DNA from: Hysterangium stoloniferum
Taxonomy: Eukaryota; Basidiomycota; Agaricomycetes; Hysterangiales; Hysterangiaceae
Direction: 5' to 3'
DNA: 64,000 nt
Assembly (NCBI GenBank): GCA_015178975.1
Contig: WHVD01000132.1
Coordinates: 124,001-188,000, forward strand
Made by a program: the position numbers and the translations under genes. This document shows positions 1 through 64,000 of the stretch, one piece after another (within the stretch, counting starts at the first letter, position 1; each line of letters starts with the position of its first letter). The notes below the pieces were generated by a model. That model was given only the letters and a program-made list of their open reading frames with translations. It did no database searches and was not told the DNA's origin.

Positions 1-1012
1 CAGCATAGTATATGATGACATTAATTACACGACGTTCGGAAAAACCTTGCACAATGCGCTGGGAGAATGATCCCGTGAACAGCGATCCATCCAGCATGAG
101 GGGGCCATACTCTCTAAGGTCGACTCCCTTTCCCTCGTCTTCCCACAAGATACGTGGGGTAGAGTCGGGATCCACGTCGGTGCCCAAGACGTTACCGCCA
201 TCCACAGCGGGTGAATTATCAGCCGCACCCTCGACGTTACCTTCATCCACAGCGGGTGCGTGATCAGCCGCGTTGATGCCCTCGACGTTGTCAGCCGGTG
301 CGTGATCAGCCGCGCGCTCACGCCTGACGTGCACATTTTGAAGACGAGAGTGTACATATACATGATGGCGCCGAGCAGCGTGAATACCAGAGCAATATAT
401 ATCAAGGCAATACACGCATCGCCGATCACCGCAGCATGTCTAGAAAATCATTGTCAAGTATCTCACTATTCATCGCTGCATATAACACTGACCGTTGCTT
501 GAGCTCACGGGAGATCATCTCCTTGATTGTGTACATGCAGCGCGAGTGGCAAGTGCGGGACGCGGCTGAGTCTGCCTTTGATTGGCTTGCTCATCAACAC
601 CGTTGCAAGGTTGCCTTTTGAGAATGGATGCAATCAGACGGGAACACAACCGGTAAGTGACAACATAGCAGGCAGCAATAAGAGCCACCGCCACTCACAC
701 ATCGTTGTAGCAAACCAAATACAAGGAGCGTTTCATGTCACTCATGGGAAGCCAATTGAATTATGCCACAGTCTGCTGCAGGTTCAACTTGAGGTTTGCG
801 AATAACTTGAATCCTGTGACGGCAGCCGCGAAGGGACTAAAACCCCTGTTGAAGCTCGGGAGCTGGTAGCTGAGTAATATAGACATATCTGTCAGTATAT
901 CCAACACCTTGAACTGGGTATCCGAGATGTAGTGGTGAAGGATGGCTGACACGAATCTTTGCGAGGCGGTGCTCCCTAGCCTCCCTAGACTCCCTAGATC
1001 AATAGTAAGCTT
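1..1012 (-). pseudogene. Family R copy R1 (5' part of a multi-exon membrane-protein gene, cut by window edge)
   Basis: Read on the minus strand from about 1012 leftwards. Positions 952-761 hold an exon (H exon, motif HHYISDTQFKVLDILTDMS) that recurs at 7957-8155 and in fragments elsewhere. A second exon (about 440-1) starts with one hydrophobic segment (ALIYIALVFTLLGAIMY, a single membrane span), then acidic tandem repeats of a 17-residue unit, then a PHVSCGK-type segment. The H exon breaks in frame near its end, so this copy is probably dead. I do not recognise the protein and no enzyme motif is visible. A single-span protein with an acidic repetitive tail is an inference from composition. 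The copy continues beyond the window start. Its right end (near 1010) is the same sequence as the left end of copy R4 (near 7920), which suggests a shared duplication boundary. Confidence 0.55.
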
Positions 1013-1590
1013 TTATACTAAGAGGGGGGGGGGGGGGGTTCAGATTCTGGGGCAACTTGATGGCTGTGAAGTGTGTGGTTCAAGTGTTGCACGACAGGAG
1101 CTTTTGCTTTCCCTTTCGGATTGGCAGGAGGTGGGGTAACAGTTGGTAGTTTAGGAATTGTGACTTCATTTCTTCTAAACGCTGCCATACAAATATGACT
1201 AGGTGTAAACAAGAAACCAAACTCGAAGTCTCTATCTAGTGGGGAGGTGGGAGGAAAATAGATGTGGGAACACACATCGAGTGCTATAATACATACGACT
1301 CTAATGTGGCTATATAATACAATGGCCAAGACGAGAAGAAAGCAAAGGGGGAAAAGGGAGTGGACCTGTTCCACCGTGCTGAGTCACATGCCTTCCCCAC
1401 AGAAACTGGACAATGAACCATTGTCCAAAAAGGCTAGATGATAAACCATGTTGTGGAGAGGCTCAAGAGACCCTTGGGCTTTCCGCTCCTACTTGGGGTG
1501 CTCGTGAAATAGTAAGCTGCGACTATGGGTTGATGAAATTTGGTGAAAAACGGCTCAAAGACATCGGTACGGCCATGTTATATCCGAATG
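1013..1590. other. Non-coding stretch with a G homopolymer
   Basis: No convincing coding region. It contains an uninterrupted run of 15 G at 1024-1038. Open frames here are short and lack family resemblance. Confidence 0.5.
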
Positions 1591-1595
1591 CACGC

Positions 1596-1601
1596 TATAA
1601 G
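1596..1601 (+). promoter_or_regulatory. TATA-like box upstream of the iminopeptidase relic
   Basis: TATAAG lies 47 bases before the ATG at 1648, a plausible core promoter distance for a fungal gene with a short leader. It is judged only by position and sequence. Confidence 0.35.
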
Positions 1602-1647
1602 TAGCAGTGTGAATGAATCTCAACAGCGATTATAAACATCACCCACG

Positions 1648-2160
1648 ATGCCCCTCGCGAACGTCACTGAGGGCGAGGCTGAATTTTATGTCGTAGCTAC
1701 AGGCAAACATTGCAAGACGTGGTACAAAGTCGTTGGCGATCTGGGTTCCAAACAACGTACTTTGGAAACTCTTCACGGTGGTCCAGGTGACAACCACGAA
1801 TACCTCCTCGTGTTCACCACCCTCGTCTCATCGCACGGAATACCTGTCATATTTAAGGACAAGATTGGAAGTGGGTCGTTGATGCATCTCCAAGTGAAGA
1901 AGGGTGATGGCACCTTCTGGACCGAGCAGGTGTTTTGTCATGAGTTAAATCACCTTGATCGGCATCTAGGTATCCATGATGACTTTGATATACTGGGACA
2001 TTCATAGGGTGGAATGGAATGTTGGGAGCCAGATACAAGTCAATCGAAGGGGCTTCACAAGCTCATCATATTAGACTCTCCGGTGTTGATAGAATTGTTT
2101 GTTCAAGCAGGAAATAGATTAAGAAATGGGCTGCCGAAAAATGTCCAGGATAGGTTGACG
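1648..2160 (+). pseudogene. Proline iminopeptidase-like (S33 alpha/beta hydrolase), N-terminal part, broken
   Basis: The family cleaves N-terminal proline or related residues from peptides or amides. Visible are the oxyanion-region motif LHGGPGDNHEYL, a DKIGSG segment and the nucleophile elbow written as GHS-stop-GGM, where family members have GHSWGGM. The Trp codon has become TAG at about 2005. Downstream, frame-restored sequence (KGLHKLIILDSPVLIELFVQA) runs to about 2150 and then meets family R copy R2. A duplicated GAATG sits just after the GGM motif. Intact family members are roughly 300 residues; here only the N-terminal half remains. The catalytic Ser codon is intact, but the stop and truncation make this copy a relic. 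The matching C-terminal half lies at 30.6-31.3 kb on the minus strand, in a different copy. Confidence 0.75.
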
Positions 2161-2164
2161 ACAT

Positions 2165-3850
2165 GAGCTGCGACAGCCAGGGTGGTCGTCATTTTTGTGT
2201 TTCTTGTCGTATTAAAATAAGTCACAACTAACGAGGTATCTCCTTACCATTGAAGTGAGGAGGTGAGGACTTTGGCCTCGCCAAAAGATCCGGGCTGCTA
2301 ATAACTCGTCCGGCAAGCGCACCATGCCCAATACCGTCGTGTGAGGGCAGATCCTGAATTTAATGAAGGTTAATGACATATGAGAGAAACGAGTGGTGCA
2401 ACGTACTCCGTATTAGATGACGAGCCGCCCCAGATGCCCCTATACGATGTGTCTGCGTGGACTTCTATATGTCCACAAAATATTAATTTCCCAACTGACA
2501 CACTAGGATAAAAGGGTTATTACCCTGTCCGTATCCTTTATGATCGATCCATTCACTGTCCATAGCGGTGGTGCTATCGCTGGCATGTGGGGGCTCGGGT
2601 GGCATGACACATCATGGAGAATGAATGGGACAACCGGAAGCAACACTGTCACAGGCATGTCTGCAAGTATTGCGGATTAGGGCGAGTTTTTATAGACCCG
2701 TGCGACTTAATGAAGTGTACGAACCAAATGCAGCAGACAGGTCTGTCTGCGTACTCGGATCGGCCAACACTTTCTCATCAGTGGCTTCATCGTTGTCGTC
2801 GATGAGGGAAGATTCTGTGAATAGTAGGATATTTAAGTAATATATTTTAAAAAGTAGAAAGACACCACACGAACCCGGTACCATATACTCTGATCTGTCG
2901 TCATTGTCAGTTCCCTCCTTGCTGCCGATATCTCCTGCCAGTTTGTTTGGGCTGCTGCTTGGAATATTGCAGACCTCATCAGCGGCAGTTTATGACTTGG
3001 GGTAGATGGCGGTATTCGTGTTGGGAACGATGTGGAGATGGAACATCTCATCATTGGCTCCTGCTCAAATTAAGTCAAGTATATGATGACATTAATTAAA
3101 CGACGTTGGAAAAACCTTTCACAATGCGCTGGGTGAATGATCCTGTCACCAGTGATCCATCCAGCATGAGAGGGCCATACTCTCTAAGGTCAACCCCTCA
3201 CCCCCCCCCCCCCCTGTCTTCCTACGGGATAAGAGTGGGGTCTAGTCCGGATCTTCATCAGCGTCTTTGACATTTCCGTCATCCACATCCACAATATGAT
3301 AACAGGCAGTTTGTGACTTGGGGTGGATGGTGGTATTCGCCTTGGGAATGATGTGGGGGTTGAATGTCCCAGGATTGGGTCCTGTTCAAATTAAGTCAAG
3401 TAAGTATATGATGATATTGATTAAACGACGTCGGATAACCTTGCATAATGCGCTGGGCAAATTATCTCGTCAACAGCAATCCATCCCGTATGAGGGGGCC
3501 ATACTCTCTGAGGTTGACTCCCTGTCCCTTGTCTTCCCACGAGATACATGGAGTAGAGTCGGGATCCGCGTCAGTGCCCTCGACGTGATGGCGGGAACGT
3601 TGAAGGCACCGACGTGGCTGATCACGCACCCGCTGTGGATGACGGTTCACAGCGGGTGCATGATCAGCCGCGTTGATGCCCTTGACGTTACTGTCATCCA
3701 CACCGCGCGCTCACGCCTGACGTGCGCGTTTTGAAGATGAGAGTGTCCAAACATCCAACACCTTGAACTGGGTATCTGAGATGTAGTGGTGGAGAATGAC
3801 TGATGAGAATCTTTGCGAGGCGGTGTTGACATAGGTGCTGTGGTAGTAAT
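2165..3850 (-). pseudogene. Family R copy R2 (membrane span deleted, repeats partly inverted)
   Basis: Minus-strand copy matching R4 in order. It starts with the first part of the H exon (3825-3755, ending at the KVL of FKVL), which is fused directly to sequence that normally follows the membrane segment, so the transmembrane coding part is missing. The repeat exon (about 3735-3470) is followed by the family intron (complement of 3466-3405), a second module exon and another copy of the intron near 3117-3060. The Asp-rich exon (2850-2740, DDDNDEATDEKVL) and downstream exons (to about 2165) follow. Within the repeat exon some 51-bp units run in the opposite direction (hairpin at about 3630-3660). 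A C homopolymer is present at about 3202-3216. Function unknown; probably non-functional. Confidence 0.5.
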
Positions 3851-3867
3851 GTGAGTATGGTGGAGGT

Positions 3868-4310
3868 GTCCTGCTGATAGTCGAAACTTTGTCACAAGGT
3901 ATTATCCGGATTGGTTACATCTGTTCGGTGTTTAGATCCAATAGATGCAGTCACTGTGCAAAGAGTCTCATGATAGATAATTCAGGGAAAATACGGGGGT
4001 AACTTACAACCGGAAACGCCACGCCCAGCGGATGGTAGGAACTGGACTTTGGCATAGCACGATGACCCGATGCGCGGGGCGGACCTTTTAGTTTCGTTGT
4101 AACTGCTGGTGGAAGCGAAACAATGGCTGTACAGTCACGAGCTTGCTTGGGACATGGAATCGGCAAGGTAAGGGGTGGGGCTTCGATCCTGGCGGGGTGC
4201 CCAATGTGGCGTTTTCCTATCTTGCCGAAATTCAGCTGCAAGGCAAACGACGCTGAAAGAGACGTTTGCAAGGAGCTCCGAGCTTCCAACGCTTAAAACA
4301 GGCAATCCCG
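3868..4310 (+). repeat. Dispersed repeat S, short copy
   Basis: It matches 24950-25330 (plus) and about 32170-31740 (minus), including the shared landmark GATAATTCAGGGAAAAT. No protein is recognisable; long frames on the minus strand are accidental or very decayed. Confidence 0.6.
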
Positions 4311-5400
4311 ATCACACGTGACCTAAATCGATGCTTCGTTTCTCAACCGTCTGGTCTTTCTGTGTCTTTTGCCAAATAGAGGTTGTGTAGGGTATCGGCC
4401 GATATGGCTTCAATACATCTAAAACCATAAAGATAAATACTCTCATTTTTGTACATAAGTAATTCAGAATTATCATCATTCCGCGGATGTCAAAATGAAA
4501 AAAAATAGTTTACCGAATCGTACTTTGACCATGCTGATGCCTGACTTAACCCATGCACACCCAAACTATCACCCAACCTATCATGTCAGAATGTGATTCA
4601 CTGACTGACACATTGATTGGTACAAGTACTTCATTACAAGCTTATTAAACCATTGTAGTTTGTGCATTGACATTAAGCTAACCCATACTATGTTTTAATA
4701 AGAAGTGAATGGAATTTTATGGCGTGATCTATTTTAAGAACACGCGTCAGGCTGTGCGGGACATTTGGCAATCACTACTCATTGCCTGAATCAATATCTA
4801 CACACACTGCCCAGCATTTTTTGACCTTCCAAGTTCAGATGCATGGTTCCCAATCCTATCGATGATATTTTTGGCGCTAATAGCCTTCTTCCTTACCACC
4901 ACAGGTTTACTCTGCAATACCACCGAATCCAAGCACTTGATTAAAATCATCACTTCTACAACGACGATGAAGCTGTTGAGATTATTTGCGCAGTTCTAAA
5001 TAATACTCTCAGTGAGTGATAAACCTTCACTGTAACATCTATTGTTATCTACCTAAATAATACTGAATTAATAGTAAGTAAACTATTAATGTAGAACTGG
5101 GGAAAATTGCATACCTCTCAGTGAGTGATAAACCTTCACTGAGAGGCTACGCGATCGGTCTCTATGCTAATATAGTATCCATAAGCGTAATGTAACTATA
5201 CAGTTACCCTACACTGCGTTCCAGCTTACCAAAGGTAGCTTACATAATGCTAATATTTCAACAGAAGCCCCTCGGTGTCACCAAACACATCATGGTCCAA
5301 AGCGGGATCACTCTGACGGCCTTGATACTCCCACCAGTGTTCTTGTGTCTGCTGTTGATTACACAGTTGAACTTTGTGCTATCCATGGTTTCCAGCATTA
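4260..5400 (+). repeat. Dispersed repeat T, copy 1 (interrupted by a solo LTR)
   Basis: Collinear with 26570-27240: the shared blocks include the GGAGCTCCGAGCTTCC landmark at 4271, the TTGGCAATCACT block at 4768 and the CCCCTCGG block at 5268. The match is broken at 4974-5263, which is the solo LTR described separately. No intact coding sequence is seen. Confidence 0.6.
4974..5263 (+). mobile_element. Solo LTR, copia-type, 290 bp, target duplication GAAGC
   Basis: It begins TGTTGAG and ends TTTCAACA, and is bracketed by GAAGC at 4969-4973 and 5264-5268. The related repeat T copy near 27100 lacks the insert. It contains two copies of a hairpin: a perfect 11-bp stem at 5114-5124/5136-5146 and a copy with a truncated right arm at 5006-5032. 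A sister LTR of 291 bp lies at 49861-50151. TGTTG...CAACA ends are typical of Ty1/copia LTRs, but no internal genes remain to confirm the class. Confidence 0.85.
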
Positions 5401-7582
5401 TTTCCACACCCGCTGTGAACTGTCATCCACAGTGGGTGCGCGACCAGCCGCGTCGGTGCCTTTGACGTGACCGTCATCCACAGCGGGTACATGATCAGCT
5501 GCATCGATGCCCTCGACGTTACCGTCATCCACAGCGGGTGTGTGATCAGCCATGTCGCGCCCTCGACGTTTCCGCATCACGTCGAGGGCACTGACGCGGA
5601 TCCCGACTCTACCCCACGTATCTCGTGAGAAGACAAGGGACAGGGAGTCGACCTTAGAGAGTATGGCCCCCTCATACGGGATGGATCGCTGTTGACGAGA
5701 TCATTCGCCCAGTGCATTATGCAAGGTTTGTCCAAAGTCGTTTAATCGATTAATGTCATCATATACTGACTTGACTTAATTTGAACAGGACCCAATCCTG
5801 GGACATTCCACCCCAACATTGTTCCCAAGGTGAATACCACCATCCACCCCAAGTCACAAACTGCCGGTCATCATATTGTGGATGTGGGTGATGGTAATGT
5901 CAAAGGCGCTGATGAAGATCCGGACTAGACCCCACTTATCTCGTAGGTAGACAAGGGGGGGGGTTGACCTCAGAGAGTCTGGCCCTCTCATGCTGGATGG
6001 ATCACTGGTGATGGGATCATTTGCCCAGCACATTGTGCAAGGTTTTTCCAACGTCGTTTAATTAATGTCATCATATACTTACTTGACTTAATTTGAGCAG
6101 GACCCAACGATGAGATGTTCCATCTCCACATTGTTCCCAACACGAACACCGCCGTCAACCCCAAGTCACAAACTGCCGCTGATGAGGTCTGCAATATTCC
6201 GAGCAGCAGCCCAAACAAACTGGCAGGAGATATCGCAGCAAGGAGGGAACTGACAATGACGACGGATCGGAGCATATGGCACCAGGTTCGTGTGGTGTCT
6301 TTCTATTTTTTGTAATATATTACTTAAATATCCTACTATTCACAGAAGCTTCCCTCATCGACGACGACGATGAAGCCACTAATCAGAAAGTGTTGGCCGA
6401 TACGAGCATGTAACCAGACCTGTCTGCTGCATTTGGTTCATACACTTCATTAAGTCGCGCGGGTCTATAAAAACTCACCCTAATCCGCAATAATTGCAGA
6501 CATGCCTGTGACAGCGTTGCTTCCGGTTGTCCCATTCATTCTCCATGGTGTGTCATGCCAACCCGCGCCCCCGCACGCCAGCGATAGCACCACCGCGATG
6601 GACAGTGAATGGATCGATCATAAAGGATACGGACAGGGTAATAACCCTTTTATCCTAGTGTGCCATTTGGGAAATTAATATTTTGTGGACATATAGAAGT
6701 TTACGCAGACACGTCGTATAGGGGCATCTGGGGCGGCTCGTCATCTAATACGGAGTACGTTGCACCACTCGTTTCTCTCACATGTCATTAACCTTCATTA
6801 AATTCAGGATCTGCCCTCACACGACGGTATTGGGCACGATGCGCTTGCCGGACGAGTTTATGAGCAGCCCGGAACTTTTGGCGAGGCCAAAGTTCCCACC
6901 TCCTGACTTCAATTGTAAGGAAATACCTTGTTAGTTGTGACTTATTTTAATACGACAAGAAACACAAAAATGACAACCACCCTACCTGTCGCAGCTCTTA
7001 CAGTGACACCAAGCACAAGGTCTCCGACAGATGGCCATCCCATATGTCCTTACCGGGTCGAAGCCAAATCCGACGGGTCGCCCGCATCAATGCAAAACCC
7101 GAAGAACCAGCGCCGGTATAAAGGAAATGTTTATGGTTCGCATGTCTCAAACAATCCGTCCTCCGGGGCCGGAACATCTTCGGGTTAAGGGTCAGTCCCA
7201 TCGACTATATTTCTTACACCAACTAACATTAACTTCTTAGCATGACAAAGGGTTTCACACATAAGTCATTAACACCTCAACCTCACTACGAGGGAAAGAG
7301 AAAGTCGAGACAAGACAATGCCTTCAATAACAGAGGAGAACCACCAACACGGTTAGACAAGTACGATTTCGTGTCATAAATTTTGGCGATGATATTCAGT
7401 TGTTATCATGTAGGCAAGTGGCGAATGCCTCGGTGCGACAGCACTTACGCCTGAACTGGGGTCAGAAAACGAGCTCCGCATGTCCAACGACCCACCGCAA
7501 TGTTCGGCAAAGACACTTGGCGGACCTCTAGCTGCTCGGATGGAACCATTGCCTGCGGCTGCGCCTCTACCACAGCGTAACT
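5396..7582 (+). pseudogene. Family R copy R3 (3' two-thirds, to the likely C-terminus)
   Basis: Plus-strand copy. The repeat exon starts with 51-bp units in reverse orientation (5400-5575) and switches to forward orientation at about 5576. The family intron follows (about 5727-5788), then the second module exon, a second intron (about 6042-6104), an exon with SKSQT..AADEV, an Asp-rich exon (about 6346-6440) and later exons including IWGGSSSNTEY (about 6700). The last exon (7431-7582) ends in a basic RRKEK-stop. Splice sites are conserved with the other copies. Function unknown. The inverted repeat block means this copy cannot encode the same N-terminal part as R4. Confidence 0.5.
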
Positions 7583-7914
7583 GACGGCGGAAAGAGAAGT
7601 AGGGGCAGCGGCGGATGAGTGGTAGTGGCAGAGGCCAGACATACTTCCTTTTTTTTCCAGTTATCCTTCTTCTCCTTTCTTTGGATATTTCTATTTCTTT
7701 CTTTTCATCCATTTCTCTGGTTCATGGGCTAGTGGGGTCAGTCGGTTGGTTCTGGCTCTATATCGGTGACCTATTCATTGTCATTCAGCTGTGTCTGTTT
7801 TATGAGTATCGTGTCTTTGGAGATTCCTGACTGCTGAAGTACGTAGCATTCTCATTTATTTTCGTCTCGTCTAACGCAATTTTTTCAGTACTGTAACCGA
7901 GGCAAGAATGCGTC
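7583..7914 (+). other. Spacer between family R copies with an exon-like K fragment
   Basis: It includes a pyrimidine-rich stretch (7640-7710) and, at 7845-7910, the start of the K-type segment seen more fully at 10430-10640 and 27250-27460, including the intron-like TTTTTTCAG acceptor. No independent gene is seen. Confidence 0.35.
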
Positions 7915-10310
7915 AGCAGGCTTACTATTGATCTAGGGAGGCTAGGGAGCACCGCCTTGCAAATATTCTTATCAACCATCCTTCACCACTACATCTCGGA
8001 TACCCAGTTCAAGGTGTTGGAAATACTGACCGATATGTCTATATCACTCGGCTACCAGCTCCCGAGCTTCAACAGGGGCTTTAGTCCCTTCGCGGCTGCC
8101 GTCACGGGATTCAAGTTATTCGCAAACCTCAAGTTGAACCTGCAGCAGGCTGTGACATAATTCAATTGGCTTCCCATGAGTGACATGAAACGCTCCTTGT
8201 ATTTGGTTTGCTACAACGATGTGTGAGTGGCGGTGGCTCTTATTGCTACCTGCTATGTTGTCACTTACCGGTTGTGTTCCCGTCTGATTGCATCCATTCT
8301 CAAAAGGTAACCTTGCAACGGTGTTGATGAGCAAGCCAATCAAAGGCAGACTCAGCCGCGTCCCGCACCTGCCACACACGCTGCGTGTACACAATCAAGG
8401 AGACGATCTGTCTTGAGCTCGAGCAACGGTGAGTGTTATATGCAGCGACGAATAGTGAGATACTTGACAATGATTTCTAGAGATGCTGCTGTGTGTGTCG
8501 CCTTGATATATATCGCTCTGGTATTCACGCTGCTCGGCGCCATCATGTATATCGTACACTCTCGTCTTCAAGATGCGCACGTCAGACGCGAGCGCGCGGC
8601 TGATCACGCACTGGCTGAGGATGACGGTAACGTCGAGAGCATCGATGCGGCTGATCACGCACCCGCTGTGGATGAAGGTAACGTCAAGGGCATCGACGCG
8701 CCTGATAATGCACCCGCTGTGGATGACGGTAACGTCGAGGGCACCGACGCGGATCCTGGCTCTACTCCATGTATCTCGTGGGAAAACAAGGGAAAGGGAG
8801 TCGACCTGAGAAAGTATGGTTCCCTCATGCTGGATGTATCCCTGTTGACGGGATCATTTGCCCAGTGCATTGTGAAAGGTTTGTCCGACGTCGTGTAATT
8901 AATGTCTTCATATACTGACTTGACTTAATTTGAGCAGGACCCAATGCTGGGACATTCCATCCCCACATCGTTCCCAAGGAAAATACCACCATCTGCCCCA
9001 AGTCACAAACTGCCGGTCATCATATTGTGGATGTGGATGACGGTAACATCAGCGGCGCTGATGACGATCTGAACTATTCCCCGCGTATCTAGAGGGAAGA
9101 CAAGGGGAAGGGGGTTGATCTTGGAGAGTATGGCCCTCTCATGCTGGATGGATCGTTGTTGACGGGATCATTCTCCCAGCGCATTGTGCAAGGTGTGTCC
9201 GACGTCGTTTAATTAATGTCATTGTATGCTTACTTGGCTTGATTTGAGCAGGATCCAACGATGAGACGTTCTATCCCCCACATCAGTCCCAAGGCAAATG
9301 CCACCATCCACTCCAAGTCACAAACTGCCAGTGATGATGGACCTGAGTATATGGTACCGGGTTCGTGTCGTTTATTTTTACTTTTCATAATATATTACTT
9401 AACTATCCTACTATTCACAGAATCTTCCCTCATCGACGACGACGATGAAGCCACTGACCAGAAAGTCTTGGCCGGTACAGGCACGCAGGCAGACCTGTCT
9501 CCAGCATTTGGTTCGTACACTTCATTCCTTTGCGCGGCTCTACAAAAACTCATCAAAATCCGCGATAATTGCAGATATGCCTGTGACAGTGTTGCTTCCG
9601 GTTGTCCCATTCGTCCACCATGCTGTATCTTGCCAACTCGACCCCCCGCACGCTAGCGCTACCCCCACCGCGACGGACAGTGAAGGGATCAATAATCATG
9701 GATACAGACAAGGTAGTGACTCTTTTATCCTAATGTGTCATTGATGAAATTAATATTTTGTGAAAATATAGAAGTCTGCAGACACGTCGTATAGGGGCAT
9801 CTGGGGCGGCTAATCATCTGGTACGCAGCACGTTGCACCACTGTTTTCTCTCATACGTCCTTAACATTCATTAAATTCAGGATCTGCCCTCACACGACGG
9901 TACTGGGAACGGTGAGCTTGTCGGACGAGCTGATGAGCAGCCCGGATCCTGTGCCGAGGGCAAGGTTTTCACCTCATGACTTCCATGACTTCAAATATCA
10001 AGAAATACCTCGTTAGTTGTGAATTATTTCAATCCCACATGAAACACAAAACTGACGACCACCCTAGCGGCCGCAGCTCCTACAGTGACACTAAGCACAA
10101 GGTCTCCGACCGATGGACATCCCAAGCGTCCTTACCGGGACGAAGCCGAATCTGATGGGTCGCCCGCATCAATGTACAACCCGATGAACCAGCGCCGGTA
10201 TAAAGGACACGGTGATGGTTCCCATCTCAAATTTATCATCTTTCTTGACATGTTGACCCATTCAGCTGAGTCTGTTTTGTGAGTATTGTGTCTTCGGAAT
10301 TTCCTAGGCC
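7915..10310 (+). pseudogene. Family R copy R4 (most complete copy)
   Basis: It serves as the reference for the family. The H exon is at 7957-8155. An exon containing CHTRCVYTIKE is near 8350-8427 and is spliced (intron about 8428-8481) to an exon with a membrane segment (VALIYIALVFTLLGAIMY), then acidic repeats with the unit DDGNVEGIDAADHAPAV, then SWENKGKGVDL. Intron 8879-8937 (59 nt) is followed by module exon 2, 8938-9192 (255 nt). Intron 9193-9251 (59 nt) follows, then the SKSQTAS exon, the Asp-rich exon DDDDEATDQKVL (about 9421-9510) and downstream exons to about 10280. Defects: the H exon hits a stop at 8158 after a small indel, and exon 2 has an in-frame TAG near 9090 where the copy at 63.5 kb has a Ser codon. 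Function unknown; likely a recently dead paralogue. Confidence 0.6.
8590..8750 (+). repeat. 51-bp coding minisatellite of family R
   Basis: About three tandem units of 51 bp encode the 17-residue motif DDGNVEGIDAADHAPAV. The period is a multiple of three, so unit gain or loss keeps the frame. Partly inverted units occur in the R2, R3 and R5 copies. Confidence 0.75.
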
Positions 10311-10650
10311 TAATACCTGCTGTGAAAGAACTTGAGACGTGAGGTGCTGCGTGGTGGATAAGTAACCGTACGTCCATCTCTTAAACCGTCGTAGTCCTTT
10401 CTAATGTTTTCTTCCCTCGTTCTTCGTCTTTCAGTGGCTTGGTACAACGGGGTATCCACGCAAAGCCTTACTTGAAATTCCTGACTGCTGAAGTATGTAG
10501 CATTCTCATTTGTTTTGGTCTCGTCTAATGCAATTTTTTTAGTACCATAACCAGGCACGACTGCGTCAGCACCCACTTCCGGGAATTCGACATAGGACTG
10601 AGCCGACCCAAGATTAGATGGTGGACCTTCAGGAATGTTCAAAATTAGCA
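10311..10650 (+). pseudogene. Family R K-exon block
   Basis: It follows R4 directly. An intron-like acceptor at about 10433 precedes a short exon. A 50-nt intron-like segment (about 10490-10541, GTATGTAG..TTTTTTAG) separates it from a second exon whose intact relatives at 27350-27460 and 23400-23510 read ..PAIRHSTEPTQDWMVDLRKC. Here indels break that frame (GNST-stop-D). Unrecognised protein. Confidence 0.4.
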
Positions 10651-10722
10651 CCCAGTGAGTTGTCTATTATCCTATATATTGCGTAAGTGTAAGCCTGGCC
10701 ACCTTACCACATACCTCATCAC

Positions 10723-10852
10723 CAACCTCTCCCATCAACCACTCATTGTTCCACCACTTGATTGTTAAGGAGCACCCTTGTGCCTGACAACCTCTCCCAT
10801 CAACCACTCATTGTTCTGCCACTTCATTGTTAAGTAGCGCCCTTGTGCCTGA
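10723..10852 (+). repeat. 65-bp tandem duplication
   Basis: Two copies of a 65-bp unit starting CAACCTCTCCCATC at 10723 and 10788. It lies directly upstream of the gag remnant and is probably part of the same retroelement leader. Confidence 0.8.
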
Positions 10853-12022
10853 TCATGCAGTTCTTTGTTCTTCCATGAGGGAACACTTCCCGAGGTCTAT
10901 AATGTCTCATCATTTCAAATGTCATAAGGATTTCTATCATATAAAGCATGATCCTTCTAAATCTATTAATATTTACATCCATGCTATTGAAAGTGCTCAC
11001 CAGAGCCTTATATCTTTAGGCTGTGTTATCAATTATATCCAAATATTTGGTGTTCTTAGGATACACACACAGGGTGGGTTTCTGGAGAAACCCGTGGAAT
11101 ATCCGGTAGGACTTGGCTTCAGCTTATAGGCTGTGCCCTCGCTAGATTGTGTTGTCCAATTTCAGACAGGTGGACGGGAATCCCGGGGAGTCCAGGCGGG
11201 GGTTCGTGGGTCGTGAGTCGTAGGTCGTGAGTTGAGAGTCGTGAATTGAGATAGTCGAGAGAGATAGATGTGCTGGAGCCTGTGGGCTCTGACTAGTGCG
11301 AGCGGTCTGATAAGAGTAGGGTTTTAGAGAGGAAAATGTATTAGATTACTGGGGGGAATCTAAGCTAATTTTCTGACTGGATTGTATGTACAACATCTGC
11401 CAGTTTATATAGACCATGGAATGCATGACATACCGAATCCAGTAATAATGAGACGAAATGAGCAAAACATAAAACGGGAATAGTAAACACCAAATTGGTG
11501 TTAGGAACGGGACGGAACAGAGCGGAGTCTGAATCGTGACAAAGCATAACCCATAAGGGGAAATGGAGCGGGAGCGGAGTCCTAAATCGTGACAGGTCAT
11601 TTGACTAAAACGGGACCGGGGCTCGATTAGAGCGGTGACGGGATTCTAAGCGGGTCCGGTGACTGATGCGTGGGACGAAGACGGACATAGACAGAGACGG
11701 GGTCCGGGGGAAGTCCGGTGACTGATATGTGTCTTAATGAGGTCGAACGTAACGAGTCTTGACGTAACGGAGTCCGGGCAGGAAATCCTATAAACAGACA
11801 ATTGGTGCTTGTAGCGTGTGGGGGCGTACGAGTTAGTGCCTGGAGTCCAGCGGGATTTGTCCGGTCGTAACAGGTGTCCTCCTCATGAACCTCCATCCTT
11901 TCTATCACACCATTTATATCTCCATTCTCACTGCCAAATATGAACCTTCTCTTTCTGATGTTAAAGGGATTCTAATTGGTTCAGCATCCTCTGTTATCAC
12001 CATCAAATCCCAACTGGTTGAC
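10853..12022 (+). pseudogene. Copia-type retrotransposon gag fragment, split by a solo LTR
   Basis: Left part 10853-11053 (KHDPSKSINIYIHAIESAH, LISLGCVINYIQIFGV) and right part 11878-12022 (LLMNLHPFYHTIYISILTAK, SDVKGILIGSASSVITIKS). When the LTR and one GGTGT target copy are mentally removed the frame continues without a gap. The pattern is that of the UBN2/copia gag domain of fungal retroelements, where a conserved VLLMNLHPxxHT-like block follows LGC. The right end is cut by a second LTR starting at 12023. No reverse transcriptase of this element remains here. Confidence 0.7.
11054..11872 (-). mobile_element. Solo LTR (family A), 819 bp, target duplication GGTGT
   Basis: On the minus strand it begins TGTTACGACCGG and ends TATCCTAAGA (CA end mutated to GA). 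GGTGT flanks it at 11049-11053 and 11873-11877. It matches the outer LTR at 47476-48918 along its length but lacks the LTR nested there. The landmark CAGCCTATAAGCTGAAGCC is shared. No internal genes, so it is a recombined solo LTR. Confidence 0.88.
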
Positions 12023-12546
12023 TGTTACAACCCATTCCTGGATACTTCAATATCTGACCCCGACTTCCAACTATAGAACATGATAGTTCCCGCATCTTCC
12101 GTAGTCTTCCCTTGTTCCACATTTGGTAACTTGTCCATTGACAAGTATTCACTCATTTATTTATTATATTCCCGTTTCAGAATAGTGTCTCCCTAATCCA
12201 TCTTATTGTATTCCTGTTTTGGAATACTTCTGTTTCCATCTTATTGTGGTCTTAGTTTGTAGTACAATAACAAGAAAACTTATATTAGTTTCCACAAATT
12301 TATACTTTACTTTAGATCTGATATTGACTTAGTTCTTATTCCCTCTTCCATCTTTCTGTATGCTCAATATTCAGAACTCTTCGGAACTCTGAATATCCAT
12401 ACCTTCCAGTATAAGTCCTGTCTTTGAAATTAAGGACTTCTGAACATTTACATAGAGGTGCAGCACATAAGCTGAAGCCGACATCCTGACCCTATCCAAT
12501 AGTTTCTGAGTTCCCAGTGACTTTCTGATAGTTCCAGAATAAGTAT
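12023..12546 (+). mobile_element. Truncated LTR (family B), 5' end intact
   Basis: It begins TGTTACAACCC and is similar throughout to the solo LTR at 60727-61283, including the landmark GTGCAGCACATAAGCTGAAGCC at 12459. Similarity stops near GAATAAG at 12543, so the 3' end is lost and no target duplication can be found. It interrupts the copia-type gag. Confidence 0.7.
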
Positions 12547-12588
12547 CTTTTGGAGAGAGCTTCATCGGTTCATAGGAGTTGAATTGTG

Positions 12589-13387
12589 GATGTCTTCATC
12601 ATACCACCCCCAAACAGATGGTGCTACTGAATGTGCAAATTGAACAATGACTCAAATGCTTAGGCAATGTGTAGCACCAAACCAGAAAGATTGGGTGTCG
12701 AAGCTGCCCGCTATTGAGTTTGCTATGAATAACACTACATCAGAAACAACTGGATTCTCACTGTTTTTTCTGAATTATGGTTGGCTGCCATGGCCACTGC
12801 TCTGGGACAACAATACAAAGTATCCAGGTGTCCTTGACTTTGCAGAATGGATGAAGCTAGCAATCATGAATGCACATGATGAGATACTGACAGCCAGGGT
12901 TAAGCAGACGTGGCAGGCAAATCAACACTGGAGGTCTGCTGTATTTAGCGTCAATGATTTGGTTTATCTATTTATGAAGAACTTACACTTACCAAAAAAT
13001 CAGGCATGTAAACTGCTGCTGAAATATATTGGGCCTTTTAGGATCAGCCGGGTACTGGAGCCAGGAGTGACATACCAGTTGGAACTGTCAAGGGAGCTCA
13101 AGCAGCAGGGGATTAACTCAATTTTTCAGGCCTCATTGCTTCATATACACATTCCAAATTATGATCGTCTATTCCCAGGGAGGCAGTTGAGGCAGATTCC
13201 TGGCTTTGATAGTCAGCCTTGTGAGTGGGCGGTCGAAAAGATTCTTGCTCATTCAGGCAAGGGCCTCAATACTTTCTTTGAGGTTTTGTGGAACACCAGC
13301 GACACTACCTGGTTGCCATATCAAGATGTTCAGCATGTCCAGCCATTGAAGGCTTACCTGGAGGCATTAGGTGTTACAAGTGCTTGA
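12589..13387 (+). pseudogene. Ty3/gypsy integrase C-terminal part
   Basis: It starts with the integrase catalytic-Glu region SSYHPQTDGATECAN followed by a TGA where family members have Arg, then QMLRQCVAPNQKDWVSKLP, the GFSLFFLNYGWLP block, a linker ending in a polyprotein end such as ILRQIPGFDS, and a weak chromodomain-like segment (AHSGKGLNTFFEVLWN). The remainder of the polyprotein is absent upstream, replaced by the truncated LTR. It is a different element from the one at 17-22.8 kb, with a different sequence and no shared LTR. Confidence 0.75.
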
Positions 13388-14026
13388 TCATTGCCCAGGG
13401 GCCAAGGGCAGCTCTCTAATCAAATCGAAGTTGCCAAGATGTCTTTGAGCTCGGAGTGTCATCAGGAAGTGTCCTACATATCAAGCACTGAAGACTTGCC
13501 TTCTATTTATGTCAGTTCAGCTGTCCCAATTGCTGCGCAAGAATCACCCACTATGGATGCTCAGGATTATCCAACACAAGTATCCACAGAGTTTTTGATG
13601 ACTACAATGGCTGCCGTTCACGATAGTGCTCTTCGAGGCATCCAAGTGGCATGGGACTTGTGTATGGAGCAGTTCAAGACTATGCAGCGTCAACTCCTTG
13701 AAGCACAGCAGAAGAATAACATACCGCAACCCAAATCTATGGTCAACCCTCATGTAAGGGAACAAACCCATGCCTGGAGGGAGAGACAACAACCTGCATC
13801 ACTGATAGACAGGTTGTCTCCATGGTTGGACATACCAGGGAGCCTACCATCACGGCACATCCGTCACCAGAGAAGGAGGTGGCAGCAGGGTACTTCCGTG
13901 CCAGTGGCATCATCTCTGTTGCACTGCCTTGAAACTCGGCCTGGGAAGGGCATGCCAGTCTTAAGTCAAGTACAGTGGAGGGGGTGGAGGGGAAAGAGTC
14001 TGTGTCTGTTGGCAAGATGTTGTTAG
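13388..14026 (+). pseudogene. Open frame downstream of the gypsy integrase remnant
   Basis: It is in the same frame as the integrase fragment and separated only by its TGA stop at 13385-13387. It has Gln-rich stretches (MEQFKTMQRQLLEAQQKNN) that could form a short coiled coil. No known domain is recognised. It could be a C-terminal extension, or the gag-like start of another element. There is no ATG at its left edge. Confidence 0.3.
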
Positions 14027-14029
14027 GGC

Positions 14030-14590
14030 ACAGTGTTGCATGGCCAGAGGGGAATTTGACTGCGAATGATGAGTGCATTGACCTAATTTGTGAACTCAAC
14101 TGGAAGGCTGTGTCCATCAGTGAGGTCATTGAGGTGCAGTGTTGTGTGCCCAGTGAGCTATGAGTGCATCAATGCAACTCGCAAACTCGACTGTAGCATG
14201 TGCTACCATCATTGTTACATCATCACAGATGTCACACACCTTCTTCCTGACACTCATACTATGAAATCAACCTTGTTGAACAATGCTGCATATGATGGAC
14301 AGGTGTTATGTATTTTTAGGTTTTTTCCAATTTTTATCCAATCTCCCCTAACAAATTGCGAAAAAGAAAGTTTAAATGTATTTATATTGTGACAATGAAA
14401 TTGTACAATATTCTCCTGATTTATCTTAAAATTATGCAATTTATTTTGTAATTTTATCTTATAAACTGGGAGAGTTACGAAATTTCTATTTTTTATTCTT
14501 TTTTAATTAATATGTCATATACTGGTGACTCAGCGCATATTCACAACGCGTGAGAAATCACGTGATATTCACATGACATTTCAAGCTCCA
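14030..14590. other. AT-rich non-coding stretch
   Basis: No coding pattern seen. A+T-rich with T runs; it contains several CACGTGA/TCACGTGA-like motifs near 14570. Confidence 0.4.
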
Positions 14591-14775
14591 ATTGTGACAA
14601 AATGCAATGTGAAATAATCACACATAATCAAGGTGAAATATATATTTATATATTATTATAATAAAATATTATTATATTTATAATTAACTAAAAGTAAATA
14701 TAATAATTATATAATAATATAAAATCGGCCACCTGGTGTTTATTACACAGCATGTGGGAAAATCATCACAACAAG

Positions 14776-14886
14776 TGACAGCCATCACAACAGGTGACAG
14801 TTGTCACAAAGGTGTGCGATGGTCACAAAGGCACGTGACAGTCACAAAGGCATGTGATGGTCACAAAGGCACGTGACAGTCACAAG
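14776..14886 (+). repeat. Short minisatellite of TCACAAAGGCACGTGACAG-type units
   Basis: Four to six imperfect units of 18-20 bp containing CACGTGA or CATGTGA cores. These are E-box-like, so they may act as binding sites in the LTR-like region; that is inference. Confidence 0.65.
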
Positions 14887-15032
14887 ACGCAAAGGGTATC
14901 ATATGTGCACAGGTGCAAGAGCATTATGTCATCATATATGCTACTACAGCAAAAACCGGAAACTCTCTGGAATATTCCAGTGGCTTCCAAAGGAACAGTA
15001 GATAATAGGTACTAATAGTAGATAGAATGTTG

Positions 15033-15195
15033 TAGAATATTCTATAAGATTCCAGAATGTTCTATTATGCCAAGAACATTCTATAGTGTCTTAGAAATAG
15101 TTAGAACCTTCCACAATGCTCTAGAAAATTCTAGAAAATTCTAAATGACATCATTCCTCCCAGAATGACATCATTCAATCTTCTAGAATCTTCTA
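15033..15195 (+). promoter_or_regulatory. Cluster of six heat-shock-element-like palindromes
   Basis: Near-identical 12-mers YAGAAnnTTCTA (one starting AAG) at 15033, 15053, 15072, 15122, 15132 and 15184. Inverted nGAAn/nTTCn units are the recognition unit of heat shock factor. A TATATAAGG box follows at 15215. Activity is not shown by sequence alone. Confidence 0.5.
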
Positions 15196-16069
15196 AATGT
15201 CTCAGACTAAAATGTATATAAGGAGCTCAGCTCCAGCCTTGAATAATATAATCAATTATATCATCTTATCATCTCATCAACCCACCACATCTGTGTGTCA
15301 CTGCAGCAAGCAGCCAACTCCACCCCAATCTGGGTAGTTGGACATCTAATTCAACCTCTATCAGAGCTGTTGGAAACCCTTGCCACCTCTATCAGAGTTG
15401 TTGGCCCAATCAGATCCCTTGTCACCTCAATCTGAGCTGTTGACTGATCTGTTGTTCCCCCTGTCACCTCAATCTGAGTTGTTGGTTATCATTTAAAGTA
15501 ATAAATATTTTAGGTTATATTGAGATTAGAAATACATATATTCTAATTTCTACCCAGTTTTTGGCATAAATAAATACTGAGAATATTCTTGCAGAATCCT
15601 CAAGACTACATTAAGATCCTGATAAGTTAGTATCACAGTAGACCCTGTAGGTTAGTGTAAATAAAGCATATATTAGCCAAATAAGTGTTTTATTCTATAT
15701 CTAATCTTTGACCTGTTTATAAATATTTTTACTGTTTGATAAATAGTATAAAATATATATAAACTAGCTAGAATTATAGTTAGATCTAGCTTCGGAATCA
15801 GTGAATTGTTATTCATATTTCAGTAATTGTTTTCACAGAAAAAAGAACAAGCTTGCACAAGCAGCTCTCAAAACCTTCTTTGCGAAGTAGGGTGCATATA
15901 TTCAAGTAAACTCTTGACCTCAGGGGTTCTAAGTCTATTTAGGCTGCCACTGATTAATATCAAATACTTAAATTAGTTTACCTTGCAGTGAATTGAGTAT
16001 TTGTACATTTTGATAGAGCACTCCTTTTTCCAGAAAATAATATTAAAATAAGGCTAATACATCACAACA

Positions 16070-17086
16070 GGTAACTGGGAATTCGTGACGAGTTCTGTGT
16101 ACCCAACTCAAGCCAAATGTGGTGATATTCTCATTGTTGACTTTTGGGTAAATATCGAGATGTCATGAGGGTTGAGAGAGGTAAAGCTTCAACTATTTCA
16201 GTATGAAGCTTTAGTGGAGGGGAAGGCTAAGGGTGGGTGACATTGAAAGTACAGTGTGAAGACTTCATTGTGAGGTGACATGGCCCTGCATCCACATGTG
16301 TCCACAAGTTTTGGAGGTCAGTCCTTTACTCTGTTTTGTACTCAATTGTTGACCTCACACCATCTCCTCATTGTTGGAAGGACTGGGTAAGGTACCTTAG
16401 CACTGACATGTCGCAGTCACCCATCTCTACACAGCACCATAGGATGGCTCTTTGACCCTAGGCTGACATCCACTTCTCTCGCCCGAATTGCTTGTCACTT
16501 CGAGGGTATCTCCCCAGTGACCTGAACCTGCACCCTTAAGTCACCTTGCTCAGTGGCACCATCTGTTTCTGTTGGCCCAGTCGCCCTTCAAACCATAACA
16601 TGTGCTATGCACCCACACAGTGCACCCTTGAACTGCACCCATACCACACTTGTGCACTCTTGCAGCGCATCATCAAAATGCACCCATGCACCCTCAAACT
16701 GTGCCTATGCAGCACACTTGCATACTCATGCACCTGTGCAGTGCACTTTCACACCCTCAAACCACACCTATGCACTTGCATATCTAGGGGTTTATATTGA
16801 TGAATTCCCAGTGGTGTCTCTATGGGAAGGCTTTTGTTAAGCTCTGCAAGATGGGATGGCTTTACTGTTGGTGAGTCCTCTATTAGCACATCAGTCCTGT
16901 GTGAAATCAGAATGTGAAGAGTCTCGAGGTTCTGACTCTCATGTCCTGGGCCTTTTCTATCATCAAAACCATCATCTGATTTCTGCCCCCCAGTTCCCAA
17001 GCCTTTATTGCAGTCCCAATCATTTGAGCTATTAAATGACTCATCAGAGGGTCCACTCGGGGGAGTAAATGGGCTAGGATGGATAG
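16070..17086. other. Stretch between the LTR-like region and the chromovirus; decayed minus-strand frame
   Basis: The first half shows no gene. 16600-16780 has imperfect repeats of CACCCATGCACCCTCAAAC type. On the minus strand 17086-16749 keeps an open frame (FTPPSGPSDESFNSSNDWDC, GLGTGGQKSDDGFDDRKGPG) that continues on the far side of the chromovirus insertion (22851 onward) apart from one TGA. It may therefore be the 3' part of a host or family R K-type gene. Unrecognised. Confidence 0.3.
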
Positions 17087-17417
17087 TGTAAGGGGACAAG
17101 TCATTCACACTTTATATTCCACAGATTAGTAACCCCCAGATTATGCTCTATTGTCTATTCCATTTTATTACCTCCCCATTACAGGACACCTTATTCTTTA
17201 TAGGGTACATTGAACTGATGTATGAGGGTGCTTAAGGCGTGGGAAAATATGCTGTGTACTGTATAGCTGATGTGTCACACCTAGTATAGTTTCCTTAGAA
17301 TTTTCTCTGGATTTCCTCTACTAGGTGAGTAGATAGTTGTCTTGTATTTAGTTACTTATATATATCCTTTGGATTTCCTCTACTAGTGTGATACCCACTA
17401 TTAGGGTTGCCCTTACA
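17087..17417 (+). repeat. 5' LTR of the chromovirus
   Basis: 331 bp, TGTAAGGGGAC to GCCCTTACA. It has one copy of the 62-bp unit beginning CCTCTACTAGGTGAGTAG. Confidence 0.92.
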
Positions 17418-17533
17418 GTAGAAAAGTCTCATAGTCTTCTAGGACCGGCTGCGATTGCTACTACAAGTAATAGACGTAGTAAATTCACAACCCCTCCTTA
17501 TATTCCGCACATCACCCCACCTCATATTTTGGG

Positions 17534-18600
17534 ATGTCTCTGCCTCCAGAGCTTGAGCAGCACCTGCAAGGCATGGAACAGAACACTCAGGATAGCGTCA
17601 AGGCTCTTACAGATCTCATTATGCAACTCCAACTCACCGTTAGCAATCTTGCAAATTCCACACTCCCCTCTTCATCAACCACACCCTCTACTCATCCTTT
17701 AAACCCAGTCACCGCATCCACCCCATCTCTCACAATGTCAGTCCAAACGATGCGTCATCCGAAAGGTTTGAAACTGAGTGACTTCGACGGTGGCTGCAAT
17801 TTTCTACATTCTTGCTACACCTATATGATGCTGTGCCCTGAAGATTTCCCGGATGACAACAGTGTATCCTTTGGGTCTTGACTTTCATGAAAACTGGCCG
17901 AGCTGCAACTTGGGCAAGCGAGGTGATCCTGAGGCACCATGCTAAAGGAATTATGTTCATGGACTGGGGCAATTTTCAGACTCAATTTGAAGTGGAGTTC
18001 TACCTGCAATTCGAACAAGAGGCTGCTGCCAGTTGACTCAACTCTACGGTGTATTTTCAAGGTACCTGGCACATTGACCTCTACATTGATGAGTTCTGAG
18101 AAATGGCCCACAAGGCAGAGTACACCGGTGCCCCCGCAGTCATGGCATTCAGAGCAGGTCTAAACTGTGGCATCAAATGACAAGTCATGACCATGACAGT
18201 CGGTCGCCCAGGCAATAGTGACCTTGACGGCTGGTTTGAGACTGCACACATCACAGCACAAGCCCAGATGGCCAGCGACACTTTCCAGCAGTCACTCCAG
18301 CATCAGAACTTACCCTCAAGAACACCGGTCATTTCGTCGACAACCGGGTCACATTCACACTTGATCCCCACACCCCCTCGTGTCAACTACACACCACCGC
18401 CAGGGCCGCCCCCTGGACTTCCCTTCCAGACTCCATCGATACAGTGGGGGTCTGCAATCGGAACCGTACACAGCAATGCATCCCTCTCAATACCTGTTGT
18501 AAGTGTGGACAGGTGGGTCATGTGCACATGATTGTCCAGAGATAAGGGAAATCCTCCATTTCCTAGCAGAAGACCCAGATGACCTGTCAGCATTCACTCA
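17534..18600 (+). pseudogene. Chromovirus gag (broken)
   Basis: It starts at ATG 17534 (MSLPPELEQHLQGMEQNTQD). The capsid-like part (VLTFMKTGRAATWASEVI, FQTQFEVEFYLQFEQEAAAS) is in another frame after a shift near 17875, with further stops at about 18034, 18100 and 18178. A Pro-rich linker is followed by a CCHC zinc knuckle (CCKCGQVGH....DCPE, about 18505-18545) that is itself split by a one-base deletion near 18527. The zinc knuckle normally binds element RNA during particle assembly. Confidence 0.8.
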
Positions 18601-18620
18601 AGATATATTGGCATTAGAGG

Positions 18621-21600
18621 ATGCAGGCCAAATTCCAATGTGGACAAGGAGTGACCCCCACTGGGACAGTTGGTGGAACAGGGTTTTCCCCCCAGCGACG
18701 AGTGAAGGATGTGCCCTCGTTGCTTATTCATGACCAACTTCACAGTGTAACGATAGATAACATAGAGCCCCAATACACTCCTGCTACTCATGCTGAAACT
18801 GTGAAACCAATAGTCACATCTAATCTCCCAAAACCCTACACCCGTCTCCCGAAGTGGGAGTGGAGGTTGCCATCCACCTACATCATATGTTCAACCCCCT
18901 CAACCAATTCCTTGTCCTTGCCAATTCAGATTCAGGCAACAGACACTGCTGAGATCCACGCCCTGAGTGCTCTTTTAGATTGTGGTGCTACAGGACTATT
19001 CATTGACAAGGACTTTGTTAAAAAGAAGTGCCTCACCACTCGTTCCCTCACTCATCCAATTCCAGTCCTCAAAGTTGATGGCACTCACAATGAGGCAGGT
19101 GCTATCATGGAAGTAGTTGACCTCATCCTGCATTATAAAGATCATTATGAGCGTGCTGTCTTTGCAGTCACCAGTTTGGGTTGCCACAAGATGCTTCTTG
19201 GATTCACCTGGCTGCAACAGCACAACCCAGAGGTGGATTGGTCAACAGGCAAGGTCACCATGAGTCAGTGCCTATCCCAATGCTGGACTTGCCAACAAGA
19301 GTTAAAGGAAGAGCATCAGGCAGCTTCAAAGCTTCATTTTTGTCGTACCAGGCCATTACCAATGCCAACCACTCCTATAGAAGATGATTCAATAATGGAG
19401 GGAGAGGTAGAAGAAGATACTGAAGAAGATACTGATCTTCAAGAGGATGGAGACCGCATTTGGGTGGCCTCACTTCCCCCAGAAGAAGAGTTTATTCGTG
19501 CAAGTACCACCACCTCTCAGCATCTTGCAGAGGCATTTCGTCGTAATTCCCAATCAATGACTTCAGGTAAGGGATCAGTACAAGATCAAATTCCTGTATA
19601 CCTGCATGAATATGTGGACATCTTTTCCAAGGCCTCCTTTGACAGGCTCCCTGACCAGAAATCCTGGGACCATGCCATTGAACTGGTACCAGATGCCAAA
19701 CCTTCGTCTTGCAAGGTGTACCCTTTACCTCCAAATGAACAGACAGAGCTTGATGCCTTCCTTCAAAAGAACCTATCCACAGGCCGTATCCAACCCTCAA
19801 AGTCACCCATGGCTTCCCCAGTTTTCTTTATTAAGAAAAAGGATGGGTCCCTTTGTTTAGTACAGGACTATCGTGTTCTCAATGCTGTCATTATCAAAAA
19901 CCGATACCCCCTTCCTTTGATCTCTGACCTTATCAATCAGCTACGTGGAGCTCACTATTTCACCAAATTAGATGTACAATGGGGCTATAACAATGTAAGG
20001 ATCAAGAAAGGGGATGAATGGAAAGCAGCCTTTCACACCAACTGGGGATTGTTTGAACCCCTTGTTATGTTCTTCAGACTCACCAACAGCCCCTCCGCCT
20101 TCCAGACAATGATGAATGACATTTTCCATGACCTCATCATGGAGGGTGTAGTGGTCATTTATCTGGATGACATCTTGATATTCACCAAAACACTGCAAGA
20201 GCACTACCATGTGTCACATCTAGTCATGCAATGGCTACGCCAGCATAAACTCTATCTTAGGCCAGAGAAGTGTGAATTTGAGAAGACCAATACATATTGA
20301 GTATTTGGGACTCATTATTTCAGAGGGTCAGGTGGAGATGGATCCGATCAAAGTGGCTGGTGTAGCGGAATGGCCAACCCCAGGTAGCTGTAATGAATTG
20401 CAGTCCTTTCTAGGGTTTGCCAACTTCTACTGATGCTTCATCAAGGACTTCTCCCACTATGGACTTCTCCCACCATGCACATCCTTTGTTTGATCTCACC
20501 AAAAAGGATCAGCCTTGGAAGTGGGACAAAGAGGAAGTGAGTGCCTTCCACACTCTCAAGCATCTGGTGACTTCAGCACTAGTTCTTGCCTTTGTGAAAG
20601 ATGACCTTCCATACCGTATTGAGGCTGATAGTTCAGACTTTGCCACGGGGGCAGTACTGTCTCAGCAGTCACCGGAGGATGGCAAGTGGCATTCCATTGC
20701 ATTCTACTCCAAAAGCCTCAATGAGGTGGAATGCAATTATGACATTCATGATAAGGAGATGCTGGCTATCATCCGGGCACTGGAAGAGTGGCGTCACTTT
20801 GTAGAAGGTGCTGAACATAAGTTCGAGATCTGGACAGACCATAAGAACCTGGAATACTTTCGCACATCCAAGAAGTTGAACCGGAGGCAAGCCAGATGGT
20901 CACTTTATTTGACACGGTTTGATTTTGAGATGCATCATCGTCTGGGAGCCTCTATGGGAAAATCAGATGCTCTATCCAGACGTGCTGACCATGGTTCTGG
21001 TGCAGAAGACAACAAGGATAGGGTACTCCTCCGACCAGAATTGTTTGCTATTCAAGCATTAGAAGGGGTGGAGGTTTATGGTGAAGAATGGGACATTCTG
21101 AAGGATGTCCGGAAAGGCTTGAAGGAGTCAACCCCAGAAGATGCAGTGGTGAATGCCATTCAAGAGATGTGCAAGACTAAAAGCAGGTCTATACAGTCCT
21201 CAGAGTGGTCAGAATCAGAGGGCCTACTCCTGTTTTGTGGTAAGGTATATGTTCCAGACCACTTGGATCTCCGCCACTGCATTGTGACCCAACATCACGA
21301 TACCAAGGTAACAGGCCACCCAGGCAGGTGGACGACTTTAGAACTCATTTCCAGAAATTACTGGTGGCCTCAAATGTCCAGACATGTACATAGGACTCTA
21401 TGCCAAGACTTGTGATATGTGCTTGTGGACCAAGACCATCCAGCATAAACCTATGGGTCAGCTGCATCCATTGCCAATCCCCAGTCAATGCTGGGAAGTG
21501 ATCAGTGTGGACTTCATTACGGAACTGCCAGAGGCCCATGGTTTTGATGCAATTATGAATGTGGTTGACTCACTCTCGAAACGGGCACACTTCATCCCTA

Positions 21601-22440
21601 CCATGACCACATTGTCAGCACCAGATGCAGCAAGCCTTTTCCTACAGCATGTCTGGAAATTACATGGAATGAAGGTGGTTTCTGCCCGGGGCTCACAGTT
21701 TGTGGCAGAATTCACCAAGGAACTCTACCACTTGCTTGGCATCAAGATAGCCTCCTCTACTGCCTATCATCCTCAGACAGATGGACAGACAGAATGTCTC
21801 AACATGGAACTAGAGCAATACATACGGGTGCTCACAAATGAGCGATAGGATGACTGGGATGAATTACTCCCCTTGGCAGAGTTCCAATACAATAACCACA
21901 TCCATTCTTCCACACAACACACACCATTCATGGTTGACACTGGTCATCATCCACACATGGGTTTTGAACCACACCAGGTGCCATCTAGATTGGAATCCAT
22001 AAATGAACTTAAAGAGTGTATGGCAGATGCTCTGCAGGAAGCTAGGGCTGCCTTGAAAGATGACATGGTGAGATACTATAACCGATGACGAGAACCCACT
22101 CCAGTCTATCATCCAGGAGATAAGGTGTTTTTGGATGCAAATAATCTAGCTACTACCCGACCATCAGCCAAACTGGCACACCAGCATTTGGGCCCCTTCA
22201 TGGTAGAAAGGGCAGTGGGCACACATGCATATCGACTGTGTTTACCTCAAAAGCTCAAGTGTTTACACCCAGTTTTCCCTGTTGTTAAACTCATGCTTAG
22301 GCTGTCCTAAACCCTACCAACCCCCCCCCCCCCCAATCTTGTAGGTAACCAAGAGGAATATGAGGTGGAGGAGGTCCTAGATAGCAGGATGCACTACAGG
22401 AAGTTTCAGTATCTTATCAAATGGAGAGGCACACCTAGAT
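18621..22440 (+). pseudogene. Chromovirus pol: protease, RT, RNase H, integrase, chromodomain (broken)
   Basis: Protease motif ALLDCGATGLFID near 18970. Reverse transcriptase 19720-20290 with the active-site YLDD at about 20160. A frameshift at 20300 and a stop at about 20432 precede RNase H, 20417-21000 (EADSSDFATGAVL, LAIIRALEEWRHF, TDHKNLEYF). The integrase zinc region is near 21290-21420 (HHDTKVTGH...CDMC, split by a frame change). The integrase core is 21470-21850: first Asp present in SVDFITELP, second Asp replaced by Ala in VSARGSQFV (codon 21684-21686), Glu region HPQTDGQTECLN present. Later stops at 21846, 22086 and 22308. A chromodomain fragment (EYEVEEVLDSRMHYRKF) is at 22355-22430. 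Chromodomains direct integration to heterochromatin. Confidence 0.9.
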
Positions 22441-22450
22441 GAGGGGGTGA

Positions 22451-22845
22451 TGTAAGGGGACAAATCATTCACACTTTATATTCCACAGATTAGTAACCCC
22501 CAGATTATACTCTATTGTCTATTCCATTTTATTACCTCCCCAATACAGGACACCTTATTCTTTATAGGGTACATTGAACTGATGTATGAGGGTGCTTAAG
22601 GCATGGGAAAATATGCTGCATACTGTATAGCTGATGTGTCACACCTAGTAGAGTTTCCTTAGACTTTTTTCTTTGGATTTCCTCTACTAGGTGAGTAGAT
22701 AGTTGTCTTGTATTTAGTTACTTATATATATCCTTTGGATTTCCTCTACTAGGTGAGTAGATAGTTGTCTTGTATTTAGTTACTTATATATATCCTTTGG
22801 ATTTCCTCTACTAGTGTGATACCCACTATTAGGGTTGCCCTTACA
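22451..22845 (+). repeat. 3' LTR of the chromovirus (62-bp unit duplicated)
   Basis: 395 bp. The 62-bp unit is present twice (22681 and 22743) against once in the 5' LTR; two further bases come from a T-run change. A purine-rich GATGAGGGGGTGA just before it is a candidate polypurine tract. Confidence 0.92.
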
Positions 22846-22850
22846 GATAG

Positions 22851-23510
22851 GCAATGGATGGTGAGATTTGTCAGGACACTGCAAATCTCAACCTGAGGAT
22901 GATGGGAAACTGAAGTTGACTTTGACTGGGAGGAGACTGTGAGTGTCATTCAGATCTGGTAGCTCTTGACTATCATCTTGACCCATGATCTTTTCTGTAG
23001 ACACATTTGAAAAAGATGACTGTCCCAGTCTGAGACTGACACAGAGTGTAGCCTGGCGATGCGGGACACAGAGGGTGCTGCCAATGGACAACCAAACTGT
23101 TAGTTGGGACCGCTGGAGATCGCATGAGTTCAGTATGAGAAAATAACTGTATGGGAGGGACATGAACTTACACTCAGATCATTGAAGGGCCGTCCTTCAC
23201 CGGATTTTGCCCACACGAGCTGATACAGTCTGAGGTACGCTGTTAACAGAGTTTGTCGGGGCAGGTCGGGGCCGAAGCGAGGAAAGCCCTGCGAAATCGG
23301 AGTTAGTAACCCGGTCTTGACGTCCTGCAAACAAATGCAAATGTATAGGTGTATAGTGGTGTTAGTCTCTAATTTACGCAAAGGATAATAGACAACTCAC
23401 TGGGTGTTAATTTTGAACATTTCCGAAGGTCCACCATCCAATGTTGAGTCGGCTCATTACTATGTCGAATTGCCGGGTGGGTGCTGGGGCAGTCGTGGCT
23501 CGGGTATGAT
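22851..23510 (-). pseudogene. Family R K-exon block, minus-strand copy, interrupted by the chromovirus
   Basis: Exon 23510-23400 (PAIRHSNEPTQHWMVDLRKC) is followed by an intron of about 70 nt (23399-23328). An exon at 23327-23178 reads DVKTGLLTPISQGFPRF, then RQTLLTAYLRLYQLVWAKS. Another intron precedes a further exon (VSTEKIMGQDDSQELPDLND). Splice sites fit GT-AG. The two main exons are open. The frame then runs into the GATAG insertion site and appears to continue at 17086-16749. The same exon pair occurs at 27350-27630. Unrecognised protein. Confidence 0.45.
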
Positions 23511-23589
23511 AATGAAAAAATTGCGTTAGACGAGACAAAACAAATGAGAATGGTACGTACTTCATACAACTCACTGGGTGTCATCACCA

Positions 23590-24480
23590 CATGAGGATGA
23601 TTTTATCATTTATCCTTCACCAGTACATCTAGGACAGTCAGTTCAGGGTGTTGGATATCCTGACCGACATGTGTACATCTCTTCGCCACCAGCTCCCGGG
23701 TTTTGACAGAAATTTCAATGCCTTCACGGCTGCCGTCATAGGGTTCAAGTTATTCACAAATCATCGAGTTGAACCTGCAGCAGGCTATGAGATCAGTTGG
23801 TTGGCTTCTAATGAGTGATGTGACAAAAACTGGTAATGCTTACGCCTAAAACGTGGAAACACTACCAGATCGCATATCGGACTGGACCACCCGCTTACAT
23901 TTTTCCTCTTATCGCACGAGCGCACTTTTCACCCATATGCGTATATGTATTCGAGGCTATGGAGTAAAACCTCAGTCGTTTCCCTACAGCCCCACTAGGC
24001 AGCGACTGAGTTTGGGCATCCGCTGCCCTTTTCTGTTCTAGCTCAGTTCAAATTTTGTCATGATGTGCAACACTCCTTGTATTTGGTTTGTTACAACATA
24101 TGAGTGGTGGTGGCTCTTATTTGTTACCTGCTACATTGTCACTTACCGGTTGGGTTCTCATTAGATTGCAATCAGTAAATGACAACATACCAGGCAAGAA
24201 AGAAGAGCCACTGTCACTCACACATCATTGTAATAAATGAAATACCAAGAGCACCTCACATCACTCATAGGAAGCCAATTAAATGATCTGATAGCCTGCT
24301 GCAGGTTCAACCTGAGGTTTAAGAATAATATGAACCATGTGACAGCAGCCGCGAAGAGACTGAATCCAACTGTTGAAACCCAGGAGCTGGTAGCCAAGAG
24401 ACATGGAAATGTCGGTCAGTATATCCAACAACAGTGTCTGAGATGTACTGGTGAAGGAAAAATCTTCCTGAGGCGGTGAT
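23590..24480. pseudogene. Family R H-exon fragments, inverted pair
   Basis: 23600-23820 plus 24061-24175 match the H exon and its downstream sequence on the plus strand. 24176-24480 matches the same sequence on the minus strand (FNWLPMSDV.., the frame without the indel seen in R4). The two halves meet at about 24175 in an inverted junction. The plus half is interrupted by the MITE at 23821-24060. No intact gene. Confidence 0.6.
23821..24060 (+). mobile_element. 240-bp MITE, inverted ends TGACAAAA/TTTTGTCA, target duplication TGATG
   Basis: TGATG flanks the insert at 23816-23820 and 24061-24065. The inverted copy at 24176-24480 supplies an empty site: there ATGAGTGATGTG is continuous. Too short to code. 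Superfamily not assignable from 8-bp ends. Confidence 0.75.
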
Positions 24481-24529
24481 AATGTAGGTTATGGCATGGG
24501 TGGTTAAAATACTCCTAGTCTTTTTAGTC

Positions 24530-25715
24530 TCCAAAAATCATTGATAAAATCTTGCTTACCAATGCAGCGCAGCCACATATACAGATCATTTCGCCTTCGG
24601 CAAAAAGGGGAACTCCGCTCCTCACACATAATTTGAGTATAACATGCGCTGTATTATTCACTGAAGACTAATACGCTAACTAGAGCCGCAGACAGAGCTC
24701 TCAAGTATGACAAGAAGCTCGATGTTGTTGTGCTCTTGTGGCTTATCTTGTCGTGTCTCAACCAAGTAACGTCCCAAATTTCCTAACAGAGCTGGTGAGC
24801 GCTAGTCAAATCATGAAATTTTAAATGAATACAAGGGGAATATATACGTAATTTTTAACACCACGTGATCTCTTATCATTAATATGGTTTATAGAGTTGG
24901 GCTACCTTCTCCAGTCATAAGCTTACAAGTAAACTTCGGGAATCATATGTCCTGCTGATAGTCGGAACTTCGTGACAAGGTATTATCCGGCTTGATTGCA
25001 TCGATTGGGTGTTTAGATGTAGATGGAATCACTGTGCAAAGAGCCTCATTATAGATAATTCAGGGAAAATCCGTGGGGAGCTTCCCACCGGGAACGCCCA
25101 GCGGATTGTAGGAACTGGACTTCGGCACAGCACGATGCCCCGATGGTGCATCTTTAATTTTGTTGTATTGGCGGAAGCGAATCTTAAGTACAAAGGCTGT
25201 ACAGTCACGAGCTCGCTTGGGAGACATGCGATCGGCAAGGTGGGGCTTCGATCTTGGCGTGGCGCCCAATGTGGCGTTTTGCTACCTTGCTGAAATTCGG
25301 CTGCAAGGCAAAAGATGCTGAAAGAGACAGTTTGTTGAGGAAATTGTGCCTACAGAACGTGCAAGAGTGTCACTTGAATGTTGACTCCCTTATGTGGACC
25401 TGTGCCTAGGAAGGTGGCATGGCTCTCTTTTGCGTTTTCTACGAGTTTGCATGAGTTTCGCTTATGTTTCGGTTAAAAATTAAGGCATGCTAGTTTTGGC
25501 TTGTACAATGGAAACAATAGATAAGTCGGAGTTTCAGACCATGTGCCGCAGGGCGATGTCACGTGAATGGATACCATCGCTTCGCCCACATTAGGCGGTT
25601 ACGCCACGCATAGACTTTTAAGATACCTTAACAAGAAATTTTATCGGGAGAGAGATCAGCAAAGAATGGTTATAAGTCACGAGTCACCATCCACTTCGGA
25701 GTCGCTTAAAATTGA
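24530..25715 (+). repeat. Dispersed repeat S, long copy
   Basis: Collinear in inverted orientation with about 33398-31300, after allowing for the retroposon inserted there (32233-33049). It shares landmarks AATCATTGATAAAATC, AAACTTCGGGAATCATATG and CACGAGTCACCATCCA. A piece also lies at 59600-59745 (minus). Open frames are short; no protein recognised. Confidence 0.7.
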
Positions 25716-26565
25716 ACTGTACAAACGTAGGTAGCGTTCCTCCAGACACAGCGTCCGGCGCTACCGGCCAACCTTGCCCTTTCGCATTCTCGTACATACT
25801 TGCTTATCTCGTCTCTATATCGATGTATAATGCTGGTAAGACCTCCCAAGGCCGGCCGTGTATTTGAGCACCTTGTTGTCAGTGGTCCGCGCGGTTGATA
25901 TACAAACCGCATATACCCCCTAAATCCGGGGGAGAATTGACGCAGATAGGTGCTACCCAATTACTGCGTGCACGTTTGACTAGGAATATAAATTTTTAAT
26001 AGATCCGTTAATAGATCTCCTAACGAAGGGCTTCCGCCGGGATCGCTCCCCGCCATGCTAGCCTGCATCAACTTCGCCTCCCTTTGATTGCATGCAACGT
26101 CCGACAATATTTAGCCCCACCTGATGTCGTGTTGCAGCTTTAATGTATACCAAGTCAATGAACCCTTGTACGGGTAAGATATAAACACCAATACATTTTT
26201 CTCGTCGTTAAACAGTCTCCACTTGACCCATTTATTCCGGCTGTTTCAGCCCCTCTGGCGATCCTCCACCTTTTTATGGGTGCTCCAAACCTCGTGTGAT
26301 TATGACCAGTGTGACCACTTCTTGTGGAGAAAGAAGCCAAGCTAAAAATAGAGACGATGTCTCCGTATTAAAACCACAATTGAAAAAGCAGGGGCAAATA
26401 AAGGCTTTGATCCCCGTGATGTCCGAAAATCGGCTCAAAGACTATACATGAGTCACTTGCCACATCACACGGCCTCCTATGACCGACACGGAACTTCCAA
26501 AACGTTAGCGACTTTCCTATCATGGGTCTCAAGAGACCCACCCATGGCAGATTAAACGTCATCAA
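25716..26565. other. Stretch without recognisable genes
   Basis: Short frames only. No similarity to other parts of the window noticed, and no splice-supported exon chain found. Confidence 0.4.
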
Positions 26566-27240
26566 AGGGCAAGAAGCATCTCCAGGCAAGGAGCTCCGAG
26601 CTTCCAACGCTTAAAACAGGCGATCCCTATCACACGTAACCTATATCGATGCTTCGTTGCCCAATCGTGTCGTCTTTCTGTGTTTTTTACCAAATAGAGG
26701 TTATGTAGGGTATGTGGTTTCACTAGTTCCAACAATGAATATACATGTTATTATTTTCGTGCATAAATAATGTAGAATTATCGTCATTCCGCTGATGTCA
26801 AACGAAAAAAAAAATAGTTTACCGATTTGTACTATTTTTTAATAGAAAGTAAATGAAAATCCGCAGCTTGATATATTTTGAGAACATGTGTCTGGCTGTA
26901 CGGAAAACTTGGCAATCACTATTCATCGCCTGAATAAATATCTATACAAATTGTGCAGCATTTCTTGATCTTCCAAGTTCTGATGCACAATTCTATTGAT
27001 AATATTTCTGGTGCTATAAGATTGCCTATTGATGTAGCCTTGTTCCTTACCACCCCATGTTTACTTTGTACTACTACGAATGAACTTCTCACTTCTACAA
27101 TGATGGTGAATCCCCTCGGTTTCATCAAACCCATCTCTGACGGCCTTGATCCTCCCACCAGTCATCCTGTGTCTTCTGTGGTGGGTTTGGTGAAACCAAG
27201 GCACTTCATTGTCATTGTAGAAGTAATTATTTTATTCAAG
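26566..27240 (+). repeat. Dispersed repeat T, copy 2 (without the LTR insert)
   Basis: Matches 4260-5400 in order. Around 27095-27115 it lacks the 290-bp solo LTR present in copy 1, so it helps define the empty site. Confidence 0.6.
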
Positions 27241-29945
27241 TACTTGGATTCGGCAGCTTGGTGCAACGCGGCATCCAAACTTGCAATTCCTCACTGCTAA
27301 AGTACGTGACATTCTCAATTGTTTTGGCCTCGTCTAACGCAATTTTTTCAGTACCGTGACCGAGGCACGACTGCGTCAGCACCCACTCCGGCAATTCGAC
27401 ATAGTACTGAGCCAACTCAAGATTGGATGGTGGACCTTCGGAAATGTTCAAAATTAACACCCAGTGAGTTGTCTGTCATGTATCCTATATATTGCGCAAG
27501 GTAGAGACTAACACCACTATACACCTATACATTTGTTTGCAGGACGTCAAGACCCGGTTACTAACTCTGATTTCGTATGGGTTTCCTCACTTCGGCGCCG
27601 ACCTGCCGCGACAAACTCTGTTAGCAGCCTACCCCGGGTAGAGTCGGGATCCGCGTCAGTGCCCTCGACGTGATGGCGGGAACGTTGAGGGCGCCGATGC
27701 GGCTGATCACGCACCCGCTGTGGAAGACGGCAACGTCCAGGGCATCGACGCGGCTGGCGTGATGTGGAGATGGAACGTCTCACGATTGGGTCCTGCTCAA
27801 ATTAAGTCAAGTAAGTATATGATGATATTGATTAAACAACGTCGAAAAAACCTTGCACAATGTGCTGGGCAAATGATCCCGTCAACAGCGATCCATCCAG
27901 CATGAGAGGGCCATACTCTCTAAGGTCGACCCCCTCATGCTGGATGGATCGCTGGTGACGGGATCATTCGCCCAGCGCATTGTGCAAGGTTTTTCCGACA
28001 TCCTTTAATTAATGTCATCATCTACTTACTTGACTTAATTTGAGCAGGAACCAATAATGAGAATGTTCCATCTCCACATCGTTCCCAACACGAATACCGC
28101 CATCTACCCCAAGTCACAAACTGCCGCGATGAGGTCTGCAATATTCCGAGCAGCAGCCCAAACAAACTGGCAGGAGATATCGGCAGCAAGGAGGGAACTG
28201 ACAATGACGACGGATCGGAGTATATGGTACCGGGTTCGTGTGGTGTCTTTTTTTATAATATATTACTTAAATATCCTACTATTCACAGAATCTTCCCTCA
28301 TCGACGACGACGATGAAGCCATTGATCAGAAAGTGTTGGCCGATCCGAGTACGCAGACAGACCTGTCTGCAGCATTTGGTTCGTACACTTCATTAAGTCG
28401 AGCGGGTCTATAAAAACTCACCCTAATCCGCAATACTTCCAGACATGCCTGTGACAGCGTTGCTTCCGGTTGTCTCATTCATTCTCCATGGTGTGTCATG
28501 CCAACCCGAGCCCCCGCACGCCAGCGATAGCACCACCGCGATGGACAGCGAATGGTTCGATCATAAAGGATACGGACAGGGTAACAATCCTTTTATCCTA
28601 GTGTGTCATTTGGGAAATTAATAATTTGTGCACATATGGAAGTCTACACAGACACGTCGGATAGGGGCATCTGGGGCGGCTCGTCATCTAGTACAGCTCG
28701 TTTCTCTCATATGTCATTAACCTTCATTAAATTCAGGATCTGCCCTCACACGACGGTATTGGGCACGGTGCGCTTGCCGGACGAGTTCATGAGCAGCCCG
28801 GGTCTTTTGCCGAGGACAAAGTCCTCACCTCCTGAATTGTAAGGAAATACCTCGTTAGTTGTGACTTATTTTAATACGACAAGAAACACAAAACTGACGA
28901 CCACCCTAGCTGTCGCAGCTCCAACGTGACACCAAGCACAAGGTCTCCGACAGATGGCCATCCCAGGCGTCCTTACCGGGACAAAGCCGAATCCGACAGC
29001 TCGCCCGCATCAATGAAAAACCCGAAGAACCAGTGCCGGTATAAAAAAATGTTTATGGTTCGCATGTCTCAAACAATCCGTCCTCCGGGGCCGGAACATC
29101 TTCGGGTTACGGGTGAGTCCCGTCGGCTATATTTCTTACACCAACTAACATTGACTTCTTAGCAGGACAAGCCGTTTCACACAAAGTCGTTAACACCTCA
29201 ACCTCATTACGAGGGAAAGAGAAAGGTGAGAAAAGAGAAGGCCTTCAATAACAGAGGAGAACCGCCAACATGGTTAGACAGGTAATATTTCGTTTCATTA
29301 GTGTTGGTGATTATACTCACCTTTCATCATCTAGGCGGGCGGCGAATGCCTCAGTGCGACAGCACTTACGCCTAAACTCGGGTGGCAACAGGTCGGAAAA
29401 CCAGTCCCGCACGTCCAAATACCACCGGAACGTTCGGCAAAGACACTTGGCGGACCTCTAGCTGCTCGGTTGGAACCATTGCCTGCGGGTGCGGCTCCAC
29501 CACAACGTAACCGACGGCGGAAAGAGAAGTAAGTGGATTAATCCCGGGCAGATGCGAAAGCAGCGGCAAGAGGGAAGGCAGCGGCGGACGAGAAGTAGGG
29601 GCAGCGGCGGACGAGTGGTAGTGGCAGAGGCCAGACATACTTCTTTTTTTTCCAGTTCTCCTTCTTCTCCTTCTTTCTTTGGATATTTCTACTTCTTTCT
29701 TTTCATCCATTTCTCTGGTTCATGGGCTAGTGGGGTCAGTCGGTTGGTTCTGGCTCGTATCTTTCAGAACGGGGTGCGTAGTTTTATCATCTTTCTCTAT
29801 ATGGTGACCTATTCATTGTCGTTCAGCTGTGTCTGTTTTGTGAGTATTGTGTCTTCGGAGTTTCCTAGGCCGAAGACTTGCTGTGCAAGCACTTGAGACG
29901 TCACTGAGGAGGTGCTGTATGGTAGATAATTAAACGTACGTCCAT
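27241..29945 (+). pseudogene. Family R copy R5 (K exons, rearranged repeats, then 3' exons)
   Basis: K exons at about 27250-27300 and 27351-27460 (PAIRHSTEPTQDWMVDLRKC) and the DVKTRLLTLISYGFPHFG exon (27545-27630) are followed abruptly by family R repeat sequence with an inverted block (27640-27760). Module exons are scrambled: about 27925-27990 repeats the end of the exon. Family introns at about 27808-27850 and 27990-28048 and the SKSQTAAMRS exon follow. The Asp-rich exon (28290-28380, DDDDEAIDQKVLADPSTQTD) and later exons follow, with a last exon near 29335-29545 ending RRRKEK-stop. Frame breaks and the rearrangement suggest a pseudogene, though the 3' exons are well kept. Confidence 0.5.
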
Positions 29946-30600
29946 CTCTTAAACCGTCGTAGTCCTTTCTAACGTTACATGGTTATCAGCCCTACCGAAA
30001 CTCTGATAAGCTTCCGTTTACGATAAACGTTTTGACACTGCATTCTGACATCTTGTTTAGATGGCACATAAGTACTAACAAACAGACCTTTACATCCAGC
30101 GATGTTGCAAGCCGCGTTTCACCCTTGTCCAAACCAAATATTTTCATTCTTTTTGTTGATTTTCTTTTTGTTCTGGTTCTTTTGGTTTTCGTTCCGATTA
30201 CTTGCCACTTGCTCTACTGCCGACTACTCTCATACTATCAAGCTTATCGTGCTTGAACATAAAATGTACTATATGTAATTTGTGAATAATTCAATGCTAC
30301 AACTTGACAGGGTCAGCTGAATAAATATAAAATTGTGACGCATACTTGTTCGTACGTAAGTTAAGTGGCAAGTAGTCACAAACGCCTGGACCTTTTCTAA
30401 CGCTTTGGTCACCAGAGCTCCTTCAAGCCTTGTCTCTCACGGAAATTTACATACATAATCGTTCTTGTGCACAACGTAGTGATTATTTGATGAAGGTAGC
30501 GACATTCCTTTTGAAGATCTCAAGGGGGCCGACTATCGACATACAAGGAGCGCTGTAGGACCACAATCGCACTGGTTTTTTAACGTTAAAATGTTTATTC
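29946..30600. other. Stretch without recognisable genes
   Basis: Nothing beyond short open frames; a T-rich segment at 30140-30200. Confidence 0.4.
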
Positions 30601-30609
30601 TGATATTTA

Positions 30610-31290
30610 CAATACATTTAATTCAAACTTGCAGCGGTATTAGGCCAGAAAGCTGCCAACAATATCCAAGTAACGGGTTGTCTCCTCCCCTGCGGTGTAT
30701 GGCTCGAATTAGCGAATTGAACCCACTTGCACGTAAGAATATTTCTAAAAAATGGTTACACAGTTTTACCCTGTGCTTCATCGTAATATCCGTTGAGTCC
30801 CAGGGTGCTAACGTTGATATTATGTAGTTGATCAATTACGGACCATGTCTTCCACGTCGCGATGACTGGAATTCGTTTGGAGTATTCCTATAATAAATCG
30901 TGGATTAAAGTCCTTATGTGTGCGTATGAAGAACGTACATGGTTTTATAAACAGTTGGATCTTTTGCCAGCGAACCGAAATTTGCAGCCCGTGGGGCCAT
31001 GTTTCAAGCCTGCACACATGCAGTCTATAAAATACTATGGTTGCCGCCGCATACTCCTTCCTATCAGTAGTACCTGAATCCTCATGCCTCATCAACGTAT
31101 CCTGAACATTTTTAGGCAGCCCATTTCTTAACCTATTTACTGCTTGAACAAATAATTCCATCAACACCGGAGAGTCGGATATGATGAGCTTGTTAAGCCC
31201 CTTCGGTTGACTGGTCGCGTATCTGGCTCCCAGCATTCCACCCTATCAATGTCCCAGTATATCAAAGTCACTGTGGATACCTAGATGCTG
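30610..31290 (-). pseudogene. Proline iminopeptidase-like, C-terminal part, broken
   Basis: The minus-strand reading starts at EQHLGIHSDFDILGH. It then has two adjacent stops (TGA, TAG) exactly where the nucleophile elbow Ser-Trp should be, then GGMLGARYATSQPKGLNKLI, DSPVLMELFVQAVNRLRNG and TWSVIDQLHNI. The acid-residue region LGLNGYYDEAQ and the catalytic-His region VQFANSSHTP follow, in other frames and with a stop near 30758. It complements the N-terminal relic at 1648-2160. The N-terminal third is replaced by repeat S sequence joined within the QHLGI region. Catalysis is impossible without the Ser. Confidence 0.8.
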
Positions 31291-32232
31291 TTCAATTTTA
31301 AGCGACTTCGAAATGGATGCTGACTCGTGACTTATCACCATTCTCTTCCCCGATCGATAAGAATTTCTCGTTACGGAATGTTCAAAGCCATGCCTGACAT
31401 AGCCGCCCACTGTGGGTGAAGCGACGGCATCCATTCATGTCAAATCGCGGGGCGGCAACTGGGCACATGGTCCGAAACTCTGACTTATCTATTGTTTCCA
31501 TTGTACAAGCCAAAACCGGCGAACATGCCACCTTATTGGAATGACCGTTGATTTTTGATGGGTTACGCCCGCGTAGCCTGACTTAGTTTTTAACCCAAAC
31601 ATAAGGAAAACTCACGCAAACTCGTAGAAAACGCAAAAGAGAGCTGTGCCACCATCCCAGGCACAGGTCGACATTAGAAGGTGAACCTTCCAGCGACACT
31701 CTTGCACGTTCTGCAACCACAATTTCCTCAATATACTGTCTCTTTCAGCATCTTTTGCCTTGCAGCTGAATTTCGGCAAGGTAGCGCGACGCCACATTGG
31801 GCGCCCTGCCAGTATCGAAGCCCCACCTCCTTATCTTGCCGATTCCATGTCTCCCAAGCGAGCTCGTGACTGTACAGCGTTTGTACTTAAGCTTCGCTTC
31901 CGCCCGCAGTTACGAGGAAAATAAAGATGCGCCCGCCCATCGGTGCATCGTGCAATGCCAAAGTCCAGTTCCTACCATCCGCTTGGCGTGGCGTTTCCGG
32001 TTGTGAGTTACCCCCGTATTTTCCCTGAATTATCTATCATGAGGCTCTTTCCACAGTGACTTCATCTATTCCATCTAAACACCCAAGAGATGTAACCAAT
32101 CCGGATAATACCTTGTGACGAAATTTCAACTATCAGCAGGACACATGACCCGCGAAGTTCACTTGTAAGCTTATGACTGGCGAAGAGAACCCAACTCTAT
32201 AAACCATATTAATGAAAAGAGATCACGTGCCA

Positions 32233-33049
32233 AGGCTCTCTTGTTCCATGACCACGGGGTGGAGAGGTGTAAGGGCAACCCTAGTAGTGGAGATCACACT
32301 GATAGAGGAATCCAAAGTATATATAAGTATCTAAATACAAGATAACTATCTACTCACCTGATAGAGGAATCCAAAGAGAAAAGTCTAAGGAAACTCTATC
32401 AGGTGTGACATGTCAACTATACAGTGCACAATTCATTTTCCCACGCCTTAAGCGCCCACACACACCCACTCAATATACCCTACAAAGGATGAAGTGTTCT
32501 ACTCTACAATGGTGAGATAATAAAGGGAATAAACAGTAGAGTATAATCTGGGGGATATAAGGTGTGAATGACTTGTCCCTTTACAAGAGGCAGATGACAG
32601 TGAACAGGTTTGGGGGCCTCTGAATTCACTGCTCTGTCAAAGTCGGCAGCCTTCAGCCATGCACCAGTGTCATCTGCGGAACATCACTGGCACCTACCAA
32701 CCATGACTGCTGCCCAGCAGTGGTCTACCCTTCCTACCTACCCCTGGCTCCAGCATTCACCTATGCACTAGCAATGCAAGACTTTGGTGTGCCTGCAGCC
32801 CTTGTTGACACCTGCTAGCAGGATCTCGGGCTTTTCTTGGGGCTTTGGCCCAAGGCCTCAAGGCCTCAGCTCTATACCATGTATCTATCTACATGCCCCT
32901 TTTGCTTACTAAAATCCCTTCCACACACGTAGCTCACTCGGGACTTCGTACCACCATAGCATAGTTTCTCTGGGGCCTTTTCACCCCTTAGCCACAGTTA
33001 GCCATTGTTGCTTGAAGCGGGATACAAATATATCAAAAAAAAAAAAAAA
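32233..33049 (+). mobile_element. Poly-A retroposon (SINE-like) with long target duplication
   Basis: AAAAGAGATCACGTGCCA at 32215-32232 is repeated with one mismatch (CATGCCA) at 33046-33063. The insert ends in a run of 15 A (33035-33049). The uninterrupted repeat S at 24860-24900 shows the empty site. Without the LTR inside it, the insert is about 500 bp and has no open frame of note. An A-tail with a target duplication of 14-18 bp is the signature of LINE-driven retroposition. I see no convincing tRNA-like head. Confidence 0.8.
32268..32585 (-). mobile_element. Solo LTR of the chromovirus family, target duplication AGAGG
   Basis: The minus-strand orientation reads TGTAAAGGGACAAGTCATTC to GGGTTGCCCTTACA, the same family as the LTRs at 17087 and 22451. 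AGAGG flanks at 32263-32267 and 32586-32590. 318 bp, with diverged internal sequence. Confidence 0.92.
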
Positions 33050-34740
33050 GAGATCACATGCCATATAAAATATATTCCTCTTGTATTCATTTAATTTTTC
33101 ATGATTTGACTGGGGCACTCACTAGCTCTTTTGTGAAATTTGGGGTGTTACTTGGTTGAGACACGACAAGATAAGTCGCAAGATCACAACATTGAGCTCG
33201 TTGTTATACCTGAGAGCTCTGTCTGGGGCTCTAGATAGTGTATTAGTCTTCAGTGAATAATACAGCGCATGTTGTACTCAAATTATGTGTGAGGAGCTGA
33301 GTTGAGCTTTTTGTTGAAGCCGAAATGATCTCTACATGTACCTGCATTGCATTGGTAAGCAATATTTTATCAATGATTTTTGGTGACTATCATATAAAGT
33401 AAAGTTGTACGGTGGGTGGTGGGCGCTTTGTAGGCGCCGAAGGCGCCCCAATCCGTGAGGGCGCGGAGCGCCCGAGCTTCTTCCCCATCAGGGTCGAAAA
33501 ATCCCGATGAGGGTGCGTGTGAGTGTGTGACTAAGCTGAGGGCGCGCTAGCGCCCGAAGTCTCTTATTAGTCAGCGCGGGGGCATTTTTGCACACGCGGG
33601 AGTATTTAATGACGCCGCGGGAGCTTTTCTCACGGCGCGGGAGCTTTTCCGTGACATTTGTGACATACCCGGAACTATTTTGCGACGCGTGGGAACATTT
33701 TAGGCCATAGCCGCGGGAAGCCCGGAAGCCCGCTGTAAAGCCTTGAGGCTGCCATACTTTCTCCCTTCCCCTCTCCCTCCCCCAGCTTTGTCCTCTTTAA
33801 ATTGTGAGGGGATCCTCTCTGGAATATTTCTCAAGGTATCTGGGCCCATATCAAGGTGTGTTGAGGGCTCTATTTAATCCTATTAAATTTCGCTTTTTTA
33901 ATAATTAAATATATTATTCTGCAGTTAGAGTCTGGCCATCCACTGGCCCTGGACCCCCCATATTGAGCATTTATCATCTCTGAACCCTTCTTCAACTCCT
34001 CAGGCAATATAAAAGGTGTGGTGAGCTTCTACCAATTATTATTTAATTTTCGCTTTTTTTAATGATTAAATAATTTATTGGCAGTCAGATTACCCTTTCC
34101 CGGGTGTTCTTCTCATTCATAATTTTGAAATACACAGTCTGAAGACTATCCTATAATATCAGGTATGTTTTGGGCTTTCTCATGCTGTTGTAATATATTT
34201 ATGCATTATTTTACCCATTTTTGGGTTATTTTAGATCTATTTGTCTGAATTTCCTTTCCATAGGACTCTCCACTGCTTTTTGAGTCTTCTCTGTGATTAT
34301 AAGTCGAGTATTGAAGGTGATTCCTGTCCCTGTAATTAATCTTACCTTTTTTTGCTCAAATATTGTTCTTACAGTGAAATTGACCGTCTATTCTGGGCCG
34401 TTTTGCCTTGATTGCTGTTTCTATTGTTACTGGAAGATATAACATATCTCCCAGTTTGTATTGGTACCTTCCCTCATGCTATTAAAAGATATTTATACAT
34501 TATTGTTCATGTTTTTAGGCTATTTTAGAGCCATTTGTCTGCATTTCTTTTCTGCCACTCTCTACTGTGTTTGTGACCACTCCATATAAGTATAAGTGGA
34601 GTATTGAAAGTGAGTCCTTTCCCTGTAATTTTCTTTGGCTTATTTTAGTCTAATTCACCACAACTTTCTGCCCCTCCTCTCTTCCCCCTCTCTTGCAGGG
34701 TTTCTCTCTCTGCTACTACTGCTGTGATTGCTATATTAGT

Positions 34741-37700
34741 ATGGATCGAACACCTGAGCGTAATCGGGAGGAGGAGCGAAGGCAGCGTAGGGCACAATTG
34801 CAAATGACATCTCCATCTGATCGTCATCGACGTTTAGCTGTGAATTCTAATATATTACTCCCTCCTCGACCATTTGGAGATCTCCCTGTTGGTAGAGGTC
34901 AACCTGATAATCCATTTTTGGTTGCTCAGCCAGGTGGCTCTACTGCAGGTGGCTCTGCTACAGGTGGCTCTGCTGCAAGTGGCTCTGCTGCAAGTGGCTC
35001 TGCTGCAAGTGGCTCTGCTGCAAGTGGCTCTGCTGCAAGTGGCTCTGCTGCAAGTGGCTCTGCTGCAAGTGGCTCTGCTGCAAGTGGCTCTGCTGCAAGT
35101 GGCTCTGCTGCAGGTGGCTCTGCTATAGTTGGCTCTGATGCAGTGGCTCTTTTGCGTAGGCAGTATGAAAATTTGCCACCATTACAACCTCTTAGGCAGG
35201 GTCGTGGACGGAGAAATCCAGCTGCTCAATTGCAGCAACCAATTTTGCAGTTAGCACCACATATCCAGCAAGGTCATCAACCAGCAAATGCACCTGTTCA
35301 GCCACAGGCACCAGGTCATGTACGAGGCAATGTAGCTGCTCAACTTCAGCAACCACTTTATATACAACAGGGTGCACCTGCAGGTGAAGCTGTCCAGCCT
35401 GCAGTTGGCTCTGCTGGAGTAGCTGCTCTGTATGCTCAGTATGCTGCTTTACCACGGTTAGACCAACCTGCTCAACTGCAGCCACAAATTTTACAGTCAG
35501 CACCACATCCACAGCATGGTCATCAACCAGGAAATGTAGCTGCACCACTACAGTATCACCATCCACAGCAGCAACAACCACCTATTTTACAGTGGGAACC
35601 ACCACAGCATTACCATCCACAGCAACAACAACCACCTATTTTGCAGTGGCAACCACCACAGCATTTCCATCCACCTGGACATCCAGCTCCACAACAACAA
35701 CAACAACCTATATTGCAGTGGGCACCACCACAGCTTCACCATCCACCTGGAAATCCAGCTCCACAACAGCAACAACAGCTACAGTTAGTACTACCTCCTG
35801 CCATTCCACAACTCCAGGCACAGGTACCTATTTTGCAGTTACCACCACCACAGCAGCATCATCCACCTGGAAATCCAGCTCCACAACAACAACAAGCACC
35901 TATTTTGCAGTGGGCACCACCACAGCTTCACCATCTACCTGAAAATCCAGCTCCACAACAGCAACAGCAACTACAGTTAGCCCCACTTCCAGTTATTCCC
36001 CCACCTCCAGTTATTCCCCCACCTCCAGCCATTTTACAGCCTGCAGCTATGCCTCCACCTCCCATTCCACAATTACCTATTGGACGGCAACCAGTTGTGG
36101 AGGACCGGTTTCAAAGACATGACTTGGGACGTATGGACATACAGTGTTCAGACTGTGGAGCTTTGCACTGGATGGATGAGCGTATCTCAAATAGCTCTAA
36201 GACACATCCAAAATTTGGCAAGTGTTGCAAGCGAGGAAAGGTGGCCCTCCCAATACTTGAGCCAGTCCCTCACACTTTAAGGTCTCTCCTGGAGAATAAC
36301 ACAGACAATAGCAGAGAATTTCTCAAGAATATTCGTGCCTATAATAATGCATTTGCATTTACATCACTCGGTGTCAATTTGGATGAGTCTGTCTTGCAAG
36401 GCGGTGGTGGCCCATATGTCTTCAAAATCCATGGTGAATTGTATCACCAGCATGGTGCCTTGATTCCTTACACAGAAGGTGTATCACGTAGTTATGCTCA
36501 GCTTTACATCCATGATCCTGCATTGGCACAGGAGGATGGACTGAGGCAGGCATTGCAGCAGAGGCAGAATCACAGGGCAAATAGAAACCTAAATAACCAA
36601 ACCTTTTCTGACTTGCAGGATATGATGGAGCAATATAATCCCTTTATACAACTCTATCGCCAGGCACATGAGCGATTGAGGACACAGGCAGAGACTCCAA
36701 GGTTACATGTCAGGCTGAGCTACAAAGCTTTTAATGATCCCAGACGGTACAATCTTCCAACCGGTGATGAACTTGCAGTCATTCTCCCTGGAGATGGTGA
36801 TACAGGTCGTGGTGACCCAAGGGATATTATTGTTCAGAGGAGAGGGGGCCAGTTCCATCATGTCCATGATGCACAAGCCATTTATACACCCCTTCATTAT
36901 GTCATGCTCTTTCCCAGGGGTGAGCGTGGTTGGTCATGGGACATTCCCTATGCCAATCAAAATTGGCAGCCCCAGCCTGGACAGCAGGATGAAGAAGGTG
37001 AAGATGAAGATAAAAGTCGGAAGGTGACCCAATGTGAATATTATGCCTATCGCCTATTTCCCAGAGCATACGAAGCCATGACCCTTTTTTATGCACAAAA
37101 GCTATTCCAACAGTATATTGTCAATGCCTGGGCAGTAACGGAGCAGCGCAGATTGAGGTTTCTCAGAGATAATCAACCAAGGTTACGTGCAGAACTCTAC
37201 AACCAGGTGGTCGATGCCTTTACACGTGAGGATGTCAACACAGATGCCAATAGTATTGGTCAGAGGGTCATACTTCCTTCTACATTTACTGGCAGTTCAA
37301 GGGATATGAGACAAAGTTTGCAAAATTCATTTGCAATTGCACGAAAGTATGGCAATGCCAGCTGCTTCATCACCATGACAGCCAATCCCAAGTGGAAGGA
37401 GGTTACTGATGAATTGCTTCCTGGCCAGACTCCAGCTGATCGTCCTGATTTAGTCTCCAGGGTCTTTGCTGCCAAGAAGGCTAAGTTGCTCAAGATGATC
37501 ACAGAGGACCACATCTTTGGTAGAACAGTAGCCCACATCCATGTCATTGAATTCCAAAAGCGGGGTCTTCCACACATGCACTGCCTTATATGGTTTGATG
37601 ACCAGAATAAGCCAAGGACACCAGAAGATGTTGACTCCATGGTTTCTGCCTGTTTTCCAGATCCTGAAACACATCCCAGACTGTTTAATTTAGTAGGTCA

Positions 37701-40329
37701 GCTCATGACCCATGGTCCCTGTGGAACTGATCATCCAAATGCTGCCTGTATGGTAGATAAGGAATGCAGTAAACACTATCCAAAGGATTGGTGTGAAGCC
37801 ACTATTGTCAATGAGGAAGGCTATCCAACATGCCGTCGCCCCAACAATGGAAGGGTTTATCAAACTCCCAAGTTTACATATGACAACAGACATGTTGTCC
37901 CTTACTCCCCCATTTTGATTCTCACCTTTGAATGTCACATCAATGTAGAGTTGACCTTTACCAATAGGTCAATGAAGTACATGCATAAATACTGTTACAA
38001 GGGCCATGATCGTACAACTATGGAATTTGGAAAGACACCAGATGAAATTCAACAGTACATTGATGCACGTTATGTCAGTGCACATGAATCTGTCTGGCGG
38101 TTAATGCGTAATGAACTCCACACCCAGGTTCCTGCAGTAATGGCACTTGGTGTCCATCTTCCTGGGGAAAACACTGTACTTTTTGATGCTGATCAAGGTC
38201 CTGCTGAGGCTTTACAAAGGGCAGAGCGTTCAGGGACAACTCTCATGGCTTATTTTGAAGCTAATGCCAAGGGTCTCATTGGTTATAATGGACAGCGTGC
38301 CCAGGACACATTTTATATGGACTTTCCTGAGTATTTCACATATGTCCCCAAGAAGAAATCATGGAAGCCACGTCAAAGTGGTTTTTCCATAGGGCGCATT
38401 CATTTTGTCAATATTGCCAGTGGGGAAAGATTCCACCTCCGTACTTTGCTCACTGTTGTCAAAGGTGCCACCTCATTTGAACAGCTCAGGACTTTTCAGG
38501 GTGAGACTTATCCCACATTTCAGCAAGCCTGTGTTGCACATGGTTTGCTTGAAGATGACCGCCAGTGGCACATGTGCCTCACAGAAGCCAGTCGCATAGA
38601 GTCTGGGTTTCAACTTCGCAGGTTGTTTGCCATCATTTTGACCATGTCCTCCCCTGCACAACCCCATGAACTCTGGAATGACTTTAAAGTATTTCTTTGT
38701 GATGATTTGAAGTTCATACTTCAGCAAAAACATGGCATTGTCAATCCATCACCAGACAGGATTTATGACTTTGGTCTCTATGAGATTGATAAGATCCTCC
38801 GCTATTCTGGAAAGTCCCTTTCACACTATCCAACCATGCCAAACTGCACTGATGTTTGGGATGGCATTGTTGGCAACCGTCTCATTAGGGAGCAGTCAGA
38901 TTATGATGTTGATATTGAGCATGCCAGTGCCCAAGCCAATCTTGAAAAGTGTAATCCTGAACAACGAGCTGCCTTTGAGACTATAATGAAAGCAGTGGAT
39001 GAGCAGCAGGGCAAATTGTTTTTTGTGAATGGTCCAGGTGGTACTGGCAAGTCCTTTGTATGGAATACTCTGGCACATGCATGTAGGGCCAAGGGCTACA
39101 TTGTACTTTGTGTGGCATCTTCTGGAATTGCATCAATGATTCTCAAGGGTGGTCGCACCTCTCACAGCACATTTTCAATCCCTGTTCCCTGTGAGAAGGA
39201 TGCTCTATGTCATATCAAAAAGGGTTCAGAAAAAGCAGAGCTCATGAAGAAGGTCCGACTGATTATCTGGGATGAAGTTCCCATGCAGTCACGTTTCACA
39301 TGTGAGGCAGTTGACAGAACCCTGAGGGATTTATTAGACAAGGAGGATCTTCCCTTTGGAGGGATCCCTGTGGCCTGGGGAGGTGACTTCCAGCAGACTT
39401 TGCCTGTTGTACCAAAGGGTTCAAAAGAACAGATCATTGGACAATGTATCCAGAAATCAGAACTCTGGAAGCATATCAAGGTACTCTTCTTGAAAAAGAA
39501 TATGCGGGTGGACCAGGATGATCCAGACAGTGAACAGTTTGCTCAGTGGCTATTGGATATAGGCCATGGAAAGGATTTACCTTTGGATCATACAATGGAT
39601 ATCCCTCCTCATATGATCTGTGGTCCAGAAATGTCAGATCTAATTGCTGAGATATATCCAGACATCCATGTGGATAGAGACCAAAGGGATTGGCAAGATG
39701 AAGTCTTCTTAGACCGGGCAATTCTGTGTCCAAGGAATTCAGAAGTAGATGAGATTAATTCAGAACTTCTGAATAAATTCCCTGGAGAGAGTCGTATGTA
39801 TCACAGTGCTGATACTGCAGAGGGAGACAGTGAGACAGAGATGTATCCTGTAGAGTATTTGAATGGCCTGAATTTTGGTGGAATCCCACCAAGTCGACTT
39901 GAGGTGAAGCCAGGAGTGCCATTGATGCTGTTACGGAACATAGATCCACAGAGGGGGCTTTTCAATGGGACACGATTGCGACTGGTGAAAATGGAAAATC
40001 ATTTGCTTCAAGTGCGGATTCTAACTGGACCATGTACTGGAAAAATGGCATTTCTTTCACGGATCAAAATAATTACAAATGATGATCAACTGCCATTTAA
40101 ACTGCATCGTATTCAGTTTCCAGTGCGGTTGGCATTTGCAATGACAATTAACAAGTCACAGGGACAGTCTTTGAAAGTGGTGGGAATAGATTTGAGAATG
40201 GCAGTGTTTGGACATGGGCAATTGTATGTGGGACTTTCAAGGGGAAGAAGTTGGAATAGGATAAAAATATTATTAAAGGAGACAAAGAGAACAGCAAATA
40301 TAGTGTACAAAGATGTATTATTAGATTGA
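34741..40329 (+). CDS. Helitron Rep-helicase polyprotein, intact, 1862 aa
   Basis: It carries the enzyme set for rolling-circle transposition. I chose ATG 34741; the frame is open 48 bases further upstream but without an ATG, and a TTGCAG acceptor lies there. Order: basic N-terminus; Gly-Ser-Ala-Ala-Ser tandem repeats (residues 66-130); Gln/Pro-rich region (about 155-455); Cys-rich putative zinc-binding stretch (about 468-500); Helitron-like N domain; HUH motif His945-Met-His947 (GLPHMHCLIWF); the two candidate catalytic tyrosines Tyr1080 and Tyr1084 (KYMHKYCYKG). Then a PIF1/RecD-type helicase: Walker A GPGGTGKS 1431-1438, Walker B WDE at 1510-1512, GGDFQQTLP, and the late motif INKSQGQS near 1803. 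No stop or frameshift in 5.6 kb, unlike every other element here, so it is probably young and may be active. Confidence 0.95.
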   Translation: MDRTPERNREEERRQRRAQLQMTSPSDRHRRLAVNSNILLPPRPFGDLPVGRGQPDNPFLVAQPGGSTAGGSATGGSAASGSAASGSAASGSAASGSAASGSAASGSAASGSAASGSAASGSAAGGSAIVGSDAVALLRRQYENLPPLQPLRQGRGRRNPAAQLQQPILQLAPHIQQGHQPANAPVQPQAPGHVRGNVAAQLQQPLYIQQGAPAGEAVQPAVGSAGVAALYAQYAALPRLDQPAQLQPQILQSAPHPQHGHQPGNVAAPLQYHHPQQQQPPILQWEPPQHYHPQQQQPPILQWQPPQHFHPPGHPAPQQQQQPILQWAPPQLHHPPGNPAPQQQQQLQLVLPPAIPQLQAQVPILQLPPPQQHHPPGNPAPQQQQAPILQWAPPQLHHLPENPAPQQQQQLQLAPLPVIPPPPVIPPPPAILQPAAMPPPPIPQLPIGRQPVVEDRFQRHDLGRMDIQCSDCGALHWMDERISNSSKTHPKFGKCCKRGKVALPILEPVPHTLRSLLENNTDNSREFLKNIRAYNNAFAFTSLGVNLDESVLQGGGGPYVFKIHGELYHQHGALIPYTEGVSRSYAQLYIHDPALAQEDGLRQALQQRQNHRANRNLNNQTFSDLQDMMEQYNPFIQLYRQAHERLRTQAETPRLHVRLSYKAFNDPRRYNLPTGDELAVILPGDGDTGRGDPRDIIVQRRGGQFHHVHDAQAIYTPLHYVMLFPRGERGWSWDIPYANQNWQPQPGQQDEEGEDEDKSRKVTQCEYYAYRLFPRAYEAMTLFYAQKLFQQYIVNAWAVTEQRRLRFLRDNQPRLRAELYNQVVDAFTREDVNTDANSIGQRVILPSTFTGSSRDMRQSLQNSFAIARKYGNASCFITMTANPKWKEVTDELLPGQTPADRPDLVSRVFAAKKAKLLKMITEDHIFGRTVAHIHVIEFQKRGLPHMHCLIWFDDQNKPRTPEDVDSMVSACFPDPETHPRLFNLVGQLMTHGPCGTDHPNAACMVDKECSKHYPKDWCEATIVNEEGYPTCRRPNNGRVYQTPKFTYDNRHVVPYSPILILTFECHINVELTFTNRSMKYMHKYCYKGHDRTTMEFGKTPDEIQQYIDARYVSAHESVWRLMRNELHTQVPAVMALGVHLPGENTVLFDADQGPAEALQRAERSGTTLMAYFEANAKGLIGYNGQRAQDTFYMDFPEYFTYVPKKKSWKPRQSGFSIGRIHFVNIASGERFHLRTLLTVVKGATSFEQLRTFQGETYPTFQQACVAHGLLEDDRQWHMCLTEASRIESGFQLRRLFAIILTMSSPAQPHELWNDFKVFLCDDLKFILQQKHGIVNPSPDRIYDFGLYEIDKILRYSGKSLSHYPTMPNCTDVWDGIVGNRLIREQSDYDVDIEHASAQANLEKCNPEQRAAFETIMKAVDEQQGKLFFVNGPGGTGKSFVWNTLAHACRAKGYIVLCVASSGIASMILKGGRTSHSTFSIPVPCEKDALCHIKKGSEKAELMKKVRLIIWDEVPMQSRFTCEAVDRTLRDLLDKEDLPFGGIPVAWGGDFQQTLPVVPKGSKEQIIGQCIQKSELWKHIKVLFLKKNMRVDQDDPDSEQFAQWLLDIGHGKDLPLDHTMDIPPHMICGPEMSDLIAEIYPDIHVDRDQRDWQDEVFLDRAILCPRNSEVDEINSELLNKFPGESRMYHSADTAEGDSETEMYPVEYLNGLNFGGIPPSRLEVKPGVPLMLLRNIDPQRGLFNGTRLRLVKMENHLLQVRILTGPCTGKMAFLSRIKIITNDDQLPFKLHRIQFPVRLAFAMTINKSQGQSLKVVGIDLRMAVFGHGQLYVGLSRGRSWNRIKILLKETKRTANIVYKDVLLD
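34936..35130 (+). repeat. In-frame 15-bp minisatellite (Gly-Ser-Ala-Ala-Ser)
   Basis: About twelve units of GGCTCTGCTGCAAGT, nearly identical, inside the Helitron coding region. Unit length is a multiple of three, so slippage changes only the length of a disordered segment. Confidence 0.9.
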
Positions 40330-40456
40330 AGTTTTAATGTATTTTGATTGATTGTTTCTAACTTTTCTAACTTCTAACAGTGATTGTGATATGTAAATAC
40401 TTAGAAGTGCTGAGAAATACTTAGAAGTGCTGAGAAATACTTAAGAGTGATGGACG

Positions 40457-40568
40457 CGGGGGGGTTTGGGGGGCGAAGCCCCCCAACAAGCCGGAGCCCG
40501 CAGTGAAGATGTGGGGCCAGTCGCGAAGCGACTGCCCCGCAGCGTAGCAAGGGTTCCCAGGCTTGTCA
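40457..40568 (+). repeat. Helitron-type 3' terminal region, copy 1
   Basis: 112 bp closely matching 42972-43083: G-run, stem-loop GGGGGGCGAAGCCCCCC, AACAAGC.GGAGCCCGCAG, stem-loop GTCGCGAAGCGAC, CCCCGCAGCGTAGCAAGGG. Preceded by TGAGAAATACTTA direct repeats. Confidence 0.85.
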
Positions 40569-40764
40569 AATAAGTGAAAGGAGCATGGTGGGTCCGTGGG
40601 CGCTTTTAGGCGCTGTGAGGGCGCGGAGCACCCGAACTCCCTCTGTAAAAGGCAGGTAAAAGGTACCATCAGCTTAGTCACCTCCTTAGTCAGCGTACCC
40701 ATCCCACGGCGCACCCATCCACGCACCCACCGCGCGCCCATCCACGCACCTATCCACCGGAAAG

Positions 40765-40965
40765 CGTACACACGTCCTGGAGGAAAGAGAGAGGAGGCAA
40801 TCAGAGGAGGACGAAGAGAGAAGAAAAGGGGACACGCATCAACTGGAGGAAAGACAGACGGACAAAGAGAGAAGGAAAGGGGACACACATCCTGGAGGAA
40901 AGAGATGAGGACGATCAGAGGAGGATGAAGAGAGAAGGAAAGGGGACACGCACCAACTGGAGGGG
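40765..40965 (+). repeat. Tandem array, GGAGGAAAGAGAGAGGA-type units (left)
   Basis: About three units of roughly 70 bp. The complementary strand of the same unit forms the array at 41565-42165, so the two arrays are an inverted pair around the 15-bp array. Confidence 0.75.
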
Positions 40966-41099
40966 CCGAATCAGAGCAGGGTGCACGCCCAATCGGGCAC
41001 AAATGGGCACAGCGCGTTGGGAACAGGCGCGGCGCGTGCGTTGGCAAATGGGAACGCGCTTTGCCGGTTTGTGCCCGAGTGGGCGGGCAGGCATGTGCC

Positions 41100-41565
41100 C
41101 ATGGATGAGAGTGTGTGCGCGGTGGATGGGAGTGGGTGCGTCGTGGATGGGTGCGCGGTGGATGGGTGCGCGGCGGATGGGTGCGCGGCGGATGGGTGCG
41201 CGGCGGATGGGTGCGCGGTGGATGGGAGCGGTGCGCGATGGATGGGTGCGCGGTGGATGGGTGCGCGGTAAATGGGTGCAGGTTCGCGGTGGATGGGTGC
41301 ATGTGCGCGGTGGATGGGTGCGCGGTGGATGGGTGCGGGTGGATGGGTGTGCGGTGGATGGGAGCAGGTGCGCGGTGGATGGGTGCGCGGTAAATGGGTG
41401 CAGGTTCGCGGTGGATGGGTGCATGTGCGCGGTGGATGGGTGCGTCGTGGATGGGCGGGTCGTGGATGGGCGCGCGGTGGATAGGTGCGTGGATGGGCGC
41501 GCGGTGGATGGGTGCGTCGTGGATGGGCGCGCGGTGGATAGGTGCGTGGATGGGCGCGTTTCTCT
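41100..41565 (+). repeat. 15-bp minisatellite (GGATGGGTGCGCGGT)
   Basis: Roughly 30 variants of a 15-bp unit, with a higher-order block at 41245-41320 repeated at 41365-41440. Confidence 0.9.
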
Positions 41566-42165
41566 CTTCGTCCTCCACTCATGGGCCTGCTCTCTTTCCT
41601 CCAGGAAGTGCATGTACCCTTTCCTTCTCTCTTTGTCCTCTGATGGCCTCCTCTCTTTCCTCCAGCAAGTGCGTGTCCCCTTTCCTCCTCTCTTTGTTCT
41701 CCTCTGATCGTCCTCCTCTCCCTTTCCTCCAGCGAGTGTGTGTACCCTTTCCTTCTCTCTTTGCCCTCCTCTGATCGTCCTCCTCTCTTTCCTCCAGCCA
41801 GTGTGTGTACCATTTCCTTCACTCTCCGTCCTGCTCTGAATGGGCCCATCTTTCTTTCCTCCAGATGGTGCGTGTACCATTTCTTTCTCTCTCCATCCTG
41901 CTCTCATTGGCCTCTCTTTCCTCCAGGTGGTGCATGTACCATTTCCTTCTTCCTCCATCCTGCTCTGATCAGCCCCATCTCTCTTTCTTCCAGGGGGTGC
42001 CTGTGCTGTTTCCTTCTCTCTTCATCCTCTGATTGACATCCTCTCTCTTTCCTCCAACGAGTGTGTGTACTGTTTCCTTCTCTCTTCCTCCCCATCTGAT
42101 TGGCCTCCTGTCTGTCCTCCTGGAGGTGCGTGTCCCCTTTCCTTCTCTTTTTGTCCTCTGATCAC
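41565..42165 (+). repeat. Tandem array, TCTCTTTCCTCCAG-type units (right, inverted to 40765-40965)
   Basis: About eight imperfect units of 65-75 bp, each with TTTCCTCCAG, GTGTGTACC and TTTCCTTCTCTC. Confidence 0.8.
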
Positions 42166-42171
42166 AGCAAT

Positions 42172-42330
42172 CCTAAAATAAAAATAATATACATTAAATA
42201 AAAATACAATGGAATAAATTAAAATAAAATGCAGTAAATTAAAGTGAAATTCAATAAATTAGAATAAAATACAATAAATCAAAATAAAATACATGAATAT
42301 GATGAAATAACTACATCAAAATAAATAAAT
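42172..42330 (+). repeat. A-rich tandem array (AAATAAAATACAATAAAT-type)
   Basis: Imperfect repeats of about 17-20 bp made of AAATAAA and ACAATAAAT. No coding content. Confidence 0.7.
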
Positions 42331-42364
42331 CAGCTACCCACATTAATTAGTTGACTGTCAATTC

Positions 42365-42560
42365 AACCATTGGAACCATTCTTCCTTTGGTAACCATTGT
42401 TCCATTTGTGACCATTGTTCCTTTGATAACCATTTTTCCTTTTGTAATGATTCATCCTTTTATACATTGTTCCCTTTGTAACTGTTTGTTCTTTTATAAG
42501 TGTTGTTTACTTTGTAACCATTGTTTCCTTTGTAACCATTGATCCATTTGTAACTGTTAT
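42365..42560 (+). repeat. Tandem array of CCATTGTTCCTTTTGTAA-type units
   Basis: About ten imperfect 18-bp units, grading into the next array. Confidence 0.75.
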
Positions 42561-42705
42561 TTCCGTTCTTTACACAGTTTCCATTCTTTACACAGTTTCC
42601 GTTCTTTACACAGTTTCCATTCTTTACACAGTTTCCGTTCTTTACACAGTTTCCATTCTTTACACAGTTTCCGTTCTCTACACAGTTTCCTTTCTTTACA
42701 GTTTC
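42560..42705 (+). repeat. 18-bp tandem array (CACAGTTTCCGTTCTTTA)
   Basis: About eight units; on the minus strand it reads as a Lys/Asn/Gly/Cys repeat, which is not taken as a gene. Confidence 0.85.
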
Positions 42706-42711
42706 CACATT

Positions 42712-42942
42712 TTTTGTTCTCTGAACACTTTCCGTTCTCTGAACACTTTCCGTTCTCTGAACACTTTCCGTTCTCTGAACACTTTCCGTTCTCTAAACAC
42801 TTTCCGTTCTCTAAACACTTTCCGTTCTCTGAACACTTTCCGTTCTCTGAACACTTTCCGTTCTCTGAACACTTTCCGTTCTCTAAACACTTTCTGTTCT
42901 CTAAACACTTTCCGTTCTCTAAACACTTTCCGTTCAAACAAT
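42712..42942 (+). repeat. 18-bp tandem array (ACACTTTCCGTTCTCTGA)
   Basis: About thirteen units with only a few base changes (CTGA/CTAA). It shares the TTTCCGTTCT core with the preceding array, so both probably grew from one seed. Confidence 0.92.
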
Positions 42943-42971
42943 GAGTCTCAGAAATACTTAAAAGTTGTCGA

Positions 42972-43083
42972 CACGGGGGGGTTTGGGGGGCTTCGCCCCC
43001 CAACAAGCTGGAGCCCGCAGCGAAGTTGTGGGGCCGGTCGCGAAGCGACCGCCCCGCAGCGTAGCAAGGGTTCCTAAGCTTGT
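42972..43083 (+). repeat. Helitron-type 3' terminal region, copy 2
   Basis: As copy 1. Stem-loops are GGGGGGCTTCGCCCCCC and GGTCGCGAAGCGACC; the second is two pairs longer than in copy 1. Confidence 0.85.
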
Positions 43084-44705
43084 AATACATGCTTAAGGTA
43101 GGCGTCACTTTAGTTCAGCACCTTATGTAATCATATTACTAAGCGCCAAGAGGGGCCAAATTTGCAAATCAAATTTTTGAAAAATTTATTATGAAGTCAA
43201 AAAATGAATTGGAGTCACTATAATGGTACAGGTATATTAATTTGAGCTTGCCATACTTGTGCAAGCATGATTGGAGGTAATGTACGATGGCCATGATATC
43301 TTTTGTTGATCCAAGGTTTTTGATGCGAGATTGTGCAGCTTTAGACTTCTGAGGCATGGTAGTAGAACTGTGCAACCGCGTGTTTGCCACTGTGCTGCTT
43401 ATGTAATGTGGCCTGTGATCAAGTGCACAGCTTACTGCACAAGTACATGTGCAGCTGTACTGTCACGAATCAATTATTCTTCAATAAAGTCAAATAATAT
43501 TTTACTAATCGAATTCAAAAGCCTTGTTTGACGAAGTATATATTCACCCTGTTGATGAAGTAAGAGGCTATTACCAGTCGTGAGAACTCACGGAAGCATT
43601 TGTCGAAGAAGTTATGACAAGATAGATTACTAATATCACTAATATACAGATATTTTGACTGACTTCCCTCACTCCTTTCGTAGCCCTTTTATGCTTTTCA
43701 TTGTATCGTTATGACTATGTTATGAACTAATAATGAAATCATACATGACGTCGAAATGAGACATGTCAAAAGAGATTTGATGGTGTCGAATAATGTTCAG
43801 TTTTGTCAAGTTGAATTTGATAGGTCGAAGAGTTGTCAAAAGTTACCTTTGAATGTTTGTGACAATATTGTGACATGTGACGGTTGTGACATATACCCTC
43901 TTTTTCTTAGGAGAATTTTTATGTAAGTAAGATAAGTCCCCTTAACTCCGATATTTTAAGCCTTTTGGTGTTAAAATTCACTAATCGCTTAAAATTGGGA
44001 TAGTGCAGGATAGTGTAGGATCATTCCTCGGACACTGCCACAAACGCACTCAAACGCCCACTCTAACCCCTTCGTCGTGTCCTAAACACCATTGGGTCAT
44101 GCTCGTTTTTCACCGAACAAAAAAAAATTGAATGAATGAACAGATTTATTAAAGATGGCACAATAATTCTCTTGAATTTTTTTTAGATCATTTTGACAAA
44201 ATCGGCACTGTAATTTTTTAATGCATAGAAAGTAAAAAATAGTGATCAGATAGATAGATGTACATCTGCCTAAACTACTTTGTGACAGTTTCCCAATCTC
44301 ATTCCAAGTTGAATGCAAAGCATAGAAATGTAAAAAATTAATCCTCAGCAGCCATTTCTCTTGTAGAATTAAATTCATACACAGGCCACTGTTCTTAGAC
44401 GGTTCTTAAATTTATTCAAATCTTACAATGGATGAGACTCATAGTTGACTACATCACCAGTTTCACTGGAAATAATTTTGAATTTAATTCATCTTTCATA
44501 TAACATTTATCATACATATAGTTGTAAGAAGTGGGGCAGCTTATATTCTTTGACACACGCTTAAGGCAATAGACCGTTCGATGAACCTTATTTGGTATGT
44601 TGGGCCTGTATTGCACTTCAAATATTATATAAAATGGGTAGTTGGCTTTTTAATAGTAAAGAAAAGGTCTAGCAGCCATCTTTGTACTATAAAATCCCCT
44701 GGTTT

Positions 44706-44758
44706 GTTGATATGAGCCCTTAAAATTCCTTAAAATTCCTTAAAATTCCTTAAAATTT
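44706..44758 (+). repeat. 10-bp tandem repeat (CCTTAAAATT)
   Basis: Four perfect and one imperfect unit. Confidence 0.85.
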
Positions 44759-45322
44759 GCCTTAAAATTAAGCTCGGTTAACTTAATTAGGCCTTGTAGG
44801 TCACTTAATTGTGACTTATGTTTAAAATCCAACCTAGAAAATTCTGTGTAGCTTATATTGACTGTTATTCATTCTCTTCACATACAACAGAACTTTTTCA
44901 GTGGGTTTTATTGCATTCAGGGCTGCTGGATGACATCTTGCATTTATATTATGGGTAAATGTGGCTATCATGTGGTTTGTTATGAAACCAGCACACTTGC
45001 CAACTCCATAATGTCCTATTATTAATTATATACCATTATAACCAAAAATCTATTATTCCCTTCAGTGCAAAAAGCTGATCGAGTAAACTACACTTGAGCC
45101 TATGAATGGGAGTATGTTTGATTATGTAAGTAACTTCGACTAGGAGCTTTGTTTTAGCTCACTGTTTTGCAGTTGCCTTCTAGGCTTATGGACAGATAAT
45201 GGCATGGAGAATGGGATGCTAAGATTATGTGTCTCTTTTGCGAAACCAGTAGGTGTGCATCTTTGTACCCTTCATCAATCTACTAATGTAGGCCTTGTGC
45301 TTAGGTCTCTCAAAGCAGCACA

Positions 45323-45576
45323 ATGTTGGACGAAACTCCTTTGGGTCCATGTATGCAGATAAATGATAACGTGCTCAATGGGCCACAGTCGAAGCCAGAA
45401 ACGCTGATAACAACTGTGAGCACAAACATTAATTTATAAGTGTAAGTCATTTCACGCTCACATCATTCCAGTCAAAGCCGTCTACAAGTGGATATCCTGA
45501 AAAATTCATCGCGATGATAGAAGAAATAGACATAGACCAAATGTTCGCATTTGATGCAGCACACTGGAGAGCTTAG
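45323..45576 (+). CDS. Small two-exon hypothetical gene (65 aa)
   Basis: Exon 1 45323-45415 (starts MLDETPLGPCMQINDNVLNG, 31 codons), phase-0 intron 45416-45471 (56 nt, GTGAGC..ATTCCAG), exon 2 45472-45576 (SKPSTSGYPEKFIAMIEEID.., TAG). No known domain. The sequence after the TAG stays protein-like for about 40 codons, so this may instead be the start of a longer decayed gene. Lies inside the candidate 4.2-kb TIR element. Confidence 0.3.
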
Positions 45577-45625
45577 CAAATACTTTGTGTGTCACTCTGC
45601 ACCGACATCTTACCCTCACCTCTGA

Positions 45626-46603
45626 GTGCATTTTTACCTATGTGTCCACGAGATGTTCAAGTTGCATGGCTATGGACAGCTCTGTTTCACCATCCCACCG
45701 TTGAGTAAAAGCTATTCATTTACTTTGCCATCTCGTTTTCTCCGCATGGGGTTCCCCATTCAATGTGCTTCGTGCAAGTGTGAAATTCGCCAGTCTAGAC
45801 AATCAGAATTGTGGATCGGCGATCACAATTGGCAGTGATGGGACGAATGAGTGGGCAAGCGATTTCGGCTCTAAAGGCCTGTGTGCAAAACATTCCTTCG
45901 TAACGTGAGTTGTACCTATATATTTCGCCTCTGTCAATAATAGTGCAACAAAAGTTTCTTTTTCGAATTCCAGGAAATCACGCCTCTATCCATGTTGAAA
46001 AAATTACTGGCTGTCGAATATTGATACTCTTGCGAGCTCCAGTCTATGTCCATGAAGACTTCGATTCCATAAGCAGCTTAAATCCATGTGAGTTTTTGTG
46101 GCTAGTGCGACTTAGTTGTCTGCTTACCAGGGTTGTGGTTTCTTTGCTCATTGGGCCCATCATACGGTATGTTCACAATATTTTACCTTATAGCACCGTC
46201 TTACATCTGCCTATGAAACTGTCCTACCAGTCTCATTCTGACCCACACGAGTCCAAATTAGCATCTCCTTATGTGTGGTAACTGAATAATTGCATTGACT
46301 CTGAAACTGATAGTTGGATCTTCTGAGCCCGAGTCCGCGTGTACCACAGTGCGCAGCCTCAATATCATCCCCCTGCTCCCTTCTCTTCTTCCACATTGTG
46401 ACATAATGCACAGCTCGAGCAATCACCACTCGAGCAATCACCACTCCATCAGTTACCTGCCTAGATGTTTAGATTTGACCTCACATTCCTTCCTTTGCGT
46501 GGTCGCCACACCTTCCACTCATGCAGTGGCACTCGACGCTGGGCCAGCGAATCGACCCTTGTTTTCCAGTGTTGTTAGCCTTGACAATGTTGAACAACGG
46601 TGA
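45626..46603 (+). pseudogene. Decayed coding traces downstream of the small gene
   Basis: Fragments such as FRIPGNHASIHVEKITGCRI (45955-46080) end at a plausible GTGAGT donor (46088), and a Ser/His-rich frame follows at 46295-46603. Frames change and no family is recognised. Alternatively these are chance frames. Confidence 0.2.
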
Positions 46604-47475
46604 TACGACTCACAATAGCTTTCCATAGTCGGCAATAAAAGTTAAAAATTAGAATATGCGCTATTTGTACTTACCTTGAAGATGTGCCCCAGTTGATATT
46701 TTACATATAATATTGAAAACATTGTTTCGTCAAGCATCGAGTTGCACTGACGGTCTCTCGTAATTATATCGTAAATATTGTATAATATATATATTCTTTT
46801 TTACATTTCGGCCAGGTGCGACGAAGTGTGGGAAACTGATACCTAATCCGGAACAGGTGTGGGGTATCCTGGGGGAGCTGAGCACCTTGAGTATCCTGAG
46901 AGAGGTGTGAACATGGAGGCAAAAAAAATGGCTTAAAATTGGCAAAGTAAGTACATATATTTGAATTTAATACAGTTTTCTTTCCCAATTTTAGGCCCTT
47001 AAAACAAGGCTGCCCAATATATCACGTGATGATTATGTAAGCAGCCAATACTGACACTTGCAAAATTTTGAAAATCTCAGAATCACATGGAAATGAGTTT
47101 TTAAGCATTCAGAGACTCAAAAAAAAAGTTAAAATTTGCAAGTCCTACTACTTGGCAAGAGTGAATTATTTTTCAAGTTTTAAACCTGAAAACTGGGGGA
47201 ATGGATCCCAACTCCACTTCCCTGGGCTTTAATTACAGATTATCTATGTTGTGGAAGCACAGAAAGGAGTGCAAGTAGGTCACTTTTTTGCTTACATAAA
47301 CAGGTGCCAAACTAAAGTGACACCTATCTTACAGTGCTTTGCATTACATAAGGCACATGCTAGATTTGTGTGGAAATATTGCTGAAAGTTGCGAACCTCG
47401 TAGCTTGCTCAATAATTGACCAATTGTCTTGTAACTTCATATATGTATTTTACTACTATATATATGGTATAGTAT

Positions 47476-48918
47476 TGTTACGACCGGACAATCCCGCCGG
47501 ACTCTGGGCACTAACCCGTACGCCCCCACGTGCTACAAGCACCAATCGTCTGTTTATAGGATTTCCCACCCGGACTCCGTTATGTCAAGACTCGTTACGT
47601 TCGACCTCATTACGACACATATCAGTCACCGGACTTCCCCCGGACTCCATCTCTGTCTATGTCCATCTTCGTCCCTGTTACGACTGTGTCGTAACCCTTC
47701 GCAAGCGACGGCCCCCGATGGAATACCCTCGTTATACGTCTCCGACAATACAAAACCTCGGAAGCCGTCGGACCCCCGACGCTGACGTATGCTCTCCGGT
47801 CAATCAAACCCGACTACGCCTTTCTGTCTGGTTATGTTTTGATATGTCCTTTTCATCATGTTGATCCGTCTCACCTTATGTTCTACATATGTCTAACTAT
47901 ATTTGTAGTCCTCGAACTATTTCCTTTTATCGTAATTTCCATTCTCGGTTATCATCGGCCTCCGAACTAATCATAAACTTCCTGTTCCTAGTCAAGCTTA
48001 TTGTTAATGCCGTTTTCCGCCCTCCTCCCCATTAGTACTTTCTAGACGCCTGTTACTTGTATATGTACTCGCTGTAATTGTAGTTACTAGGCAATCAGAA
48101 TATCAACTCAGAATACCCTCATACGTCTGTAGCAGTCTCATACTAGAAGAATCTCCCTTCCGCCTTCGTGTGCGCTCGCCCACTCTCGGCCCCGACCCCT
48201 TGGCCCGACACTTGACTTGTCCTTCGGTTCCGATCGGTATCTTGCCGAAAAGTTCTTCTTAGGATTTAGTCTTCGCCTGTCCGAAATTTAAGGACAACCT
48301 ACGGATATTTGCGAGGGCGCAGCACATAAGCTGAAGCCAAGTCCTCCCGATCGGTCCCCGTCGGCCACCGACATTAGTCAGTTTCTAGTTCTTAACAGTC
48401 CCACGCATCAGTCACCGGTCCCCGCTTAGAATCCCGTCACCACTCTAATCGAGCCCCGTTCCGTTCCTAACACCAATTTGGTGTTTACTATTCCCGTTTC
48501 ATGTTTTGTTAGTTCTCGTTTCGTTATTACTGGATTTGGTATGTCATGCATTCCACGGTCTATATAAACTGGCAGATGTTGTACATACAATCCAGTCAGA
48601 AAATTAGCTTAGATTCCCCCCAGTAATCTAATAATATTTTCCGCTCTAAAACCTTACTTGATTCACATCGCTCACACTAGTCGGAGCCCACGGGCTCTGG
48701 CGCATCTATCTCTCTCAACCAACTCGACTCACGACCCACGGCCCCCGACTTACAACGTACGACCCACGAACCCCGCCCGGATTCCCCGGGATCCCCGTCC
48801 GTCCGTTTGAAATTGGACAACACAATCTAGCAAGGGCGCAGCCTATAAGCTGAAGCCAAGTCCTACCAGATATCCCACAGGTTTCTCCGGAAACCTGGCC
48901 TGTGTGTGTATCCTAACA
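47476..48918 (+). mobile_element. Solo LTR (family A, outer), 1443 bp including a nested LTR; target duplication AGTAT
   Basis: TGTTACGACCGG to TATCCTAACA, flanked by AGTAT at 47471-47475 and 48919-48923. It matches the 819-bp copy at 11054-11872 except for the 722-bp insert described next. Confidence 0.92.
47676..48397 (+). mobile_element. Solo LTR (family C, inner), 722 bp, target duplication GTCCC
   Basis: TGTTACGACTGTG to GTTCTTAACA, flanked by GTCCC at 47671-47675 and 48398-48402. The family A copy at 11.7 kb reads continuously through the GTCCC site, confirming the insertion. Sister copy on the minus strand at 57416-58157. Confidence 0.93.
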
Positions 48919-49671
48919 AGTATGATGTTATAACTCCAAAATTTGACCTACAGCATGTTTCCCAAAATTGCAGTCCATTTCAGCTTGCGAACCAATTCAT
49001 GAGCCAACAGATGTGTCACCCCCAATGAGCTTGTAATATGTTGTTTTACATGTATCTAGGTAGTAAAAAATGACAGCGCCTGGCTTTTTTGGTCAGAGCT
49101 AATGTGAGTGAGGTTGCCGAGTAAATGCATACAACTACCCTCATATAGGTTTGCAGCTGGTATTTAGACAGAAAAAGCCAGGTGCTGTCATTTTTTACTA
49201 CCTATATACATATAAAACAACATATTACAAGCTCATTGGGAGTGACACATTTTTTGGCTCATGAATTGGTTCGCAAGCTCAAATGGACTGCAATTTTGGG
49301 AAACATGCTGTAGGTCAAATTTTGGAGTTATAACATCATAATATACTATATATATAGTATTAAAATACGTATATGAAGTTACAAGAGAATTGGTCAATTA
49401 TTGAGCAAGCTACGAGGTTCACAACTTTCAGCAATATTTCCGTGCAAATCTAGCGCGCGCCTTATGTAATGCAAAGTGCTGTAATGAAGATGCAGTATTG
49501 CAGATTTAAACAATGGTAATGAGCACATGGAGTCTTCGTCCTCTTAGCCTTGATTTGCAGTGTTTGCTTGATTTGCAGTGTTGTTGAAATGAGTAATGGT
49601 TGATATATTAATATCTTACTGATGACTAATCATCTCAGTAGTAACTAGTTCTTAATAAAACTACTCTTAAT

Positions 49672-49751
49672 GGCCTGATAGCTTAGGGATTAAGAGCACT
49701 AGACATGTAATCCAAACTTAGTGGTCACTGGTTCAAATCCAGCTCAGGTCA
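49672..49751 (+). tRNA. tRNA-like gene, probably tRNA-Thr(TGT); anticodon arm irregular
   Basis: The acceptor stem GGCCTGA/TCAGGTC pairs fully (one G-U) with discriminator A. A-box-like TAGCTTAGGGATTAAGAG, T-arm ACTGG-TTCAAAT-CCAGC with a perfect B box GGTTCAAATCC. The anticodon loop would be CATGTAA (TGT at 49706-49708), but U33 is A and the 3' side of the anticodon stem pairs only if TCCAAA (49711-49716) is looped out. It may be a degenerate tRNA, one with a tiny intron, or the head of a tRNA-derived retroposon. Confidence 0.5.
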
Positions 49752-49860
49752 ATATTTTCACCCTGCTTATGTAATTCTTACATGTTTGCGTCAAGATGGC
49801 CCTCTTGCGAACACAACAGGCCGAGAAACTAGTCTGTTCATGCTCCCGATGCCACAGCCT

Positions 49861-50151
49861 TGTTAAAGCTACTTGCACAGGAACTTAAGTATGCCTCTTA
49901 GTGAGTTAACAACTCCACTAAGAATGTATTAGCTATCTACCTTAAGTATGCCTGTAGATAGACGAATAAGGGATTATTACTATAATAGAGAAAAGAAACC
50001 TTGCATACCTCTTAGTGAGTTAACAACTCCACTAAGAGGTTACGTCCTCAACTCGTAACTACTTATATAGTTCGGGCACTCAACTCCGAACTATACAGGT
50101 GCAACCAACATTTGGTGTGTTCCTGATTAAATAATACTTATATCTCCAACA
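49861..50151 (+). mobile_element. Solo LTR, copia-type, 291 bp, target duplication AGCCT
   Basis: TGTTAAAGC to ATCTCCAACA, flanked by AGCCT at 49856-49860 and 50152-50156. It contains two hairpins with the same layout as the sister LTR at 4974-5263: a truncated one at 49894-49923 and a perfect 10-bp stem at 50008-50017/50030-50039. Confidence 0.9.
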
Positions 50152-50394
50152 AGCCTGTCCTACTTGCTTCTTTCCTTCCATCCATTTCCTCGTCTATTCT
50201 TCACCTTACGTACACTACAACTTCTTCGACTCATTTCAGATTTCAGGTAGGACCCGATCTCGAAGAGACGACATTCACCAATGTCCGAACGATACAGGCG
50301 ATACAAGCAAAAGATAATTACAACTGGTTGAAATCGCTATTTCGCCCCTTCGGAAGCAGACGATTTTCATTATTTGATCATTATTGTTTACAAA

Positions 50395-52244
50395 TCAGTA
50401 ATAATTAATCGGTTTGCATTTGGTATCCTGAGTGGGATCTTTGGGCGCTATGCTTACGTTACGGATCAGATTCGGTACATCTGCTTGTACACCAGATGTG
50501 GTGATACGGATATTACCCATGTTCAGTAGCCAAACATGCTCCCCACTTCGCCTCTTTAAGCAAGCGCATGGCAACGATGAATAGTTCGTAAGCGCTATAT
50601 TGAAAATACAAATTACATAAGGACTCTTGAGAAAAGATCTTCGTAGAATATGAGAAGCATAATGGTCCATCGGACAAGGGAACACTGACAGTCAGATACT
50701 TACGGAGTTGAAGAGTCTTCAATATCCTTCATCCTGGTGGCTACTGCCTTCTGGGTGGCATTCGACAAGAATTTGGCAGCGGTCCATACGGATTTGGGTG
50801 CGCTCCATATGGATTTTGTGGCATTCCATACGCCGATGGAAGATCGATACCATATGGCAGAAGAGGCGGCCCATGTGGTAGATGGCTCACATAGGGGTGA
50901 GTCAGCACGCCTGGACCTATTGCAGTGGGTGGTGCCGCCTGTTCCATTCCGCTAGAGGATCCGTCATAACCTCCGCGCCCTACATTCATTCGTTCTCGCA
51001 CTGTACCCCTCCTTTCCCCTACGTCCCCTTCGCTCCCTATATTACCTTCTCCTCGCCTGTAATCATCCCTCCCCGTGCTATCATATTAATCGGCATCTCG
51101 GCCGTGATCCTCCCCAGTGGCCTTTGCCCCGCCTCCCTCGGTGGTCGGCTATAACCTCCTTGTCCTGTATCCCCCCTCTGTGAATGTATCTACCTCTCAC
51201 TGTATCATGATATCCCTGTTCGTGGTCATATCTATCTCTCCCCGTATTGTCGCGCCTGCCACCGCTCCGGGCGGCCCCACTCCCGCCTCGCTCGGAACGT
51301 CGGTCGTTCCAGTCGAATCCATCGTCCTCCTAATTGGATCCGCCAATCGTCTGAATCGGATCATCACTCTCGTCTTTCCAATATGCGCTGCGTCCTTCCC
51401 CCCATCCCTCACCTCCAACGTCTCCGCCGACCCATTCCCTGGCCTCTCTCCGCCTCCGCCTCCATATCCCCATCCCATCCCTATCCCAAATCCCGCCCTC
51501 CCATAATGACCTTTCCTCCTCCCTGTCCTCTCCCCACGCTGGTCTTTTCGCTCCGCTTTCCCCTCCGCCCTCCCCTTCCCTTTCCCTTCCCTTTTCCACC
51601 GCTCCGCAGTCGGTTTGTCCATTTTTGTTGGCACATTAATGCTGGGAGAAGGGCGGTTGTCCTCCCCTTTAAAAAGGTGGAAATTATTTTGACTCCACAT
51701 GCAAGGTATTTTCAGTACTTACAATATGTCCAAGAGTCTTGGATTCTTTCCAGTTTGCCGTGTTCAAGGTGCATATACGGATCAGCCGTATTGAGGTTCG
51801 TCGCTGTTTCGCTTGGGATGAATTCTCCATCATTTCCAACCCAGAGGAAAGTAGGTTTCGGGTTCGGAAGGTAGTCATGACTCTTGCCATCTGCTGAGTA
51901 GCTGAATCGTATTGGTTGTCTCATAAGGCGATCGGTCGGGACAGGAATGTTCGAATTGAGAAATATGACCGGACTCCACCAACCGTGATCTGCCTGCAAC
52001 GCGCTATCAGCCTCTCCATCTGTGACTGTAGAAATGCAGAAAGAAAACAGACATTTTTACGAGAAACATAATTCCCTGTTCTATGATTCAACTGCGCACC
52101 ATACAACGGAGCAATATTTTGTTCGAACAACCAAACATGGACGATATTTTCGGGACGCTTCTCCTGACAATGAGTCCGAAGCAACGGCGAATACTTTGCT
52201 AGTAGGGAGATAGAAGACGACTTGTCCAGGATTTTGGCAACCAC
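50395..52244 (-). CDS. Multi-exon gene for an RG-rich, Pro/Tyr/Gly-rich protein (unrecognised)
   Basis: Minus strand, start ATG at 52244. Exon 1 (to about 52106) contains NIVHVWLFEQNIAPLY. A GTGCGC..TCTACAG intron of about 75 nt follows. Exon 2 (about 52030-51731) reads DHGWWSPVIFLNSNIPVPTD, then HDYLPNPKPTFLWVGNDGEF and HLEHGKLERIQDSWTY. Intron 51730-51676 (GTAAGTACTG..TTTAAAG) leads to exon 3, Lys/Gly/Arg-rich (KREGKGKGRAEGKAE, GWGYGGGGG). It continues as an Arg/Gly-rich stretch with frame changes at about 51370-51340 and 51100, which may be tiny introns. A Pro/Tyr part follows (MPQNPYGAHPNPYGPLPNSC, about 50830-50760). Exons beyond 50720 are uncertain. RG and PY repeats suggest RNA association; that is inference. 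The conserved-looking N-terminal exons match no family I can name. Confidence 0.5.
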
Positions 52245-52249
52245 ATGTA

Positions 52250-53430
52250 TGTCTTAAAGATTATCACTTCAGGAGAGGGGGGAAGTTTGATTGAGTGTTC
52301 ACTTCTTGGTAGACATTATATATGCTCACAATTTGCCGCCCTAAGGAACAATAAAGCCTCGTAGAGATACTCACACTAGCAATTATCTTGTGAATGTTAT
52401 CAATATCGGAGAGAAGTGAGATCCAGAGTTTCACTGAATAGGTCCTATTTATTCGCTAATAATGACCGCCAACCAAGATAAGACGAGGCACGTGTCCCTT
52501 TGCACAACTCCGATTTGTATTACAATATATATGGGAGGTATTCACAATTAAAGGCCAACATCGCACCCCGCGGTAGGTCTATCGGGTCAGTCAACAATAT
52601 TTGCCTCTGGGGGTTAATTCGACATCAGGAGACGCTGGCAAGGCGCTCCACCAAATATCCATAGCGCAGCAAAGTAAAACAATCCAAATCAATCGTAAGA
52701 CGGTTAGTCGGAGACGGTCTTTTCAACACTGTGCAGTCAGGTGGGTACTATTACAAGTTACATTTTCCCCTTTCCCAGACCCAATCCGCTTGTTGCTCCT
52801 TGCGATAAGAATTTTCCCTACCAATCGCTCGTCAATAGGGGCATCTCTATTCTCAAAAAAGTTAGAACTTTCTTTGAGCTCAGGTTCTATAGTAGCTCGC
52901 AAAAGGGTTATCACAAGACCGTCGGGTGCGATGAAACAATAGCCATGTACATTATAATAAGTCCATTCAAATTACAGTACTTGGGGCAAATCGGTACTTC
53001 TTTGTGCCTCCTATTTTTTATTTAATTGATGTTTGTATTGTGCAAATTCCACGTATTGAGTTCACTCATGCTTGGCATTACGACATAACAGATTACACCT
53101 CCGAGTGCAGCCAGCTACGGCTACATGTCTCGCAAGGCATATACCATGTCTCAATATTCATATACACATATATTCTGTACCAGCGCGGCACATACCTCAT
53201 TCGTTTATACCTGTACGATACCCGTGATTGTAATGTTTGGTAGTTTACTTACAGTGTCACAGGTACTAAATATAGTCGTTTACACTCGTCTGTGTCGACT
53301 GAGAGTTAGTTGTTATACCATCTGTGTTTGGACAGAACGGCATGCCAGGTTAGCACCCTTATGTCGATTTAGGAAGACCAGAAGTGCCTGATAAGGATTA
53401 GGCAAACGTAGGCGTAAGCCAGTAGGTCAT
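52250..53430. other. Intergenic region between two divergently placed genes
   Basis: No exon chain or repeat recognised. It presumably holds the promoters of the minus-strand gene (start 52244) and of the kinase gene to the right. Confidence 0.4.
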
Positions 53431-53819
53431 AACAATTAGTGTTCGGACGCAGTTTCATGAGTATTTCAATCTCCGCAAGCGACTCCATGATGTCTACTTC
53501 CTGGCCAGCTCACTCATTTCATATCGCAAAACTATCCAAGCGTATTTCAGCCAATTGGACATCCCACTATGGGTTGTGTCAGGCCGCTGCGTTCCCAACC
53601 CGCCCCTTCTTAGCATTGCGTTTGTGTCTTTCTGAGATAGATTGTAAAAATATATCTGCTGATTTTAATCATATTCTTTTCCTGGTGTCGCGCCAAAAAC
53701 CGCCTGGTGAAAATCCACAGCACTTCTTCACTCTCGCCTCCAAGTTTAACCAAAAGAGTAGGCTTCTCCGTGTTGAACCACCGCTGAATTCTGGCCACTT
53801 ATCTCTTTACCTACACACA

Positions 53820-56513
53820 TCCCCACACATCCCTGATGATTCGGACAAAGCCAATATCCCCTCGCTAGCTCACCATTTAGATGAGGAAAGCTTTACTTTT
53901 TTCCGAGAGATAATGAGAGCCCATATGGATGAGTATCTTGAAAGTCATCATGGCGGCTACTGGACGCGTGCCGATGAAGTCTCAAAAGAATATCTGAAGC
54001 CAAGGTACGCCTGCGTGTTCGATAGCACGGTCCTAGAGGAGACCAGAATCCTTGCGAAGGAAGAGGTCAAATCATTAACGGAGAAGCCTTCAATATACGA
54101 AGAGATGGCAATATTTCAACAGTATGCTACCTACAGATATGATGGCATAGTCCTTTCGGCTAATCTCTTTTTTATTTTGAGGTTGTGTGCTGATTATTCT
54201 TGGGGTGGGGTGGGCAATACGATCATATGGGCTTCCAATCACTGCCAGGTATGCTTTGGTATTGTCGTCAGGTGTTATCTCACGCCTGCTATAGTATTAT
54301 TTAGACAATGGCTTTCCTCGAACGTCACCGATGCTGCCGATATCTGTGTACACCGGACTGTACCCTACATTCTATGCTGGTTTCAAAAAGAACGCATTGA
54401 TTTTGCAGTCCATGGTGATCCCCCACAACGGCGACCTGCGTGTTCCCAAAGATGACAATGATTCGGCACCTTTCGATTGGGACTGGGATGAGGGACTTGA
54501 CGACGACTTGGAGGATGTTCCACCTAACCAACCTGCAGTCTCGGCCTCTGACATTAAGGTTATTGCCTTTGATTTGTTGGGGACGCTTCTTGTAAGTAAA
54601 CCTATTGTTGTGGAAGTGAAGGGGACTGAATGTTCTTTAGAATCGTCGGTCATCTTTAGAAAGGGGGTTGCGCATGCTCGTACCTGAAGATATAGCCAGT
54701 GATACCCTAATGGCCCATTACATTGAGTGTGAATCCCTTCGGTACTTAGCTAACAAAGCCGCTTCTTACGACGATATCGTTTACAACTCGCTGAAGGAAA
54801 TGTCAGTTCGTCTTGAAATTGACGTTGACGACAAATTGTTGCAAGACGCAACCAGAACTATCCTGAAAATCAGCTTCTATCCTGACGCCCTAGGGGTGAT
54901 AAAATCCCTGCATCATCGTGGTTATGTGGTGGTTGGACTCCCGCTTCCCTTGCAGAGTGTCTACTCTCTTCCTGAATTTCCACCCGAGCTTCTGACAGAT
55001 ATTTCTTATCAGACGGTAGACAGTCCGGAAGACTTATTTTTGCCAACACCCTCAGTCTTTCCTGCACTCCATCAACGGTGTCAAGTTTCCTACAGAGACA
55101 TCCAGCCTGCGCAGATCCTCGTGGTCACAGCAAGCTCTTTCCGCACCGTCGAGCCTGCAACAGCAGCAGGGTTCCCGACTGTCTTGCTCCCAACCAGTGA
55201 AGTATGTGAACCTGAAGTCGATACCTCACGGTGGGAGCCTACGATATATTCGGATGACTTGTTAGATCTATGCAACACGTTAGAAGCATCATCATCACAT
55301 ATTTCTGCGGAGCCGGCCGAACTTGAGCACCCTCATAGTAGAGAATTTCGAGTGCACACATTTTTCCAAGCTTTGTATCATCTTGGCAGCGGTAGCAGCG
55401 GTTCGTACAATTGATTTATTATTGTTTGCTCCATGCTGACGAATGCTTTTACTATTTCAGGGCAGGTCTACGCAGGATACCATGTCCTTTCTGGAAACCA
55501 TGTTGCAATTAAAATGGAGACACCAGAGGACAAATCCGACGAGAAGTATACAGTCCCATATGAAGCTCAGGTATACAAAGTCTTTGGCAGTCATCCCGGG
55601 GTTCCTCGGATCAGGTGGGCCGGTCCGGATGGTAATGTACATGCCTTGATTATGGATAGGGTTGGACCGACACTGGAGCATCTCCGGAGGTTATGTCGAG
55701 GTACATTCACACACAGAACGGTCACAATGCTTGCTCTGCAAATGGTTAGTCCATTTGTCCTCTGAAGTTACAGTCATAGTGTTTGATATTATTTTTTTCT
55801 TTAGCTAGAAAGGGTCGAATTTGCCCACTCCCGTGGCATTATTATTCGTGACATCAAACCCCAAAACTTCGCCATGGGAACCAAGAGCCGTGCTCATGTT
55901 GTTCAAATATTTGATTTCGGACATTCGAAGCTTTATCTCGACCCATCGACTGGGGACCATATCCCGTATCGTGAAGGCCTAGGGCCCATAGGCACGCCTC
56001 GTTTCTCCAGTTATAATGTGCATTTTGGCAGAGGTTTGTTGCGTCTTCTAAGTCAAGAGACGTTACATAAAGCTACTATTGGGTTTTACAGAATCTAGCC
56101 GACGCGATGACATGGAAGCAGTCGGCAATACACTGCTTTATTTTTTTCACGGGTCATTGCCTTGGCAAGGTACAAAAGCAGAACGCCCCCAAGATTATTT
56201 CCTCCTAGGCGAAATGAAAGGAGGACAGTCGTTCGACGATTTCCTTTCTCGTTCGCCTCCCGAGTTTAAAACGTATTATAATCATTGCCGCAGTCTAGGA
56301 TTCGAAGATAAACCCGACTATATTTTTCTCAAAGGACTCTTCCAAAACAGAATGGCTAAAGAAAGATGGGCAGATGATGGGCATTTCGACTGGTTTATTG
56401 GGCGGTCATTAAAGAGGGGCACGCTTCTTCTTGATGAATACAAAGCTGACATCAGATTTGTCGAAACGGATTATGGGTGGATTAGAAGGTTTGATTACTC
56501 CCCCAGTATCTAA
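53820..56513 (+). CDS. HAD-like domain fused to a casein-kinase-1-like protein kinase
   Basis: Exons seen: about 53820-54150 (5' end unresolved; FREIMRAHMDEYLESHHGGYW), 54305-54591, 54641-55400, 55461-55744, 55805-56033 and 56092-56513. The last four introns are 49, 60, 60 and 58 nt, all GT-AG. HAD part: motif I IAFDLLGTLL (its exon ends here), PDALGVIKSLHHRGYVVVGL, and PAQILVVTASSFRTVEPATA, where active HADs have a GDS-type acid motif, so it is probably not catalytic. Kinase: the Gly-rich loop LGSGSSGQVYAGY is formed only across intron 55401-55460, which proves the fusion at transcript level if spliced. Then VAIKME, the C-helix Glu in VPYEAQVYKVF, IRDIKPQNF (HRD His replaced by Ile), IFDFGHSK, PYREGLGPIGTPRFSSYNVH and SRRDDMEAVGNTLLYF..GSLPWQG, the CK1 signature. 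Lys, Asp and DFG are all present, so activity is plausible. Confidence 0.8.
54305..55400 (+). other. HAD-like domain within the fusion gene
   Basis: It covers the acidic linker (FDWDWDEGLDDDLEDVPP), motif I at the end of exon 54305-54591, and the helical cap and core in exon 54641-55400. Motif I (DxxGT) is kept; the motif II Ser/Thr and motif IV acid are not evident. Confidence 0.65.
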
Positions 56514-56719
56514 TTTCACTACAGCTCCGTTTACCCACCCCCTTCCCGGCCTTGTTCTACTACCAATATGCGGTTCTCCTCACTTGCTCGAATTTCAATG
56601 CACGCCATGGTTACTGAATGGCTTGATATGGCACTCCTCAATCAATATAATACATCATTTAACTGTGTCTCCTGTCTGTGTATTCTTACTTCTTACTTCC
56701 CAAGCAGCAATTGGGGAAT

Positions 56720-57060
56720 CAACTAATCAGTGAATGTACAAATGCACTATTGTATGCTCAAATATCTTTGTGAAACTCCCTGCCATTGTCTGTACCATCC
56801 TCTAGGAGGGACCTTAAATTCTCAGGGACTGGCTGAAGTTTTGGAAGGACTATCTGTCCTTCCTTGCAACACATGTCAAATTTGGGATGTGTCTGAGAGC
56901 TACTTGACAGATGCTCATCCATTCAGTGAAAGGCTCCACAGTCTGAATACTGTATAGTCATAGGTTCCAAGTCATGTTTCACAATCATGTCTTCTATGAC
57001 TGGTTGCTGTCCAATGGTAATTGTTGAGCAGGAGGGAGACACCTTGGTTGCTCCCATTGG
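56720..57060 (-). pseudogene. Helitron Rep fragment (zinc-like region)
   Basis: The minus strand reads IGQQPVIEDMIVKHDLEP, YSDCGAFH-stop-MDEHLSSSSQTHPKF and NLRSLLEDGTDNGREFHKDI. This matches residues of the intact Helitron protein around its Cys-rich region (IGRQPVVEDRFQRHDLGR, SDCGALHWMDER, TLRSLLENNTDNSREFLKNI). Stops at two places. It lies just downstream of the kinase gene. Confidence 0.85.
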
Positions 57061-57410
57061 CTCTGTATACTCATGGAGCAACAGAAAAACTGCCTTTAAG
57101 GCCAGCCTGTCATTCCATAGTTTCTCTTCCATTCCTTACTTAGCAAAGATGAAGTAATAGCAGCAACTTTATCCTTGATGTAACTAATTGAGATAGGGAT
57201 GTGGGGAATTCTAGATGAGGAATCTATATTGCTATGTCAAGTTTTGGATATGCAAGATACATTGTCCCCCATGTGGCCAGTCAATAATTAGTGTTTTAAT
57301 GCAATATGGGCCATTGCAAGGCTCATTGGTCTATAATCAGTAGGATTCCAACTCCTCTGGGAATGGTTGGGAGTGGATTAGCCCTTCCTTCACCACTATG
57401 GCTTCACATT
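57061..57410. other. Stretch without recognisable genes
   Basis: Short decayed frames on the minus strand only; possibly more of the old Helitron or another element. Confidence 0.3.
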
Positions 57411-57415
57411 CAGTG

Positions 57416-58157
57416 TGTTAAGAACTGAAAACTGACTAATGATGGTAGGCCGACGGGGACCAATCGGAAGGACTTGGCTTCAGCTTATGTACTGCACCCT
57501 CACAAATGTCTGTCGGGTGTCCTTAAATTTCAGACGGGCGAAGACTAGTCCTAACAAGTACCTCTTGGTGAGTTACTGATCGGGACTGAAGGATAAGTCA
57601 AGTGTTGGGCCAAGGGGTCAGGGACCGAGAGTGGGTGAGCACACGTGAAGGCGGATAGTGGGATACTTAGTATAAGACTTCTAGAGGTGTAAGAGGGTAT
57701 TCTGAGTCGATATTCTGATTGCCTAGTAACTACAACTACAGCAGGTTCATATACAAGTATTTGGCATCTAGAAACTACTAACTAGGAGAAGAGTGGAAAA
57801 TGGTATTGACAAATAAGCTTGACTAGGAACAGGAAGGTTACGATTAGTTCAGAGGCCGTGAAATAACTGAGAGCGGGATTACGAGAAAAGGAAATAGTCT
57901 GAGGGTTACAAGTATATATAGACATATGTGAAACATAGAGTAGAACAGATCATCATAATAAAAAGGGACATATCAGAGTTTAACCAGATAGTACGAGTAT
58001 ATTTTGATGGGGGCGTAAATGGAGTTTGATCACCACGAAAGTGTATGTCAGCATCGGGAGTCCAACAGTTTCCAATGCAGTGACTTGAACACTAACTTGA
58101 AACATCGATAGGTGGCGATAACCTTGGGGACCATCGGGTTGCAACACAGTTGTAACA
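57416..58157 (-). mobile_element. Solo LTR (family C), 742 bp, target duplication CAGTG
   Basis: The minus strand reads TGTTACAACTGTG to AGTTCTTAACA. CAGTG flanks at 57411-57415 and 58158-58162. Collinear with the inner LTR at 47676-48397. Confidence 0.93.
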
Positions 58158-58284
58158 CAGTGGTGGAGTGGTTGCATTCTTAATCCTTGAGCATACAGTT
58201 CCAATAAGCAATTACTCATTCCACTGTAACAAGTGAATTGACCAAAGAATCACTCCATTCTGTCATGAAAATAGAAAACCTCCT

Positions 58285-58475
58285 CTCAGACCTAAGCAGG
58301 CCTGAGCAGGTCAGTCAGATGCTCAGATTTGCCAACTGACAGATCAGGCCTGATTCCATTGAAGACTCGGACAAGGCCTGTCCAGGCTAGTCAGGTGACC
58401 TGCTTAGGCCTGAACAGGTCACGTGGACCTGAACAGGGTTAATCAGGCTTGGACAGGTCATGTCAACTAAATAAA
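58285..58475 (+). repeat. Degenerate GGCCTGANCAGG-type short repeats
   Basis: About twelve scattered or tandem copies of a 10-12-bp motif CCTGANCAGGTCA with intervening variation. The remaining part of 58163-59000 shows no gene. Confidence 0.6.
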
Positions 58476-59002
58476 AATAAAAAAGGGTGGAGCAGGTCAA
58501 ACAACCTGACAGGACCACACAACTCCCTCTCTTATATTTGTCCCAGCTCTAATTAATTCTTTGATTACTAGCTCTCATTGTGGCCGATGATTAGGCACCC
58601 AAGAGATACACGGAGCAAATGAGATTTAATTAATTTACACAAAACACGAATTGAACACACAACCAACAAATAGCTTACATACTCACGACAATACAACATT
58701 ACAACTAAACTATGAGACCTTTACAAGCAAACTTCTTGCGTGGTCTAGATAACTACCAACAATTTCTCCACTTAATATAAGACAATATCAGCTTCATTCT
58801 ATGGTCACTTTTGACTTATCTACCTGAGCTCTATGTATATAAATATGATAGATAGGTAGATATGTTCCATTTTTATAGTAGCATCAGGTGGCTACTCTGG
58901 TACCTAATATTCAATTACATACCTGACTACAGACACATGTTTTAAAGAAATCAACTCCAGGAATTTGCCCCTTGCAACCAGGCATGCTTTTTGTGTGACT
59001 AG

Positions 59003-59152
59003 ATATTAAGAACAGAAAACTGACTGATGTCAGAAGAACAACAGGGACTGAATGGAAGGACTTGGCTTCAGCTTATGTGCTGCACCCTCACAAGTTACCA
59101 TCAGGTGTCCTTAAATTTCGGGCAGGCAAGAACTAATCCTGTCAAGTAAACC
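59003..59152 (-). mobile_element. Truncated LTR fragment (family B/C)
   Basis: It contains the shared LTR landmark GACTTGGCTTCAGCTTATGTGCTGC and the 3' LTR end (TTAAGAAC) at its left side. The rest of the LTR is missing and no target duplication is seen. Confidence 0.65.
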
Positions 59153-59289
59153 TTATGGTAGGCTACATCATACATTACAGTAGCTTAGTCATCAGTTGTA
59201 TTTACTAAGGGACTTTGTCACCCCCTCACCCACATGATAACCTGTTGTCACCAGGAAAAGCCCTTGCTTCAAAGATTTTTAGGATCCTC

Positions 59290-59545
59290 AGTAAAGGCTT
59301 ATTTGATATAAACTCCGCCAATCACTCATCAGATCCTTTAACTGATTTAAAGTCGGTTCAGGATTAACATGTGATTGGCAGGTTTAGAATCCAACGAACT
59401 TTTGGATCCTTAAAAGATCCATAATTGAGTTAACTTCAGTTAAGGATCTAACATGTGATTGCAGGGTTTAGAATCCAATAAACTTTAGGATCCTCAAAAG
59501 ATCCCTAATTAATTTTAACTCTTATAAGGATTCAATAGATGGCTA
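59290..59545 (+). repeat. Tandem repeats of about 85 bp (AACATGTGATTG..GGTTTAGAATCCAA)
   Basis: Two clear copies (from about 59369 and 59448) and a weaker one before them. Each has TTTAGAATCCAA.AACTTT and GGATCCT.AAAAGATCC inverted elements. Confidence 0.75.
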
Positions 59546-59599
59546 TTGGAGCACTGCTCTACTAAGGATCCTAAAATGTTTTGGAGAGGGGGGTTATTC

Positions 59600-59745
59600 C
59601 GGTGTGTATATTCTTACACTTTCCTGATCAAATTTCTTGTTAAGGTGTCTTAAAAGTCCATGCCTGGTGTAACTGCCCAATTTGGGCAAAGCAATGGCAT
59701 CTATTCACATCACACTGCCCTGCGGAAACTGGGCACATGGTTCTG
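59600..59745 (-). repeat. Fragment of dispersed repeat S
   Basis: The minus strand shares the order CCATGTGCC..GATGCCAT.GCTT.GCCCA..TTTTAAGACACCTTAACAAGAAATTT with 25545-25660. Confidence 0.6.
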
Positions 59746-60135
59746 GTGGATAACAATGTAAACAATTTATGCAGGAGTACTAGGACTATAGCCCTGGATG
59801 GACTTGCAACTCACAGGGCATGTAGTGAGCTAGCAGAGGATATTATGCACAATATCATTGTAGGTACAGCTGTTGGCCAAAAATGCACTCATACACCATC
59901 TTTTGACAGTCCCAGGCAAGAAGAGATAGGATCTGGAGCAGGAGCTGATGGTGAGATAAGGAAGTGTGCAAAAAAAGGTCAGTTCACTCTGCATCTTTAC
60001 TACACTTTAGCTAATATTCCCACAGGGATCAGCTCAGTCCTGGCCATTAAGATATATATTAATGAAGATGCTGATCACACAAATACCTATGCAAAACGAG
60101 CAAGGACCTTAATGATCAAGGTAAGTATATTTTAA
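59737..60135 (+). CDS. Hypothetical open frame (about 132 codons), possible first exon
   Basis: It starts at ATG 59737 (MVLVDNNVNNLCRSTRTIAL) and stays open to 60135, with a good GTAAGTATAT donor at 60120 after TLMIK. Middle part GQKCTHTPSFDSPRQEEIGS, later KKGQFTLHLYYTLANIPTGI. No known domain. It sits among dead elements, so it may be a fragment of one. Confidence 0.25.
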   Translation: MVLVDNNVNNLCRSTRTIALDGLATHRACSELAEDIMHNIIVGTAVGQKCTHTPSFDSPRQEEIGSGAGADGEIRKCAKKGQFTLHLYYTLANIPTGISSVLAIKIYINEDADHTNTYAKRARTLMIKVSIF

Positions 60136-60393
60136 ATTCCATTAGATAGCCTACTGATGTCTGCCCACTTGGTAGTGTCATCAACTTTCAGAGCTAACTG
60201 GGACATGTATGTTGTGACATTGGTTGCCCAGTATGTTATTCTTATGTTCATTCCATCTGAGTGATATGTCCTGTAGCTGATGCTTTTTTAAGTCCAGAAA
60301 GCCTTGGGCAAGAAGCTTTGAAATTTTTTGTTTCAGATAATCTTAAAACCAATCAAGACAATGTGAGAGATATCAAATGCTCTTGGGAGAATA

Positions 60394-60672
60394 TTGATAT
60401 GCACTTGTGATGAACAATGCTCTGGAGCATTCAAGTGGATCACAGAACATCATGAGAGAGCAGAAAAAGCTGAACAAGAAAAGGTACGACTGCATGCAGA
60501 ATGGGACAGAGTGGAATGGGAGAAGGAATGGGCACAGGCAGAAAAGGAAACTGGGAGAAGGAGTAGACAGAAGCTGTACTTGAGAGGAAGGAGCAGGTAC
60601 GAATGGAGCTTTTGCATCAATTGGAGGAATTACATGCATCTATTTCAAAAAATGTTATATAAATCTATATAA
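60394..60672 (+). CDS. Short charged, coiled-coil-like open frame
   Basis: Residues 15-60 are rich in Glu, Lys and Arg with Trp (HHERAEKAEQEKVRLHAEWD), suggesting a helix. No family. Probably a remnant of a mobile element gene; adjacent to the LTR at 60727. Confidence 0.2.
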   Translation: MICTCDEQCSGAFKWITEHHERAEKAEQEKVRLHAEWDRVEWEKEWAQAEKETGRRSRQKLYLRGRSRYEWSFCINWRNYMHLFQKMLYKSI

Positions 60673-60726
60673 TTTCTACTTTTGTTTTATATTTTCCAAA
60701 GTAAGAGTTCAACATCTATTCATCAC

Positions 60727-61283
60727 TGTTATGATCTGTTCCTGGATGTTTCCATATCTGACTTCCAACTTCCAACTTCCAACTTCCAACTACGGAACAT
60801 CATAGTTACCATATCTTCCGTATTCTTCCCTTGTTCCACATTTGGTAATTTGTCTGTTGACAAGTATTCACTCATTTGTTTATTATATTTCCATTTTGGA
60901 ATATTGTCTCCCCAATTCGTCTTATTGTATTCCCGTTTCAGAATACTTCCATTTCCATCTTATTGTGGTCTTAGTTTGTAGTACAATAACAAGAAGACTT
61001 ATATTAGTTTCTGCAAATTTGTACTTTACTTTAGATCTGATATCAACTTAGTTTCTTATTCCCTCTTCCATCTTTCTGTATGCTCAATATTCGGAACTCT
61101 TTGGAACTCTGAATATCTGTATCTTCCAGTGTAAGTCTCACCTTTGAAATTAAGGACTTCTGAGCATTTGCATAGAGGTGCAGCACATAACCTGAAGCCA
61201 ACGTCCTGACCCTATCTGATAGTTTCCGAATTCCCAGTGACTTTCTGATGGTTCTGGAATAAGTTCCAACATGGCACTTAACA
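60727..61283 (+). mobile_element. Solo LTR (family B), 557 bp, target duplication ATCAC
   Basis: TGTTATGATC to GGCACTTAACA, flanked by ATCAC at 60722-60726 and 61284-61288. Its start includes a triplicated CTTCCAA. It matches the truncated LTR at 12023-12546 and interrupts the KDZ relic. Confidence 0.92.
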
Positions 61284-62160
61284 ATCACCTCCATGTATAC
61301 CTTGACATATTGGATAGCATAGCACTGTGTCATATAGCTGACACTCTTGTGAATCTTAGCTGCTCCTGAATTACCAATTTCAGCTACACTTGTATTAACT
61401 GATTGTAGGAGGGATCATATTGCATAACAAAGCTGGCAGCACTTGCTTTGCTGCATTTTGTGTGATCAGCAGTGTGAAATTCATCAATTACAAACTGTGC
61501 GTTGCAAAAAAAGGATGGTTTATGAATAAGGCAGTAGGAAGCTGGTTGGCAAGCAAAATCATAGACAATAATTTTGGGAGCAATAGGCCAGTGTGTGTAT
61601 ATTACAGGGAAGACATCATTTAGGCCCTCAGCTGTGGGAATAATGTGGAATCCAAGACAAATCAAATGATGGCACCAGAGGACCATTAGAGCACCAATCA
61701 GGCATGCCTTTTTATATTTATTGTAATACTTTCCACATTCTGTGTCTGTCTTGTTTATCTTCTCTTCAGTTAGACCATCATCCATAATATTGGGATAGTG
61801 GGGATGAATTTGGGCTGGGGGCTTTCCATAGCAGCAATGTACCTGTGATTCACCAGTCTAGGTTTCCTAAATTAACATTGGCAGGTGGAACTTCATGACT
61901 TGAAAGATTGTTATAAACTTCAAGACTCTATGATCTTAACCATTCAATGAGATTACAGAGTGCCTCAGGATAGGGTCCACCCTGAAATGCATTAATCACA
62001 TTTCCAATTCCAGGGCACCAGAGAGGTAAATGTGCAGGGACTAATCTCTTGTCCTTGAACTCCATGAGAAGTGAAATTGAAGATAAAGGAACCAATTGTA
62101 AAACAATGTCATCAGCAGCAATATGATGACACCATGATTAAAAAACATTGTCACAGTATC
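61284..62160 (-). pseudogene. KDZ (Kyakuja-Dileera-Zisupton)-type transposase fragment
   Basis: The minus strand has PKIIVYDFACQPASYCLIHK followed by FFCNAQFVIDEFHTADHTKC. This is the YDFAC..L..Y...R.P..F....F.ID.FH...H..C pattern of the KDZ transposase core common in basidiomycetes; the Asp of YDFAC is a presumed catalytic residue. Upstream on the same strand (62100-61800) decayed frames continue (LWCPGIGNVINAFQGGPYPE). The C-terminal side is cut by the solo LTR at 61283. Only about 150 codons of the core are open. Confidence 0.7.
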
Positions 62161-62314
62161 AAATAAATATTCAGTGACTTACTTGTTTGAGCAGTTCTTG
62201 TGTGGGAACTAGAATTTTATTATCTGATAATGTTAAATAAAGTTCCAGGAATTCTGTGAGTGGGGGAACCATCTTGTGTTGCTCAGCAGTCATATTGTGG
62301 TATTGTGGTGGATA

Positions 62315-64000
62315 TTTACTCACAAAACAGACTCCGCTGAATGATAATGAATGGGTCAACATATCAAGAAAGATGATAAATTTGAGACATGGGAGCCATC
62401 ACCGTGTCCTTTATACCGGCGCTGGTTCATCGGGTTGTACATTGATGCGGGCGACCCATCGGATTCGGCTTCGTCCCGGTAAGGACGCTTGGGATGTCCA
62501 TCGGGCGGAGACCTTGTGCTTAGTGTCACCGTAGGAGCTGCGGCCGCTAGGGTGGGCGTCAGTTTTATGTTTCATGTGGTATTGAAATAATTCACAACCA
62601 ATGAGGTATTTCTTGATATTTGAAGTCATGGAAGTCATGAGGTGAAGACCTTGCCTTCGGCACAGGATCCGGGCTGCTCATCAGCTCGTCCGGCAAGCTC
62701 ACCGTTCCCAGTCCCGTCGTGTGAGGGCAGATCCTGAATTTAATGAAAGTTAAGGACGTATGAGAGAAAAGAGTGGTGCAACATGCTGCGTACTGGATGA
62801 TGAGCCGCCCCAGATGCCCCTATACGACGTCTCTGCAAAGACTTCTATATTTGCACAAAATATTAATTTCATCAATGACACATTGGGATAAAGGAGTCAC
62901 TACCTCGTCTGGATCCATATTATTGATCCCTTCACTGTCAATCGCGGTGGGGGTAGCGCTAGCGTGCGGGGAGTCGAGTTGGCAAGACACAGCATGGTGA
63001 ACGAATGGGACAACTGGGAGCAACACATATCTACAATTATCGCGGATTTTGATGAGTTTTTGTAGAGCCGCGCAAAGGAATGAAGTGTATGAACCAAATG
63101 CTGGAGACAGGTCTGCCTGGGTGCTTGTACCGGCCAACACTTTCTGGTCAGTGGCTTCATCGTCGTCATCGATGAGGGAAGATTCTGTGAATGGTAGGAT
63201 AGTTAAATAATATATTATGAAAAGTAAAAATAAACGACACGAACCCGGTACCATGTACTCCGATCCATCATCACTGGCAGTTTGTGACTTGGAGTGGATG
63301 CTGGTATTTGTCTTGGGACTGATGTGGGGGATAGAAGTCTCATCGTTGGGTCCTGCTCAAATCAAGTCAAGTAAGCATATAATGACATTAATTAAACGAC
63401 GTCGGACACACCTTGCACAATGCACCTGGGCGAATGATCCCGTCAACAACGATCCATCCAGCATGAGAGGGCCATACTCTCCAATATCAACCCTCTTCCC
63501 CTTGTCTTCCCTCGAGATACGCGGGGAATAGTCCAGATTGTCATCAGCGCCGTTGATGTTACTGTCATCCACATTTACAATATGATGACCGGCAGTTTGT
63601 GACTTGGGGCAGATGGTGGTATTTGCCTTGGGAACAATGTGGAGATGGAATGTCCCCACATTGGGTCCTGCTCAAATTAAGTCAAGTCAGTATATGATGA
63701 CATTAATTACACGACGTCGGACAAACCTTTCACAATGCACTGGGCGAATAATCCCATCAACAGGGATCCATTCAGCATGAGGGAACCATACTCTCTCAGG
63801 TTGACTCCCTTTCCCTTGTCTTCCCACGAGATACATGGAGTAGAGTCAGGATCCGCGTCGGTGCCTCGAGGTGACCGTCATCCACAGCGGGTGCATTATC
63901 AGCCGCATCGATGCCCTCGACATTACTGTCATCCTCAGCCGGTGTGATCAGCCGCGCGCTCACGTCTAACGCGCGCATCTTGAAGACGAGAGTGTACGAT
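62315..64000 (-). pseudogene. Family R copy R6 (runs off the right window edge)
   Basis: Minus strand, collinear with R4 8560-10280. The repeat exon (from the edge to about 63727) has a one-base loss near 63872 that shifts the frame. The family intron is the complement of 63726-63668. Module exon 2 (about 63667-63413) is fully open here (SPRISREDKGKRVDIGEYGP), unlike R4. A second intron (63412-63354), the SKSQTASDDG exon, the Asp-rich exon (63190-63095, DDDDEATDQKVLAGTSTQAD) and later exons to DTKHKVSARWTSQASLPGRS (62520-62460) follow. Similarity ends at about 62318. Function unknown. Confidence 0.55.

Follow-up and report, generated by a model that had tools for sequence, protein, structure and literature searches.

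The stretch of DNA analysed here (the window, 64,000 nucleotides) is positions 124001-188000 of contig C38 in the genome of Hysterangium stoloniferum, which comprises 111 Mb in 554 contigs. The forward strand of the window carries a predicted gene, the spliced frame of which runs from a HAD part into a CK1-type kinase, together with a coding-like frame upstream. The features are as follows, in window positions.

53520..54121, plus strand: upstream frame (HSFHIAKL...), coding-like by its dN/dS against the copy on contig C537, a candidate part of the same gene
54227..54248, plus strand: candidate first coding exon, ATG at 54227 (MGFQSLP), with an in-frame join to 54305-54591 across intron 54249-54304
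54305..54591, plus strand: exon with acidic linker, HAD beta-1 and motif I (FDLLGT), read from the spliced frame and the linker dN/dS
54592..54640, plus strand: intron (GT...AG), phase 0, immediately 3' of FDLLGTLL
54641..55400, plus strand: exon with degenerate type II HAD cap and core, linker, CK1 beta-1 and the first half of the Gly-rich loop
55401..55460, plus strand: intron (GT...AG), phase 1, within the Gly-rich loop
55461..55744, plus strand: kinase exon with ATP-binding Lys and alpha-C
55745..55804, plus strand: intron (GT...AG), phase 0
55805..56033, plus strand: kinase exon with catalytic loop (IRDIKPQN) and DFG
56034..56091, plus strand: intron, phase 1, required for the frame to reach its stop
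56092..56513, plus strand: kinase C-lobe and short tail, stop codon at 56511-56513

Removal of intron 55401-55460 joins GSGSSG to QVYAGY and completes the Gly-rich loop, LGSGSSGQVYAGY, just as an earlier note on this DNA had read it. The same note had the HAD core share an exon with the opening half of the loop, and exon 54641-55400 is indeed a single open frame of 253 codons that runs from the HAD domain through to the CK1 Gly-rich loop. Motif I, which it had assigned to that exon as well, is kept but lies in the preceding exon, and the gene start that the note had put near 53820 gained no support as an exon boundary. Introns 54592-54640, 55401-55460 and 55745-55804 are conserved in position in all four near-complete copies of the gene in the genome. 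The only in-frame ATGs of exon 54641-55400 are found at 54674, 54710 and 54800, and the stretch that leads from the HAD core to the Gly-rich loop (54800 to 55400) has none; therefore there is no independent kinase start in this part of the exon. Further along this frame, the next ATG (55433) falls within intron 55401-55460. The shared exon, the conserved splice sites and the lack of an in-frame ATG after 54800 bear out the proposal of one gene encoding a HAD part followed by a CK1-type kinase, and it is highly probable that the two parts form a single fused gene.

The kinase part is assigned to CK1 by every test applied to its sequence. The Pfam search suggested in the earlier note gave a divided answer, in that Pkinase scored above its cut-off (86.4 vs. 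31.7 bits) but the Pfam HAD domains PF00702 and PF12710 stayed below their gathering scores (16.1 vs. 26.4 and 16.9 vs. 27 bits). Among the best 60 of 904 PDB matches, the closest were CK1 structures, the top one being 3sv0 (casein kinase I-like, E = 1.7e-77). When the spliced frame is aligned to CK1, the catalytic VAIK Lys, RD Asp and DFG Asp are all present, and the kinase would probably be active if the protein is made. Compared with CK1 of the Hrr25/CK1-delta type, the kinase domain is likewise whole, and the intron in the Gly-rich loop and the following intron are common to the CK1 gene on contig C509, whereas the fusion adds an N-terminal HAD domain and has Ile in place of the HRD His. 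It also has Asp aligned to Lys224 of CK1-delta, a residue with a role in phosphate binding. The replacement of the HRD His by Ile had been singled out before; it is real but only mildly odd, with Val at this position in the C537 copy and Tyr in other CK1-like genes of the genome, the His itself being found in the CK1 genes of contigs C23 and C509.

The HAD part is, as judged by descent in sequence, a degenerate haloacid dehalogenase type II domain. The NCBIfam model TIGR01428 (haloacid dehalogenase type II) matched residues 5-117, the first half of the HAD part (E = 3.3e-13), with 50.1 bits, far short of the curated cut-off of 125.4 bits. In the PDB (E up to 10), all eight matches of the single sequence were 2-haloacid dehalogenases (best E = 0.03), as were 10 of the 13 matches of a two-sequence profile (best E = 5.9e-4), the remaining three being chains of the WAVE complex. 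A stand-alone HAD type II gene at 438 kb of contig C68 encodes a protein of 243 residues; this gene model is one of four allowed by the script and was chosen because it fits the HAD type II family. In a single comparison, the C68 protein aligned with the fusion over residues 5-197 at 21% identity (E = 8e-4). Bacterial genomes were scanned with the C68 protein, not the fusion, as the query, which gave 36 loci; 29 of these and the C68 protein make up a set of 30 relatives. Aligned with this set by hhalign, the HAD profile of the fusion reached 97.2% (E = 3.6e-11, 189 columns), and the control with the upstream frame 0.1%. An alignment-based structure model of the HAD part, which does not include motif I, was only fair (pLDDT 70.1, pTM 0.56); it matches structures of the haloacid dehalogenase type II family but is not independent evidence, because its alignment came from the same family. 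Modelled by itself without an alignment, the HAD exon reached a pLDDT of 33.9. No relatives were found in viral contigs searched with the HAD exon.

The motif I Asp is the nucleophile of HAD enzymes. None of the 30 relatives departs from the motif I Asp and Thr, the motif II Asn, the motif III Lys or the motif IV Ser and Asp. Of these residues, both from motif I and the Ser from motif IV remain in the fusion; Leu replaces the motif III Lys and Thr the motif IV Asp, and motif II has lost its SN pair, the alignment being loose around this motif. The motif III Lys and motif IV Asp are absent from the C537 copy too, and the motif I Asp and Thr are retained in both lineages compared (window and C537). 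The loss of the motif IV acid had been noticed before and holds, the HD of the relatives' SLFHD reading RT in the fusion's SSFRT. VTASS, which had been taken as its sign, does not mark it; the relatives show VAQSLFHD or VTAISLFHD at this place, so VTASS is a variant of a motif that belongs to the family, with the loss located a few residues further on. The full catalytic set of haloacid dehalogenase type II is thus incomplete (Asn, Lys and Asp are lost), and the HAD part is very probably catalytically dead.

The enzymes to which it has to be compared are haloacid dehalogenase type II and L-azetidine-2-carboxylate hydrolase (TIGR01428; PDB 8hp5-8hp7, 3smv, 8yvw and 8ywo). In the PDB, the titles of 8hp6 and 8hp7 (mutants D12A and K152A) flag that Asp and Lys as catalytically of interest. 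In contrast to these enzymes, the fusion is without the invariant Asn, Lys and Asp, scores far under the TIGR01428 and Pfam cut-offs and has a kinase attached. Measured against the defining features of the enzyme, the predicted HAD part is not a haloacid dehalogenase. AzhA of Aspergillus nidulans (PMC8016842), an L-azetidine-2-carboxylate hydrolase, is counted among these closest known enzymes.

Stand-alone relatives of both parts are found in the same genome, and their introns were compared with those of the fusion. The intron after motif I (54592-54640) occurs at the same place and in phase 0 in the HAD gene at C68:438 kb, where four joins were possible and the one taken has the best donor among those yielding the family's GTLVDWETG; it is absent from another stand-alone HAD gene, on C334. 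The intron within the Gly-rich loop had been given prominence in the earlier note. It is real, but it is an old CK1 intron, inherited by the fusion, because the stand-alone CK1 genes on C23 and C509 have it at the same position and in phase 1. Intron 55745-55804 is at the same place in the C509 CK1 gene. Intron 56034-56091 is missing from the C23 and C509 genes and has a counterpart in other CK1-like genes, so no single CK1 parent is singled out. The fusion point lies just 5' of the CK1 start, where REFRVHTFFQALYHLGSGSSG takes the place of a 21-residue stretch of the stand-alone gene, and the first-exon Met of the stand-alone CK1 genes is lost. Most likely, a HAD type II gene contributed its 5' part, which became linked in frame to a CK1 gene directly upstream of that gene's start, and both parent genes would have brought their own introns into the fusion.

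Four near-complete copies of the gene were found: the one in the window, an inverted copy at C38:98 kb and those on C257 and C537. A fifth place, on C529, retains no more than the upstream frame and the beginning of the HAD part. The copies in the window and on C257 are open across both domains (about 650 codons). In the inverted C38 copy, codon 349, immediately before HLGSGSSG, is a stop, and the C537 copy has one nine codons 5' of the motif I Asp. Across the HAD exon, the C537 copy is 77% identical to that of the window. Against C537, dN/dS was 0.30 for the HAD part (95% bootstrap 0.19-0.45), 0.23 for the kinase (95% bootstrap 0.15-0.33) and 0.41 for linker 54307-54540 (bootstrap 0.19-0.89); the HAD exon read in its two wrong frames gave 1.07 and 1.60. 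These values for the two domains are well under 1, and both were therefore constrained for a period following the fusion. In the comparison with C257, a near-identical copy, the HAD value of 0.475 (0.15-2.42) says little and is inseparable from the wrong frames (0.73 and 0.475); the kinase gave 0.245 (0.08-0.64) and the linker 1.15. Purifying selection has acted on both domains in the past, which does not imply present use of the window's copy.

We give an even chance to the explanation as a whole, namely a fusion of a degenerate HAD type II domain with CK1 in which an active kinase carries a non-hydrolysing HAD part as its N-terminal scaffold. The earlier note had likewise suggested that a non-catalytic HAD part may steer the kinase. 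The HAD fold would act on the kinase without hydrolysis, through pairing, localisation or substrate docking; taken by itself, this scaffold or docking role of the pseudo-HAD is a tentative proposal, a little short of an even chance. Kinases with pseudo-enzyme partners or domains exist, and the trait shared with them would be the combination of an active kinase with a catalytically dead enzyme fold. We know of no pseudo-enzyme kinase with the haloacid-dehalogenase type II fold. A further reading is a metabolite-sensing kinase, in which the pocket of the pseudo-dehalogenase, its motif I Asp retained, binds a small haloacid- or azetidine-carboxylate-like molecule and thereby switches or relocates CK1. 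This is quite unlikely; if true, the protein would be a receptor-like kinase derived from a detoxification enzyme. Equally unlikely is a two-enzyme protein, the HAD part of which retains a new kind of hydrolase or phosphatase activity: the motif I Asp and Thr kept in both lineages and the purifying selection on the HAD part are consistent with it, but the Lys, Asn and Asp that no relative has lost are absent.

A larger, though still minor, share of probability goes to the copies being decaying products of segmental or transposon-driven duplication, with the window's copy still open but yielding no functional protein. The stops in two of the four near-complete copies and the remnant on C529 point to decay, as do the repeat-rich surroundings, the inverted duplication of about 50.5-59.8 kb of the window on the same contig and the upstream frame without a convincing join; against it stand the low dN/dS of both domains since the split from C537, the two copies open over both domains and the splice sites preserved in all four. 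That a HAD pseudogene and a following CK1 gene were wrongly joined is highly improbable. The stop of the inverted C38 copy does fall exactly between the domains, and the intronic ATG 55433, in the kinase frame, could begin a shortened kinase. However, such a start would lose beta-1 and the loop, the stretch it lies in is not conserved in C537, the own Met of the stand-alone CK1 first exon is gone, and we rejected two separate genes on account of the divided Gly-rich loop, the lack of an in-frame ATG and the loss that a start at 55433 entails. If the fusion protein is made, it would be a natural example of a metabolic enzyme fold converted to a kinase module and a CK1 kinase that carries an N-terminal partner of its own, and the order of events would be readable, as both parents still have stand-alone relatives, introns included, in the same genome. 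If it is merely a decaying duplicate, it would be another chimeric gene in a repeat-rich fungal genome. In the portions available of the literature on HAD-CK1 proteins and on fungal CK1 expansion, no HAD-CK1 protein was found, in keeping with the earlier note, which knew of no such architecture; it may be known in databases, because the search did not extend to fungal protein or genome collections.

The 5' end of the gene is less definite. From the candidate start ATG 54227, the spliced frame comprises 667 codons and a stop. This ATG reads GTG in the C537 copy, and further in-frame Met codons are present downstream of it. The upstream frame (53520-54121) is seen only next to copies of the fusion gene; dN/dS (53520-54119) was 0.43 (0.29-0.65) against C537 and 1.03 (0.50-4.76) against C257. 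It had no match in Pfam and a single match in the PDB search, to an unrelated protein (E = 0.073). Among 14 open one-intron joins from the upstream frame to the HAD frame, no convincing splice was found: those at the conserved acceptor 54304 use weak donors and the remaining ones weak acceptors. In C257 and C537, the upstream frame has a basic, acid-poor start (M-A/T-H-...FH-I/V-AKLS) like that of a mitochondrial presequence; the stretch with this start is absent from the window's copy.

Repeats and further kinase fragments were also observed. An inverted version of most of window 50494-59761 lies around C38:93.5-108.8 kb, on the window's own contig, and matches piecewise at 92-98% identity. 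The segment 57416-58157, about 0.9 kb downstream of the gene, is a repeat (about 740 bases) with many copies at 88-92%. Another, at 48921-49491 (about 565 bases), has many copies (the best 40 candidates were scored), with offset matches on both strands, as expected of a palindromic or inverted-repeat element. A decayed CK1 copy (C509:164.4-165.3 kb), with a stop in the region of the Gly-loop exon, adjoins the intact CK1 gene at C509:158 kb. At all three loci read, on C512, C124 and C157, a copia-type reverse transcriptase fragment (RVT_2, E = 4e-6, 27 bits, below the cut-off) is followed immediately by a CK1-like kinase that is truncated at its 5' end. The same kinase stretch occurs at nine places in the genome (34-36% identity); this unit has apparently been multiplied. 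The repeat at 58261-58922 of the window recurs about 1.9 kb downstream of kinase fragments on C124, C68 and C157, on the opposite strand.
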